Assembly: GCA_019114515.1 (NCBI GenBank)
Contig: DXFH01000028.1
Location: forward strand, 1 to 52,883
Direction: 5' to 3'
Origin: Candidatus Limosilactobacillus merdigallinarum
GTDB lineage: Bacteria; Bacillota; Bacilli; Lactobacillales; Lactobacillaceae
DNA: 52,883 bases
The notes beneath the pieces were generated by a model, which saw only the letters and a program-made list of their open reading frames with translations, had not been told where the DNA came from and did not search any database. This document shows, one piece after another, positions 1 to 52,883 of the stretch; position 1 is the stretch's first letter, and every line of letters begins with the position of its first letter. The translations under genes were made by a program, and so were the position numbers.

Positions 1-132
1 TTTTGGTAATGAATGATATTCAAATTTCTTATGTGTTACTACATAAACAGTCATAAAAATTCTCCCAATTAGAATTAATAATTATGTATTTTAGTTAATT
101 AAAATTTAACTTTACAGTTTCTGAAAAATAAA

Positions 133-1569
133 TCACTTAATTTTGTTAAAACCAGATGTTAACAATGATTTAGCTTGTTGTATGATAGGAGCTTTTAATA
201 TGATTAACCCCAGTGTATAGATAATAAATCCAGCAAAAACCTCTACACATAAATTTGGTATGCTCATATGAATCGTTAATGCCAATCTATATACAACAAT
301 AAACATAATGAAGCCACACAAAATGTATTTCCAAGTTGGGCCAAATAATTTTCTACGACTTATGGTTGTTCTTATAAAGTATAACTGTACACTGGTTACC
401 ACTAATTCAGAAATATCAGTTGCTAAAGCAGCTCCCTTTGCTCCCCATGCAGCAATTAAGAACAAGTTGCATACAATGTTAACCACAGCGCCTGATGTAA
501 CGGAAATAGTATACTCATTCGTTCGATTAACTGGCATTAAATACTGTGTTCCAGTTACGTTACTCCACGCAATAAATAATATTACTGGAGCTTCAATCAT
601 CATAAGTTCCCCAGCTGGAGCAAATGCTTGCCCTAAAAACCAAGGTGCTAATGGCTTAGCAATTGCCATGAGACCAAACATCATCGGAACCGCTAATGCA
701 GTGATAAAATCAAAAGAATTATACAAACTTTGTCGTATACCTTTCACGTCTCCATTAGAAAATTTATTGGCAATATGAGGCAACATAACCTGACCAGAAG
801 CAGTAACAACAGCTAGAACTACTTTTACAATTTTATCCGTATTCTCAAATTGTCCCAATTGATTTTGTGTTGACATTTTACCAAGCATTAGACGATTAAC
901 TACCAGATAAATTTGCGTGGTAATTGTAGGGACAAAAAGCAAAAAAGCTGGATAAAAATGTTTAAATGGATGCCAACTTCTTATAGGCACCCAAGAAACC
1001 TCTTTTCGTAAGTACGGCCACAGGGACAAGTTACCAATTAAGCTTGAAGCTCCTAACAAAACAATATACTTGCCCAGATCATTATGGCCTTTGACTAACG
1101 TAAAGATCAAAGCAACGGAGATTAATTTAACGATCATATTACGAAGAACCGTCTTTTGAAAGTCCTCCATCCCCATAAAGTACCAAGAAACGTCAATCCC
1201 GGCACCAATGATCCATAAAGATTGAAGTAAGAAATAGCGCTTGAAAGTAGAACTGAAAAGAAATACTGCAACCAAATATGCAATTAATGCAGCGGAAATA
1301 GTTATCGCTTGCAATACCTCAATGCCCCAGAAAATACGTGATCGATCTTCCTTGTTTTCACGATGATAAGCAACTTCACGATTCCCATATAGAGCAATGC
1401 CCATTTGCCCAAAAAGCATAAAAAAGGTCATCCAACTATTCGTATAAGAATTAATTCCGACTAAATCTGGGCCCAAAACCCGTGAAATATATGGAACTGT
1501 GATTAAAGGCACCAATAATAAGAGGACCTGGTAAATCACATTATACAAATAGTTTTTGATGACCTTCAT
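133..1569 (-). CDS. Wzx-type polysaccharide flippase
   Basis: A 478-residue, very hydrophobic protein with about a dozen membrane segments and the typical N-terminus of the oligosaccharide flippase/MATE-like superfamily (an early hydrophobic stretch, then PYISRVLG near residues 26-33). Members translocate undecaprenyl-diphosphate-linked repeat units across the membrane in Wzx/Wzy polysaccharide assembly. It starts two bases after the glf stop, with its Shine-Dalgarno sequence inside the glf end, so the two are translationally close. It is the last gene of the EPS operon visible here. Family assignment is secure; substrate is inferred from context only. Confidence 0.88.
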   Translation of the reverse strand: MKVIKNYLYNVIYQVLLLLVPLITVPYISRVLGPDLVGINSYTNSWMTFFMLFGQMGIALYGNREVAYHRENKEDRSRIFWGIEVLQAITISAALIAYLVAVFLFSSTFKRYFLLQSLWIIGAGIDVSWYFMGMEDFQKTVLRNMIVKLISVALIFTLVKGHNDLGKYIVLLGASSLIGNLSLWPYLRKEVSWVPIRSWHPFKHFYPAFLLFVPTITTQIYLVVNRLMLGKMSTQNQLGQFENTDKIVKVVLAVVTASGQVMLPHIANKFSNGDVKGIRQSLYNSFDFITALAVPMMFGLMAIAKPLAPWFLGQAFAPAGELMMIEAPVILFIAWSNVTGTQYLMPVNRTNEYTISVTSGAVVNIVCNLFLIAAWGAKGAALATDISELVVTSVQLYFIRTTISRRKLFGPTWKYILCGFIMFIVVYRLALTIHMSIPNLCVEVFAGFIIYTLGLIILKAPIIQQAKSLLTSGFNKIK

Positions 1570-1571
1570 AG

Positions 1572-2693
1572 TTAATCTTTAAACTCCTTATCAACTGCAA
1601 TTAATGCAGCATTAAGTACTTGATCCATATTGTAATACCGATACTGACCAAGTCTACCACCAAATATTACATTAGGAGCCTCTTTTTCTGCTAATTTAGC
1701 ATATTCTTTATAGAGTGAGTTATTTTCAGTGTTGTTGATTGGGTAGTATGGCTCATCACCACGATGCCAATCAGCTGGGTATTCGCGAGTAATGATTGTC
1801 TTACCCTTATCACCCTTGCCAAATTCAAAGTGCTTGTGCTCAATGATACGCGTATATGGCGTTTCCGCATCCGTATAATTAACCACTGCATTACCTTGGT
1901 GATTGTCTTCATTTAATTCTTCAGTTTCAAAATGTAAGCTCCGGTATTGTAACTCGCCTAATTTGTAATCGAAGTATTGATCAATCATCCCGGTAAAGAC
2001 AATTTTAGGAAATTCACTGACATATTCATCTTTATGATCAAAGAAATCAGTGTTTAATTCCACATCAATGAGGTCACTAGCTAGCATCTTCTCAACGATC
2101 TGTGTGTACCCGCCAATCGGAATACCTTGATAGCTATCATTGAAATAGTTGTTGTCATAGGTTAAACGAACCGGCAAACGGCGAATAATGAATGATGGGA
2201 GTTCGGTTGCCTTACGTCCCCATTGCTTTTCTGTGTAGCCTTTGATTAACTTTTCATAAATGTCACGGCCAATCAAAGAGATTGCCTGTTCTTCCAGGTT
2301 CTGAGGCTTTTTCCCAGCCATCTCTTGCCGCTGCTCATTAATTTTTGCAAGAGCTTCCTTCGGCGTGCTGGTACCCCACATCTCATTGAAAGTGTTCATA
2401 TTAAAAGGCAGGTTATACATCTGTCCTTTGTAGTTAGCGACTGGTGAATTCGTGTACCGGTTAAATTCAGCAAACTGGTTAACGTACTGCCAGATTTTTT
2501 TGTTCGAAGTATGGAAAATGTGAGCACCATATTCGTGAACCTGAATTCCATCAACCTCTTTGGTGTAAATATTCCCGGCAATGTGATCACGCTTTTCGAT
2601 CATCTTAACATGTTTGCCACGCTTAGCAGCCTCATAAGCAAAAGCAGCACCAAACAATCCGGAACCTACTATTAAATAGTCATATTTAGACAT
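1572..2693 (-). CDS. glf: UDP-galactopyranose mutase
   Basis: The 373-residue product matches the full length of bacterial Glf. It interconverts UDP-galactopyranose and UDP-galactofuranose in the cytoplasm using reduced FAD. Visible are the N-terminal FAD-binding fold (VGSGLFGAAFAYEA, about residues 9-22), the family motif RRLPVRLTYDNNYF in the middle, and the C-terminal GGRLGQYRYYNMDQ segment that contacts flavin and substrate. It sits between a family 2 glycosyltransferase and the Wzx flippase, so the polymer probably carries galactofuranose (inference). Confidence 0.95.
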   Translation of the reverse strand: MSKYDYLIVGSGLFGAAFAYEAAKRGKHVKMIEKRDHIAGNIYTKEVDGIQVHEYGAHIFHTSNKKIWQYVNQFAEFNRYTNSPVANYKGQMYNLPFNMNTFNEMWGTSTPKEALAKINEQRQEMAGKKPQNLEEQAISLIGRDIYEKLIKGYTEKQWGRKATELPSFIIRRLPVRLTYDNNYFNDSYQGIPIGGYTQIVEKMLASDLIDVELNTDFFDHKDEYVSEFPKIVFTGMIDQYFDYKLGELQYRSLHFETEELNEDNHQGNAVVNYTDAETPYTRIIEHKHFEFGKGDKGKTIITREYPADWHRGDEPYYPINNTENNSLYKEYAKLAEKEAPNVIFGGRLGQYRYYNMDQVLNAALIAVDKEFKD

Positions 2694-2711
2694 GATTACC
2701 TATCTCCTAAA

Positions 2712-3662
2712 TCATTCTCGTAGTTTTCTAGCATATACAGTCATAAGATACGTTGTAAATATTTTACCTTTTAGTGTGTCTTTCACAGGAGGTAATTTTA
2801 TAGCTAAGCATAAGTTAGTAATTAGCGTACCTCCGGAAAACACTTTAGCATATTCACTAACATACTTTTTCTTCTTCCCATTCAGTTTGTCACCATAAAC
2901 GTGCTTGAATTCATTAATCATCATAAAAGCTCCCTTTGTACGCTTTAAGTCAGCACTCTGGTGCAAAGCTCGATGTAGGTAATTTCTTACTGACCTGGTT
3001 TCATAACTTCCCATCACGTTATCACCATGTTGACGATATAGTAATGTAGCCTCATCTAAATAGACTACTTTACCAAACGCAGAAGCAATTAGCGCGAGCC
3101 ACCAATCATGCATGTATACTTTGCTAAGATCAGTACGTGCATTTTCTGCTTCAATTTTTAGTGATTGATTAATCATCATAGTGCAACCAGTGACACAATT
3201 TCGAAACATTAAATGATAAAAATCATGCCACACGCGGTCGCCATTCATCCTATGCGTACCCTGTAACCTTTCATTTACTACTTTTAAATCAGAATGTATA
3301 CAAATTGGCATCTGCTGATAAGGTTGTTTAACCATACATTGTAGAGTTTCAGCGATCTTATCTGGTAGCCACAAATCATCTTGATCAGAAAACATATAAA
3401 AATCTGCATCAGTCTTGTCAAGAAGTTCCATAAACGATTTTACAACGCCAACATTTTGAATTTTCTTTTCATTAAAAAATGTAATTCGATCGTCTTTTTC
3501 AGCATATGACTTAATAATATTTGTTGTATTGTCTTTGGAACCATCATCACGAATGTATAGATGCCAGTTACTATAGGTTTGGTCAACTATCGATTGAATT
3601 TGTTCACCTAAATATTGTTCACCATTATAAGTGGACATTAAAATTGCAACCTGCTTTTCCAT
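2712..3662 (-). CDS. Glycosyltransferase family 2 (rhamnosyl- or galactofuranosyltransferase-like)
   Basis: A 316-residue GT-A enzyme. The N-terminus carries the GT2 start MSTYNGEQYL (residues 9-18), the nucleotide-binding DDGS at 39-42 and the DQDD metal-binding motif at 93-96. Such enzymes add one sugar from a nucleotide donor to the lipid-linked repeat unit on the cytoplasmic face. Neighbouring rfb and glf genes make dTDP-rhamnose and UDP-Galf, so either is a plausible donor; the sequence does not decide. It lies 17 bases downstream of the chain-length gene in the same operon. Confidence 0.87.
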   Translation of the reverse strand: MEKQVAILMSTYNGEQYLGEQIQSIVDQTYSNWHLYIRDDGSKDNTTNIIKSYAEKDDRITFFNEKKIQNVGVVKSFMELLDKTDADFYMFSDQDDLWLPDKIAETLQCMVKQPYQQMPICIHSDLKVVNERLQGTHRMNGDRVWHDFYHLMFRNCVTGCTMMINQSLKIEAENARTDLSKVYMHDWWLALIASAFGKVVYLDEATLLYRQHGDNVMGSYETRSVRNYLHRALHQSADLKRTKGAFMMINEFKHVYGDKLNGKKKKYVSEYAKVFSGGTLITNLCLAIKLPPVKDTLKGKIFTTYLMTVYARKLRE

Positions 3663-3679
3663 AATGCAACCTCAAGAAC

Positions 3680-4300
3680 CTAGTTGATCTTCTTATAGCT
3701 TGTCCAGCCAAAGGCAATTAGCATCCCAATTAAAGCACCTAAAGCTGCTCCCAAAACTGCATATTTTTTAGCTGATGGTGATGTCCTACTTACAGCATCA
3801 CTCTTTCTTGCAGGAGCTAACAATTTAACTTCCGCAGAACTTGGATTCATACTTCTAAACTCATCCTTAAATGCATGGGCAACTGAGTTAGCAATTTTAG
3901 TAGAAGCATTAGGATTATCAGTGGTAACTCTGATTTCCATAACCAATGAATGATCTTCACTACTTGTATGAGTATCTTTGGTCAAGTCACTGACATTATA
4001 TCTATAACGTAACTTCTTAGGTAGTAATGAATGTGCTTTACGCATAACTTGCGGATCTTTAATCTGGTCTTCATAAGTATCCATCATGTTTAAATCAGAC
4101 ATAACCGTGGAATTACGATAATTATTTCTATCCAGGTTATGACCAATAACAATATTTGTTCTAGCGGAATAAGACGTAGTTTGTTTATGCTTTGCATACA
4201 AGCCAGCACAGCCGCCACCTAAAATCATAAAAATTACGATAATAATTAAGTTTTTTAAAATTATTTTTGAAATGTTAGCTAGACTTTGTTTACTATTCAT
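3680..4300 (-). CDS. Wzz/YveK-family chain-length determinant protein
   Basis: A 206-residue protein with a membrane segment near residues 14-34, an extracytoplasmic central domain containing polar Wzz-like sequence, and a second membrane segment near 180-200. This is the layout of Gram-positive Wzz/CpsC/YveK proteins, which set chain length and normally activate a partner tyrosine kinase. No kinase or phosphatase gene is seen in the window, which is unusual for this partner. Its start overlaps the end of the polymerase gene by 8 bases, indicating translational coupling. Confidence 0.82.
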   Translation of the reverse strand: MNSKQSLANISKIILKNLIIIVIFMILGGGCAGLYAKHKQTTSYSARTNIVIGHNLDRNNYRNSTVMSDLNMMDTYEDQIKDPQVMRKAHSLLPKKLRYRYNVSDLTKDTHTSSEDHSLVMEIRVTTDNPNASTKIANSVAHAFKDEFRSMNPSSAEVKLLAPARKSDAVSRTSPSAKKYAVLGAALGALIGMLIAFGWTSYKKIN

Positions 4301-5489
4301 AATTATCTCCTTTTACGCCGTAATTAACATTATTAGCTAGTAACGCTATCAAAAATGGATTAAACGTGATTTCTAATAAGTGTTGATCTATTAAACTGCT
4401 AATAGTAATCATTAGCATAATTGCTGTAAGCAAATATTCATGTTTCAATGTTGATCTTATTGAAATAGCTATGATAACGACAACCACTAAGGCTCCAATT
4501 AATAGTCCATATATTAAAAGTAAACGCATATAAGATGAGTCAATAAAGAAGTATCTCCATGGTTGCTTTTTGGCCATTTTCAATCCACTAGATCCTCCCC
4601 ATCCTCTTTCTGCAATATGTTGTCCAAAAACTGTTAATCCGTATGTGTTAAGACCACGTCTCCCTAATTCCAGTCGTCCAGACAATAATCCGTTTATGCG
4701 GCGCATGATGCCATTATCACCGGAATAGAAGTAATTGAACAGGAAATATACGTATGGAAGAACAATATTCAAAAACCAAAAGGTTTTACAAATATTAATA
4801 GATATCTTTTTCCCGCTATCAGCCCTCTTAGCAAGCAAAATAGTAATAATAAAAAGTAATATCATTAAGCCGTCTAATCTTGCATTTGTGACTAAAAACA
4901 TTAACAAATCAACAATTACAATGACAAAATAATCCCGAAAAGTTAAATCCTCATAGTGATAAAAACACCAGGCAAAGATCCAATATAGCACATACGCTGC
5001 AAGGTCTGTTGGATAATCAATTCCAAGAGCTAAACGAGGAATACGGCTACGATAGTACGTTAGATTGGTAATAACGCCAATTACTGAGTATAGAAACGTC
5101 ATACTAAGTAATATACCATTAACCCAAAGATACGTATGTATTATCTTATCAAAATCTACATTACGCGCGGCAATGACAAATGCAGTCATAATCATTAAAG
5201 ATGTGATCTTACTTTTACGCCAAGAAATTACTGCCAGTCCAAAAATTCCAAATAGTATCAATAATTGCCACCACTGATAATGATCAAAAGTTACTATTTT
5301 TATGAGTAATAATCCGACCATTAAATAGGCAATATAGTTTAAATATTTAACCACTAAATACGACATGAAAGTGGTGTTAATAATAAAAGACACAAACAGT
5401 ACCACAACAAACGCAAACATATACAAGCTTTCACCTGTAATTTCTGTGTTCATGATTGTTTGCCACTTGTTTCTCAACCTTGATACCAC
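4293..5489 (-). CDS. Wzy-like polysaccharide polymerase
   Basis: A 398-residue protein with roughly ten predicted membrane segments and a large extracytoplasmic loop around residues 250-310. Polymerases of Wzx/Wzy systems diverge strongly and are recognised by topology and context rather than motifs; both fit here. It would join repeat units on the outer membrane face. It is followed, with overlap, by the chain-length protein. The assignment rests on hydropathy and neighbours. Confidence 0.75.
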   Translation of the reverse strand: MVSRLRNKWQTIMNTEITGESLYMFAFVVVLFVSFIINTTFMSYLVVKYLNYIAYLMVGLLLIKIVTFDHYQWWQLLILFGIFGLAVISWRKSKITSLMIMTAFVIAARNVDFDKIIHTYLWVNGILLSMTFLYSVIGVITNLTYYRSRIPRLALGIDYPTDLAAYVLYWIFAWCFYHYEDLTFRDYFVIVIVDLLMFLVTNARLDGLMILLFIITILLAKRADSGKKISINICKTFWFLNIVLPYVYFLFNYFYSGDNGIMRRINGLLSGRLELGRRGLNTYGLTVFGQHIAERGWGGSSGLKMAKKQPWRYFFIDSSYMRLLLIYGLLIGALVVVVIIAISIRSTLKHEYLLTAIMLMITISSLIDQHLLEITFNPFLIALLANNVNYGVKGDNYE

Positions 5490-5508
5490 AATGTTTCCTC
5501 ACTTAAAG

Positions 5509-6351
5509 TCAATCAATTTCGTTTAAAAATTCATTCAATGCTTCTTCCCAAGTTGGGATCTTAAAACCAGTTGCTTCTGCCTTTTGCAGACTCATGATGG
5601 AGTGCCGCGGGCGATATACCTTTTGTGGATACTGTTCTGATGTAACGGGTTCCACATCCACTGGTTTGTCTTTCAATATTTCTTTTGCAAATTCGTACCA
5701 AGAACAGCTATTTTCATTAGATAACTGGTAGGTACCGTAATCACAATCATGCTGAATCAGATACAGCATAAAGTTAGCTAAAGTATAAGTCCAGGTTGGA
5801 CGACCAACCTGATCATTCACAACCGTTAATTTATCATGACTTTCTGCCAGGCGCAACATTGTATAGACAAAGTTATGACCGTACTGACCAAAAACCCAGG
5901 ATGTACGCACAATGTAGTACTTATCTAATGTTTGGCATACTGCTTCTTCGCCAGCCAACTTTGCCCTACCATATTCGTTCTTCGGATTAGTAGCAGCATC
6001 ATCAGCATATTCACCCTGGTTAGTACCATCGAATACGTAATCGGTGCTGATGTACACCATCGTAGCTCCGACGGTCTTTGCTGCAGCGACCACATTCTGT
6101 GTACCGTCAACATTGACTTGCCAGTTAAGCTGCTTCTTTTCGTCTTCAGCCGCATCCACAGCCGTAAAAGCAGCACAGTGGAAAATGACTTTAGGCCGTT
6201 CAGCCTTAATCACATTCATCGTTTGTTCAGCATTGGTGATATCCATAGTATCAGAACCAAAAGCAGCGTATTTGATTCCTTTACTATCAAGGAGCTTGCA
6301 CATTTCCGTGCCTAACTGCCCTTTGGCACCGGTGATAACATAATCAGCCAT
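5509..6351 (-). CDS. rfbD: dTDP-4-dehydrorhamnose reductase
   Basis: The 280-residue product is a full-length RmlD/RfbD, the last enzyme of dTDP-L-rhamnose synthesis, reducing dTDP-4-keto-rhamnose with NAD(P)H. The Rossmann motif GAKGQLG is at residues 8-14, STDYVFDG at 102-109 and the catalytic Tyr127-x3-Lys131 pair (YGRAK) is present. It is separated from rfbB by a 48-base gap holding an intrinsic terminator, so its expression may be lower than that of rfbACB or depend on readthrough. Confidence 0.95.
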   Translation of the reverse strand: MADYVITGAKGQLGTEMCKLLDSKGIKYAAFGSDTMDITNAEQTMNVIKAERPKVIFHCAAFTAVDAAEDEKKQLNWQVNVDGTQNVVAAAKTVGATMVYISTDYVFDGTNQGEYADDAATNPKNEYGRAKLAGEEAVCQTLDKYYIVRTSWVFGQYGHNFVYTMLRLAESHDKLTVVNDQVGRPTWTYTLANFMLYLIQHDCDYGTYQLSNENSCSWYEFAKEILKDKPVDVEPVTSEQYPQKVYRPRHSIMSLQKAEATGFKIPTWEEALNEFLNEID

Positions 6352-6363
6352 TATTTAACCTCC

Positions 6364-6392
6364 AAAAAAAGAGGGAGTGAAGCCCCCTCCCC
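6364..6392 (-). terminator. Intrinsic terminator inside the EPS operon
   Basis: On the minus strand a GC-rich hairpin with a GAGGG.../...CCCTC stem (6371-6389) is followed directly by seven T residues. It lies between the rfbB stop (6400) and the rfbD start (6351); the rfbD Shine-Dalgarno GGAGGT comes right after the T-run. It should attenuate transcription into rfbD and the assembly genes unless readthrough or antitermination occurs. Confidence 0.8.
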
Positions 6393-6399
6393 TTATTTT

Positions 6400-7383
6400 T
6401 TACTTTAACTTGGCCTTAGCTTTCAGTGGACGCCACCAATCTTCATGACTGGTGTACCAATCAATGGTCTTAATGATCCCAGTATCGAAGGTGTATTCAG
6501 GCTTCCAACCTAATTCAGTTTCGATCTTAGTCGGGTCGATACCGTAACGCTTATCGTGTCCCGGACGGTCTTTAACATATTCAATCAAGTCCGTTGAAGC
6601 GCCCAAGTGCTTGATGATCAAGTTAACAATCTCGTTGTTGTTGCGTTCGTTGTGGCCACCAACGTTGTAAACCTCACCTGGCTTGCCCTTCCGCAATACG
6701 AGGTCGATCGCACGGCAATGATCTGTGACATATAGCCAATCACGAATATTCTTGCCATCACCATAAATTGGCAGCTTCTTGCCATCCATCGCATTGGATA
6801 CCATCAATGGAATCAGTTTTTCTGGGAATTGGTAAGGGCCATAGTTGTTAGAACAACGAGTAATGTTGACATTCAAACCGTAAGTGTTGTGGTAAGCCCG
6901 TACCACCATATCAGCACTAGCTTTGGAAGCGGAGTATGGTGAGTTTGGTTCGATCGGCGTGGTTTCTTTAAAGTAACCGGTCTTGCCCAACGTACCATAA
7001 ACCTCGTCGGTAGAAACTTGCAGGAACTTTTCAACTCCTTCATGCTTGGCAACTTCCAGTAATGACAAAGTACCTTGCACATTAGTTTCAACAAAGATTT
7101 CGGGGTGCAGGATTGAACGGTCAACATGTGATTCCGCTGCAAAGTTCACAATGTGATCAATGCTAAATTCGTGAACTAAATGAGTAACCAATTCGCGGTT
7201 AACAATGTTACCCTTCACAAAATGGTAATGTGGATTATCTTTAATGTCATCCAGGTTGTGAATGTTACCAGCATAAGTTAACAGGTCTAAGTTAACCAGA
7301 TTATCATCCGGGTGTGCCTTTAACATGTAGTGGATAAAGTTACTACCGATAAAGCCAGCACCACCAGTAACTAAAATGTTCAT
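6400..7383 (-). CDS. rfbB: dTDP-glucose 4,6-dehydratase
   Basis: The 327-residue SDR-family enzyme converts dTDP-glucose to dTDP-4-keto-6-deoxyglucose. The NAD-binding motif GGAGFIGS is at residues 7-14, the catalytic STDEVYG at 124-130 (with the Asp-Glu pair of this family) and the Tyr150-x3-Lys154 motif YSASK. It starts one base after the rfbC stop and belongs to the rfbA-rfbC-rfbB block. Confidence 0.97.
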   Translation of the reverse strand: MNILVTGGAGFIGSNFIHYMLKAHPDDNLVNLDLLTYAGNIHNLDDIKDNPHYHFVKGNIVNRELVTHLVHEFSIDHIVNFAAESHVDRSILHPEIFVETNVQGTLSLLEVAKHEGVEKFLQVSTDEVYGTLGKTGYFKETTPIEPNSPYSASKASADMVVRAYHNTYGLNVNITRCSNNYGPYQFPEKLIPLMVSNAMDGKKLPIYGDGKNIRDWLYVTDHCRAIDLVLRKGKPGEVYNVGGHNERNNNEIVNLIIKHLGASTDLIEYVKDRPGHDKRYGIDPTKIETELGWKPEYTFDTGIIKTIDWYTSHEDWWRPLKAKAKLK

Positions 7384-7384
7384 C

Positions 7385-7960
7385 TTACTTGTCCTCCTCG
7401 TAAGTAAAGTTCATTTCAGCATCCTTAAATGATGGGTGATGCTGGTCCTTTTCGGATAAGATCAGGTGGTCAGTTGGCATTGGCCAATCAATTGCCAAGT
7501 CAGGGTCATCAAAAGCAATCCCCCGATCAGCTTCAGGAGAATAGTAACCGTCAACCTTGTAAGCAACATTTACGTTTGGTGTTAAGGTAACAAAGCCGTG
7601 AGCAAAGCCCTTTGGTACCAATAATTGAAGGTGGTTCCATTCACTTAAGATGAAGCCTTGCCACTGGCCAAATGCAGGTGAGCCCTTACGAATATCGACG
7701 ATCACATCGTAAATGGCACCGGTAACCGCACGCAGCAGCTTAGTTTGTGAGTACGGAGCTAATTGGTAGTGCATGCCCCGCAGGACACCTGGCTCTACAG
7801 ACAGGGATTGATTATCCTGAGTGAATTCAATATTAATTCCCGCTTTTTCAAACTTGTTCTTGGTGTAAGTTTCTGTAAAGAAGCCACGGTGGTCTCCGAA
7901 CACATCGGTTTCAACGATCTTTGCACCTGGTAATTTCGTATCAATAACCTTTAATGACAT
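7385..7960 (-). CDS. rfbC: dTDP-4-dehydrorhamnose 3,5-epimerase
   Basis: A 191-residue cupin-fold epimerase acting between RfbB and RfbD. Family hallmarks are visible: DHRGFFTETY near the N-terminus, LRGMHYQ with the catalytic histidine, and VPKGFAHGFVTL after the middle. Length matches the family. It is packed between rfbA (15-base gap) and rfbB (1-base gap). Confidence 0.96.
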   Translation of the reverse strand: MSLKVIDTKLPGAKIVETDVFGDHRGFFTETYTKNKFEKAGINIEFTQDNQSLSVEPGVLRGMHYQLAPYSQTKLLRAVTGAIYDVIVDIRKGSPAFGQWQGFILSEWNHLQLLVPKGFAHGFVTLTPNVNVAYKVDGYYSPEADRGIAFDDPDLAIDWPMPTDHLILSEKDQHHPSFKDAEMNFTYEEDK

Positions 7961-7975
7961 TTTTGAAATACTCCT

Positions 7976-8848
7976 TTATTTACCTTGTTCTGCTAAACGC
8001 AGCATGTACTGACCATAATCATTCTTCTTTAATGGTTGTGCTAACTTAACCAATTGATCAGCATCAATATAACCCATCCGGTAGGCGATTTCTTCGAGGC
8101 AGGCAACCTTCAAGTTCTGCCGCCGTTCGATAGTGGCAATGAAGTTGGATGCTTCCAGCATTGAATCATGTGTACCAGTATCCAACCATGCATAGCCACG
8201 GCCCATCAGCTTAACGTCCAGTTTACCTTCACGCAGGTATTCACTGTTGACATCAGTGATTTCTAATTCACCACGAGCAGACGGTTTGATTTCCTTAGCA
8301 ATGTTAACCACATTATTGTCATAGAAGTATAAACCAGTGATGGCGTAATTGCTCTTTGGGTGCTTAGGCTTTTCTTCGATCGACAAAGCGTGCATCTGGT
8401 CATCAAATTCAACCACGCCAAACCGCTCTGGATCATTGACATGATAGCCAAAGACTGTGGCCCCTTCTGTCTTTTGCGCAGCAGACTGCAGCAGCTTGGA
8501 TAAACCAGAGCCATAGTAGATGTTGTCACCTAAAATCAAGCAAACACTGTCATTGCCAATGAAGTCTTCACCGAGAATGAATGCTTCCGCCAGACCATTT
8601 GGCTTCTCTTGTACCTTGTAGGTAAAGTTCATACCGATACTAGAACCATCACCTAAAAGATCTTGGAATAATGGCATGTATTGAGGAGTAGCAATGATCA
8701 ATACATCCCTGATGCCTGCTAACATCAGCGTTGACAATGGGTAATAAACCATTGGCTTGTCATATACAGGAATCAATTGTTTTGAAATGCTACGGGTGAT
8801 GGGGTACAGACGAGTACCGGAACCACCTGCTAAGATAATACCTTTCAT
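7976..8848 (-). CDS. rfbA: Glucose-1-phosphate thymidylyltransferase
   Basis: This enzyme makes dTDP-glucose from glucose-1-phosphate and dTTP, the first step to dTDP-rhamnose. The start chosen is the ATG at 8848 ([14 protein letters not shown]), because the pyrophosphorylase signature normally begins within the first residues and a GAGGT ribosome binding site lies just upstream; an in-frame ATG at 8866 would add six residues. [10 protein letters not shown] and [13 protein letters not shown] motifs are present. About 290 residues, the usual RmlA length. Confidence 0.96.
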
Positions 8849-8920
8849 AATGACCTCCTCGATCATTGCAATCTATTAAACACAATTGATATTTTACCAT
8901 ATCCACACACTAGCGAAGCA

Positions 8921-9682
8921 TTAAGCGTGGCCAACGAACTTTCGTTTAAGGAAATTACCACCCTTAACAAACCAATTCGTGTGTTCCATGAAGACATAAT
9001 CCACTTCTTGTGTTTGGTACTGCTGGTGCTGATCCAACCACACATCCAGTAACAATTCACTCAAGAAGCCATAGACTCGCTGTTCATAAGTAGAGTAACT
9101 AGAAATATCCGTCCTGGCTTCTACTTTGCCCAGCACATCAAACATCCACGTCAGGTATTCATCGAGCGGTTGCTTTTTCATGATGAACATATTAAACATA
9201 TGCGCCCAGGTACGCTTCATGACCTTCTCAAAGGAATCGGCGTATTCCGGATAATCTTCCTTAATTACTTGGCGCAGGTTCTCAAATGGCGCGTGCTCAT
9301 GAGCATGCAGGTAGTGAGATTCGTTGGTTTCAATGTAATAGCGACGTTTCTGCGGCAGAATAATGTCCGCAATTTTCAAAATTTCTTGGGTCTGATCCGT
9401 CGACAGAATCGCTGACAGGTCTTTTTGATGATTCAAACTCAGGTAACGACGGTAATGCACTAATCCTAAAGCGTCATAATCCAGGTTCTTCCAGCCCCAG
9501 TACAATGCTGTTAATTCGTTATAATGTGCATTCTTCTTTGAGATATTATCGCCCGTATTGTCACCTTGAAAGGTGTGATTCACGTCCGGATGAAGATCCT
9601 TACCAACAAAAACCGGCAGATACATGGGATCTGTCGGCATTGCGTAATTCTTATGGGTTGCAACTAATACTTGAACTTTCAC
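8921..9682 (-). CDS. DUF4422 domain glycosyltransferase-like protein
   Basis: A 253-residue protein with the DUF4422 layout: an N-terminal VQVLVATHK segment, then NELTALYWGWKNL and LGLVHYRRYLS, then a C-terminal region with WxF segments. DUF4422 proteins occur in capsule and EPS clusters and are regarded as glycosyltransferases. It follows the priming transferase by 11 bases, so it may add the second sugar of the repeat unit (inference). No biochemical function can be read from the sequence alone. Confidence 0.8.
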   Translation of the reverse strand: MKVQVLVATHKNYAMPTDPMYLPVFVGKDLHPDVNHTFQGDNTGDNISKKNAHYNELTALYWGWKNLDYDALGLVHYRRYLSLNHQKDLSAILSTDQTQEILKIADIILPQKRRYYIETNESHYLHAHEHAPFENLRQVIKEDYPEYADSFEKVMKRTWAHMFNMFIMKKQPLDEYLTWMFDVLGKVEARTDISSYSTYEQRVYGFLSELLLDVWLDQHQQYQTQEVDYVFMEHTNWFVKGGNFLKRKFVGHA

Positions 9683-9693
9683 CGTTGTTCACC

Positions 9694-10338
9694 TCAATAA
9701 GCTCCAGTACTCTTAAAAATACTAATAACGTTTTTAAATACGATTTTCACATCATACCAATAGGAAGCATGATCAACATAAGATAATTCCACATCGCAGC
9801 GCTCTGGATAAGGAATATTACTGCGACCAGTTGCTTGCCAAAGACCCATAGCACCCGGCTTCACCGATAAAAACTTATCTACCCGGTCACCATACTCCTT
9901 TAGTTCTTCCTTAACAATCGGTCGTGGGCCCACAATACTCATCTCGCCTTTTAAGATGTTAATAAATTGAGGGATTTCATCAATAGAAGTCTTCCGCAAC
10001 CAATGACCTAGTTTCGTAATCCGTGGGTCATCTTCCGGTTCAAGCTTGTAATTGTTTTCCACATACTCTTGGTACAGCTTTTTATTAGCATGCAAAATTT
10101 CATCCGCATGTTCAACCATTGAGCGGAACTTATACATCTTAAATGGTCGGCCGTTTTTGCCGATCCGTGTCTGTTTATAAAATAGTGGTCCTTTATTATC
10201 CCCTACATAGTCAGCAATCCGGACAAATAAAAAGATTGGGCTAAAGACAATCAATGCCAATATCGACAAAATAATATCTGTCAATCGTTTCCAAAAAAGG
10301 TACCACAAAGATTGTTTTTTGATTTGACGATCTGTCAT
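9694..10338 (-). CDS. Priming sugar-1-phosphate transferase (polyprenyl-phosphate)
   Basis: A 214-residue bacterial sugar transferase that transfers hexose-1-phosphate to undecaprenyl phosphate, the first step of repeat-unit synthesis. There is one hydrophobic anchor near residues 18-45, then the conserved block RIGKNGRPFKMYKFRSM, the KTSIDEIPQ segment and MSIVGPRP. The short single-anchor form (no PglD- or CoA-like domain) is typical of Gram-positive EPS clusters. It is the first gene of the operon. Donor sugar (galactose or glucose) cannot be decided. Confidence 0.92.
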   Translation of the reverse strand: MTDRQIKKQSLWYLFWKRLTDIILSILALIVFSPIFLFVRIADYVGDNKGPLFYKQTRIGKNGRPFKMYKFRSMVEHADEILHANKKLYQEYVENNYKLEPEDDPRITKLGHWLRKTSIDEIPQFINILKGEMSIVGPRPIVKEELKEYGDRVDKFLSVKPGAMGLWQATGRSNIPYPERCDVELSYVDHASYWYDVKIVFKNVISIFKSTGAY

Positions 10339-10341
10339 AAT

Positions 10342-10427
10342 TCAACCTTATTTCTTAATCTATAAATCACAGTTTTAATTGACTGTATCTTCCTAATGAT
10401 ACCAGCATCTCACAGTGGTGGAAAGAC
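10342..10427 (-). promoter_or_regulatory. Likely EPS operon promoter region
   Basis: The 89-base gap between recX (stop at 10428) and the priming transferase contains, on the minus strand, an AT-rich stretch with TATAGAT as a possible -10 and an ACAGT/ACTGT inverted repeat (arms eight bases apart) just upstream. No clear -35 matches. The region could hold the EPS promoter, but readthrough from recX is also possible. Confidence 0.35.
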
Positions 10428-11228
10428 CTAATCGTTATTGGTATGCAATTCCAACCAGTGTTCCACGTCATCTAAGTCAAAGCCCTTACGAAACATCGCG
10501 GCCTTAAACTTCATTTTTTGCGCATATCCTTTTTGCCCCTGGTAGTGGCGCCAAGCTTTGCTAGCCGCCCGATTGAGGATAGCTGCTTGTTGGTCTGCAT
10601 CCTGCTCTGGCGCAATTTCATCCTCTATTTCATCAAACAATTCACCATCAAAGCCATGGGTCATTAACCCCTGTCTTACTTTTTCGGTTTGTCGACGTAA
10701 TGGCTGCTTTTGATAATGACGGTAAAGTTTCTTGGCTAATTCCGTTGCACGGTCGACCTGGCTAGCATGATCAAATTGTGTGAGGGCACGGTCAATATCA
10801 ATTTCGCCAATGCCTTTCTGCCGCAGGTTTTGCCGAATTACCCGTGGGCCTTTCAGCTCAGTCCGCATAATGGTTCGGACATAGCTCTGTGCGTAATTCA
10901 AATCATCAAGGTAGCCCTGTCCCCGCAATTTCTGCATGACCGGTTCCACAAATTGTGGGGGCACATTATCTGCCACCATCTTTTGACGGACTTCTTTTTC
11001 GGTTCGTAATTGGTGGGACAAAAAGTCGAGCATTTTAGAATATGCTTTGGCAACGGCATCATCATTACTGATTTTGGCGGCCAAATCATCATCGATTTCC
11101 ATCCCCCGCATTAAGCGATATTTAATTAACACACTTTCATCAACGGGAAAGGCATACTGGCCGTCTAAATAGACATTGTAGCGTCCCTTACGTTTTTGCG
11201 CTTGAATTTTACTGATTTTTTTCGTCAT
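10428..11228 (-). CDS. recX: Regulatory protein RecX
   Basis: A 266-residue RecX, the size usual for Firmicutes (longer than the proteobacterial form). Three-helix RecX repeats are visible: LSHQLRTEKEVRQKM around residues 69-83, GYLDDLNYAQSYVR around 106-119, and KGPRVIRQNLRQKGI around 126-140. RecX binds RecA filaments and modulates recombination. It is followed on the same strand by the EPS cluster; no shared function is implied. Confidence 0.93.
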   Translation of the reverse strand: MTKKISKIQAQKRKGRYNVYLDGQYAFPVDESVLIKYRLMRGMEIDDDLAAKISNDDAVAKAYSKMLDFLSHQLRTEKEVRQKMVADNVPPQFVEPVMQKLRGQGYLDDLNYAQSYVRTIMRTELKGPRVIRQNLRQKGIGEIDIDRALTQFDHASQVDRATELAKKLYRHYQKQPLRRQTEKVRQGLMTHGFDGELFDEIEDEIAPEQDADQQAAILNRAASKAWRHYQGQKGYAQKMKFKAAMFRKGFDLDDVEHWLELHTNND

Positions 11229-11326
11229 TTTTAAATTCTCCGTTTACATTTTTGCAGTTCAAACGTTATTAAAGGTGTAAGCAGTGATCACCACTTACCA
11301 AATAAAAATGATTGGAGCAAATTGTC

Positions 11327-11536
11327 ATGAAACAAGCACTTAAGTCCAGTAAGTTACAAATGAAGGTTACTAATCCAGCCAGCGAAAAGGCCATCCACCG
11401 TGTAATTAACAACGTGGCCCCTGACCTCTCCGACGGCCAATTATCAGCCATCACTAGTTCCTTAAAGAGTTTGACTGATGACGACATTCAAGACATCGTG
11501 ATTGCCGTTTCTTCACAAGTCGAATTGGAAAAGTAA
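11327..11536 (+). CDS. Small DUF1659-like protein
   Basis: A predicted 69-residue soluble protein starting at the ATG at 11327 (MKQALKSSKL), preceded by TTGGAG eight bases upstream; a TTG at 11312 is in frame but less likely. Its pattern, with a short beta-like N-terminus and a DGQLSAITSSLKSLT helix, resembles DUF1659 proteins, which in Bacilli sit next to a DUF2922 gene, as here. Function unknown. It forms an operon with the next gene (15-base gap). Confidence 0.7.
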   Translation: MKQALKSSKLQMKVTNPASEKAIHRVINNVAPDLSDGQLSAITSSLKSLTDDDIQDIVIAVSSQVELEK

Positions 11537-11551
11537 TGAGGAGGTTTTTAA

Positions 11552-11794
11552 ATGATGAAGACACTAAACTTAACCTACAAGGGTTCCCTCGGTAAGACGC
11601 ATACATTGAAACTGAACTATGCCAAGGATGGCTTGGACGAAAAAGCTGTCCGTCAGTCCATGCAGACATTAGCATCCGCTAAAGCCTTCAAGAAGGATGA
11701 CGAAGAATTGTTCGTTGTGCCTGTGTGCGCCCATTACGTCACGACCAAGGAAGAAACCATTTTTGATGACCGGCAGAAAAACAGCGAGAAGTAA
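11552..11794 (+). CDS. Small DUF2922-like protein
   Basis: An 80-residue product beginning KTLNLTYKGSLGKTHTLKL, which fits the DUF2922 family (a beta-strand pair followed by a helix containing AVRQSMQTL). It has a strong ribosome binding site (GAGGAGG) and follows the DUF1659-like gene. Paired genes of this kind are common in lactobacilli and bacilli; their role is not known. A strong terminator follows at 11849-11889. Confidence 0.75.
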   Translation: MMKTLNLTYKGSLGKTHTLKLNYAKDGLDEKAVRQSMQTLASAKAFKKDDEELFVVPVCAHYVTTKEETIFDDRQKNSEK

Positions 11795-11848
11795 TTAGTC
11801 ATGTCAAATACGCTTGCTTTCTGCATTAAGAAGGTAAGTACATAATCC

Positions 11849-11889
11849 AAGAGGTCTCACCACACATAAGTGGTAGAGACCTCTTTTTT
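11849..11889 (+). terminator. Intrinsic terminator of the DUF1659/DUF2922 operon
   Basis: An AAGAGGTCTC / GAGACCTCTT stem with an inner ACCAC/GTGGT extension is followed by T6. It points in the plus direction and lies between the mini-gene pair and the convergent brkB-like gene. Confidence 0.9.
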
Positions 11890-11893
11890 GTTA

Positions 11894-12808
11894 TCATGGC
11901 CGTTCATGATTATTTGGTTTGCGATGATGCCGAGGAAAGCCCTCCAGCCATTGTCCTAAACGTCGCCGTTCAGTAATCTCGCCTTCGTGCATTTCCTGCA
12001 GCGTCGCATTAATGGTGGCGCCTAACATAACCAACATGCCAGAGAAGTCTAGCCAAATCATCATTGCCATAAAGGCACCAATGGTCTTGTACGAAATAAT
12101 TCGTGAATTCATGAAGTAGGCATAAAGGGAAAAGATCCGTGATAAGCCCATCCAGCACAAGGTAACAACCAAGGAACCCACCAGTACAAACCGCAAGTGC
12201 ACGTGTGCATTCGGGACAAAGTAATACAGCAGCGTTAAGGCGATAAAAAGCCCCATGAAAGTTACTGGCCACCGCAATTGCGTAAACATCTTAATGTAAC
12301 TCATGTTGTAGTGAAAGATCGGCTGCAAGTGTGCCAAAACCGTTTCACCAATCCCGTAAGTGATGGCTAACACAAACAGGATGAAGATCACGACCACCAT
12401 CCAGATAAACGACAAGACCCGGTTCATGATCGGATTTTGGTTTTCGGCCACCCCATAAGCATGGTTAACCGAACGCTGAAAGGCAGCAATTCCCTGGCTC
12501 GTCGACCATAAAGCAACAATGGCACCAGTCGTCAGCATGCCACCACTACCATGTTGCAGAAAATCATAAACAATAGGCTCAATAAAGCCATACACTGACT
12601 CCGGGATGGCTGATGCGAGGTAAGATGAGACTTCTTTAGCACCAATTCCCATCATCGGTAACAGGTTACCAACAATCAGGATTCCCGGAAAAATCGACAG
12701 CAAGGTATAGTAAGCCAGTGTGGCTGCCGAAGAAGAAATCTGGGCCATTTGAAAGTGATGCATGAACAAACACACGCTTTGTCTGATTCTTTTATCTGGT
12801 TCTTTCAT
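11894..12808 (-). CDS. YihY/BrkB family membrane protein
   Basis: A 304-residue integral membrane protein with about six membrane segments. The family signature is visible near the N-terminus (SSAATLAYYTLLSIFPGIL, about residues 22-40) and around residue 105 (ALWSTSQGIAAFQRSVNHAYG). The family was once called ribonuclease BN, wrongly; its true function in Firmicutes is unclear. The polar C-terminal tail (RRRLGQWLEG, then basic residues) is cytoplasmic by the positive-inside rule. It is separated from map by a terminator. Confidence 0.9.
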   Translation of the reverse strand: MKEPDKRIRQSVCLFMHHFQMAQISSSAATLAYYTLLSIFPGILIVGNLLPMMGIGAKEVSSYLASAIPESVYGFIEPIVYDFLQHGSGGMLTTGAIVALWSTSQGIAAFQRSVNHAYGVAENQNPIMNRVLSFIWMVVVIFILFVLAITYGIGETVLAHLQPIFHYNMSYIKMFTQLRWPVTFMGLFIALTLLYYFVPNAHVHLRFVLVGSLVVTLCWMGLSRIFSLYAYFMNSRIISYKTIGAFMAMMIWLDFSGMLVMLGATINATLQEMHEGEITERRRLGQWLEGFPRHHRKPNNHERP

Positions 12809-12875
12809 GCCGTTCCTCGTTTTTTCATCGTAACTAAGTGGTTGCTTTATTTTACCATGTGTTACTCAATGCCTA

Positions 12876-12906
12876 CAAAAAAGGAGCGCCTAATCAACGC
12901 TCCTCT
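12876..12906 (-). terminator. Intrinsic terminator after map
   Basis: On the minus strand a GGAGCG/CGCTCC stem with a nine-base loop is followed by TTTTTT, 20 bases after the map stop codon. Confidence 0.9.
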
Positions 12907-12926
12907 TTATTCAATTTAAGAATCAA

Positions 12927-13781
12927 TTATTCGAATTCCTTAGCTACTTTGGCAGCAATTTCGCCGTAGTGCGCTAATTCCTTGGCATAATTGTCATCGT
13001 ACATGTACTTAGCATCCGCTTCTGGATTCTGAGAAGTCAAGATCTTTGGACCATCATTGGTGATCACCAAAGTGTGTTCGTACTGGCATGACCAGCCACC
13101 ATCAGCAGTCTTAGCTAACCAGCCACTTGGATCACTCGTATCGGCTTCCCAAGTACCAGTGTTAATCATTGGTTCAACCGTGATGGTCATGCCGTTACGC
13201 AAACGCAGACCCTGACCGTGTTCACCATAGTGGGGAACCATTGGATCTTCGTGCATGGTTGGCTGAATACCGTGACCGACGAATTCCCGCACGTCACCAT
13301 AGCCATTTTCGTCTTCCGTGTAATGCTGAATAACCGCACCGATGTCACCAATCCGATTACCCGGAACACATTGGTCAATGCCCATGTACAAGGCCTGATG
13401 GGTAACGTCCATTAACTTCTTAATTTCAGGCTTAGCTTCACCAACACCGTATGACCAGCAAGAATCAGAGAAGAAACCATCAATGGAAATAACGGTATCA
13501 ACCTTTGCCAGGTCGCCGTCCTTTAAAATCAGCTTTTTACGTGGAAAGCCGTGACAAATTTCATCATTAACACTGACACAGGTAGCATACTTGTATCCTT
13601 CAAAGCCAATTTGTTCTGCTTTAGCATTGATGGCCTTGAAATACTTACGGGCAAACTCTTCAATTACCCAGCTGGAAATACCTGGCTTGATAATGTGACG
13701 CAAGCCGAGGTGCATGCCGGCTAAACCAGCTCCAGCTACTTCCATCGCGCGAATTTCGCGTGGCGACTTTAAACTAATCAT
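12927..13781 (-). CDS. map: Type I methionine aminopeptidase
   Basis: This cytoplasmic metalloenzyme removes the N-terminal Met from nascent proteins. The 284-residue form is the longer type I seen in lactobacilli. Metal and substrate residues are visible: the HGFP histidine, two Asp ligands (VDTVISIDGFFSDS), the GHGIQPTMHEDP histidines, VEPM Glu and YEHT Glu. It is divergent from the flavodoxin gene over a symmetric promoter. Confidence 0.96.
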   Translation of the reverse strand: MISLKSPREIRAMEVAGAGLAGMHLGLRHIIKPGISSWVIEEFARKYFKAINAKAEQIGFEGYKYATCVSVNDEICHGFPRKKLILKDGDLAKVDTVISIDGFFSDSCWSYGVGEAKPEIKKLMDVTHQALYMGIDQCVPGNRIGDIGAVIQHYTEDENGYGDVREFVGHGIQPTMHEDPMVPHYGEHGQGLRLRNGMTITVEPMINTGTWEADTSDPSGWLAKTADGGWSCQYEHTLVITNDGPKILTSQNPEADAKYMYDDNYAKELAHYGEIAAKVAKEFE

Positions 13782-13817
13782 TGTCTAAATTACTCCTTGT
13801 TTTCAGTCTCGACTACT

Positions 13818-13849
13818 AGTATAGCACTCAGACCCTTTTGTGCTATACT
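13818..13849. promoter_or_regulatory. Symmetric divergent promoter of map and flavodoxin
   Basis: AGTATAGCAC (13818-13827) and GTGCTATACT (13840-13849) are perfect 10-bp inverted arms around a 12-bp centre. Each arm contains TGCTATACT, an extended -10 element, pointing outward on its own strand: rightward for the flavodoxin and leftward for map. The dyad may also be an operator. No good -35 box is seen, as is common for extended -10 promoters. Confidence 0.7.
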
Positions 13850-13885
13850 GTCAGTTGCTATTAAAATTCTTGAGGAGTGTTTGCC

Positions 13886-14329
13886 ATGAAAGCTGTAGTC
13901 GTATACGCCACTATTACAGGTAACAATGAAGACGTTGCCGATATCATTACTGATGTACTAGAAGACCATGACGTCGAAGTCGAAGAAAGTGAAATCTCCA
14001 CTGCCGACGTCGCTGACTTCGAACAGGCTGACCTGTGCATTGTTTGTCCCTACACCTATGACGAAGGTGCCCTTCCCGATGAAGGCCTTGATTTCTATGA
14101 CGACCTCAGGGAAAGTAATCTAAAGGGCAAAGTCTATGGTGTCGCTGGTTCTGGTGATACCTACTATGGCGAATACTACTGCATGGCCGTTGATAAATTC
14201 GGCAAGGCCTTTGACGAAGCCGGTGCCACTAAAGGTGCGGAAAATGTCCACATCAACCTGACACCCGATGAAGATGACGTAAAGACACTCGATAAATTTG
14301 TGGATGACTTACTGAGCAAAGTAAAGTAG
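13886..14329 (+). CDS. Flavodoxin
   Basis: A short-chain flavodoxin of about 147 residues, an acidic FMN electron carrier. The FMN phosphate loop YATITGNNEDVAD (residues 7-19 of the chosen start) and the GSGDTYYG segment contacting the flavin ring are both visible. The ATG at 13886 follows GAGGAG at good spacing; an ATG three codons upstream is in frame but overlaps the ribosome binding site. It is co-transcribed with the gtrA-like gene. Confidence 0.92.
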   Translation: MKAVVVYATITGNNEDVADIITDVLEDHDVEVEESEISTADVADFEQADLCIVCPYTYDEGALPDEGLDFYDDLRESNLKGKVYGVAGSGDTYYGEYYCMAVDKFGKAFDEAGATKGAENVHINLTPDEDDVKTLDKFVDDLLSKVK

Positions 14330-14333
14330 GTGG

Positions 14334-14783
14334 ATGGTAGTGGAGTTAATCAAAAAGCTTTGGCAAAAATATAAATCGATTATCGCCTACCTCTTCTGGG
14401 GCGTTGTTACGACGATCATTAATATTGGTTCTTACCAAATTATGAGTCCAGTTTGGCACTGGAACTATGAAGTCTCCACTGTGATTGCCTGGTTCTTATC
14501 AGTCTTAGCCGCTTACTTTACCAACAAAGTGTGGGTATTCGGCTCGCATTACACGACCGTTAAAGCATTTGTAGTCGAAATAACCTCATTCTTCTTCTAC
14601 CGTGGCTTAACGCTCCTGATTGATATGGCCTTCATGTGGGTCGGTGTTAGCGTCTTAGGATTGCGGTCGTCACTGCAGCAATTCATCGTCAAAACACTGG
14701 ATAACGTGGTCGTAATCATTGCTAACTACATCTTCTCTAAGTGGTTAATTTTCAAAAACAACGAAAATATCGCGAGTAAATAA
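14334..14783 (+). CDS. GtrA-family membrane protein
   Basis: A 149-residue protein with four predicted membrane segments and the GtrA signature (FWGVVTTIINIGSYQI in the first segment, WFLSVLAAYFTNKVWVF in the second). GtrA-like proteins are thought to flip polyprenyl-linked sugars used for cell-surface glycosylation. The start is uncertain: ATG 14334 is very close to AGGTGG, and GTG 14340 has better spacing. It lies five bases after the flavodoxin gene and is followed by a strong terminator. Confidence 0.88.
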   Translation: MVVELIKKLWQKYKSIIAYLFWGVVTTIINIGSYQIMSPVWHWNYEVSTVIAWFLSVLAAYFTNKVWVFGSHYTTVKAFVVEITSFFFYRGLTLLIDMAFMWVGVSVLGLRSSLQQFIVKTLDNVVVIIANYIFSKWLIFKNNENIASK

Positions 14784-14787
14784 AATA

Positions 14788-14821
14788 ACGGGATTCCACA
14801 TATCAGCGGAATCCCGTTTTC
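14788..14821 (+). terminator. Intrinsic terminator after gtrA-like gene
   Basis: A perfect 10-bp stem ACGGGATTCC/GGAATCCCGT with a 10-base loop is followed by TTTT, immediately after the stop codon. Confidence 0.92.
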
Positions 14822-14893
14822 ATGTGTCAAAGCTTGCTTCACAACAACATTAATTTATTTTAGATAGCTATTTTATCTAGCATGAAATGTTGC

Positions 14894-15043
14894 AAAAAAA
14901 CTTGTGATCTCTTGCCGGTCTCAGTAGTGAAATTCGACTTAGCATGGTAATGCTTAGTCGAAGCCTCAGTTTGAAGACCGGCGAAGACGGGCTTCAAATG
15001 ATGGCCACTACGATCCAGACCGGCAAAAGCGCAACAAGTTTTT
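14894..15043. repeat. 150-bp structured intergenic repeat, copy A
   Basis: This 150-bp element is repeated at 21158-21307 in the same orientation. Its ends AAAACTTGT (14897-14905) and ACAAGTTTT (15034-15042) are inverted. Nested inside are TTGCCGGTCT/AGACCGGCAA, GTAGTG/CACTAC, the long hairpin TTCGACTTAGCAT/ATGCTTAGTCGAA (14933-14962, one mismatch) and TTTGAAG/CTTCAAA. Several stems differ between the copies by paired changes, pointing to a conserved fold. It lies between the gtrA terminator and the end of the epimerase gene; read on the minus strand it ends in T7 and could terminate that gene. Confidence 0.85.
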
Positions 15044-15053
15044 GTTTTGATTT

Positions 15054-16166
15054 TTAGTAATGTTCTTTCAGTAATTTAATGATACGTTCTGCGGCGTGGC
15101 CGTCACCAAACAGATCACCAGCAGACGTCATTTTCTTGTATAAGTGATGGTCGTTCAGCAAGTCGAATACTGCCTGTTGAATGCTGGTCGGATCAGTCCC
15201 CACTACTCGTGCCGTGCCAGCCTTAATTGCTTCCTGCCGTTCCGTTACGTCCCGTAATAACAGTACTGGTTTGTGAAAGACCGAGGCTTCTTCAACCGTC
15301 CCGGCGGAGTCCGTTAAGATAAAGTTGCTGCGGGCTGCCGTATTCAAAAAGTCGCCTAAGTTCATTAATGGCATGACATGAATGCGGTCGCGGCCGGCCA
15401 AAATACTGGTAGCAATAGTAAAGGCCTCCGAATCGGTCGCTACGGGACAGATCAATTCCAGGTTCTGATTGGTTTCAATGATGTCACGCAGCGTGCGGAA
15501 GACCCGCTCCATTGGCAAGCCAGTATATTCGACCCGTCCCATCGTTGCCAAAATAAACTGGTGATTCTCTGGAATCGACACTAATAATTCACTGTGGTAA
15601 TCTTCACGATAATTTTCCTTCACAGTATCAACGATCGGGTTACCCGTGACAAAAATACGGTCATTAGCGACATTCTCCTTCAGCAGATTATCGCGTGCAC
15701 TGACTGTGGGAGCGAAGTAAATGTTCGACAGCTCATCCGTTAAACGCCGCTGTAATTCATCCGGAAATGGCCGGTACTTATTGTCCGTCCGCAATCCAGC
15801 CTCAATGTGTGCGACCGGTAAATGGTTATAAAAAGCCGACAAACTAGCCGCGAGCGTGGTCATGGTGTCACCGATGACCAGTAACAAATCGGGCTGTGCA
15901 GCACTAATAACCGTTTGGAAATTATGTAACAGCTGTGATAAATGCTCAATCGCCCCAATTTCACGCGCAGAGCTGACATTTAAATCGAAGTCGGATTCAA
16001 TATTAAAGTAGCTAACGGCTTGGTGCAGCTGCTGGTATTGCCGCGAAGCGAGGACGACGATTGGCTTAAAGTTATCGGGGTCGTCTTGCATTAATTTAAT
16101 TACTGGCGCCATTTTGATAACTTCGGCCTTGGTCCCAAATAAAATCATCGTACGCAGCTGTGCCAT
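15054..16166 (-). CDS. wecB: UDP-N-acetylglucosamine 2-epimerase (non-hydrolysing)
   Basis: A 370-residue GT-B-fold enzyme interconverting UDP-GlcNAc and UDP-ManNAc, feeding teichoic-acid linkage units or polysaccharides. Family features are FGTKAEVIKMAPVI at residues 10-23, VIGDTMTTLAAS, HIEAGLRT, VTGNPIVD and the C-terminal LTDSAGTVEEA. The start has AAGGTGGTG at good spacing. It is monocistronic and not adjacent to other glycan genes. Confidence 0.93.
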   Translation of the reverse strand: MAQLRTMILFGTKAEVIKMAPVIKLMQDDPDNFKPIVVLASRQYQQLHQAVSYFNIESDFDLNVSSAREIGAIEHLSQLLHNFQTVISAAQPDLLLVIGDTMTTLAASLSAFYNHLPVAHIEAGLRTDNKYRPFPDELQRRLTDELSNIYFAPTVSARDNLLKENVANDRIFVTGNPIVDTVKENYREDYHSELLVSIPENHQFILATMGRVEYTGLPMERVFRTLRDIIETNQNLELICPVATDSEAFTIATSILAGRDRIHVMPLMNLGDFLNTAARSNFILTDSAGTVEEASVFHKPVLLLRDVTERQEAIKAGTARVVGTDPTSIQQAVFDLLNDHHLYKKMTSAGDLFGDGHAAERIIKLLKEHY

Positions 16167-16312
16167 TTTTTCACCACCTTAAAAAATATTAATATATTAA
16201 TTGTAACCCATTTTATTCATGAAAATTTGATCTTTTTATGAAATTAAGTTAAAACCCCTCCTGCATAAATGAGACCTCACTACAGGCACTAATAGCAAAT
16301 CACTAACTGGTA

Positions 16313-16354
16313 AAGAAAAGGACCCGGAAAGCATCATCACCTTCCAGGTCCCTA
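16313..16354 (-). terminator. Terminator of tRNA-Arg
   Basis: On the minus strand, just downstream of the tRNA, GGACCTGGAA pairs imperfectly with TTCCGGGTCC across an 11-12-base loop and is followed by TTTTCTTT. Confidence 0.85.
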
Positions 16355-16360
16355 TTTTGA

Positions 16361-16433
16361 TGGTTCCACCCGGACTCGAACCGGGATCAGCCGCTTAGGA
16401 GGCGGACGTACTATCCAGTTATACTATGGAACC
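16361..16433 (-). tRNA. tRNA-Arg (anticodon CCT)
   Basis: The minus strand folds as a complete 73-nt cloverleaf. The acceptor GGTTCCA pairs with TGGAACC plus a discriminator A; the D arm contains AACTGGATAG; the anticodon stem CCGC/GCGG holds loop CTCCTAA with anticodon CCT; the T arm contains GGTTCGAGTCC. It decodes AGG. The 3' CCA is not encoded. It has its own promoter and terminator. Confidence 0.95.
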
Positions 16434-16444
16434 AGCATAAGAAA

Positions 16445-16473
16445 ATTATCCCATGCTTATTAAATCATGTAAA
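16445..16473 (-). promoter_or_regulatory. Promoter of tRNA-Arg
   Basis: On the minus strand TTTACA (16468-16473) and GATAAT (16445-16450) are spaced by exactly 17 bases, 11 bases before the tRNA 5' end. Placement and spacing fit a sigma-A promoter, located in the short gap after the helicase stop. Confidence 0.75.
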
Positions 16474-16477
16474 GACA

Positions 16478-17800
16478 TTATTGGTCGGCATGCTCACGGC
16501 GATGGCGCAGACGAATGCCCTTATTTTTCCGTTGTTTTTTATGCCGACGCTTGGTTGGTTTGCTAAAGCGGTCCAGGGTACGGTGGACTGTCTTTTGCAC
16601 GCTATCTTCACGTCGATGCTGCCCTTGCCGCAATTGACGGTTGTTTTGACTGCGAACGGGCTCGGCATCCTTATTACGGCTACTCTTACCCGTGGTCAAA
16701 CGGTGCGCGTTGATCGACATTGGCTCCAATTTGTATTCCGTATCAGCCAATAGGTGCTTCAGGTCACGGAAATCGTGGTCATCACCCATATTAATAACGA
16801 GACCGGGTTCGCCTTGCCGACCAGTCCGCCCCGTCCGGTGAATGTACTCGTTAACTGAAGTGGGCAGTTCAAAGTTAACAACCGCCGGCAGCTTGGGAAT
16901 GTCCAATCCCCGAGCAGCGACATCCGTTGTCAGCAGCAATTTAACCTGGTGCTTGCGGAACTGCCGCATCACCTTTTCGCGTTCCACTTGCCGTTGCCGA
17001 CCACCAAGAGAAGCCGCACTCACCCCATCATGCCGTAAACGACTGGCAGTGTAGTGCAAAGTCTTAATGCTGGAGAAGAAGACTAACGCGCGGAAATTCT
17101 TGGTGTAGCTCAGCTGTTCCAATACCTGTGCCTTTTGCGCCATCGTGCGGGCATATAAGAGGCCATGCTGGACTGGGCCACGACTGTGATCCTGCTTGCG
17201 AACGTCACACTTAATGACATCCTTGCCAAAAATCACCTCTGCCTGAGCTAATTGTGGTGACATAGTAGCCGAGAAGAAGGCCAACTGTGCATCCAGTGGG
17301 GTTTGACGTTCAATGTCTTCGACTACGGCTTGGGTATCATCCGTGAGCAAGTCGTCGGCTTCATCAATCACCATTGTCTTCAAATCATCTAGTTTTAAGT
17401 AGCGATTATCCAAGAGGTGCAGGACCCGTCCTGGCGTACCCACAACCACATCAGGGCGTGACTTACGTAGCCGTTCCCGTTGGCACCGTAAGTTAGCGCC
17501 GCCGGTTAATGACTGCACCTTCAAGCCAATCAAGCCGGTCCATTCCCGCATCACCCGGGTCGTCTGTAAGGCCAGCTCCTGTGACGGCTCTAAAACCAAT
17601 AGCTGGATACCAGCGCCTGCTTCTAAGCGCGGCAGCAGCGGCCAGGTAAATGCCAGGGTTTTACCGGAGCCAGTCGGGGCAATTCCCATGACCGTTTTTC
17701 CTGCCGCCAACGGTTCAGCCACCGCCGTCTGAATGGTTGTTGGCTGCTGGTAGCCTTTTTCTTTAAAATGTTTTTCAAATGCTTCTATCAAGCGAATCAT
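16478..17800 (-). CDS. DEAD-box ATP-dependent RNA helicase
   Basis: A 440-residue helicase with a Q motif region (GYQQPTTIQ, residues 17-25), Walker A (APTGSGKT), motif II DEAD followed by Asp (VIDEADDLL), SAT motif (FFSATMS) and motif VI HRTGRTGRQG. The C-terminal tail from about residue 370 is rich in Lys, Arg and Gln and probably binds RNA. It likely acts in ribosome assembly or mRNA decay (CshB-like; inference). ATG 17800 is directly after GAGG; TTG 17791 has better spacing and may be the true start. Confidence 0.92.
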   Translation of the reverse strand: MIRLIEAFEKHFKEKGYQQPTTIQTAVAEPLAAGKTVMGIAPTGSGKTLAFTWPLLPRLEAGAGIQLLVLEPSQELALQTTRVMREWTGLIGLKVQSLTGGANLRCQRERLRKSRPDVVVGTPGRVLHLLDNRYLKLDDLKTMVIDEADDLLTDDTQAVVEDIERQTPLDAQLAFFSATMSPQLAQAEVIFGKDVIKCDVRKQDHSRGPVQHGLLYARTMAQKAQVLEQLSYTKNFRALVFFSSIKTLHYTASRLRHDGVSAASLGGRQRQVEREKVMRQFRKHQVKLLLTTDVAARGLDIPKLPAVVNFELPTSVNEYIHRTGRTGRQGEPGLVINMGDDHDFRDLKHLLADTEYKLEPMSINAHRLTTGKSSRNKDAEPVRSQNNRQLRQGQHRREDSVQKTVHRTLDRFSKPTKRRHKKQRKNKGIRLRHRREHADQ

Positions 17801-17887
17801 CCTCTATCTTTAATCGACTGTTTTATCTGAAAAGCGAACTCGTTACGCTGCGGTTAATTTGCAGCACAGCACCAGCATTCGAATTAG

Positions 17888-18892
17888 TTAATCTGCCGGG
17901 AATGTTAAATTAGCCGATTGACGTAAAGCATACATCACGTCGTTAACCTGTTTTGCCAGAGTTAATTGTTTTCGATAGCGCTCCTGCACCGCGTTTTCGT
18001 TTGGCTTTTCAAACATGTCTGCAAATGCCAGCATTTCGTCGAGCATGGTATTGCCATACAAGTGGTCAGGGATCAATTCATGCTCTTGCTGGTGACTGTC
18101 ATAGTAGCTGATACGGCGGGTATCGAAGGCATTATCGAACACCACCGCTTCCTTTAGGCCATAGATTTCGGTTGGTAAATAAGAATTAGCGGTTTTGCCA
18201 ATGTTAAGTGTGACGGTAAATCCGGCGTAAGTCAAAATGGCCACGCCCTTGCCATCGACACCACTCCTGATCATGGTCGGGTAGTAGTGAGTGGCTTTCG
18301 GCAGACCAAACAAGTCTACTGCTAAGTACACACCATAGACTCCTAGATCCATTAAGGCCCCACCAGCAAAATCGGGGTTGAAAATATTCGGCGTCTTACT
18401 CGACAAATCCAAGACCTTATCATATCGTGACGAGTACTTCATCGTTGTGATGGTGGCACCCTGGATCGTCTGCATTGACTTTACCTTATCCTTTGCCAAC
18501 TGGTACAGCGGCGTGTACATATGCCGTGCCGCCTCTACCAGATGTACTTTGGGGTGCTTTTGCAGTAAATCCCGGAGCGTTTGAAATTGTTGTGGATTGA
18601 CAAAAGCAGGCTTTTCAACAATCACCTGCTTATTGTTTTCAATGGCCAATTTTGCCTGGTCAAAATGGCAGCTATTCGGTGAAGCAATGTAAACTACGTC
18701 AAAGGAACCCTGCGTAAAAAACGCCTTTAAGTCGTCAAAGAATTCCGTAGCACCATAATGCTGACCAAAGTGCTTTGCCCGCTCCTTGCTACGGGAATAT
18801 ACACTAGTCAACTGATAGCGCTTACTTATGTTGGCTGCAGCCAACATTTGTTCAGTAATCGTATGGCTGCCAATAATCCCCAATTTGAGCAT
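17888..18892 (-). CDS. Gfo/Idh/MocA family oxidoreductase
   Basis: A 334-residue NAD(P)-dependent dehydrogenase-like protein. The N-terminus is a Rossmann fold (LGIIGSHTITEQML, a relaxed glycine motif), followed by IASPNSCHFDQA and the family EKPAFVNPQQF (Glu-Lys-Pro) near residue 95. The C-terminal substrate domain includes GGALMDLGVYG. Substrate is unknown, probably a sugar or cyclitol derivative. It is transcribed alone, divergent from the DUF4828-like gene. Confidence 0.9.
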   Translation of the reverse strand: MLKLGIIGSHTITEQMLAAANISKRYQLTSVYSRSKERAKHFGQHYGATEFFDDLKAFFTQGSFDVVYIASPNSCHFDQAKLAIENNKQVIVEKPAFVNPQQFQTLRDLLQKHPKVHLVEAARHMYTPLYQLAKDKVKSMQTIQGATITTMKYSSRYDKVLDLSSKTPNIFNPDFAGGALMDLGVYGVYLAVDLFGLPKATHYYPTMIRSGVDGKGVAILTYAGFTVTLNIGKTANSYLPTEIYGLKEAVVFDNAFDTRRISYYDSHQQEHELIPDHLYGNTMLDEMLAFADMFEKPNENAVQERYRKQLTLAKQVNDVMYALRQSANLTFPAD

Positions 18893-18976
18893 GATATGAT
18901 CCCCTTTGCTTTATGTCTTATTTTACCAATTATTGCAGCTTTTTAACAGAAATGAAATTTTAGTAAGCGGATAAGC

Positions 18977-18986
18977 TGTGTATAAT
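18977..18986 (+). promoter_or_regulatory. Extended -10 promoter of the DUF4828-like gene
   Basis: TGTGTATAAT, a consensus -10 with an upstream TG, lies about 65 bases before the start codon. No strong -35 box is visible. Confidence 0.55.
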
Positions 18987-19050
18987 TAATTTATACAAAT
19001 CACTATCGAACGCTAAAGAAATCACTAAATTTGACTTGGGGGAGATTTTC

Positions 19051-19422
19051 ATGCGGAAAAAGGGAATGTTGTTATTTGGAGCGGGACTGTTGGCTGGGAT
19101 TTCAAGTTCACTTAGTTTCAGCCACTCACGCAAGCATCAACAACACGAGGCCACTCCACTCCCCCTGTTTTACACCGGCACCTGGAAATACTTTGATGAA
19201 GAACGTAACCGCACGCATACGGTAACCATTGATCCTGACCTCAAATTAGGAATTGACCATCAGCCCATTCCCGCAACGGTCGAGCACGTCAATAACGCCG
19301 AATTGGTTTACTTAGACAAGTTTGGCTACCACATCACCGTCAAAGCAGACCATGATCGCCCGGTGAGCTTGTTCGATGAAGCTGACGATCGTTCTTACAA
19401 GATTCAAGCGGCTGCCAATTAA
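19051..19422 (+). CDS. DUF4828-like small exported or anchored protein
   Basis: A product of about 123 residues. The N-terminus ([20 protein letters not shown]) is a signal or anchor sequence, followed by a small beta-rich domain (YTGTWKYF ... HTVTIDPDL ... [10 protein letters not shown]). This resembles DUF4828 proteins of lactobacilli; function unknown. The ATG at 19051 is chosen because TTGGGGGAG precedes it; the in-frame TTG at 19036 lies within that ribosome binding site. It is monocistronic with a strong terminator. Confidence 0.75.
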
Positions 19423-19439
19423 TTAAATAGCAAATCAAA

Positions 19440-19479
19440 AAGAAGCCCAGTACCTGGTTAAACAGGCACTGGGCTTTTG
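19440..19479 (+). terminator. Intrinsic terminator after DUF4828-like gene
   Basis: An AAGCCCAGT/ACTGGGCTT stem is followed by TTTTG, about 20 bases after the stop codon. Confidence 0.88.
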
Positions 19480-19531
19480 TGTATCACGTTGTGGTAGAAT
19501 GGACACAATATTGTTTTGGGAGATGAAGCTA

Positions 19532-20103
19532 ATGATAAAGCGACTGGCAGTCTTTTGTGGTGCCAAGCCCGGAGAAGATCCTGATTATATGAAAATGGCC
19601 CAGTCATTTGGAGAAGAAATGGCTAAAAATGACATTGATTTGGTGTATGGCGGGGCAAATTTGGTCTCATGGGCTGCGTTGCCAATGCCGTTGCTGATAA
19701 TGGCGGCAAAGTATACGGCGTAATTACCAACCAACTGGATGAACGGGGTACCGCTTTAAACTCGCTTCATCATCTAGAAATCGTCGACGACATGGATACT
19801 CGCAAACGCCGCATGATGGACTTAGCTGACGGCATCGTCACTTTCCCTGGCGGTCTCGGAACATTGGAAGAAGTGAGCGAGGCGGTGTCATGGACTACCC
19901 TGGGCATCAACAAGAAACCCGTCGTCATCTATAACTACAAAGGCTTCTATGATCACCTGGCGGACCTATTGGAAACAATGGACCAGCAAGGTTTCTTAGA
20001 GGAACGTTTCCGGCATGCTGTTCATTTTAGCGATAATTTCACTGATTTATTGCAATTTATGAATGATTACCAAGCACCACAACATCGGCTTTATAAGCAT
20101 TAA
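19532..20103 (+). pseudogene. LOG-family nucleotide phosphoribohydrolase, frameshifted
   Basis: Two overlapping frames together make one LOG/YvdD protein. The first begins MIKRLAVFCGAKPGEDP and runs to LVYGGANL, then reads into a wrong frame and stops at 19723. The second resumes as GLMGCVANAVADNGGKVYGVI and contains the catalytic PGGLGTLEE motif. The break lies at about 19657-19668, where AAATTTGG seems to lack one T relative to the expected reading. LOG enzymes cleave nucleoside 5'-monophosphates to ribose-5-phosphate and base. It may be a true pseudogene or a sequencing error in a short homopolymer. Confidence 0.85.
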
Positions 20104-21005
20104 ATACTAGCCTGCATGGCCGCTAACTGCTGAGCAATCGCGTTAGCGGCCACTTTTATTTGTCCTTGTTCCAATTCATCAAGTGGTAACAGCACGTAAT
20201 TGCCCACACCATTTCGTTTGAGCTGAACGGGAAAACTGACGTATCCGTCAAATTGTGGCTGATTAACCGCCAGCGGATAAACATGCCCCGAGTCAGACAA
20301 GATAGTGTTAATAACCCGGATTGCCCACACAACGACAGCCGTCCAGTCACTTTGCAGCCCCTTAATGGCGGTAAAGCCCTTCATCCGCGAGTCGATAGCT
20401 GCCTGTTGCTGATCAACTGTCTTGCCCATTACCGGGTGAGCTAACGGTTGCCCATTAACCCGCCACGTCGACCATGGCATAACTAGTCTGCCATCATGCT
20501 GGCCGTCAACGAACCCAGTAACTGCGGCAAATGACAGTCCTAATTCATCGGCAATGGTCCGCCGCAACCGCGCGGTGTCAACAACGGTGCCAATTCCCAC
20601 TGTCTGCTTAGGCTGCAGACGCCATTCCTGTTGAATTAAAGCAGTGCTGGCCTCATTCGGATTAGCCAAATTGAGTACTACTCCCGGGATATCTGCATCC
20701 GCAAACTTTTGGGCTAGTCCGTGAATGGCCTGCGCGTTATATGCCAATTCGCCAAAACGGGCATCCGTCAGCATGTCCCGATTACCTAGCGCGACAACGA
20801 CGACATCCGCCCGACTCACGCTGGTCCAATCCTGACTGCTGATGGCCGCATCGGGATAAGCATCACCAAGGTCTGTAGCCACACCCACTGCCCGTTCATC
20901 TGACTGGTCAAGTAAATCGAGATGATCGACTGACCGGCTCACTAATAATTGTGCCGCCAGATTGCTGCCGACCTGGCCCAATCCAATAATTGTTATTGCG
21001 CGCAT
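20100..21005 (-). CDS. L-2-hydroxyacid (L-lactate/L-2-hydroxyisocaproate) dehydrogenase-like
   Basis: A 301-residue LDH/MDH superfamily member. The N-terminal GLGQVGSNLA (residues 8-17) is the NAD-binding motif, DTARLR carries the catalytic Asp and substrate-binding Arg, and GQHDGR carries the catalytic His. It diverges from classic LDH around the active-site loop (GNRDMLTDARFGE) and resembles lactobacillar L-2-hydroxyisocaproate dehydrogenases, which reduce branched 2-oxo acids. Substrate is uncertain. Its stop overlaps that of the convergent LOG gene. Confidence 0.85.
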   Translation of the reverse strand: MRAITIIGLGQVGSNLAAQLLVSRSVDHLDLLDQSDERAVGVATDLGDAYPDAAISSQDWTSVSRADVVVVALGNRDMLTDARFGELAYNAQAIHGLAQKFADADIPGVVLNLANPNEASTALIQQEWRLQPKQTVGIGTVVDTARLRRTIADELGLSFAAVTGFVDGQHDGRLVMPWSTWRVNGQPLAHPVMGKTVDQQQAAIDSRMKGFTAIKGLQSDWTAVVVWAIRVINTILSDSGHVYPLAVNQPQFDGYVSFPVQLKRNGVGNYVLLPLDELEQGQIKVAANAIAQQLAAMQASI

Positions 21006-21157
21006 AATAATTCTCCTTACTGATACTTTTAAACTAAGCTAATTTAACTAAGGATTTAACCTACTATTTTTAGTGTAAAGCTTCAATATAAATTCATAAC
21101 TGTATGATTATTTTACCTAAACCCGATTGCGGCCGATGAATTAACAGCATTATCGAT

Positions 21158-21307
21158 CCAAAACTTGTGAAAGCGCGGCGGTCTCAGTAGCGAAATTCGA
21201 CTTAGCGAGAATTCGCTTAGTCGAAGCCTCAGTTTGGAGACCGACGTAGACGGGCTTCAAATGATGGCCGCTACGATCCAGACCAGCCGCAGCAAAACAA
21301 GTTTTGG
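21158..21307. repeat. 150-bp structured intergenic repeat, copy B
   Basis: This is the second copy of the element at 14894-15043. The inverted ends are extended here to CCAAAACTTGT/ACAAGTTTTGG. Stems are GCGGC+GGTCT/AGACC+GCCGC, GTAGCG/CGCTAC, the hairpin TTCGACTTAGCGA/TCGCTTAGTCGAA and TTTGGAG/CTTCAAA (one G-T wobble). It lies between the terminator of the glutamate-cysteine-ligase-like gene and the start region of the hydroxyacid dehydrogenase gene. No open reading frame of note lies within it. Confidence 0.85.
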
Positions 21308-21316
21308 TTAATCCAA

Positions 21317-21355
21317 CAAAAAAACGTGACTTTAGGCCCTCAAGCCAGCGTCACG
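21317..21355 (-). terminator. Intrinsic terminator of the GshA-like gene
   Basis: On the minus strand, CGTGAC/GTCACG with an inner GGC/GCC helix is followed by TTTTTTT, nine bases after the stop codon. Confidence 0.88.
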
Positions 21356-21363
21356 CTTAGTTT

Positions 21364-22866
21364 TTAATCTGCAGCTAATTGTGGAAACATCCGCTGTAAT
21401 TCACCCAGCGGTCCGTGAGGCATTTCCATTTCCAATGTTGGCTCAATGGACTTAGTTTCATCCTTGTACCTGAACAGAACTTGGTGGTTTTCATATTCCA
21501 CTTCCACCCCGGACACAATTGCTGCCTTGATCATATTTTGAATGGACTTAGAGCAAACCTTGCCCATGACTTCCAATGGTTGACCAGATTGTACCTGCAT
21601 GGTGAAACGGTCATTGGCCAGCTTTAAGCCAAACGACATGAAGTTGCCGGATTCAGTATTAGCAACCATCTGACCGGCGATGGTCAAGGATGGGTCTTCA
21701 ATCCGCCGCTGTACAAACTTCAATGCCATCCGATATTGACGAGGGGCATCGTATTCATCACAGAACTTATCCAATTCATCCGTGAGTTTAGTGGCGGCTT
21801 CCTTCAGCCATTCCGGTTGTTCCAGCGGATCTTGCATCGCAACTTCTTGGTTACGGGCAATGGCTTTTTGCAGGTCATCCTGACTATACTCCTGCGAATC
21901 GCTTAACAGAGAATGAACCATTACGAGTTCAACAAAGTTCAGGGTGTCTTCGCTCATGCCAGTTGGTGCAAACGGATCAAGGTCAAACATCCGCAGTGAA
22001 AGATAAGTAGCACCACCCTGCTTTAAATCATCCGTCCGGTTATGCAGGCAAACGGGTCCCTGGAATTCCTGGATATTTTGGTAGGTGCCGTCCTGCAGGA
22101 ATTGATTCAGGCTTTGTTCATATTGATCAAAGGAAGCGTAGTTAACTTGTTCATCAGGTAAGTTGCCATAACCCATTGAACTATTGCGCAGGCTTCGAAT
22201 TTGGTGGTCAAGCTTTGGTGCAACCACATCTTTGCACATTGGTGCGACTGGGCTAGCGCCAAACAAGTAAGTAAACAGCCACTGCCACAGAACATAATGC
22301 TGCCCTAATTTGAAGTACAAGTCATTGCGGAAGGCTGCTTCGTCTTCGTACTGATCCTTACCAAAATTGTCATAGATCCACTGAACCAGCTTGTGGTCAA
22401 CACTATAGCCGACGTGTACCCCGGCCATTAAGGAACGGATCTCACCATATTTCTGCGTTAATCGGTGGCTAAAATCCGTAAAGTCAGCGCGGGTGCAGTT
22501 ACTGCTCAAATAATCCATATCGTGCAGGTAAACTGCCGTTGGCGCCAAGCTCAGTGGCCATAGCCGTTCTTCAGCGCTTAAATGGCTGTCGACGATCTGT
22601 TGTAAAACGGCCAGTTGCCGGACAGCAGATTTAGCCCCTTTCACGATGATGCCGTTAAATTCCATCGTGTTATCAGAGTAGCCACTAGTTAAGTACGGGT
22701 TCGTTGCCCGGTCTTCTAAGCCTTCTGGATAGCCGTACTTGCTTGCCCGACCAGTGGTTAATACCCGCAGTGCCTGCATCCGCAAGCCAAAAGAACTGTT
22801 AAACAACCGTTGACCCATTGCAGGAGTTTGCTTTAATGCTTCCCTGAGCTCTTGCTTTTTCATCAT
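21364..22866 (-). CDS. Glutamate-cysteine-ligase-like protein (class I GshA fold), divergent active site
   Basis: A 500-residue protein, collinear with class I GshA along its length: FGLRMQALRV, NPYLTSGYSDNTMEF, ERLWPLSLAP, KYGEIRSLMAGVHVGYS, YLFGASPV, SLRNSSMGYGN and YLSLRMFDLDPFAPTG correspond to known GshA blocks. These enzymes ligate Glu to Cys. Several glutamates that bind metal in E. coli GshA (in GIERETLRV and YIEVRSLD, from memory) are not conserved here, so activity or substrate may differ. ATG 22866 (tandem ATGATG after GAAGGTG) is preferred over 22974, which overlaps the previous gene. Confidence 0.8.
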   Translation of the reverse strand: MMKKQELREALKQTPAMGQRLFNSSFGLRMQALRVLTTGRASKYGYPEGLEDRATNPYLTSGYSDNTMEFNGIIVKGAKSAVRQLAVLQQIVDSHLSAEERLWPLSLAPTAVYLHDMDYLSSNCTRADFTDFSHRLTQKYGEIRSLMAGVHVGYSVDHKLVQWIYDNFGKDQYEDEAAFRNDLYFKLGQHYVLWQWLFTYLFGASPVAPMCKDVVAPKLDHQIRSLRNSSMGYGNLPDEQVNYASFDQYEQSLNQFLQDGTYQNIQEFQGPVCLHNRTDDLKQGGATYLSLRMFDLDPFAPTGMSEDTLNFVELVMVHSLLSDSQEYSQDDLQKAIARNQEVAMQDPLEQPEWLKEAATKLTDELDKFCDEYDAPRQYRMALKFVQRRIEDPSLTIAGQMVANTESGNFMSFGLKLANDRFTMQVQSGQPLEVMGKVCSKSIQNMIKAAIVSGVEVEYENHQVLFRYKDETKSIEPTLEMEMPHGPLGELQRMFPQLAAD

Positions 22867-22954
22867 TTCACCTTCATCAATCAATATTTCTTTTATCTTT
22901 CTTATATCTTTAACCAGACCATTATATTCATCTAAAACGAATCGGCAATCACGA

Positions 22955-23785
22955 TCACCAAAGAAAGTCGGCAATCCAATTGTCCACCAGCTTACTCTTG
23001 TGCAGGCCTGTATGCGTGGCCTTGCTGCTCTTCCAGCATTTATTTTTAACGGGTGTCTTCTGGTGCCGCAACAAGTAGTTGACCGATAGTGACGAAGCGT
23101 TGGTAACTAACGTATCAGAGTTAGTACCGTCACCGATATTGCCATAAATGTTTAATACCTTAACTGAACGGGGAAAGGTGCTGCTAAGCTGCATCAGTCG
23201 TTCATAGCTCGGATAGTATTCGTTGGCCGGATATTTAATTGACGGATTGTAGTGATTCTTAGCACTGACCTTATTCTTATTCGGTTCATCGTTTAACGAC
23301 AGGACACCGTCGAACGGTCCCGCTAAGATCACGAACTTCTTCACCGTCGGAATTCGCGTTGATTGGTAAGCCATTGCTTGGTAAGCTGCTACGTTACCTG
23401 CCGAATGAGCGACGATGTTCACGTTTTTCACGTCTGATTTATTCTTCAGATAAGCTAAGGCCTTAATCAACCAGTGCGCATTCTTAGTAGTGGTTGCTGA
23501 ATTATTCAGGAAGTTCACCTGGACCAGCGGGTGGGCAACATTTTTCATGTGACCATGAACCACCACGTGACCACCAGTGGTAATATTAATCGTCATTACT
23601 TTCTTGGTTCCGGGATAACGACGACTCAAATCGCGAATCATCGTATCCGTCGAACCATGCGTCCCTTGCAATCCATGCACAAATACAGTCGGAGTGCCGG
23701 GGTGACTACTGGCCTGTGCTGTCAAACCAGCAAATGTCAAAATAGCTAAACACAGGCTAGCTATGAAAAGTGCAAATTTTTTCAT
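22955..23785 (-). CDS. Secreted DUF915 alpha/beta hydrolase
   Basis: A 276-residue protein with a clear signal peptide (MKKFALFIASLCLAILTFAG, cleavage probably after AQA near residue 25). The mature part has the DUF915 hydrolase pattern: VFVHGLQGTHGS (oxyanion loop), VNIVAHSAGN (nucleophile Ser in H-S-A-G-N) and LNIYGNIGDGTNSD near the Asp. The substrate is unknown; homologs are annotated as lipase-like or cell-surface hydrolases. It sits upstream of the GshA-like gene on the same strand with 88 bases between. Confidence 0.88.
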   Translation of the reverse strand: MKKFALFIASLCLAILTFAGLTAQASSHPGTPTVFVHGLQGTHGSTDTMIRDLSRRYPGTKKVMTINITTGGHVVVHGHMKNVAHPLVQVNFLNNSATTTKNAHWLIKALAYLKNKSDVKNVNIVAHSAGNVAAYQAMAYQSTRIPTVKKFVILAGPFDGVLSLNDEPNKNKVSAKNHYNPSIKYPANEYYPSYERLMQLSSTFPRSVKVLNIYGNIGDGTNSDTLVTNASSLSVNYLLRHQKTPVKNKCWKSSKATHTGLHKSKLVDNWIADFLW

Positions 23786-24195
23786 AATGAATCATTAATC
23801 CTTTTCTAAAGTAACTGGAAATTAAAAACATTCCCCATGCTCAAGTGCAAAACACATCGCTGGTCATTGAATCAACGCAACTCTGACAGTCAAAATTGTG
23901 AGCGTGCACATTCAATGTGAATGCTCTTAAGTTCCAGTAAAGTAATTACAAACTAACCATAACACAAACCACCGTCTAAAGGTTGATGTTTTTTAATGCA
24001 TTTTCATGGATTTGTACCTATTATTATAGGTTAAATGAAAGCGATTGCAATAATTGCTCATCAGCAGCCGTTATTACCGGGATTCATATCCGTTTTTGAG
24101 TAATAATGAGCCGCTAATAATAAAGCGGCTTGTTCGCTATTTGCTTGCTTATTTTGTACTAAGCGTGCACAGTAGCGTAATTCATTAGCGGCTAA
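23786..24195. other. 410-bp intergenic region without a gene
   Basis: It should contain the DUF915 promoter on its left side. Visible are a CACATTCAATGTG dyad around 23911-23923, a cre-like match at 24035-24049, and a GCCGCT/AGCGGC hairpin near 24110-24130 that could be a weak terminator for the broken gene to its right. I see no coding sequence. Confidence 0.5.
24035..24049 (+). promoter_or_regulatory. cre-like site (CcpA)
   Basis: ATGAAAGCGATTGCA matches the CcpA consensus WTGNAANCGNWNNCW at every defined position. It lies 250 bases upstream of the DUF915 gene start. Distance to any mapped promoter is unknown, so function is uncertain. Confidence 0.4.
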
Positions 24196-24477
24196 TCAAT
24201 GACCCGCCACCAAACTTTGCTCAACACGTGCATGGGCAGGCGGACCATACCCTTTACCGGCCTTAACCCGGTCTAATCGCCAGCTGGGCCATGTTACCAG
24301 CGTGGCGCCAGGCACAGCTTCGTGAAAACGCGCTTCGTAGGTCCGGTCTTGCCAGCAATATTTAAACTACCGATATCCCTTGGCTTTCTGCTTAATCGTA
24401 AACGCTGCCTGTTGTGGGATGTTAAATGGGGCCATGGCACGCAGACGTTGCTCTAAATTAGGACCGTCAATTGGCAT
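24196..24477 (-). pseudogene. Small gene of unknown function interrupted by an amber codon
   Basis: The reading frame begins with a near-perfect Shine-Dalgarno (AAGGAGGAATCAAATG) and reads MPIDGPNLEQRLRAMAPFN and on to codon 37, a TAG at 24367-24369. The same frame then continues open for 56 codons (FKYCWQDRTYEARF ... VKAGKGYGPPAHARVEQ) to TGA at 24196. This looks like a 93-residue protein broken by one substitution. It is divergent from ansA. I do not recognise the family. Readthrough is possible but not supported. Confidence 0.7.
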
Positions 24478-24545
24478 TTGATTCCTCCTTGTCTTTTAAG
24501 GTGAGCAAAATTAGAATATAACTAAAGAAAAAGGTGGTGGCAATC

Positions 24546-25538
24546 ATGGCACAAAAGAGTCTGCTTATGCTCTCAACGGGTGGCACAATCGCATCCGTTA
24601 ACACAAAAGAAGGCCTTGCACCCGGTGAATCCGGTAAAGACCTGCTTTCATTTATTGGTAACATGCCGTATCAGATTACGGTTAAAGACATCTTAAATCT
24701 TGATTCTTCAAATATCCAACCAGAAGAATGGCAATTAATTGCCCAAAAAGTATACCAATACCGCAATGACTATGATGGCATCGTAATTTCGCACGGTACC
24801 GATACGATGGCTTATACCGCGTCAATGCTCACTTTCATGTTGCAAAACATTAACTTACCGGTGGTACTAACCGGAAGTCAGATGCCCATTACACAGCCAC
24901 TGAGTGATGCACCAGATAACTTAAAATCTGCTTTTGCCGCCGCAGCCGAATGTGCACCGGGAATCTACGTCGCCTTCGACCGCAAGATCATCCGCGGCTG
25001 CCGGAGCGTCAAAGTAAGAACCACCGCCTTCAACGCTTTTGAAAGTGTCAATGTGCCCCCAGTTGCGGAAATTACTTCCGACGGTCTGGTCATTAATGAA
25101 GCCCCGAAGCAGTTGAAAAACGATTGTGTATTAAACACTAAAATCGATACGAATGTCGCCTTGGTAAAGCTGTTTCCCGGATTTGATCCAAAAATCATTC
25201 ACGCCATGGCGCAAAATGGCATCCATGGGATCGTAGTCGAGGCTTATGGTATTGGCGGAATGGCTTACATCCGCCGCAATGTGGCCGCAGAAATTGGTGA
25301 ATTAAGCCAGGCCGGCATCCCGGTCATCGCCTCCAGCCAGGTTTTATATGAAAAGAGTGACTTCACCCGTTATGAAGTCGGTCGTCAAGCATTACTAGCC
25401 GGTGCAATTTCCGCTCGTGATATGACTAGCGAAAGTGCCATTACCAAATTAATGTGGGCACTGGGCCAAGACATGGATGTAAAACAAGTCAAAGCGTTTT
25501 TTGCGACCAATGTTGCCGGCGAAATCACCTTAAAATAG
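24546..25538 (+). CDS. ansA: Type I L-asparaginase
   Basis: A 330-residue cytoplasmic asparaginase hydrolysing Asn to Asp and ammonia. The two catalytic threonine motifs are present: STGGTIAS at residues 10-17 of the chosen start and SHGTDTMAYTA near 83-93. The C-terminal RYEVGRQA and length fit the type I (EcAI-like) family; no signal peptide is seen. ATG 24546 is preferred because AAGGTGG precedes it; the upstream GTG at 24534 overlaps that site. Confidence 0.94.
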   Translation: MAQKSLLMLSTGGTIASVNTKEGLAPGESGKDLLSFIGNMPYQITVKDILNLDSSNIQPEEWQLIAQKVYQYRNDYDGIVISHGTDTMAYTASMLTFMLQNINLPVVLTGSQMPITQPLSDAPDNLKSAFAAAAECAPGIYVAFDRKIIRGCRSVKVRTTAFNAFESVNVPPVAEITSDGLVINEAPKQLKNDCVLNTKIDTNVALVKLFPGFDPKIIHAMAQNGIHGIVVEAYGIGGMAYIRRNVAAEIGELSQAGIPVIASSQVLYEKSDFTRYEVGRQALLAGAISARDMTSESAITKLMWALGQDMDVKQVKAFFATNVAGEITLK

Positions 25539-25571
25539 TCAGCCACGACACGCTTATGCACCACAATAACC

Positions 25572-25603
25572 ACCGCTTGCTGCTCTACAGCAGGCGGTTT
25601 TTT
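25572..25603 (+). terminator. Intrinsic terminator of ansA
   Basis: ACCGC-TTGCTG pairs with CAGCA-GGCGGT across a five-base loop and is followed by TTTTT. Confidence 0.85.
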
Positions 25604-25611
25604 GATTCATC

Positions 25612-25653
25612 AAAAAAGATAGGAAGTGTGGCTCTAAAGTCATACTCCCTACC
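25612..25653 (-). terminator. Intrinsic terminator of ppsA
   Basis: On the minus strand GGTAGGGAGTATG pairs with CACACTTCCTATC (two wobble pairs, one mismatch) and is followed by TTTTTT. It lies about 80 bases downstream of the ppsA stop, back to back with the ansA terminator. Confidence 0.75.
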
Positions 25654-25730
25654 TTATTTATCGGCTAACACTAATTTTTGTTAATTTATGCGCTAAAAAG
25701 GTTGCTCACATCCACTGACCAGTCTCAATT

Positions 25731-28136
25731 CTACCAATCGTATTCCTCTGGATCTTTCAGGCCCATGCCCGTTGCGTGGTACAGCATGATCCGCTGTTCG
25801 TAATGAGCAACGTTCCGTTTCGTAGTCTTAACCATGTCTGGGTTGACGGAAACGTAGTCGATACCGTGCTGGATCAGGAAGTTAGTAAATTCTGGGTATT
25901 CAGATGGTGCCTGACCACAGATAGAAACGGTCTTGCCGTCTTTGTGAGCGGTCTTAATCAAGTGAACAATGGCCCGCTTTACGGTTAAGTTACGTTCATC
26001 AAACAGGTGGGCAACCATGCCGTTGTTCCGGTCACAGCCAAGCAGCAGCATTACCAAGTCGTTAGAACCGATGGAGTAGCCGTCGACGTAACGGTTGAAC
26101 TTGTCGGCACAAATGATGTTGGATGGAATTTCGGCCATCATGTAAACCTTGAAGTCATTGCCCCGAACAAGTCCTTCGCCTTCCATGATTTCGGTAATCC
26201 GCTGAGCTTCCGCAACGGTCCTTACAAATGGAATCATAACGTTTAAGTTCTTCAAGCCATACTCATCACGAACCTTCTTAACAGCATCCAGTTCGAGCTT
26301 GAAGGCTTCAATATACTTCGGGTCGTAGTAACGAGAAGCACCACGCCAGCCTAGTAAGTCAGACGGTTCATGCGGTTCGTACTTTTCGCCGCCCTTCAGC
26401 TTCCGGTATTCACTGGACTTAAAGTCGGACAGACGCAGGATAACCGGACGTGGTGACATTGCCCGCGCCACTTGTGCGACCCCGTTAGCCAACTTGTTAA
26501 CCACCGTTTCTGGGTGACCTTTTTCAATCAGGTAAAGTGGGTGTTCGTGAATATAGGTCGTCCATAAGAATTCTTCACGCATCAGGCCAATCCCGTCAGC
26601 CGGCAAACCAGCGTAACGGTCAACTAAGTCAGGGTCACCTAAGTTCATCATGACACCAGTAGCCGTCGGTGGGAAGTATTCAGCGGCTGCCGCTACCTGC
26701 TGAGTTGACTTCTGCGGTTGTTCCAGCATTTCTTCAACTTTGCCTTGGTAGACAACCCCGTTCTTGGCATCGACAGTTACGACATCGCCATCTTTGAAGA
26801 CATCGGTAGCTGCCTTACCCTTACTCTTGGTCCCAACGATACATGGAATCTGCATTTCACGAGAAACAATTGCTGCGTGGCAGGTCATCCCACCATTATC
26901 CGTAATAATTGCCTTAGCCTTCTTCATTGCTGGTACCCAGTCTGGTGAAGTCATTAAGGTAACCAGTACTTCGCCCTTCTTAAATTGGTCAATGTCTTTT
27001 GGACTGTGAATCACGTGAACAATCCCGCTGGTCAGGCCTGGACTAGCTGGTAAACCTTGAACGGCGACCTTGGTCTTTGCAGCTTGCAGCTTCAATTCAC
27101 CGTTTTCTTTGGTTACCGGGTTAGCAGCTTCTTGCTTCTTGCGCTGTGACCAAACGGTTTCTGGCCGTGCCTGGACAATCCACAGCTTGTTAGTGTTGGA
27201 GTCTAAAGCGAATTCCATGTCCATCAGGCAGCCATAGTGGTTTTCAATCTTCCTGGCATAGCCGGCCAATTCAATGACTTGGTCATCGGTCAGCACCTGC
27301 TTATTCTGCAATTCAGCTGGTACTGGTTCTTCCTTAGTACCACCACCTGGCAGACGGGTTAGCTGCACGGTTTGGGCAGTGATCGTCCGGTCAACAATCT
27401 TCAAAGTCTTCTTATCGATGATGAAGTGGTCCGGCGTCACCTTGCCCAGAACAACATATTCACCCAGACCATAAATCGGGTCCACCACAATCTTTGAGGT
27501 ATCACCATTAGCCACGTTAACGGAGAACATAATCCCAGAAGCCTTTGAGAAGACCATCATCTGAATGGCAGCAGACAGTGCCACCTTTTCATATGGGAAG
27601 TTCTGCTTGTGACGGTAGTAAGTAGCCCGGTCCGTGAACAGAGAGGCATAACATGCCTGAACCTTTTCTACTACGTCGTCGGCACCCTGAATGTTCAAGT
27701 AGGACTCCTGTTGACCAGCAAAGGAAGCGTTTGGTAAGTCTTCAGCCGTCGCAGAAGAACGAATGGCTACGAATGGGTCTGGCTGTCCTATCTTCTGTGA
27801 CAGTTGTTGGTAAGCCTGCCGAATATCCTTCGCCAGGTCTTCTGGCATCTTAGCGGCGGTAATCATCCGCCGAATTTTCTGGCAAGCGGCATGCAATTCG
27901 TCACTGTTTTCGTAGTCCTGAATACTGTTCAAAATGTATTTAACTTGCGTGTTCAGTTCAGTGGCACTCATGAAGTAACGATAAGCGTGTGCAGTAGTGG
28001 CAAAGCCATATGGAACTGGAACATCCATTTCCGAAGTCATTTCACCAAGCGATGATGACTTTCCACCGACTAAATTGACATCGGAGCGGTGCAGTTCGTC
28101 AAACCATAATACGTTGGCTTCATTGCGATCAGTCAT
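25731..28136 (-). CDS. ppsA: Phosphoenolpyruvate synthase
   Basis: This 801-residue enzyme converts pyruvate, ATP and water to PEP, AMP and phosphate. Domains in order are the N-terminal ATP-grasp-like PPDK domain (VGGKSSSLGEM, then RSSATAEDLPNASFAGQQES), the swivelling phosphohistidine domain (GGMTCHAAIVSRE, catalytic His) and the C-terminal PEP-binding barrel ending with the catalytic-cysteine motif SICGQAPSEYP. Length equals the family norm. A cre site in the leader suggests repression by CcpA on glucose, as expected for gluconeogenesis. Confidence 0.96.
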   Translation of the reverse strand: MTDRNEANVLWFDELHRSDVNLVGGKSSSLGEMTSEMDVPVPYGFATTAHAYRYFMSATELNTQVKYILNSIQDYENSDELHAACQKIRRMITAAKMPEDLAKDIRQAYQQLSQKIGQPDPFVAIRSSATAEDLPNASFAGQQESYLNIQGADDVVEKVQACYASLFTDRATYYRHKQNFPYEKVALSAAIQMMVFSKASGIMFSVNVANGDTSKIVVDPIYGLGEYVVLGKVTPDHFIIDKKTLKIVDRTITAQTVQLTRLPGGGTKEEPVPAELQNKQVLTDDQVIELAGYARKIENHYGCLMDMEFALDSNTNKLWIVQARPETVWSQRKKQEAANPVTKENGELKLQAAKTKVAVQGLPASPGLTSGIVHVIHSPKDIDQFKKGEVLVTLMTSPDWVPAMKKAKAIITDNGGMTCHAAIVSREMQIPCIVGTKSKGKAATDVFKDGDVVTVDAKNGVVYQGKVEEMLEQPQKSTQQVAAAAEYFPPTATGVMMNLGDPDLVDRYAGLPADGIGLMREEFLWTTYIHEHPLYLIEKGHPETVVNKLANGVAQVARAMSPRPVILRLSDFKSSEYRKLKGGEKYEPHEPSDLLGWRGASRYYDPKYIEAFKLELDAVKKVRDEYGLKNLNVMIPFVRTVAEAQRITEIMEGEGLVRGNDFKVYMMAEIPSNIICADKFNRYVDGYSIGSNDLVMLLLGCDRNNGMVAHLFDERNLTVKRAIVHLIKTAHKDGKTVSICGQAPSEYPEFTNFLIQHGIDYVSVNPDMVKTTKRNVAHYEQRIMLYHATGMGLKDPEEYDW

Positions 28137-28157
28137 GTGATTACCTCCTCATAAATC

Positions 28158-28172
28158 TTGTAAGCGTTTCCA
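28158..28172 (-). promoter_or_regulatory. cre site in the ppsA leader
   Basis: TTGTAAGCGTTTCCA on the plus strand matches WTGNAANCGNWNNCW at every defined position and lies 22 bases before the ppsA start codon. Bound CcpA would block transcription or elongation. Confidence 0.75.
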
Positions 28173-28285
28173 CCCGCCTCTATTCTAGTCTATTTATGTG
28201 CTAAATGGTCGAAAGTTTTTAATTGTTAAGCACCATTTGTTTCGTAATGAGACACTTGATTAAAACAGTAGTAGCAAGCGATCAA

Positions 28286-28325
28286 TAAAAAAAACGGTCA
28301 GGCCACAAATGATGTGAACTAACCG
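28286..28325 (-). terminator. Terminator after the alcohol dehydrogenase remnant
   Basis: On the minus strand ACGGTTAG...CTGACCGT, with an inner TTCACA/TGTGG extension, is followed by eight T residues, close after the remnant's stop codon. Confidence 0.85.
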
Positions 28326-28335
28326 TGTCTAATAA

Positions 28336-28610
28336 CTAATTTAAAACGATTACTTTGCCTAACAAGTGATGACTAGCCAAATACTCATGCGCCTTTGCTA
28401 CTTCCTTCAATGAGAAGATCTTTTCAGGATGAGTGGGCACTTGATAGCGAGCAACGAATGTTAACATACGATCTAATTTTTCTTGATCCACATTGCCAGA
28501 GTAAAAACTCGTCAAATAAGCATTCGGCGCCAAATCCATAATCGGGTCAAATTCTTTTAAGTACCATTGGTTACCGAGTTGACCAGTGCTGCAGACAATA
28601 CCGCCTTCAT
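28336..28610 (-). pseudogene. Zinc-type alcohol dehydrogenase/quinone reductase, internal deletion remnant
   Basis: The last 90 codons of an MDR-superfamily oxidoreductase survive in one frame: EGGIVCSTGQLGNQWYL, then KEFDPIMDLAPNAY, ending FSLKEVAKAHEYLASHHLLGKVIVL, the typical C-terminus. Just upstream, AAGGAGG and ATGAAGGC at 28610 look like the original start (MKA is the usual N-terminus of this family) but run out of frame after a few codons. The simplest reading is a large internal deletion that joined the first codons to the C-terminal third. Confidence 0.75.
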
Positions 28611-28630
28611 GTTAATCCCTCCTTATTTTG

Positions 28631-30151
28631 TTACTGCTTAATTAAATGATGTTTCACCAGGTAACGGTGAGCAACATGGGCAGCACTCTGCTTCTTGACC
28701 GTCACATCATAATTCATCTGCTGCATATCTTCCGTTGAAATCTTACCCGAAAGCTTGTTCAGCGCCTTCACCACTTGGGGGTTCTTCTTGGCAAACGATT
28801 CTTTCATTAATGGAGCCCCTTGGTATGGCGGGAAGAAGTGTTTGTCATCTTGGAGCATCTTCAAGTGGTATTGCGGGATTTGCGGGTCGGTCGTGTAACC
28901 GTCAACGACATTTACCCGACCGTTAGCAATTGCCTTGTAACGAATCGTTGGCTCCATCGTTTTGACGCTCTTAAAGTTGTAACCATAAGGGCCCTTCAAT
29001 CCCGGATAACCGTCATGTAGCTGGTAGAAGTCTGGATCAAAGCCAGCCTGAACTTGGTCATTTAAGCCGGATAACTGACTCATCTTCGTCAATTGGTGTT
29101 GACTGGCAAACTGCGGGCTAACGACTAACGCATAGCCGTTTTGATACTTCATTGGCTTTAAGTAGCGCATCTGATAGCGACTCGCCAATTCACGACGAGC
29201 AATTTGGTAAGTCTCCTGCGTGTCCGAACTTGTCTTATTCTTAAGCTTTAAAATCTGCTGGTTAACCGTCCCCGTAAATTCCGGATAGATATCAATCTGA
29301 TTGCTCTGCAAAGCCTTAAAAAGAAAGTTCGTCCCACCGAAGTTTGGCTTCAAGGCAACTTCCACCTTTGGATCTTCGTCTTTGATAAGGTCCTTATACA
29401 TGTGAATCAAGATGTCCGGTTCACTGCCCATCTTACCTGCAATCACAATCTTAGTTGGTGCCGGGCGCAAGGCTTGATAAGTTTTGAAACCGCCAAAACC
29501 GAGAATGGCTAAGGCAATGACCACTAAGCTTGCACGCAGCCGCTTAGTATTACTGCTGATAAATTTCAAAAGCCAGCTAAAGAAGAAGGCTAAGATGGCG
29601 GACAGTACCGCACCGATGATTACGTAATCATTGTTGTTGGACTGAATCCCGGTCAAGATGAAAGTTCCGAGTCCCCCGCCACCAATCAAAGCTGCTAAGG
29701 TAGCGGTACCGATAATCATGACCAATGAAATGCGGATCCCCGACAAAATCATAGGCATCGCCATTGGCAATTCCAACCGTTGCAACTTTTTCCACTTGGT
29801 TAAACCAAAGGCCGTCGCCGCTTCTTCGAGATTCGGGGAAATCTCCGTCAGGCCCGCATAAGTGTTCTGAAAAATGGGCATGATCGCATATAACACGAGG
29901 GCAATCACTGCGGGAACCGTCCCAATGCCGACAATGGGGATTAAAAGTCCCAAAATAGCGAGGCTCGGAATCGTTTGAATCCCACCAGCAATCTGCAAGC
30001 ATACTTCAGCCACTTTGCGGTGGTCTTTCAATAAGATCGCCAAGGGAATCGCAATGACCATCGCAATTAGTAAGGAAAGCAACGAAATGCCAATGTGCTG
30101 TTCCAGTGCTTTCATAATTGCTCCCTGCTGATTCTGCAATGTATTAAGCAT
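28631..30151 (-). CDS. EgtU-like ABC transporter permease/substrate-binding fusion (ergothioneine or osmoprotectant uptake)
   Basis: A 506-residue fusion. Residues 1-215 form a BetT/OpuCB-like permease with five to six membrane segments and the EAA-like loop EEAATAFGLTKWKKL. After a further membrane anchor, residues 235-506 form an OpuC-type binding domain (KIVIAGKMGSEPDIL, IDIYPEFTGTV, PPYQGAPLMKE). As I recall, length, fusion order and these motifs match pneumococcal EgtU, shown to import ergothioneine; glycine betaine, carnitine or choline remain alternatives. It overlaps the ATPase gene by 8 bases. Confidence 0.85.
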   Translation of the reverse strand: MLNTLQNQQGAIMKALEQHIGISLLSLLIAMVIAIPLAILLKDHRKVAEVCLQIAGGIQTIPSLAILGLLIPIVGIGTVPAVIALVLYAIMPIFQNTYAGLTEISPNLEEAATAFGLTKWKKLQRLELPMAMPMILSGIRISLVMIIGTATLAALIGGGGLGTFILTGIQSNNNDYVIIGAVLSAILAFFFSWLLKFISSNTKRLRASLVVIALAILGFGGFKTYQALRPAPTKIVIAGKMGSEPDILIHMYKDLIKDEDPKVEVALKPNFGGTNFLFKALQSNQIDIYPEFTGTVNQQILKLKNKTSSDTQETYQIARRELASRYQMRYLKPMKYQNGYALVVSPQFASQHQLTKMSQLSGLNDQVQAGFDPDFYQLHDGYPGLKGPYGYNFKSVKTMEPTIRYKAIANGRVNVVDGYTTDPQIPQYHLKMLQDDKHFFPPYQGAPLMKESFAKKNPQVVKALNKLSGKISTEDMQQMNYDVTVKKQSAAHVAHRYLVKHHLIKQ

Positions 30152-31085
30152 TTTCGTTCTCCTTTCTAATTAGGTAATTCCACACAGCGTTTTGTTCGAT
30201 CACAAAATCGCCGTTAGCCAGTCGGCAAGTGACTTGATCTTCGTCATGGTCGCGGAAGTACGACAACAATTCGGCCAAGCTGTGCATCTCGACAATTGAC
30301 GATTCATTTGCAACATCAACTGCTTGGCCCAGCACATCTTGCACCAAACTGGTGAAATCTGGTTGAATGCCATGTCCTTTAAAGAAGTTTCGGACAAAGT
30401 CATTGGCCGGGTGCAAGATAATATCGTTAGGCCGCCCTACCTGCTGCAAAACTCCATCTTTAAGGACCGCAATCTTATCACCCATCCTTAGGGCTTCACG
30501 CATATCGTGAGTCACAAACAAAACGGTCGTGTCATTTTGCTGATGGATCTTCAAGACTAGATCCTGTAACTGCTTACGCACGACCGGATCCAAGGCACTA
30601 AAGGATTCATCCATTAAGATGACGCTCGGTTTCGCAGCCAAAGCCCGGACAATCCCTACTCGCTGCTGCTCACCACCAGATAGCTCGTTGGGCATCCGCT
30701 GAGCATAGCTTTCATCTAAATCCACTTTAGTTAACAGGTCACGGGCAATTGCGTGTCGTTCACTCTTGCTGACTCCTTGTTGTTCAAGCTGAATGCCGAT
30801 ATTATCTTCAATATTTAAATTTGGAAACAGGCTGCTGTCTTGCAGCACATATCCCGTATGCAAGCGCAGGTCTTGCAAATCATAATCTTTAATTTTCTTA
30901 TTATTGAAATAAACATTGCCATCGTCTGGCACCATTAAGCGGTTAAACATCTTTAAAAGAGTGGTTTTACCGCTACCACTAGGCCCTACTAAGACAAATA
31001 GCTCACCCTTATCAACGGTGAATGAAACGTCTTGGAGGACCTGCTGGCCAGCAAAACTTTTAGCAATATGCTCATATTTAATCAT
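30144..31085 (-). CDS. EgtV/OpuCA-like ABC transporter ATPase
   Basis: A 313-residue ATPase of the quaternary-amine type. Walker A GPSGSGKTT (residues 34-42), signature LSGGEQQRVGIVRA, Walker B VILMDESFSALD and the H-loop VTHD are intact. The C-terminal 80 residues form an accessory region weakly like a CBS module. It energises the permease fusion encoded downstream with overlapping ends. Transcription should start near 31118 under Rrf2-type control. Confidence 0.9.
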   Translation of the reverse strand: MIKYEHIAKSFAGQQVLQDVSFTVDKGELFVLVGPSGSGKTTLLKMFNRLMVPDDGNVYFNNKKIKDYDLQDLRLHTGYVLQDSSLFPNLNIEDNIGIQLEQQGVSKSERHAIARDLLTKVDLDESYAQRMPNELSGGEQQRVGIVRALAAKPSVILMDESFSALDPVVRKQLQDLVLKIHQQNDTTVLFVTHDMREALRMGDKIAVLKDGVLQQVGRPNDIILHPANDFVRNFFKGHGIQPDFTSLVQDVLGQAVDVANESSIVEMHSLAELLSYFRDHDEDQVTCRLANGDFVIEQNAVWNYLIRKENENA

Positions 31086-31103
31086 TTACTCGGGTCCTTT
31101 CTA

Positions 31104-31120
31104 GTAACTTAACAAGTTAC
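31104..31120. promoter_or_regulatory. Operator 1 for the Rrf2 regulator (transporter side)
   Basis: GTAACTTAACAAGTTAC is a perfect dyad with 7-bp arms. It lies five bases downstream of the transporter -10 element, covering the transcription start, so bound protein would block egtVU-like expression. Confidence 0.75.
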
Positions 31121-31124
31121 ACGT

Positions 31125-31153
31125 ATCGTATTACTATCTCGTATTATTGTCAA
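31125..31153 (-). promoter_or_regulatory. Promoter of the EgtUV-like operon
   Basis: On the minus strand TTGACA (31148-31153) and TACGAT (31125-31130) are separated by 17 bases. The start would fall inside operator 1. Confidence 0.7.
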
Positions 31154-31169
31154 ACATTATCTAGAAACT

Positions 31170-31186
31170 GTAACTTGATTAGTTAC
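31170..31186. promoter_or_regulatory. Operator 2 for the Rrf2 regulator (autoregulatory)
   Basis: GTAACTTGATTAGTTAC shares its length and outer arms with operator 1. It contains TTGATT (31175-31180), the -35 of the regulator's own promoter. Confidence 0.75.
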
Positions 31187-31203
31187 ATGTAGGCTGATAT
31201 AAT
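31175..31203 (+). promoter_or_regulatory. Promoter of the Rrf2 regulator gene
   Basis: TTGATT and TATAAT (31198-31203) are separated by 17 bases, about 25 bases before the start codon. The -35 is embedded in operator 2. Confidence 0.75.
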
Positions 31204-31227
31204 CGAATCAGCAAGGAGGAATTAACC

Positions 31228-31665
31228 ATGGCAATTTCTACTCGTTACAGCGATGCTATTCACATCATGGCTTACATCAACATTTATCAAAACACCAAGC
31301 TATCTAGTGAAAACATCGCGAAAAGTGTGATGACCTCACCGGTGGTCGTGCGGCGGATTATGAGTGCCTTACAAAAGGCAGGTTTGATCAAGACTACCGC
31401 CGGATCAGCCAACCCCATGTTAGCTAATGATGCTAGTGAGATTACTCTTTTAGATATTTACTTGGCAGTCGAAAAAGACAAGCCGCTATTCACGGTAGAT
31501 CCAAAAACCAACCCACTGTGTATCGTAGGCAGTCAGATTCAAACGGTACTCGAGCACCACTATCAAGAAGTCAAGTCATCCGCGCTTGGCAGATTAAAAC
31601 GCATTACTCTGCAAGATATTATTGATGAAATTCTAGTCAGCTATAAAAACAGAAAAGAAGATTAA
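31228..31665 (+). CDS. Rrf2-family transcriptional regulator
   Basis: A 145-residue winged-helix protein of the Rrf2/YwnA type: N-terminal HTH (LSSENIAKSVMTSPVVVRRIMSALQKAGLI, two helices and wing) followed by a dimerisation helix. The family region TNPLCIVGSQI contains its only cysteine, so it cannot carry the three-Cys Fe-S cluster of IscR; a single-thiol or ligand sensor is more likely (inference). It is divergent from the EgtUV-like transporter, with matching operators on both promoters. An oxidoreductase gene follows after one base. Confidence 0.9.
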   Translation: MAISTRYSDAIHIMAYINIYQNTKLSSENIAKSVMTSPVVVRRIMSALQKAGLIKTTAGSANPMLANDASEITLLDIYLAVEKDKPLFTVDPKTNPLCIVGSQIQTVLEHHYQEVKSSALGRLKRITLQDIIDEILVSYKNRKED

Positions 31666-31666
31666 C

Positions 31667-32533
31667 ATGAAGTACTTAATTACTGGTGCTAGCGGTCACT
31701 TAGGACAGAAAGTAGTGGCAAATTTACGGACAATGACTGCTGAAGCAAACATCCGCTTAGGCATTCATAATATGAAAAAACGTGACCTATTCGAAGGATT
31801 CGGCGGTGAAATCAGTCATTTGGATTACCATGATCCCGATACGGTCAACAAATCATTTACTAACGTGGACGTTTTAGTTTACATCCCCAGCATCACTTAC
31901 AATTTAAGTGACCGGATTGATGAATTTGAAAATGTGCTAGCCGGTGCTCAGCGTAATAACGTTGGTTCATTTATCTTCGTGAGCTTCTTTGCTGACCAAA
32001 CGAACAACCCCTTCCAGATGTCGCCATTTTATGCCTATGTTCCCCGGCGTCTTGCTGGCAGCGGCCTTTCCTATGCTTATGTCCGCAATTCTCTTTATGC
32101 CGATCCGTTGGCCCCATATCTTCCAGAATTAATCGAACGGGGCAATGTAATCTACCCCGTTGGTGATTCGCCGATGTCATTTATCAGTCGTGATGACAGT
32201 GCTAAGGCCATTGCTAGTTTAGCGGTGCAAGCGGTCATGCGTGATCGTGGGCAAAGCTACCTTCTTTCCATGCCCCATAATTACAACATGGTGGAATTAA
32301 GCAAAATCATGTCCAAAGTTACTGGCAAACACATTGGCTACCACCCCGTTTCCTTACAAGAATTTGCCGACATCTATGCCGCAGAAGGTGACGGCAACGA
32401 ATTAGCATCCATGTATGCTGGTGGGGCCATGGGATTGCTTGCGGAAACTTCTCATGATTTCCACCGTCTGACCGGAGAATACCCAATGGAAATGGAAGAA
32501 TACCTAAGGAAGAATTACCAGCCAACCGACTGA
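31667..32533 (+). CDS. NmrA-like NAD(P)-binding oxidoreductase
   Basis: A 288-residue atypical SDR with the N-terminal Rossmann motif TGASGHLGQ (residues 5-13) and no clear YxxxK catalytic pair; such NmrA/QOR2-like proteins act as NADPH:quinone reductases or redox sensors. It starts one base after the stop of the Rrf2 gene, so it is translationally coupled to it. This co-expression with an Rrf2 regulator suggests a redox-stress role (inference). Confidence 0.87.
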   Translation: MKYLITGASGHLGQKVVANLRTMTAEANIRLGIHNMKKRDLFEGFGGEISHLDYHDPDTVNKSFTNVDVLVYIPSITYNLSDRIDEFENVLAGAQRNNVGSFIFVSFFADQTNNPFQMSPFYAYVPRRLAGSGLSYAYVRNSLYADPLAPYLPELIERGNVIYPVGDSPMSFISRDDSAKAIASLAVQAVMRDRGQSYLLSMPHNYNMVELSKIMSKVTGKHIGYHPVSLQEFADIYAAEGDGNELASMYAGGAMGLLAETSHDFHRLTGEYPMEMEEYLRKNYQPTD

Positions 32534-32589
32534 TCACAATTCTGCAATACCTTAACACAATCCCCAGTTTTGCTATTCAGGCATCAAAA

Positions 32590-32640
32590 TAGCCTTCAAT
32601 GCTTGATTTAATGGTCAAACATTGAAGGCTTTTATTTTTT
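32590..32640 (+). terminator. Intrinsic terminator after the NmrA-like gene
   Basis: An 11-bp stem AGCCTTCAATG/CATTGAAGGCT is followed by TTTATTTTTT. Its T-run overlaps the stop of the convergent GNAT gene. Confidence 0.88.
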
Positions 32641-33181
32641 AATTTTCTAAATTATCCAAGGAAGCTTCCATTAATTTAGCCGGCGTGGGACCAATATCTG
32701 CATAATTAAGATTCAAACTCTGGCTGACTTTGAAGCCTGCCCGCTCATAAGAACGCTGTGCCGGCATGTTACTGGCAACGATATCCAGATGCACCACGCG
32801 GGCGCCATTCGCTTTCGCCTGCTGCAAAATATATTGTAGAAACTGCTTTGATAAGCCATGACCACGGTATTGCGGTCGCGTTGCAAATAGGTGCAGGACA
32901 CGGACGGTATCTTGGGGATAGGTCTGTAACCAATGACCTTGGTCATAAATATCATCGTCGCCAGTATATAAGACACCTGCTGCTGCAATTCTTGCCCCAT
33001 CGACTGCAATCAATAACATCTCCTGTGGATCATTGATCGCATCTGTCAGCATCGCTTCACTCGGATGGATTCCCCACTGCCAGTCAGGACTGTATTTGTC
33101 TTCATTCTGGTGACCACATACTTCTTGGTAGAAAGAACACAATTCAGGTATATCACTTAGTTTCGCTAAACGGTACTCCAT
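32639..33181 (-). CDS. GNAT-family N-acetyltransferase
   Basis: About 180 residues with the GNAT fold: N-terminal MEYRLAKLSDIPELCSFY, acetyl-CoA-binding motif A LFATRPQYRGHGLSKQFLQ, and motif B AQRSYERAGFK. The ATG at 33181 is chosen because GGAGTGGTGTT precedes it; the start at 33196 adds five residues with no gain. Substrate unknown. It is separated from the phosphoesterase gene by 64 bases. Confidence 0.88.
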   Translation of the reverse strand: MEYRLAKLSDIPELCSFYQEVCGHQNEDKYSPDWQWGIHPSEAMLTDAINDPQEMLLIAVDGARIAAAGVLYTGDDDIYDQGHWLQTYPQDTVRVLHLFATRPQYRGHGLSKQFLQYILQQAKANGARVVHLDIVASNMPAQRSYERAGFKVSQSLNLNYADIGPTPAKLMEASLDNLEN

Positions 33182-33245
33182 AACACCACTCCTCAAAAAT
33201 TTAGGGTTAATTATATACCGGACTAGTCACGGTGAGATCAATTTA

Positions 33246-34088
33246 TTATAAATTGAGCACGCGTAATGTATTTTGCCATTGTGTAATAAAGTCCGGCGCT
33301 CGCCATTCGTTAACGCGCCGATTACGAACACCTACTGCCTGGTGTAAATAGGTAACATGGCCCCGCTGCAGGGCACGGTGAACATTATGCAGGTGACCAT
33401 AAGCAACATAGGAGACGTTCGGGTAAGACTCGAGTAATTCACCAAGACGATCACTACCGAGCATTGACTGCACCATCTGGAAAACAGTTTGGCGACGGGG
33501 TGTGTTGACTAGCGCTGGCCGCTTCGCCAACAATTCATGATGTGGCGCGAAGTGTGTAACATACAGCACTTGCTTACCATCTGCCTGGGCACGTTTTAGT
33601 TGTTGGTCAGTCTGTTTCAGTACCAGCGCCATTCGTTGCCGATCCGTCATCGGTTGTTCAGTTGCACTGTCTAGCCAGTAAACCTTCTTCCAACGCGCAA
33701 TTCTTGCTGGGTCATTATTAAACTGTGAAAAGCTATAGTCATACCAGCCATTATTCCCAATGACCCGCCAGTTAGTACCTGGTAAATCAATAAAGCGATC
33801 ATGCAAATAATGGGCGTCTGGCAAAGTTTCCAATTGGTGAAAACTAGCATGGTTCATCATGTCATGATTGCCGGCCAAGTAATAGACACGGGTAGTTTGC
33901 CCAAGCTTATTCTGTAATTTATTCATATATGCCTGGATTTGGACAAAATCATTGAACAAGTCGCCAATGTGAAGGTAATAATTAATTTCCGTTGTTTTCA
34001 GGTATTGTGCTTGTGCTGCTAAGGTTTGTTCAATATTTACTCGATTGACATCCAGATGATTATCACTAGAAATAGCAACTCTGACCAT
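33246..34088 (-). CDS. Metallophosphoesterase (calcineurin-like)
   Basis: A 280-residue protein containing all dimetal motifs: SSDNHLD (residues 7-13), HIGDLFND, AGNHDM, VTHFAPH and YGHLHN. These mark a calcineurin-like phosphohydrolase; substrate is unknown. It is followed upstream (transcription order) by the uracil-DNA-glycosylase-like gene with a 9-base gap, suggesting an operon. Confidence 0.92.
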   Translation of the reverse strand: MVRVAISSDNHLDVNRVNIEQTLAAQAQYLKTTEINYYLHIGDLFNDFVQIQAYMNKLQNKLGQTTRVYYLAGNHDMMNHASFHQLETLPDAHYLHDRFIDLPGTNWRVIGNNGWYDYSFSQFNNDPARIARWKKVYWLDSATEQPMTDRQRMALVLKQTDQQLKRAQADGKQVLYVTHFAPHHELLAKRPALVNTPRRQTVFQMVQSMLGSDRLGELLESYPNVSYVAYGHLHNVHRALQRGHVTYLHQAVGVRNRRVNEWRAPDFITQWQNTLRVLNL

Positions 34089-34097
34089 AATAAACTC

Positions 34098-34688
34098 CTA
34101 TTGATCCTGCATTATTTTCTGAACACGCGTCTTCAAATCCGGTAGCACATCTTTTGCAAACCACGGATTACGGCTCATCCACACTCGGTTACGTGGCGAG
34201 GGGTGGACGATTGGGAAATACTGGGGTAAGTAATCCTGATAATTCTGCACGATGGACGTTAACGATGTCTTTTGATCTAGGTGAAGATAAGCACGACTAG
34301 CATAAGCACCAATGAGAATTGTGAGCTGGATATTAGGCATTAGCTTTAACAGCTGCGGATGCCACTTACTGGCAAAATCCGGTCGTGGTGGTAGATCACC
34401 GTGCGGACTATTTCCCGGGAAATAAAAATCCATCGGCATAATAGCAATTTTCCCAGAATAATAAAATTCGTCCCAACTGATGCCGAGCCAGTCACGCAGA
34501 CGCCGACCACTGCGGTCATTCCAAAACATACCCTGCTCTTGCGCTTTTTGCCCTGGCGCCTGCGCGATTAGTAATATCCGTGCATCTGGTCCAGCATAAT
34601 ATAAGGGTTTGATCCCCCTCTTTGTATACTGTTGGTTACTAGGATCAGCAATGATGGCTTGGTAAATTGTCTGAAAAGGGTCTGCCAT
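34098..34688 (-). CDS. Uracil-DNA glycosylase family protein
   Basis: About 196 residues with the UDG-superfamily motifs LIAQAPGQKAQEQG (motif 1) and HPSPRNRVWMSRNPWF (motif 2). The fold is used by bacterial family 4-like enzymes and relatives; no four-Cys Fe-S pattern is seen, so it fits the short cluster often annotated simply as uracil-DNA glycosylase family. ATG 34688 follows GGAGGAGTGG; an upstream ATG at 34706 overlaps it. The actual base removed is unknown. Confidence 0.88.
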   Translation of the reverse strand: MADPFQTIYQAIIADPSNQQYTKRGIKPLYYAGPDARILLIAQAPGQKAQEQGMFWNDRSGRRLRDWLGISWDEFYYSGKIAIMPMDFYFPGNSPHGDLPPRPDFASKWHPQLLKLMPNIQLTILIGAYASRAYLHLDQKTSLTSIVQNYQDYLPQYFPIVHPSPRNRVWMSRNPWFAKDVLPDLKTRVQKIMQDQ

Positions 34689-34803
34689 GAATCCACTCCT
34701 CCTCATCCGCTAAACAGCGAGCACGATTAAAAATTGTTTCCATTTTATAAATCAGCGACGACTTGTGCAAATAATTAACTTAAAGTCAGGCAATTACCCT
34801 TGA

Positions 34804-34834
34804 ACATATATCATATTCCGTATATATTATATGT
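34804..34834 (+). promoter_or_regulatory. Possible operator/promoter of the metal-resistance operon
   Basis: An AT-rich imperfect dyad (ACATAT ... ATATGT) with TATATT-like -10 candidates lies 26 bases before the transporter start. ArsR-family repressors bind such sites, and the regulator is encoded in this operon. Confidence 0.5.
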
Positions 34835-34859
34835 AAATTCTGAACTGGGAGGATTTATT

Positions 34860-35426
34860 ATGAATTGGCTCACTATTGGGATGACTTTTATTGCCGTTAA
34901 CTTAGACTTCTTCTGTATTCTGATCATCCTGCTGCAAAAATATAGCTTACGATCCGTTATTACTGGCTACCTCGCCGGGATCCTTATCTTAGTGACGGCT
35001 AGTTTTGCTGCGGGTAAATTTCTCGCTGCCTTTTTACCTGCATGGCTGTTAGGAATTCTTGGCATCCTACCTATTTGGATGGCCTTGCATGATGACGATG
35101 ACGTAGATAATGACAAGCAAGCAAGACAACATTCATGGTCGGCAGTTTTACTGACCTATTTATCAGTCTGTGCCGGCTGTAACCTCTCCCTTTTCCTACC
35201 AGTATTAACATCCGTTTCACTTTTGCAATTTGGTGAAGTATTGTTATTACTTAGCGGATTGACCATTTTGCTGGTATGCTTATTAAAAGTAGTCGGTGAC
35301 CTGCCAGCCGTGAATCATTTAATGAAGAAGGATGGCGATCTCTTGACTAAAATCATTTACGTGGGTGTCGGTATTTACGTCTTCTTTGACAGTGGGTTAA
35401 TCAGTCATTTAGTGGCACTCATCTGA
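34860..35426 (+). CDS. CadD-family cadmium/zinc transporter
   Basis: A 188-residue membrane protein with five predicted segments. It begins MNWLTIGMTFIAVNLDFFCI, which fits the CadD/LysE-like cadmium resistance family. The segment AGCNLSLFLPVL and the acidic loop DDDDVDNDK (about residues 77-85) may bind metal. ATG 34860 follows GGGAGG; the ORF open from 34800 overlaps the promoter. An ArsR-family sensor gene follows after 15 bases. It is predicted to export divalent metals. Confidence 0.85.
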   Translation: MNWLTIGMTFIAVNLDFFCILIILLQKYSLRSVITGYLAGILILVTASFAAGKFLAAFLPAWLLGILGILPIWMALHDDDDVDNDKQARQHSWSAVLLTYLSVCAGCNLSLFLPVLTSVSLLQFGEVLLLLSGLTILLVCLLKVVGDLPAVNHLMKKDGDLLTKIIYVGVGIYVFFDSGLISHLVALI

Positions 35427-35441
35427 AAGGATTGGTAACTC

Positions 35442-35765
35442 ATGAAAATTCCTAACGATCTCATTGATGAAGCAGCCAAGATTTACGGTGTCTTAAGCAA
35501 TAGCACCCGCATCAAAATCCTGTATTTTCTTTACTATCAAGAAAATGACGTGCCGGTCAACGAAATCGTGCAGAATCTAGGAATGGCGCAACCAGTTGTT
35601 TCACGCCAATTAGCAATCCTCCGCCAATACCAATTAGTCCGCTTTCACAGGGAAGGCAAGCAGGTTTTTTACGTCGTTGACGATCCCCACGTTGTCGAGA
35701 TGATCAATGATATGCTTAACCACGTTAAACACGAGATTAAGGGCCTGCCGCACCCCAAAAATTAA
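35442..35765 (+). CDS. ArsR-family metal-sensing repressor (CzrA/SmtB-like alpha5 site)
   Basis: A 107-residue winged helix with the ArsR HTH (VNEIVQNLGMAQPVVSRQLAILRQ). It has no Cys, so it lacks the alpha3N site of CadC. Asp81, His83, His94 and His97 follow the exact D-x-H-x10-H-x2-H spacing of the alpha5 zinc site of CzrA. It should derepress the upstream transporter on Zn or Co binding (inference). Confidence 0.9.
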   Translation: MKIPNDLIDEAAKIYGVLSNSTRIKILYFLYYQENDVPVNEIVQNLGMAQPVVSRQLAILRQYQLVRFHREGKQVFYVVDDPHVVEMINDMLNHVKHEIKGLPHPKN

Positions 35766-35831
35766 ACTACAAAGACAACAAACGCTCCAGGCGTCAATGA
35801 TGACATTTGGAGCGTTTTACTATCTTTACAT

Positions 35832-36545
35832 TTATTTACTGCCTTCAGAAGCAGCGATTCCTGCACGCAGGCTCTTTAAATCAACTCGACCTTGCCGGAA
35901 AGCCTGGTCTTCGATTGGCAGGTGCTGTTCCAACGTATCAAACACCTGTAAATCACCAGCCAGATGATCCGCGCTGAATCCCAGTAAGTGGCCAGCAAAC
36001 TGCCGATCGTCACTGATAAAGTGCAGATGCCAGCCAGCCGCAGTAATGCTGCCAAAGACATCGGGTGCATAATAGCCAAGGATCGTGCCATCAATATTTT
36101 CTCGCTGAAACTCTGGTTGTCCCTGTGCTACTTGTAATAGACTCGGATATGGCGGCTCCTGCTTAGGGGCAATTCGGGTATGGACCTTTTCAAAATGCCC
36201 CTGCAGTTTTAAGAAAGCAAAGACATTTGCCAACTGGTGATCCTTGACAAATTGACCGTTCAACAAGTCAAAAGCGACTTTATCGAGCTGAACTGGAGTT
36301 GGGTGATCAGGAAAATGTACAGAAGCAAATGGCATTTTGGCATCACGGGTAGTTACGTGATTGACATGGCCATCGCTGACTGCTTGGTAAACTTCGCCAT
36401 CTAAGATAATCACTTCACCATTAAGACCATCGAAAGTCCCAATACCGTTATTCCCATGCTTTAATAAATCCGCTACCGTAATGGTCCCGGCCATGCTGCC
36501 CGTCATCAATGCAGCCAACGTACCGTGTTCATACAATGTACTCAT
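35832..36545 (-). CDS. alsD: Alpha-acetolactate decarboxylase
   Basis: A 237-residue enzyme converting acetolactate to acetoin. It contains GTFDGLNGEVIILDG in the N-terminal half and the zinc-binding His triad in WHLHFISDDRQFAGHLLGF near residue 180. Length and motifs match AlsD/BudA. It lies 12 bases after alsS, so the two form an operon that consumes excess pyruvate and limits acidification. Confidence 0.95.
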   Translation of the reverse strand: MSTLYEHGTLAALMTGSMAGTITVADLLKHGNNGIGTFDGLNGEVIILDGEVYQAVSDGHVNHVTTRDAKMPFASVHFPDHPTPVQLDKVAFDLLNGQFVKDHQLANVFAFLKLQGHFEKVHTRIAPKQEPPYPSLLQVAQGQPEFQRENIDGTILGYYAPDVFGSITAAGWHLHFISDDRQFAGHLLGFSADHLAGDLQVFDTLEQHLPIEDQAFRQGRVDLKSLRAGIAASEGSK

Positions 36546-36557
36546 TGTTTGACCTCC

Positions 36558-38234
36558 TTAGCCTAGTTGCGAACTAATCAACTTAGCTGCCAGTTCCCGA
36601 TTATGGGAGTAATCAACCGGCACATCAACCACTACCGGACCATCCGTCTTGAAGGCCTTCTGCAAAGTATCCTTCAATTCGGTTGGCTTGTTAACCCGCA
36701 AACCTGTAGCTCCACAACTTTCGGCATACTTAACGATGTCGACCGGGCCAAACTTGATTCCGGCCGCTTGTGGGTACTTCATTTCTTCTTGGAACTTAAC
36801 CATGTCGTAGTGGCCACCGTCATTCCATACGATGACAACGACGTTTAGGTGGTGCTGTACAGCAGTTGCCAATTCAGCGCCGGAGAAGAGGAAGCCCCCG
36901 TCACCAACAACGGCCACTGCTTGGTGTTCAGGATGCAGCATTGCGGCTACCATTGCCCATGGCAAACCGACACCCAGCGTCTGCATACCGTTACTAATAA
37001 GCAAGTGCCGTGGTTCATAGCAACGGAAGTGCCGCGCCATCCAAATGTAGTGCGAACCAACGTCAACCGCCACCGTCATATCGTCGGTCACGTTCTCTTG
37101 GATGGCCTGCACGATTGCTAACGGGTGGTTAGCACCGTGTTCTTTAGGAACTTGCAACTGCTTGTCAGCATCCAGCTGCTTCTTAAACTTAGCCAGCGTT
37201 TCTGCAGCACCTTCCGGGTATGTGAAGCCGGCCAGCAAACTGTCCATTTCTTGTAAACTAGTGGCAATATTACCAATCAGCTGCATAACTGGCGTGTAAT
37301 GGTTGTCGATTTGGGCAGGTTGCGTATCCAGGTTCACAATCCGCAAATCATCATTAGCGTTCCAGTTACGCGGTTCATATTCGATCGCGTCATAGCCGAC
37401 TGCCAGCACTAAATCACTAGCTGCGAGCAATTGGTCACCAACCTGGTTACGGAATAGACCGACCCGGCCAAAGTAGGACTGGTGCTCCAGATCACGTGAA
37501 ACCACCCCAGCCGCCTGGTAAGTTTCGACAACAGGGAAGTGGTAATACGTCAGCAGTCGACGCAGGGCACCCGTAATTTCTTTGTCCGCACCTCGTTGAC
37601 CAACCAGGATAACCGGCAATTTAGCACCCTTGATCAGGTTCACTAACTTCCGCAGGTCTTCCGGATCAGCAGGACCAATCCGCGGCGTCTGGTAAATCGG
37701 CAATGCGGGTTCCGTGACGGTCGCATCGTCAACGTCTTGTGGCAGACTGACAAAGGACACACCCTTGTGGCCATTCTGACTAGCTTCAAAGGCATTAGCC
37801 ATAATTTCTGAAATGTTGTCAGGATCTTGAATTTCGGCGCTGTACTGCGTAATTGGTGCCATGATATCAGTTGATGGCGTACTTTGGTGCGTGGCACGGT
37901 GCAAATCTTTTCGCTGCACTTGCCCACCGATAGCCAATACGGGGTCACCTTCTGCGTTGGCGGTCATGATCCCAGTGGTCAGGTTGCCGACACCAGGACC
38001 GGAAGTGGAAATAGCTACCCCAGTTTTCCCGGTTAACCGTCCGTAAGCTTGGGCCATGAAGACCGCATTTTGTTCATGACGGGTCACAATCAGTTTCGGC
38101 GCATCCTTGCTGTCCTTGCCATCGAGCGCTTCAAACAGGCGGTCAATTTTGGCACCAGGAATACCAAATACCATATCGACGCCATGTTTGCGCAGGCTAT
38201 CGATAACAACATCCGCACCAGTCATCTTCTTCAT
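36558..38234 (-). CDS. alsS: Catabolic alpha-acetolactate synthase
   Basis: A 558-residue ThDP enzyme joining two pyruvates. The N-terminal PYR domain contains FGIPGAKIDRLFEAL, with the family catalytic Glu at RHEQNA. The C-terminal PP domain has the ThDP-binding GDGGFLFSG...WNDGGHYD motif. It has no FAD-independent deviation visible, and the AlsS assignment (rather than IlvB) rests on pairing with alsD and the lack of a small subunit gene. Confidence 0.93.
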   Translation of the reverse strand: MKKMTGADVVIDSLRKHGVDMVFGIPGAKIDRLFEALDGKDSKDAPKLIVTRHEQNAVFMAQAYGRLTGKTGVAISTSGPGVGNLTTGIMTANAEGDPVLAIGGQVQRKDLHRATHQSTPSTDIMAPITQYSAEIQDPDNISEIMANAFEASQNGHKGVSFVSLPQDVDDATVTEPALPIYQTPRIGPADPEDLRKLVNLIKGAKLPVILVGQRGADKEITGALRRLLTYYHFPVVETYQAAGVVSRDLEHQSYFGRVGLFRNQVGDQLLAASDLVLAVGYDAIEYEPRNWNANDDLRIVNLDTQPAQIDNHYTPVMQLIGNIATSLQEMDSLLAGFTYPEGAAETLAKFKKQLDADKQLQVPKEHGANHPLAIVQAIQENVTDDMTVAVDVGSHYIWMARHFRCYEPRHLLISNGMQTLGVGLPWAMVAAMLHPEHQAVAVVGDGGFLFSGAELATAVQHHLNVVVIVWNDGGHYDMVKFQEEMKYPQAAGIKFGPVDIVKYAESCGATGLRVNKPTELKDTLQKAFKTDGPVVVDVPVDYSHNRELAAKLISSQLG

Positions 38235-38441
38235 TTCAACACCTCATTAATAATTGTCTAATAAAAATCATCTATTACAGATTACGCCTCTTTGTTCAAT
38301 TTCACAAGTATGTATTCCTGTTCACATGTTGGCATACTAGTAATGTTATCGTGTGCATTAATTTGAATTCTTATGATTTTCACAAAGTTGTGGCAGTTTG
38401 CACAAAGTCGTCGATGGCTTCAATGACTGCTAACATAAATC

Positions 38442-38490
38442 AAAAACAGGCCGATTGCATCCGCTTCTTGTCGGACGTAATCAGCCTGTG
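38442..38490 (-). terminator. Intrinsic terminator of the serine hydrolase gene
   Basis: On the minus strand a long imperfect stem, ACAGGCTGATT.../...AATCGGCCTGT, is followed by TTTTTG, about 17 bases after the stop codon. Confidence 0.8.
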
Positions 38491-38506
38491 TCATTATTCA
38501 TTGCTT

Positions 38507-39547
38507 TTATTTAAAGTAAACCTTCGCTACTTGACCGGACAAAGCATCGGTATCTTTAGAAGACATAGAGTTAGAAAACAGCATCATTGTCTGCTTGCCG
38601 TTGGTAAAAACATTACAGGTGTAGCCTTCAACGGTCCCATTGGAATGCAAGATACCATCACGGACATAGCCACCCGCGAAGTAGTGACTGTCGGGGGCCA
38701 CCTTGGCATGCATAATCTCCTCAAATAACGGTCGGTGCGTATTAAACGCCTGGGTCACAATAACCCAATAATTAGCCGGACTGATCAACATGTCCCCGGC
38801 ACCCAGGTACGTGGATAGCTGTCGCTTGATATGGTGCCAATGACTTTGTTGGTTACCAGCTAACATCCCGGTACCCAAAACATCCTGCGGGCTTTGCACT
38901 TGATAGTAGAACTTCGCCTGGTGCAAATCGTTAGGCGCAAGGTAGTAGTTATTCACTAACTCAGCGTAGGATTCGTGATAGACCTTGGATAAAATACCGG
39001 CTAATAAAGCATAGTTAACACTGGCATAAATCCAGCCATGACCACCACTCGATGACAAGTGACTGATTGAATAGTTTAACTGCGCCTGTTGGTCAGATAA
39101 TGGTTGATCGGAAAAACGGCTTTTATCCGCCAAACCACTCGTATGCGTTAATAGTTCCCGCACCGTAATCTGCTTACTGTTCGGCACCTGCGGATAATAT
39201 TTGCTTAACTTCGTATTAAACGATAGCTTGTGCGCCTTAATAGCCCGCAAAACCAGCATCCCCGTTAGCATTTTTTGCGTCGAGCCAATCGGGAACAGCT
39301 TATTTTCAGTGATGTACTGTGGCGAGTCTTTGGCCACCGTACTGTGCTGAATACGGACCGGTTGCTTACTGTGTGGACCGTTGACTAACACCATTACATT
39401 AGCGTTTGACTTGTTAAGGAACGTTTGGATTTGCTTTTTCTCCGTCCTGGTCACTGCTGTACTAGCCAAAGCAGCCTGATTAACATTCATCAATAACAGA
39501 AAAAAGGTGATTAACAATGTCGCCTTTTTTGATTTATACCATTGCAT
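38507..39547 (-). CDS. Secreted serine beta-lactamase-like/PBP-like hydrolase
   Basis: A 346-residue protein with a signal peptide (residues 1-29, ending ALA). The mature domain has the class C-like triad: SxxK in GSTQKML, YxSxN region IYASVNYALL (third-position change from the usual YSN), and HSNG in place of HTG. Such proteins act on peptidoglycan or as esterases; true beta-lactamase activity is not implied. It is monocistronic with its own promoter. Confidence 0.88.
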   Translation of the reverse strand: MQWYKSKKATLLITFFLLLMNVNQAALASTAVTRTEKKQIQTFLNKSNANVMVLVNGPHSKQPVRIQHSTVAKDSPQYITENKLFPIGSTQKMLTGMLVLRAIKAHKLSFNTKLSKYYPQVPNSKQITVRELLTHTSGLADKSRFSDQPLSDQQAQLNYSISHLSSSGGHGWIYASVNYALLAGILSKVYHESYAELVNNYYLAPNDLHQAKFYYQVQSPQDVLGTGMLAGNQQSHWHHIKRQLSTYLGAGDMLISPANYWVIVTQAFNTHRPLFEEIMHAKVAPDSHYFAGGYVRDGILHSNGTVEGYTCNVFTNGKQTMMLFSNSMSSKDTDALSGQVAKVYFK

Positions 39548-39605
39548 CTTTCTTTTTACAGCAAATTAGCCGTAAATCCTCCCAAATTAATTAATCCCAA
39601 AAATT

Positions 39606-39634
39606 ATATTATTTCTTGATTATTAGTATGTCAA
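39606..39634 (-). promoter_or_regulatory. Promoter of the serine hydrolase gene
   Basis: On the minus strand TTGACA (39629-39634) and TAATAT (39606-39611) are separated by 17 bases. Confidence 0.65.
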
Positions 39635-39668
39635 TGCTTGTTTGTAAGTCAGTCCACTAGTCACCCGC

Positions 39669-41510
39669 TCACCGCAGCGCATGCCTGAATTGACTGTTGT
39701 AAAGCTTTGCATAGAAACCATTCTTTGCCATCAACGCTGCGTGACTCCCTGTTTCCACGATATGGCCATGATTTAAAACGATAATCTTGTCAGCATTCTG
39801 CACTGTCGACAACCGGTGTGCCACGATGAAGGTAGTCCGGTTGGCCTGTAAGTCATTCATGGCCTGCTGGATTAAGGATTCAGTCCGTGTATCGACTGAA
39901 CTAGTGGCTTCATCTAAAATCAAGATTTCGGGGTTGGCAACAAAGGCCCGAGCAATCGTTAGCAACTGACGCTGACCAATCGAAATTTCCGTTGACCCTT
40001 CGCCTAACACCGTTTGATAACCATCGGGCAAAGTACGAATAAAGTGATCAGCATGGGCTAATTGTGCAGCCCGGTAAACCTCGTCTTTCGTCGCGTTCAT
40101 ACGGCCAAACGAAATGTTATCCATAATCGTGCCATGAAAAAGCCATGTTTCCTGCGGCACAATCGCAAAGTGCGACCGTAATTCTTGTCGTGTCATGTCT
40201 TGGATGTTAACACCGTGTAAGTAAATCTTACCCGCATTAACGTCATAAAAACGTTCTAGCAAATTAATCAGTGTCGACTTGCCCGCACCCGTGGGTCCAA
40301 CGATGGCAATCGTCTGCCGCGGTGCCACATCTAAATTGAAGTGATCAATTAATGGTTGGTCAGGCTGATAACTAAACTTGACATCTTTAAAACTGATAAT
40401 CGGAGCCGCTGCCTGTGGTTGCTCATCCTTTACTGGCTGATCGGTGGTCATCTCGGGTTCATCCAAAATGGCAAAAATCCGCTCTGAGGACGCAATCGTT
40501 TGTTGAAAAACATTGGCCAGGTTAGCCAATTGCGTGATTGGTCGGCTAAATTGCTCTTGATACTGCAAAATGGCCTGAACGGCACCAATAGCTAATTGCC
40601 CTTGCGCTACCAAGAACGAGCCCACCACGGCCACCATCAAGAAGCCTAAGTTACGAACAAAATTCATGGATGGAAATACCAAAATAGAGAAGAATTGGGC
40701 CTTCCAGGCAGCATTGAAGTACTGCTGGTTCTTCTTTTCAAAGCTGTCCTGCTCGCGCTTCTCATCGCCAAACAATTTAACGACCTGCTGTCCCGTATAG
40801 GTTTCTTCGACTTGATTATTAATCGTGCCCAACGTAGCTTGCTGCTTGCCAAACAAGCGTTGTGCTTTTGGCGAAATGACACCGACGATCACAATCCCAA
40901 TTGGAATCGTAATTAGGGCTACTAAGGTCAAGCGCAGACTGATGGTCAGCATTAAGAACAGTACCCCGATAAAGGTAAAGGCACTCGTCACGATTTGAAT
41001 TAGCCCCTGTTGTAAGGTAGCAGAAACGTTATCCATGTCATTGACCATCCGACTCATAATGTCACCATGGTCATGATTGTCATAAAAGGAAACCGGTAAC
41101 TGGCGCATTTTTTGCTTTAAGTCGCGCCGCAGCGTGTAAACCACTTTTTGTGCTAACTGGGTCGTCAGCAACTGTTGCAGCAAATTAAAAATCGCCGAAC
41201 AGCCATATAAAATCAAAACTACAATCGCGTAATGACCGACTTTGTGGAAATCAATCGGCCAGCGGCTCATGGTGATGCCCATGGCACGGCCCTTTTTGAC
41301 GCCAGCATAAATGGTCGTGGTCGCCTCACCTAGAATCTTAGGTGCGGAAACGGAAAAGATGACTGACGCAATGGCAAAAATGATGGAGAAAAAGAGCAGC
41401 CAGTGCCATGGCTTGAGGTAGCGTAAGAGCCGCCAGGTAGTTCCCCAGAAATTCTGTGCCTGTTCTGCTTTACTGCGTTGCCGCAAATGAGGTGCAAATC
41501 CGTTATGCAT
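39669..41510 (-). CDS. ABC exporter half-transporter (canonical Walker B subunit)
   Basis: A 613-residue protein with six membrane segments (residues 30-330) and a C-terminal nucleotide-binding domain. Walker A GPTGAGKST and Walker B LILDEATSSVD (with catalytic Glu) are intact, but the signature is ISIGQRQ rather than LSGGQ. This pattern is typical of heterodimeric multidrug exporters of the BmrCD/LmrCD type. ATG 41510 follows AAGGAGG; GTG 41519 is in frame upstream. Overlaps the partner gene by 8 bases. Confidence 0.93.
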   Translation of the reverse strand: MHNGFAPHLRQRSKAEQAQNFWGTTWRLLRYLKPWHWLLFFSIIFAIASVIFSVSAPKILGEATTTIYAGVKKGRAMGITMSRWPIDFHKVGHYAIVVLILYGCSAIFNLLQQLLTTQLAQKVVYTLRRDLKQKMRQLPVSFYDNHDHGDIMSRMVNDMDNVSATLQQGLIQIVTSAFTFIGVLFLMLTISLRLTLVALITIPIGIVIVGVISPKAQRLFGKQQATLGTINNQVEETYTGQQVVKLFGDEKREQDSFEKKNQQYFNAAWKAQFFSILVFPSMNFVRNLGFLMVAVVGSFLVAQGQLAIGAVQAILQYQEQFSRPITQLANLANVFQQTIASSERIFAILDEPEMTTDQPVKDEQPQAAAPIISFKDVKFSYQPDQPLIDHFNLDVAPRQTIAIVGPTGAGKSTLINLLERFYDVNAGKIYLHGVNIQDMTRQELRSHFAIVPQETWLFHGTIMDNISFGRMNATKDEVYRAAQLAHADHFIRTLPDGYQTVLGEGSTEISIGQRQLLTIARAFVANPEILILDEATSSVDTRTESLIQQAMNDLQANRTTFIVAHRLSTVQNADKIIVLNHGHIVETGSHAALMAKNGFYAKLYNSQFRHALR

Positions 41511-43275
41511 GACTGCCACCTCCTTGTTTCAGTTGTGATGCCATAATCTGCTGATAGGTTCGGTTGTTTTGGGCTAATTCATCATGAGTGCCCCGACCAA
41601 CCAGCTTACCATTATCCAGAACAAGGATCTGATCAGCATTTAGAACGGTTGCCACCCGCTGTGCGACAATCACTACCAGTTTGCCTTTCATCTGGGGATC
41701 TTCAGCTAGGGCCAGCCGCAAATTAGCGTCAGTCTGAAAGTCTAGTGCAGAAAAGGTGTCATCAAAAACATAAATATCAGCATCGGCCACCAAAGTACGG
41801 GCAATCGCTAATCGTTGCCGCTGCCCGCCAGAAAAGTTATGACCGCCCTGTTGCACTTTCGCGTCTAAACCACCGGCGGCTTGAACAAACTTGCTGGCCT
41901 GTGCCACATCCAACGCGTGCCACATTTCCTCATCACTGGCATCAGCTTTGGCCTTTTGCAGGTTTGACCGAACCGTGCCAGAGAAAAGAACCGTTTTTTG
42001 TTGTGCCACCGTTAAGTAACGATGCAACTGGTTAGCGGGAATGCTGTTAACGGGACGGCCCTCAACTAAAATCTGTCCTGCAGCAGGTTCGTACAGGTGG
42101 GCTAGCAGATCAATCAGCGTTGATTTACCGGCACCGGTACCGCCAATCACCGCAATCGTGCTATCACGATCAGCGGTAAATGAGATGTCATCCAATGCTA
42201 AGCGCTCGGCTCCCGGATACCGAAAGCTAACGTGGCGAAATTCGACGGCGGGTACCTGCTTTAGCTGTGTATTCGGTCGCTTGGTGTTTTCAGTAACCGC
42301 ACTCTTGGCTGGCGGAGTTAATTCATACTTCACTGAGGATGGCGTCTCTAAAATATCGTTGATCCGCTTAGCTGAGGCCGAAGCCCGCGGCAAACTGACG
42401 AACATCCGTGACAGCCGCATAAAACTCGTCAGAATCTGCGTGGTGTATGTGATAAACGCAATCAAGTCACCAACGTTGAGCGTTTTAACCGCAATCATTT
42501 GACCACCATACATGATGATGCCGACATCCGTTAATGACAAAACAAGGGTCATTGCTGGGTATAAGCATGCCACCAGTGAATACGCCTTAACACCAGTTTG
42601 CGTATAATCACGGTTCACATTATCGAAGCGTTTCTGTTCGTGATTTTCCTGGTTAAAGGCACGGCTTACCCGCACACCAGTCAGTCCTTCACGAAAGATT
42701 TGGTTAATCCGGTCGGTCTTGCCTTGAATACTGTGGAATAGTGGTGTTGCATAATGCAGGACTAGTAGGCATAAAACGGTCAGGATCGGCAAGGTGATCA
42801 GATAAATTACCGTTAACCGTGGCGCTTGAATGTATGCCAGCACACAAGCAGTCACCAAAATCATCGGTGACCGCAGCATTTGCCGCAAAACTTGAAACAT
42901 CACCGTTTGTACTTGGACAACGTCATTCGTCGTCCGCGTGATTAAGGTAGAAGTACCAAACTGCGTCATTTCTTGCCCGGCAAAGTTCAATACCTTCGCG
43001 TACAGTTTACTGCGTAGCTGCGCCCCAATTTTCATTGATTGTCGCGATGCTAAAAAAACATTAACCGTGGCTGCCATCAGTCCTAACCCGGCAACAAATA
43101 ACATCCGCCAGCCAATCTTCATAATGTAGGCAAAATTCTGCTGCAAAATTCCCTTATTCACAAGACTTGCCGTAATTGTTGGTAAATACAGGTCACAAAC
43201 CGTTTGACCAAACAAAAACAGGACGGCCATTGTAGCTGGAAACCATGCCATGTAGCGATGGATTATTTTAAACAT
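41503..43275 (-). CDS. ABC exporter half-transporter (degenerate Walker B subunit)
   Basis: The 590-residue partner of the downstream half-transporter. Walker A GGTGAGKST and signature FSGGQRQR are canonical, but the residue after the Walker B Asp is Asp (VFDDTFSALD) rather than Glu. One degenerate and one normal site per dimer is the rule for heterodimeric type IV exporters. Substrate unknown; drugs, lipids or peptides are all possible. Confidence 0.92.
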   Translation of the reverse strand: MFKIIHRYMAWFPATMAVLFLFGQTVCDLYLPTITASLVNKGILQQNFAYIMKIGWRMLFVAGLGLMAATVNVFLASRQSMKIGAQLRSKLYAKVLNFAGQEMTQFGTSTLITRTTNDVVQVQTVMFQVLRQMLRSPMILVTACVLAYIQAPRLTVIYLITLPILTVLCLLVLHYATPLFHSIQGKTDRINQIFREGLTGVRVSRAFNQENHEQKRFDNVNRDYTQTGVKAYSLVACLYPAMTLVLSLTDVGIIMYGGQMIAVKTLNVGDLIAFITYTTQILTSFMRLSRMFVSLPRASASAKRINDILETPSSVKYELTPPAKSAVTENTKRPNTQLKQVPAVEFRHVSFRYPGAERLALDDISFTADRDSTIAVIGGTGAGKSTLIDLLAHLYEPAAGQILVEGRPVNSIPANQLHRYLTVAQQKTVLFSGTVRSNLQKAKADASDEEMWHALDVAQASKFVQAAGGLDAKVQQGGHNFSGGQRQRLAIARTLVADADIYVFDDTFSALDFQTDANLRLALAEDPQMKGKLVVIVAQRVATVLNADQILVLDNGKLVGRGTHDELAQNNRTYQQIMASQLKQGGGSHA

Positions 43276-43526
43276 TAGTCGTCATCTTTTCTAAAAATAC
43301 ATCGTGAGTTGACAGTTATCGTAGCTCACATTTACTTATTAACCCTTTATTGACACACCTTCATTGTAAGCGTTTCACAATCGTTAAGAAAGCATTTTGC
43401 GCATGTTTTTTCACGTGCACATTCCACTAGTCGTCCAGTGATCAGTCAACAAGAAAAAGTACCCGTTACTGTTTAAGCACACTTATTTAGTCTGCTTTAC
43501 TTACTGTAGCGAGTACTTTTGTTAAT
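43276..43526. other. Intergenic region, exporter promoter side
   Basis: A 251-bp gap. It holds a cre-like TTGTAAGCG...CACAA dyad at 43364-43380 that is one base out of register with the consensus, and a terminator for the AAA ATPase remnant at 43455-43522. I find no gene in it. Confidence 0.4.
43455..43522 (-). terminator. Possible terminator of the AAA ATPase gene
   Basis: On the minus strand AAAGTACTCGCTACAG pairs, with wobble, with CAGTAACGGGTACTTT, and TTTCTTG follows. The long loop makes it less typical. Confidence 0.55.
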
Positions 43527-44647
43527 TTAGTCAATAAAATGTTCTTGATTATATTTATGCACAAATTCCGCAAAAAACGGCAATGATAAGCAGACAATTC
43601 CACGTTGCGGTGAAGTGATTAACTGGTCATTTAACAAACGTGCACGGTAAACCGAAATATAATTAGTTGGTTTGTTTAAAATCGCTTTGAGCTGGCTAGT
43701 AGATACTGCCGGCGTACCAGCCTTGACAATGGCATTGATAAAGACACGATCCGTGTTGGAAATGTCCATATACATTCTTTCATAGGCATTTCTAAACAAG
43801 TCTACTTTAGCGGCATCAAAAGTCTGCTCCATTACTTGCTCATCAATAAGCAACGATTTCTGACTAAAGCGCCATGCATAGTAACCAATCGTTTGAAATG
43901 CATATGCATAACCTTTAACTGCCTTACAAAGTTTATCAAGGACAACATAATCAATTTGTCGTTCTCCTGTTTTAAAGGTTTCTTCATAGCTTCTTGATAC
44001 AGACCATTCGTCCAATGGCGTTAAGTAAACCCGGTGACTCCTTAACAAAAATGTCAATGTATCATCGTTCTGTACTTCAGAAATACGACTTGGCAGTCCT
44101 GTCATTAGTAACGATATATCGTAATCCTGTCCAATAAGCGTCTGATATTCAGAGCCAAAAGCGCGTACATCATCACTGACCGAAATCTCATCAATACCTA
44201 TCAGAACAGATTTACCTCTTTTTTGAGTTGCTCTAATAAGACTGGTAAGTAATCATCATAATCAATTTGACCAGACTGTTCTAAAGTCTTGAAAGTCACG
44301 CCACTCCCCATAATGTTAATGCCATTAATCTTTGTCAAAAGATCCACTAATGATACCCCAGTTGCGCGTTGTAACCCGTGTAACAGCTGAAAGAGCAGGT
44401 TCCCTTGACCATTACTTAACCGAATAAAGCACCAGTTATCTAGCTTTTCTAGTGACCGTTGTACATTGAGTAAAAAGACCGTTTTTCCTGCGCCACGTGT
44501 CCCATACACCAATGAGGTCTGGTATTTCGCATCATGAGTTTGCAAACCAGTCAAATAGTCAGTTAACGCTTCTTTTTGACTAATTACAATTTTGGGAAAG
44601 AGACCAAAGCTTGGCATGAACGGATTCAGCATTTCTTTATTCATCAT
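43527..44647 (-). pseudogene. AAA/Orc1-like ATPase, single -1 frameshift
   Basis: Two frames form one ATPase of about 373 residues. The first (44647-44201) has Walker A GTRGAGKT near residue 54 and stops soon after KKEVNLF. The other frame continues KRGKSVLIGIDEIS (Walker B) and runs to 43527, ending in a winged-helix-like region (VSTSQLKAILNKPTNYISVYRARL). The break lies at a run of six A (minus strand; T at 44219-44224): one extra A, or a -1 slip, restores the frame. The family is the DNA-binding AAA_16/Orc1-like ATPases of lactobacilli; role unknown. Confidence 0.85.
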
Positions 44648-44663
44648 AGCTCACACCTCTTAA

Positions 44664-44758
44664 TTTATACTTTCTTTATACTATTTTTATACTTTGCTGT
44701 CACTGTTTTATACTTCTTTTATACTTCGCTATTCTCGTTTTATACTTCCTTTATACTT
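44664..44758. repeat. Iteron-like array of seven 9-bp repeats
   Basis: TTTATACTT starts at 44664, 44686, 44707, 44718, 44739 and 44750, with one variant TTTATACTA at 44675. Steps are 11, 11, 21, 11, 21 and 11 bp, all near one or two helical turns, so every copy faces the same side of DNA. It lies 17 bases upstream of the AAA ATPase start and includes its promoter region. Confidence 0.9.
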
Positions 44759-44765
44759 ACCTGAT

Positions 44766-44805
44766 AAAAAATCCGGCTAACCAACGAATTGCTTGCTAGC
44801 CGAAT
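44766..44805 (-). terminator. Intrinsic terminator of ogt
   Basis: On the minus strand TTCGGCTA pairs with TAGCCGGA (one wobble) and is followed by TTTTTTATC, just after the stop codon. Confidence 0.8.
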
Positions 44806-44808
44806 CAT

Positions 44809-45261
44809 TTACTTCTGCTGCGCTTCAAATGTCAACAGCAACTTCTTGCGTTCAATGCCACCACTATAGCCAGTCAGGCTACCATCTTTGCCCATCACCC
44901 GATGACAAGGGATCATCAATAAAACATGATTTTGTCCGACTGCTCTACCAACAGCGCGTGGACTGCTACCAAGGCCTTGTGCCAGTTGACTATAAGTAAC
45001 GGTCGTACCGTATGGTAATTTTTGTAATTGATGCCAAACCCGTTCTTGAAATTGTGTGCCAATAAGATGCAATGGCGGTAACTCCGACGGTTCTTGGCCC
45101 ATAAAATACTGGTCCAGCCAAATAATGCCCTGTTGAATAAACAAATTATTTGCTTCTGCTTCAGACACTGTATCTTCACTGAACTTTACTTTGGTAATTC
45201 CTTCTTCATCAGCTTCAATAACGATGTTGCCTAAAGGAGAGCGGTAATTAACGCGTACCAT
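44809..45261 (-). CDS. ogt: Methylated-DNA-protein-cysteine methyltransferase
   Basis: A 150-residue suicide repair protein that removes O6-methylguanine. The active-site motif IPCHRV lies near residue 118, and the helix-turn-helix YGTTVTYSQLAQGLG precedes it. ATG 45261 follows AGGAGATGATTTG; an in-frame start at 45279 would add six residues. The neighbouring AAA ATPase gene is on the same strand, but the terminator separates them. Confidence 0.93.
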   Translation of the reverse strand: MVRVNYRSPLGNIVIEADEEGITKVKFSEDTVSEAEANNLFIQQGIIWLDQYFMGQEPSELPPLHLIGTQFQERVWHQLQKLPYGTTVTYSQLAQGLGSSPRAVGRAVGQNHVLLMIPCHRVMGKDGSLTGYSGGIERKKLLLTFEAQQK

Positions 45262-45365
45262 CAAATCATCTCCTGTCATTTCGTGAATAAAATATCATTT
45301 TTTAATCTTTAAAAATTTTTAGAATACAATAAGAATTGTAATTAAGCTAAAGGAATCATCGATCA

Positions 45366-45578
45366 ATAGAACAGTACCAAGCTGATTCAGCAAAAATCAA
45401 GAAATTATTCGATGAAACGCCGATGGGCAACCAAGAGATTGCTCGTCACGTGGGAACAACTAGAATGACGATTTACAACATCCGGGTAGGTCATTCTGAA
45501 ATTGGCAATATTAAACTCAGTTTGGCGGCTGCATTAACTCAGCTATATGATCAACATACTGCAAATCACCAGCATTAA
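45366..45578 (+). CDS. Small helix-turn-helix protein with no standard start codon
   Basis: An open frame of 70 codons encodes IEQYQADSAKIKKLFDETP, then MGNQEIARHVGTTRMTIYNI, a clear HTH, and ends TQLYDQHTANHQH. No ATG, GTG or TTG lies between the upstream stop (45348) and the start of the conserved-looking region; ATA at 45366 falls where an ATG would be expected (ATAGAACAG), after AAAGGA. Either the start codon was lost by one substitution, or a rare ATA start is used. It may also be a decayed XRE-like gene. Family: DNA-binding, unknown role. Confidence 0.55.
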   Translation: MEQYQADSAKIKKLFDETPMGNQEIARHVGTTRMTIYNIRVGHSEIGNIKLSLAAALTQLYDQHTANHQH

Positions 45579-45664
45579 GTTCAAGCTGATTCTAGTCTAA
45601 ACACTCATTAATCACTCCGTATGTTAAAATGATGGCTACTAAATGATTTGCAAAGAGTGGGAGT

Positions 45665-46366
45665 ATGAATCAATCGTCTAATCGTGAGGATAAGCTGAAA
45701 CAACTTTCACCTGAAGACCAGCAAGAGCTGCAAAAGATGCACGACACTTTCATTGACGCACGAAAAAATGAGCCTGAGCGATTGCATGACCACCTAGAAG
45801 CTTTTCATGACGCTATTCTAGCCATTGTGGCAACCATCATCGTGCTGGAAATCACCCCACCTGTTCATGAAGTTCATTATGGCTCCTTCATTAGTGATTT
45901 AGCCGTTTTCCTGATTTCTTTTATCATTATTGTAAGCTTCTGGTATGACTTGCATAGCTTATTTTCATACTTTGTCATACGTCCGACCAGTATCACGGCC
46001 ATCCTTGAACTATGTTTATTAGCAGACTTGTCTTTGCTGCCAATGATGACTAAATGGATAATGGCAGAACACTCTGGTTTTGCGGCAATGAATTACGATG
46101 TCATTTACCTCATTGCCAGTATTCTGAAAGTACTAATCCAACGCTCCGGAATGCCCATAATGAGTCAAAACCTACAAAAGATATTGTTCCGTCACACCTT
46201 GTGGCAAACCATCTTTTTCATCGCGCTCAACGTTACACTAATTGTCTTGGCCTTCTATTATCCCCGGGTCATCATGGTGCTTTACCTGTCTTTGCCAATA
46301 ATTTCAGAGTTGTTCATGTACTTTGAACGACGCACCGCTTTAAGATTAAGAAATTCAGCTAACTAA
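45665..46366 (+). CDS. TMEM175-family (DUF1211) membrane protein
   Basis: A 233-residue protein with about six membrane segments after a 45-residue polar N-terminus. The DUF1211 signature is in the first segment: LEAFHDAILAIVATIIVLEI (residues 43-62), where the usual F-S-D filter motif reads F-H-D. Bacterial TMEM175 proteins are tetrameric K+ channels. A second family motif is not seen. A strong terminator follows. Confidence 0.85.
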   Translation: MNQSSNREDKLKQLSPEDQQELQKMHDTFIDARKNEPERLHDHLEAFHDAILAIVATIIVLEITPPVHEVHYGSFISDLAVFLISFIIIVSFWYDLHSLFSYFVIRPTSITAILELCLLADLSLLPMMTKWIMAEHSGFAAMNYDVIYLIASILKVLIQRSGMPIMSQNLQKILFRHTLWQTIFFIALNVTLIVLAFYYPRVIMVLYLSLPIISELFMYFERRTALRLRNSAN

Positions 46367-46368
46367 CA

Positions 46369-46408
46369 AAAAAGCATCCCGCAAAAAATTCGCGGGATGC
46401 TTTTATTA
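46369..46408. terminator. Bidirectional intrinsic terminator
   Basis: AAAAGCATCCCGC/GCGGGATGCTTTT with a nine-base loop. A and T flanks on both sides serve the convergent TMEM175-like and 91-residue genes. Confidence 0.9.
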
Positions 46409-46419
46409 TGTGCAATCAA

Positions 46420-46695
46420 TTAGTTCCAACCAGCTGGTACGTTATCATCAACTGCAATACCAGAAAGGTCAGCCAATGACTTCATTGCACGCTTGTAATC
46501 AGCACTGTTCTTCAAGCTGAACTGGTCAGCTTCCATTTCATTGAACTTCTGCACCAGGTAGTAAGCACTCAGGTAACGCATCAATGCCTTCTTGCTGGCA
46601 ATCGTGTCGTTTTCATCAGTTAAGTTAGAACCACTAACCACTGCACGAGCAAACTTATCTGGATTAATCTGCATCTTTTCGTCTTTCTTAGCCAT
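46420..46695 (-). CDS. Small soluble protein of unknown function
   Basis: A 91-residue acidic protein (MAKKDEKMQINPDKFARAVV), with a helical central region and a good ribosome binding site (AAAGGATG). It has no membrane segment, and no motif I recognise. It is convergent with the TMEM175-like gene and divergent from the GIY-YIG gene. Conservation in related lactobacilli would be the way to judge its worth; it has normal codon use. Confidence 0.65.
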   Translation of the reverse strand: MAKKDEKMQINPDKFARAVVSGSNLTDENDTIASKKALMRYLSAYYLVQKFNEMEADQFSLKNSADYKRAMKSLADLSGIAVDDNVPAGWN

Positions 46696-46879
46696 TATGA
46701 AACATCCTTTCTATTACAAACCCTCTTATCCACCTCTTATGATAATCATAAATGTTCACGTGTGCAACTGTTTTTATAACAAGGTTTATTAAAAGTAACG
46801 AATAGAAAAGAGCCTTGCCGAAAGAAAGTGAAAAGAGTAAATTGAGTGCAAAGTACTCTTGCATACAGGGATGAAAAAT

Positions 46880-48664
46880 ATGACTAAAAACTTGCCAGAG
46901 CCGATTGTTTTTCCGACAAAATACAATCAAGAAGAAGCCAGTGAATTAGATACGATTATCAAAAGAGACGTGTCTTCAGAAAGCCAAACATATTTAAGTG
47001 ACTACCCTACTGTGTATATCATCGACCACGCTGGGCCTAACCAAAAGCCCCAATACACCGTTTATGTTGGTGAAACAAATGATATTCAACGGCGTACATT
47101 ACAGCACTTAGACTCAGATCCAGTAGTCAGACAAGATTGGCGACAATTAAAACATACAGCGAATGCCTCTATGTTCATCATCGGTCATCGTCATTTTAAT
47201 AAATCGCTGACCTTAGATATTGAAAATCGCATGATGCACTACCTATCCGGCGTCAGTACGGTTATCCGCCTAAACAATCGACGGGATAATGCGCAAAAAG
47301 ATTATTACACCGCTGATGAAATGGTGCCTATTTTCAATAAAATTTGGCGGAAATTACATAAAATCAAACCTGATTTATTCCCTTTGCAACGGATTGTCGA
47401 AGATTCTGCCCTTTTTAAGGCATCACCTTTTTATAAACTAAACGCTGAACAACTACGAGCGAAAGATCAAATTCTGAATGTAGTGCAAGAGTACCTTAAT
47501 ACTGGCAAAAAGAATCAACTTATTTTGGTGAAGGGTGAAGCCGGCGCCGGTAAAACTGTCCTGATGAGCAATATTTTCTATGCATTAGCGAACTTGAAAA
47601 ACGGTGAACGACCACTGTCGCTGGCAATGATGGTTAACCAAAATGAACAGCAAAAAGTCTACGAGCAAATCGTTAAAAAATTGGCTATCCCTAACGCTAA
47701 AGTAGAAAAAGTGGTTACCTTCATTAGGAAACATCCTCCGCTTACTGAAAATAGCGAATCTAAAAATGCAGTTGACATTGCCTTTGTAGATGAAGCACAC
47801 CTGTTACTAACCCAAAACAATCAAGCATTTACCAAAAAATATGGCAATAATGAACTCCTGGATATTATTAAACGCGCTAAGGTAACAATTGCCGTTTATG
47901 ATGACCATCAAGTGCTGGGCTACAATCAAATCATCGAAAATGATGATCAAAAAAAGATCCAACAATATCATCCGTACACGATTACGCTGAGGAATCAGAT
48001 GCGGATCCATGCATCGGCAGCAATGCTTAATTGGTTGCGTAATATTGTTGATAATCAAACCATCACCAAAGCACCCCAGGATAAGAATTATGATTTAAGA
48101 ATCTTCGACCACCCTGCCGCCATGCAGGAAGCGATTAATAAAAAGGCTAACGAAGACGGTAAAAACGGTATTAGTCGAATGATCGCAACCTTTGATTGGG
48201 ATTATTCTAGTCAGAGCAAGAATAACGACGATCCTGATGGTTTATGGCAAGTATCAGCAGACAATTGGCATATGCCATGGAATAAACAACTTAGTCCAGC
48301 AAAAGACGATAAGAGACAAATTTCAGGAGTGAAATACTCTGACTTATCCTGGGCCGAGCAACCACACACCGTCAGAGAGATTGGCTCTACGTATACGGTT
48401 CAAGGATTCGATTTAAATTATGCGGGCGTCGTAATCGGTCCATCCGTTAAATATAGGAACGGTAAAATCGTTTTTGATCCTTCCGAAAGCAAAGATAAAA
48501 AAGTATATCAGCGCAGGAGCATGCATGACGGATCGAAGCAGGAATACGGTACTACCCTGATCGAAAACACATTTAACGTTTTGATGACCCGAGGCGTCAA
48601 TGGTTTATATCTCTATGCTGTTGATCCTGCTCTGCAAGCAGCGTTGAAAAAGGCGGTTCAGTAG
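46880..48664 (+). CDS. GIY-YIG nuclease fused to DUF2075/Schlafen-3-like helicase
   Basis: A 594-residue two-domain protein. Residues about 33-130 form a GIY-YIG nuclease: TVYII in place of GIY, YTVYVGETNDIQRR with the catalytic Tyr and Arg, and DIENRMM with the catalytic Glu. Residues about 195-590 are a DUF2075 ATPase/helicase with Walker A GEAGAGKT, Walker B DIAFVDEAHLL, RNQMRIH and the C-terminal motifs STYTVQGFDLNYAGVV and NVLMTRG. Start 46880 follows AGGGATG. Such fusions occur in accessory and defence regions; function not proven. Confidence 0.88.
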   Translation: MTKNLPEPIVFPTKYNQEEASELDTIIKRDVSSESQTYLSDYPTVYIIDHAGPNQKPQYTVYVGETNDIQRRTLQHLDSDPVVRQDWRQLKHTANASMFIIGHRHFNKSLTLDIENRMMHYLSGVSTVIRLNNRRDNAQKDYYTADEMVPIFNKIWRKLHKIKPDLFPLQRIVEDSALFKASPFYKLNAEQLRAKDQILNVVQEYLNTGKKNQLILVKGEAGAGKTVLMSNIFYALANLKNGERPLSLAMMVNQNEQQKVYEQIVKKLAIPNAKVEKVVTFIRKHPPLTENSESKNAVDIAFVDEAHLLLTQNNQAFTKKYGNNELLDIIKRAKVTIAVYDDHQVLGYNQIIENDDQKKIQQYHPYTITLRNQMRIHASAAMLNWLRNIVDNQTITKAPQDKNYDLRIFDHPAAMQEAINKKANEDGKNGISRMIATFDWDYSSQSKNNDDPDGLWQVSADNWHMPWNKQLSPAKDDKRQISGVKYSDLSWAEQPHTVREIGSTYTVQGFDLNYAGVVIGPSVKYRNGKIVFDPSESKDKKVYQRRSMHDGSKQEYGTTLIENTFNVLMTRGVNGLYLYAVDPALQAALKKAVQ

Positions 48665-48808
48665 TCATTTACTTGTTACTTTAGTATTACGGTTACCTTG
48701 TCATATATATCCAGAAAAAACATTTGCTTTATTTATTTAAATACCTAGTATAATGTAATTATTATAAACATTAGTCAATTATTGTATTATATATTTAGGT
48801 AATTAAGA

Positions 48809-49564
48809 ATGAATAAAAAATCAGAAAAATCGACAATTGTAGTTATTTTAATCGCCATTATTGCATTGGTTGTTGTTATTGGAGCAAGTAATCAATATTA
48901 CGGCAAGCCAAATAATACTAGTCATAAAAATTACACTAGTTCTAGCAAAGATAATAGTGTAAGTGACGACGAAAAGGACGCTACTCCAGGGCGAGATAAA
49001 GGAATAACTGGATCATATCGAGATGATAATTTAGGATCGGCAATGCTTCTTTTTTCCGACGGAACAGGTAGATACGTTTTTTACGACCCCAAAAACGGTA
49101 ACACTGATGATAGACTAACATGGAAAAAGATAGGTCTTAATGGTACAGGTCATATGCAATATAAACTTAATTTTCACGATTCTGATATAAAGTCGTCAAT
49201 TATAGCGACAGTAAAAGATGAATATACAATTATTCTTACGAGTTCTGATACTAACTGGAGAACAGAGACTATGCATCAAACACGGGGACGTTTGAATTTA
49301 AATAAGTTTCTTAAAAACGGTCCCGATAATAACATGGCGCAAATAGAAAATCACACTACTCCTGGAGAACAAACAACTGATCAAGTCCTTAGTAATGGTA
49401 TCAGTGAATCTGAAGCAAGAAAAAAGTTAGAATCTTCAGGGATTTCAGCAAATGACATGAAAGCTACCAGAATCCAAAATGGCTGGTCATTTAGAAATCA
49501 TGATGATCCTTTCGGAGTTGGACGTTATACAGTTCTTGACGATGGAACCATTAATAAGAATTAA
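48809..49564 (+). CDS. Membrane-anchored extracellular protein of unknown function
   Basis: A 251-residue protein with one N-terminal membrane segment (residues 9-26), then a Ser/Thr/Asn/Lys-rich linker, then a beta-rich domain (GSYRDDNLGSAMLLFSDGTG) and a C-terminal repeat-like module (SESEARKKLESSGISANDMK). The gene is visibly AT-rich, unlike most of the window, suggesting transfer. It has no lipobox Cys. Located just after the nuclease-helicase, but with a 144-bp gap. Confidence 0.7.
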   Translation: MNKKSEKSTIVVILIAIIALVVVIGASNQYYGKPNNTSHKNYTSSSKDNSVSDDEKDATPGRDKGITGSYRDDNLGSAMLLFSDGTGRYVFYDPKNGNTDDRLTWKKIGLNGTGHMQYKLNFHDSDIKSSIIATVKDEYTIILTSSDTNWRTETMHQTRGRLNLNKFLKNGPDNNMAQIENHTTPGEQTTDQVLSNGISESEARKKLESSGISANDMKATRIQNGWSFRNHDDPFGVGRYTVLDDGTINKN

Positions 49565-49635
49565 GATTGTAATGATTTCAATTTAATTAGAATATTAGTT
49601 CAAATATATTACTCACCTTTAAGCATGAATCCTTT

Positions 49636-49669
49636 AAAACCGGCATCAATTAATGCCGGTTTTATTTTT
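49636..49669. terminator. Bidirectional intrinsic terminator
   Basis: An AAAACCGGCAT/ATGCCGGTTTT stem with a six-base loop is followed by TATTTTT on the plus strand. On the minus strand the arm's own TTTT serves the HicB-like gene, which ends next to it. Confidence 0.88.
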
Positions 49670-50054
49670 AAAGACTCAATCTTTCTTTTAAAGCTGAAGT
49701 CATTACTTCACTAAAATTGATGCCTTTTTCTTTGCCAAGTTCATTTAAATAATTAGGAATGATAAAGGTCTTTTTAACCACCCGATTGTCATTCTTACGT
49801 TTGTACTCTGAGACATTAACAGTAACCAAGCTAACAATATCTGTACCCTTTGTTTTTGGTAATCGCGTATTTAATCTTGGCAACTTATTTTCTAAAGAGT
49901 AGGTGCCAATATAGTCCTTCGCCATTTCCATCGCGTCAGCAATGCTTGCCCCCTCAGTCATGCCATCAATATCAGGAATTTCAACGAAGTAGGGATAATC
50001 ACTGCTTTCATTATTTTTAGAAATGATAATCGGAAAAACTTTAATGTCGTCCAT
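49668..50054 (-). CDS. HicB-like antitoxin domain protein (orphan)
   Basis: A 128-residue protein with the HicB fold: a partly degenerate RNase H-like N-terminal domain (YPYFVEIPDIDGMTEGASIADAMEMAKDYI) and a C-terminal RHH/helix region (TFIIPNYLNELGKEKGINFSEVMTSALKERL). HicB neutralises the HicA mRNA interferase, but no HicA gene lies on either side, so it may be an orphan or a regulator. It has a good ribosome binding site (GGAGG). Confidence 0.8.
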   Translation of the reverse strand: MDDIKVFPIIISKNNESSDYPYFVEIPDIDGMTEGASIADAMEMAKDYIGTYSLENKLPRLNTRLPKTKGTDIVSLVTVNVSEYKRKNDNRVVKKTFIIPNYLNELGKEKGINFSEVMTSALKERLSL

Positions 50055-50147
50055 GATGACCTCCTATTGATTTGTCGTAACATTAAGGAAAGTGACTAGT
50101 AACTGTTAAGACTTAAAAACGGTTAAAAGAACAAAGAAGGATATTCA

Positions 50148-50372
50148 ATGAAAAACAAGTGGAAAAGCTTTTGGGATAGCATTTGGGCACCTTTGATTTG
50201 TTTTGCTATTTTATTTATTGTTGTTGAATGGTTTCTTGTACATTTCAACTTACTGCCCTTTGCTTTAGTAATTCTTATCCTGATTATAATGAAGCAAGGC
50301 AAATCCGATCTAGCTGCCGCCATCTCGTCGGCTCAAGCGAAAACAGGGCGCTCAACATTACGAAACGCTTGA
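50148..50372 (+). CDS. Small membrane protein with altered C-terminus
   Basis: The first 52 or so residues (MKNKWKSFWDSIWAPLICF, then two membrane segments ending LILIIMKQGK) look like a genuine small membrane protein with the ribosome binding site AAGAAGGAT. The last 22 residues are antisense to the truncated SDR gene and are probably an accident of a recombination junction at about 50300-50320. The native C-terminus is lost or unknown. Confidence 0.55.
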   Translation: MKNKWKSFWDSIWAPLICFAILFIVVEWFLVHFNLLPFALVILILIIMKQGKSDLAAAISSAQAKTGRSTLRNA

Positions 50373-50664
50373 TCCCATTTTTAGCGGCCGCCTGCATCAG
50401 TTTCACCGCCCCGAAGGCATCCGTCTGTAGCAAGTCCTTGGCGCCCGATCCAGCGGTAAAGTAAATCGCGTCAACGTCGCCGATTGCTTTCCGCATCTCT
50501 TCAACACTCTCGTGGAGATCAAACTTTACCGGAGTGACCCGCCTATCCTTGACCACCTTCTCCAGGTGACGGGCGCCCGCAATAACTTCATAACCATCGT
50601 TAATTAAATCACGCGTTAATTTAGTTCCAACGCGACCGGATGCACCAGCAATAAAGATCTTCAT
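50284..50664 (-). pseudogene. SDR/NAD(P)-binding protein, 3' truncated
   Basis: It begins as a normal NAD(P)-binding protein: MKIFIAGASGRVGTKLTRDL with the GASGRVG motif, then AGARHLEKV and KRFVMLSALFSLEP. After about residue 113 the sequence departs from the family (which continues for about 80-90 residues with DYxxAKxxAD) and stops at 50284. The break coincides with the foreign tail of the small membrane gene on the other strand. Confidence 0.75.
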
Positions 50665-50932
50665 TTTAATTTCACCTACTCATCGCAAAGATTATTTCAC
50701 TTACAAGTGCAGGCGCGATCCTATAATTACGGTATTACTTAATTGTAATACTGCTATACAGCGAACGCATGGCAGGCGGCTAATATATTCTTAACCAAAC
50801 TGTCCCAGATACTAATCATCTTTCAGAGTGAAAGCACTTCACACAAATGATTCCACGGTATTTCGCACAATCCATTGTGACTGCTGCGCAAAGATGGTAG
50901 ATTATTTCCAACAATACGAGGAGATGGTCTAC
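50665..50932. other. Intergenic region, amtB promoter side
   Basis: A 268-bp gap with no gene. The plus strand holds the amtB leader. A perfect CACAAT/ATTGTG dyad with a two-base centre lies at 50866-50879. Confidence 0.45.
50866..50879. promoter_or_regulatory. Dyad upstream of amtB, candidate operator
   Basis: CACAAT-CC-ATTGTG is a perfect 6-bp dyad, 53 bases before the amtB start codon. It does not match the GlnR box (TGTNAN7TNACA). Confidence 0.4.
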
Positions 50933-52120
50933 ATGTCACAAGCAAACACATTATTCGTCATGATTGCTAGTATTCTGGTGTTACTGATGACGCCAGGGTT
51001 AGCATTTTTCTACGGTGGTCTAATCAATCACCGGCATGCCAATAATATGCTGCTCACTATTTTTATGATGTGTGGATTGGCCGTCATTCTGTGGATTACG
51101 GTCGGTTACTCCCTCTCGTTCTCCGGCAACCACTGGGGGATAATCGGCAACCTGCATAACATACTGATGATTAACGTCTCCATTAACGCAGTCACGAAAA
51201 CCGGGATCCCGATCGGTGACTACACCATGTTTTTTATGATGTTCGCAATCATTACCCCGGCGATCTTTTGCGGGTCGGTGGTTGGTCACGGACGGTTTAA
51301 CTTCCTAATCATCTTCACGATCTGCTGGTCGATCTTCGTCTACTACCCGCTGGTCCACATGGTTTGGGCAACGCACGGCTTTCTCGCTAGCCTCGGGGCG
51401 GTTGACTTTGCCGGTGGCTTGGTCGTCCACGTCAATTCCGGGATCACCGCCTTGATCCTTTCCGCATGGGTCGGCCGCCGCAAGGAAGTCTACGCCCACC
51501 ACAACAACCTTTCCTGGGTCCTAATCGGGACAGCGCTATTGTGGATCGGCTGGTATGGCTTTAACGCCGGATCAGCCTTGGCCGTGGATGATACCGCGGT
51601 TCAGGCCATGTTCACAACCACGATTGCCTGCTCAACGGCAATGGTTACCTGGATGCTGCTGGACCGCTACCGGTTGAACCACGTTACCCTTGCCGGTGTT
51701 TGCAACGGGGCCGTCACCGGGCTCGTCGCCATTACTCCCAACGCCGGCTATGTTACACTAGGTGGTTCGATAATCATCGGCATGGTCGGGGCTATAATCA
51801 GCCAATCGTTTATTACCCAGGTTAAGCCACACTTAGCGATCGATGATGTTATTGACGCATTTGGCTGTCACGGAATCAGCGGCATCTGGGGAAGCATTGC
51901 GACCGGTATTTTTGCGAGTCACCAGATCAGTGGCCAGGTCCCCAACGGCCTACTATTCGGCGGTGGCTTCCACCTGTTAATCATTCAAACGGCGGTTACA
52001 TTGTTAACGATCACCTTTATCACCATCATGGATATAATCCTGATCAAGGCCCTGACAATTGCGCTCCCCGTCTCGATTGACAGCAGGAAATTAGCCGCGG
52101 TTCAAAGTAAGAATGCATAG
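50933..52120 (+). CDS. amtB: Ammonium transporter
   Basis: A 395-residue Amt protein with about eleven membrane segments. Recognisable features are LMTPGLAFFYGGL at residues 17-29, the pore histidine in GGLVVHVNSG and the second His in FGCHGISGIWGS. It conducts ammonium or ammonia. The start at 50933 (MSQANTLF) follows GAGGAG; the ORF open from 50828 is upstream of it. No glnK gene is present. GC content looks higher than in the preceding AT-rich stretch. Confidence 0.94.
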   Translation: MSQANTLFVMIASILVLLMTPGLAFFYGGLINHRHANNMLLTIFMMCGLAVILWITVGYSLSFSGNHWGIIGNLHNILMINVSINAVTKTGIPIGDYTMFFMMFAIITPAIFCGSVVGHGRFNFLIIFTICWSIFVYYPLVHMVWATHGFLASLGAVDFAGGLVVHVNSGITALILSAWVGRRKEVYAHHNNLSWVLIGTALLWIGWYGFNAGSALAVDDTAVQAMFTTTIACSTAMVTWMLLDRYRLNHVTLAGVCNGAVTGLVAITPNAGYVTLGGSIIIGMVGAIISQSFITQVKPHLAIDDVIDAFGCHGISGIWGSIATGIFASHQISGQVPNGLLFGGGFHLLIIQTAVTLLTITFITIMDIILIKALTIALPVSIDSRKLAAVQSKNA

Positions 52121-52123
52121 AAA

Positions 52124-52175
52124 TAAGGCACTAGCGCCAAATTCATGAAGCTAGTGCCTTATCTTTATTTCACCG
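52124..52175 (+). terminator. Intrinsic terminator of amtB
   Basis: An 11-bp stem AAGGCACTAGC/GCTAGTGCCTT is followed by ATCTTTATTT. Confidence 0.88.
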
Positions 52176-52189
52176 GCTTCTTCAATAAA

Positions 52190-52585
52190 TCATTGAAGCC
52201 TTTGCTTGACCTGCGCGCCGAAGCTGGCAAACACCGCCACAAATTCAAGACCAATATAGCCCGCCCCGATAATCACCAGCCTAGCGGGTAGTTCCGGCAG
52301 TTCCATCGCGGTTGTTGAGGTCAGGAGTGCTTGACTATCCTTCAGGCCGGGAATTGCGGGGATATTCGGGGTCGCACCGGTATTGGTAAAGATGCGCCCG
52401 CACTAATATTCTTCGGTTCCGGTGGCCGTTTCAACTGCGATCGTATGGTTGCCGGTAAAGTGAGCGGTCCCATCCAACACCGTGACCGTCTCCTCGTCCG
52501 CCAGCATATGGTAATTCTTATTCCGTAATTGCGCGACCATCTCTATTTTTCCCTTAATGGCCGTCGCAAAGTGGTTCCCCGTGCC
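52190..52585 (-). pseudogene. Fragment of a MerA/RclA-like FAD-dependent disulfide oxidoreductase
   Basis: One minus-strand frame reads KGKIEMVAQLRNKNYHML ... GTEEY, then TAG at 52403-52405, then CGRIFTNTGATPNIPAIPGL ... ARLVIIGAGYIGLEF, ending VKQRLQ and TGA at 52190. GAGYIG is the NAD(P)H-binding motif of the pyridine nucleotide-disulfide oxidoreductase family. Both ends of the enzyme (about 440 residues when intact) are missing and a stop lies in the middle. It is a decayed internal fragment. Confidence 0.82.
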
Positions 52586-52603
52586 GGTTACGGTCGGTCA
52601 GCC

Positions 52604-52690
52604 GGTCAAGTAGATCGTTACTTTGCGGAACACTATGCACAAGCTAAAGCAGCTGGGTTACAAGTGGGCGCTTATTAGTACTCCTACCAA
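52604..52690 (+). pseudogene. Possible GH25 lysozyme fragment
   Basis: The frame reads GQVDRYFAEHYAQAKAAG, then LQVGAY and TAG (52676-52678), then YSYQ. The pattern YFAxxYAQAKAAGLxVGAYxYS matches the central part of glycosyl hydrolase family 25 lysozymes, common in phage endolysins. It is too short to be certain. The upstream joint with the reductase fragment is unclear. Confidence 0.45.
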
Positions 52691-52883
52691 TGTCAGGAAA
52701 AGATTAAACAGCTTACTGTCCAAAATACTGATTCAGCAAATGACTTTGAGGGTGTTCGTACCTTATTACGTTGGTGCCATCAAGGGAAACAGCTTACTGA
52801 GTTTGATGAAGGTGTATTTCAAGAATTTGTTCAACAGATTGTGGTTAACAGTTCAAACAAAGCAACGTTCATCTTGAAATGTG
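52691..52883 (+). pseudogene. C-terminal fragment of a recombinase-like protein, runs off the window
   Basis: The same frame continues CQEKIKQLTVQNTDSAND, then FEGVRTLLRWCHQGKQLTEFD, and ends FVQQIVVNSSNKATFILKC at the window edge. The C-terminal pattern (FVxxIVV...ATFxLKC) resembles the tail of large serine recombinases. Identification is by pattern only. It is out of its natural context, following a stop codon. Confidence 0.45.

Follow-up and report, generated by a model that had tools for sequence, protein, structure and literature searches.

What reads the seven 9-bp repeats that precede a solo AAA+ ATPase gene in the 52,883-base stretch of DNA analysed here (the window), and what do they do for that gene? 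The array spans positions 44664-44758 and, read on the minus strand in the sense of the ATPase gene, comprises six AAGTATAAA units and one deviating unit (TAGTATAAA at 44675-44683); on the forward strand, TTTATACTT starts at 44664, 44686, 44707, 44718, 44739 and 44750, and TTTATACTA starts at 44675. The seven repeats that an earlier note on this DNA had reported, with their steps of 11, 11, 21, 11, 21 and 11 bp, are real and were re-found at their positions, and they lie as claimed between the ATPase start (44647) and ogt (44809-45279, minus strand), which encodes an O6-methylguanine DNA methyltransferase (Pfam PF01035), is the upstream neighbour in the same direction and is outside the ATPase-array module. 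What the same note had called the ogt terminator is an imperfect inverted repeat judged by eye, at a place where a simple scan lists no terminator, and no minus-strand promoter at the window array passes a simple scan. On the far side of ogt, the protein encoded at 46859-48664 combines a weak GIY-YIG match (under the Pfam cut-off) with a Schlafen group 3 type helicase domain.

The window ATPase is in two pieces. An N-terminal part with the start MMNKEMLNPFMPSFG and the Walker A motif GTRGAGKT (44201-44647, minus strand; profile match over positions 1-138) is separated by a frame break near 44.2 kb from a C-terminal part with the winged helix (43527-44105, minus strand; profile match, the open frame extending further upstream), within which the stretch that aligns with L. 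gallinarum residues 323-335, at 43629-43667 (minus strand), is taken as the predicted recognition helix. The break (near 44200) coincides with a short homopolymer run and could be an assembly error or the mark of a decayed gene. Many relatives of this ATPase are intact, at about 350-375 residues, and several are likewise fragments.

Across 45 sequences of the family GxRGxGK is invariant and IDE nearly invariant, as in an AAA+ protein with Walker A and B motifs, and a C-terminal winged helix is predicted (helices at residues 293-304, 312-319 and 323-335, strands over 339-349), both of which are features looked for in Orc1/Cdc6 proteins. The structure model, which was built with six sequences in the alignment and is of moderate confidence (mean pLDDT 69; 77-93 by blocks of ten over residues 291-360; under 50 at residues 196-207), places residue 323 as the first residue of the predicted recognition helix. 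Its best PDB matches are archaeal Cdc6/Orc1 proteins (1fnn, E 2.7e-9; 2qby, 3.3e-9; 2v1u, 3.3e-7) at TM-scores of about 0.35, and model and matches together support, with moderate confidence, the Orc1-like fold with a winged-helix end that had been proposed for the protein. The family as a whole is not recognised by the ORC-CDC6-like profile PF24389, which matches only 3 of the 45 members at E at most 0.01, and the P-loop region resembles ATPase_2 (PF01637), AAA_16 and AAA_22 in 44-45 of the 45 at the same threshold, the window pieces and member L006 being under the Pfam curated cut-offs. NCBIfam gave weak matches, mostly to the P-loop, and we saw no whole-protein family in Pfam or NCBIfam; in the part of the literature that our search reached, we found nothing on such an ATPase family.

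Homologues occur in 34 of 95 genomes, the window's own counted, and in four named Lactobacillus records. Elsewhere in the phylum few genomes have the ATPase (at E at most 1e-15, 6 of 398, not counting that of the window); four short members from there have arrays by eye, with still other units, and three long, distant ones have no array by eye. Plasmid records match the ATPase in 56 of 72,556 cases and reach Pseudobutyrivibrio and actinobacteria. Among the seven plasmid members that we read, the array is clear in Pseudobutyrivibrio and Lactobacillus crispatus, the repeats are weaker in a record labelled Bacillus subtilis, in Arthrobacter and in Collinsella, and no array could be called in Bifidobacterium and Sphingobium. 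A tblastn search (E at most 1e-5) found the ATPase in none of 50,697 phage records, and six protein scans of viral contigs yielded three relatives. We also read 25 ATPase neighbourhoods, one of them (L165) without a recognised family member, and found no neighbour cluster common to more than five. Unrelated contexts, patchy presence and broken copies suggest that the gene is accessory, mobile or selfish. Stand-alone winged-helix ORFs in Levilactobacillus, Lactiplantibacillus and Limosilactobacillus plasmids were considered as a natural test and discarded, the three that we read being 3' remnants without an array.

The arrays are shared well beyond the window. All four named orthologues (73-75% identity to the window C-terminal piece) have ATTATAAA-like arrays just 5' of the gene and keep them despite differing neighbouring genes. 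We collected the upstream regions of 117 members (8 loci without an N-terminal hit were left out), or 108 after six duplicates and three short upstreams had been dropped, and among these exact 8-mer repeats occur at lag 10 in 76, at lag 19 in 49, at lag 29 in 53 and at lag 39 in 43, peaks at which shuffles give about 1. By a rule that asks for at least two of three lag classes, and that was picked with the lag spectrum of these members already in view, arrays are found in 70 of the 108 family upstreams versus 1 of 353 control ORFs (Fisher P 1e-53, a value that treats related members as independent), the controls being ATG-started ORFs of at least 120 codons from 20 stretches of three genomes, which may include non-genes. 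An earlier chain-based caller (at least three copies), with steps fixed near 10-12, 20-23 and 31-33 that missed the 19-bp step, called 54 of the 108 members, 18 of the 353 controls and 77 of 540 shuffles. Many of the 38 upstreams that fail the lag rule are arrays by eye with other steps (9/18, 10/18) or fragments; the array is absent in L024, L028, L035, L038, L054, L071, L115 and L121 and in two members found later, L221 and L222. Most homologous ATPase genes, 70 of 108 by the strict rule, do carry the array, a check that the earlier note had put forward.

The unit itself differs from subfamily to subfamily (AGTATAAA, GTTATAAA, ATTATAAA, GATATAAA, GATCTAAA, GTTCTAAA, CATCTAAA, AGTTTAAA, GATTTAAA, AATGTAAA, GTTGTAAA, ATAGTAAA, ATGCAAAA, GATACACAAA and more), and the usual spacing in the family is 10/19 bp, with 11/21 bp in the window clade. 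The near-whole helical turns that had been noted for the repeats therefore hold for the window copy and its clade (11/21) and fail as a rule of the family (10/19, period 29), and we dropped helical phasing as a family principle on the strength of the lags of 10, 19 and 29. Because the ATGCAAAA subfamily (L092, L093 and L100) has its units at 9/18-bp steps, spacing as well as unit sequence shifts between clades.

Covariation of the unit with the DNA-reading part of the ATPase would not be expected if another protein read the array, and such covariation is what the comparison gave. Starting from 77 full-length members with a callable array, we removed seven with unclear units and then redundancy, which left 59 (<85% identity). 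In this set unit distance follows winged-helix distance when AAA distance (residues 1-280) is held fixed (partial r 0.29, permutation P 0.001, n=59), and the reverse test, unit against AAA distance with the winged helix fixed, gives a partial r of 0.03 (P 0.32, n=59). Sliding windows peak at residues 311-340 (0.27-0.29) and again at residues 181-210 (0.21-0.26), and this second peak means that some unit signal also resides in the later half of the AAA part (partial r 0.16, P 0.006, for residues 141-280 when 1-140 are fixed). Judged by these alignments, the unit varies together with the predicted recognition helix of the ATPase, and this points to the ATPase as the probable reader of the array. 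Residues 181-210, which covary with the unit nearly as strongly as the recognition helix, correspond to 44004-44093 (minus strand) in the window, follow a sensor-1-like strand, are partly of low confidence in the model and may be a second DNA contact.

The association can be followed to single residues, which we tested in the 47 of the 59 members whose units end in TAAA (NNNNTAAA). All 14 members that have G at unit base 2 carry Lys or Arg at residue 323, as does 1 of the 33 others (n=47), and this residue is the top-scoring protein column for that base (z 4.1). Members with A at base 4 have V, I or M at residue 328 (24 of 26), and those with C or T there have Q (13 of 14); this association was read from the table and afterwards tested on new members, residue 328 not being among the twelve best columns in the column test for base 4. 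The window copy is an exception to the residue-323 rule, its unit having G at base 2 and its recognition helix beginning with Thr, where the nearest relatives have Ile or Ala and other members with G at unit position 2 have Lys or Arg.

Both rules had been noted before two further genera were searched, and these supplied a held-out set of 23 new members, 13 of which were set aside (11 for their 86-100% identity to one or other training member, and L221 and L222 for want of an array). The remaining ten (<70% identity to any training member) obey the residue-323 rule in 10/10 cases (five with G and Lys, five with neither) and the residue-328 rule in 10/10, or 9/9 on a stricter count, L215 and L216 looking alike with equal unit. 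One held-out unit, AGTCTAAA, is novel and accompanies Lys 323 and Gln 328, the combination predicted by the rules. Among the members set aside, L202 has a unit called AGTATAAA with Ile, its array being a mixture, and L239 combines A at base 4 with Asn at residue 328. When the two characters are mapped on a tree built from the AAA part alone (57 rows), eight changes are counted for unit base 2 and eight for residue 323, and the rows in which they disagree are L065 and the window; three independent, well-supported pairs change together and none the opposite way, a count that is not significant. Base 4 and residue 328 agree in 54 of the 57 rows, with five supported pairs and none opposite, likewise not significant.

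Where else do such units stand? Exact unit pairs of three kinds, sought in six genomes, gave 15 matches, all 15 upstream of family genes (reversed control 0), at seven loci of which one (L128) is upstream of a family fragment. No exact pair lies beside an unrelated gene in the six genomes searched, an occurrence that the earlier note had regarded as telling against a link with the ATPase; the search sought exact pairs, and weaker or single sites may occur elsewhere. A search of the window's own genome (1.56 Mb, 92% complete) met the pair pattern AAGTATAAA-N0-20-AAGTATAAA solely at the window array, as five overlapping matches (reversed control 0). We then compared first and later unit pairs in those members, 63 of 77, whose unit has TAAA or CAAA at its end and whose array includes a pair. 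In the first pair, TAAAAT closes the second unit in 37 of 63 (later pairs, 28 of 85), a -35-like hexamer (at least 4 of 6) stands 16-18 bp ahead in 36 of 63 (12 of 85), and both promoter-like elements are present in 25 of 63 (9 of 85). By these counts the array tends to cover the putative -35/-10 region together with the start of the transcript, a position that speaks for repression, and the lag spectrum, the arrays at 70 of 108 members and the promoter overlap together have the form of a conserved operator at the gene's own promoter.

We consider it probable (about 0.75) that the array is an autoregulatory operator of the ATPase gene itself, the product being a solo Orc1/Cdc6-like ATPase. The earlier suggestion that the ATPase may bind the array for autoregulation is well supported by comparison (arrays, covariation, held-out rules, exact-pair search), and we infer that the ATPase binds the array directly and cooperatively, that it represses the gene instead of activating it, and that ATP takes part in assembly or release. 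The C-terminal winged helix would read the repeat unit, one winged helix per unit, and several protomers would sit side by side on unit pairs over the promoter and the transcript start, with ATP driving or loosening their assembly on the array; a rising level of the ATPase would then shut its own gene and keep expression low. With a subfamily-specific unit, each ATPase would address its own promoter, and different units would let several paralogues coexist in one genome.

All the evidence for self-binding would fit equally well if the ATPase bound the array as an activator or two-state switch, with positive autoregulation or release on a signal, for example in defence or stress. AAA+ and STAND ATPases often switch with nucleotide, and the ATPase has a weak fold and profile resemblance to RdrA, NRC4 and CED-4; we nevertheless hold this reading to be unlikely, since in many members the first pair covers the -10-like site and the -35/-10 spacer before it, a usual place for repression, a partner gene is common to at most 5 of 25 neighbourhoods, and PADLOC on the two window pieces returned weak matches (E 0.006 or worse). 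Control of the ATPase by a different host protein bound to the array might be argued from arrays that persist at broken genes (L128, L129), but unit changes track the recognition helix of the ATPase itself, and a common regulator would not explain several units per genome, which makes such a protein very improbable.

Much the same low standing, if anything a shade lower, falls to an iteron set of a replication or partition system with the ATPase as its initiator. The Orc1/Cdc6-like fold, the AT-rich direct repeats and the plasmid location of some members fit this reading, but the array is at the promoter, several copies are broken or partial, and 23 genomes carry two or three array-bearing members. 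With up to three array-bearing members per genome, no neighbour shared by more than 5 of 25 loci and an empty phage search, the replication-like function mooted in the earlier note found no support; instead of a Rep gene with iterons on its own replicon, we met large contigs and unrelated neighbours. The window array had no phage match (blastn, low-complexity filter on), and two pattern scans of viral contigs led to three contigs whose 9-10-bp repeats are plain tandem ones and whose six-frame translations contain no family protein. A 4.4-kb Desemzia incerta plasmid record with a rep gene carries an iteron-like row of the AGGAGTATAAAA type (L254 900-1020), which is weakly similar to the window array (E 0.08) and was set aside as a resemblance. 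An origin by chance, or as simple AT-rich sequence, would fit the AT-richness of the unit and the number of single matches, which is about that expected (22 with at most one mismatch in the window versus 19.7 by chance), but 7 of the 22 are concentrated within 95 bases, and the shuffles (about 1) and the 353 control upstreams (1 match) leave this explanation a negligible probability.

Returning to the autoregulatory operator, the 23 genomes with more than one array-bearing member allow paralogues to be compared. Equal units occur in 1 of 39 pairs of paralogues of one genome against a shuffled mean of 2.8, an avoidance that is not significant (P 0.20), and the unit calls of L119 and L123 in this test are doubtful. 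The two family loci of L156 are separated by about 4.4 kb, and neighbouring members also occur in L157, L159 and L169; the adjacent members at these four have different units, and in some cases one is broken. A bolder version, which we put forward tentatively and rate as possible though doubtful, would make gene and private operator an autonomous travelling unit of a large family without a name that extends beyond lactobacilli. Its protein-DNA code would be modular, each unit base being set by one residue of the recognition helix, several copies could share a cell free of cross-talk, and the modules, possibly selfish or immune, might gauge their own copy or foreign DNA.

If the operator reading is true, a widespread, uncharacterised AAA+ family has a built-in binding site beside most of its genes. 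Its dozens of natural protein-site pairs of one fold would offer a direct route to a recognition code, an approach to the question of how transcription is controlled by AAA+ assembly on DNA, and a way into the job of these ATPases beyond self-control.

By predicted fold, the nearest known proteins are the archaeal Cdc6/Orc1 initiators, with a weaker likeness to STAND-type ATPases. The archaeal initiators share the AAA+ domain followed by a C-terminal winged helix and are the best structural matches, and their genes often adjoin origin repeats; the ATPase described here differs in being bacterial, solo and present in several copies per genome with no origin link seen, and its direct repeats come in pairs that cover the promoter region of the ATPase gene itself. 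ATPase_2 (PF01637) and other archaeal or STAND-type ATPases are alike in the P-loop region and unlike in that L006 and the window pieces are under Pfam cut-offs and no family covers the whole protein. Iteron-regulated plasmid Rep proteins autorepress through their iterons, and they share direct repeats about one or two turns apart and a self-controlling winged-helix reader, putative in our case; here, however, the reader would be an AAA+ ATPase with many chromosomal copies and no replicon, and the unit has diversified over the family. DnaA, to which the ATPase has a weak profile similarity, autoregulates through DnaA boxes at dnaA, and would be matched here by another AAA+ protein on its own promoter; its box is common and has many sites, whereas the unit of the ATPase is private, exact pairs being found solely at the gene in six genomes. 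We file the family as a putative variant of autoregulated AAA+ DNA-binding proteins, one that in its logic resembles autoregulated initiators such as Rep or DnaA.
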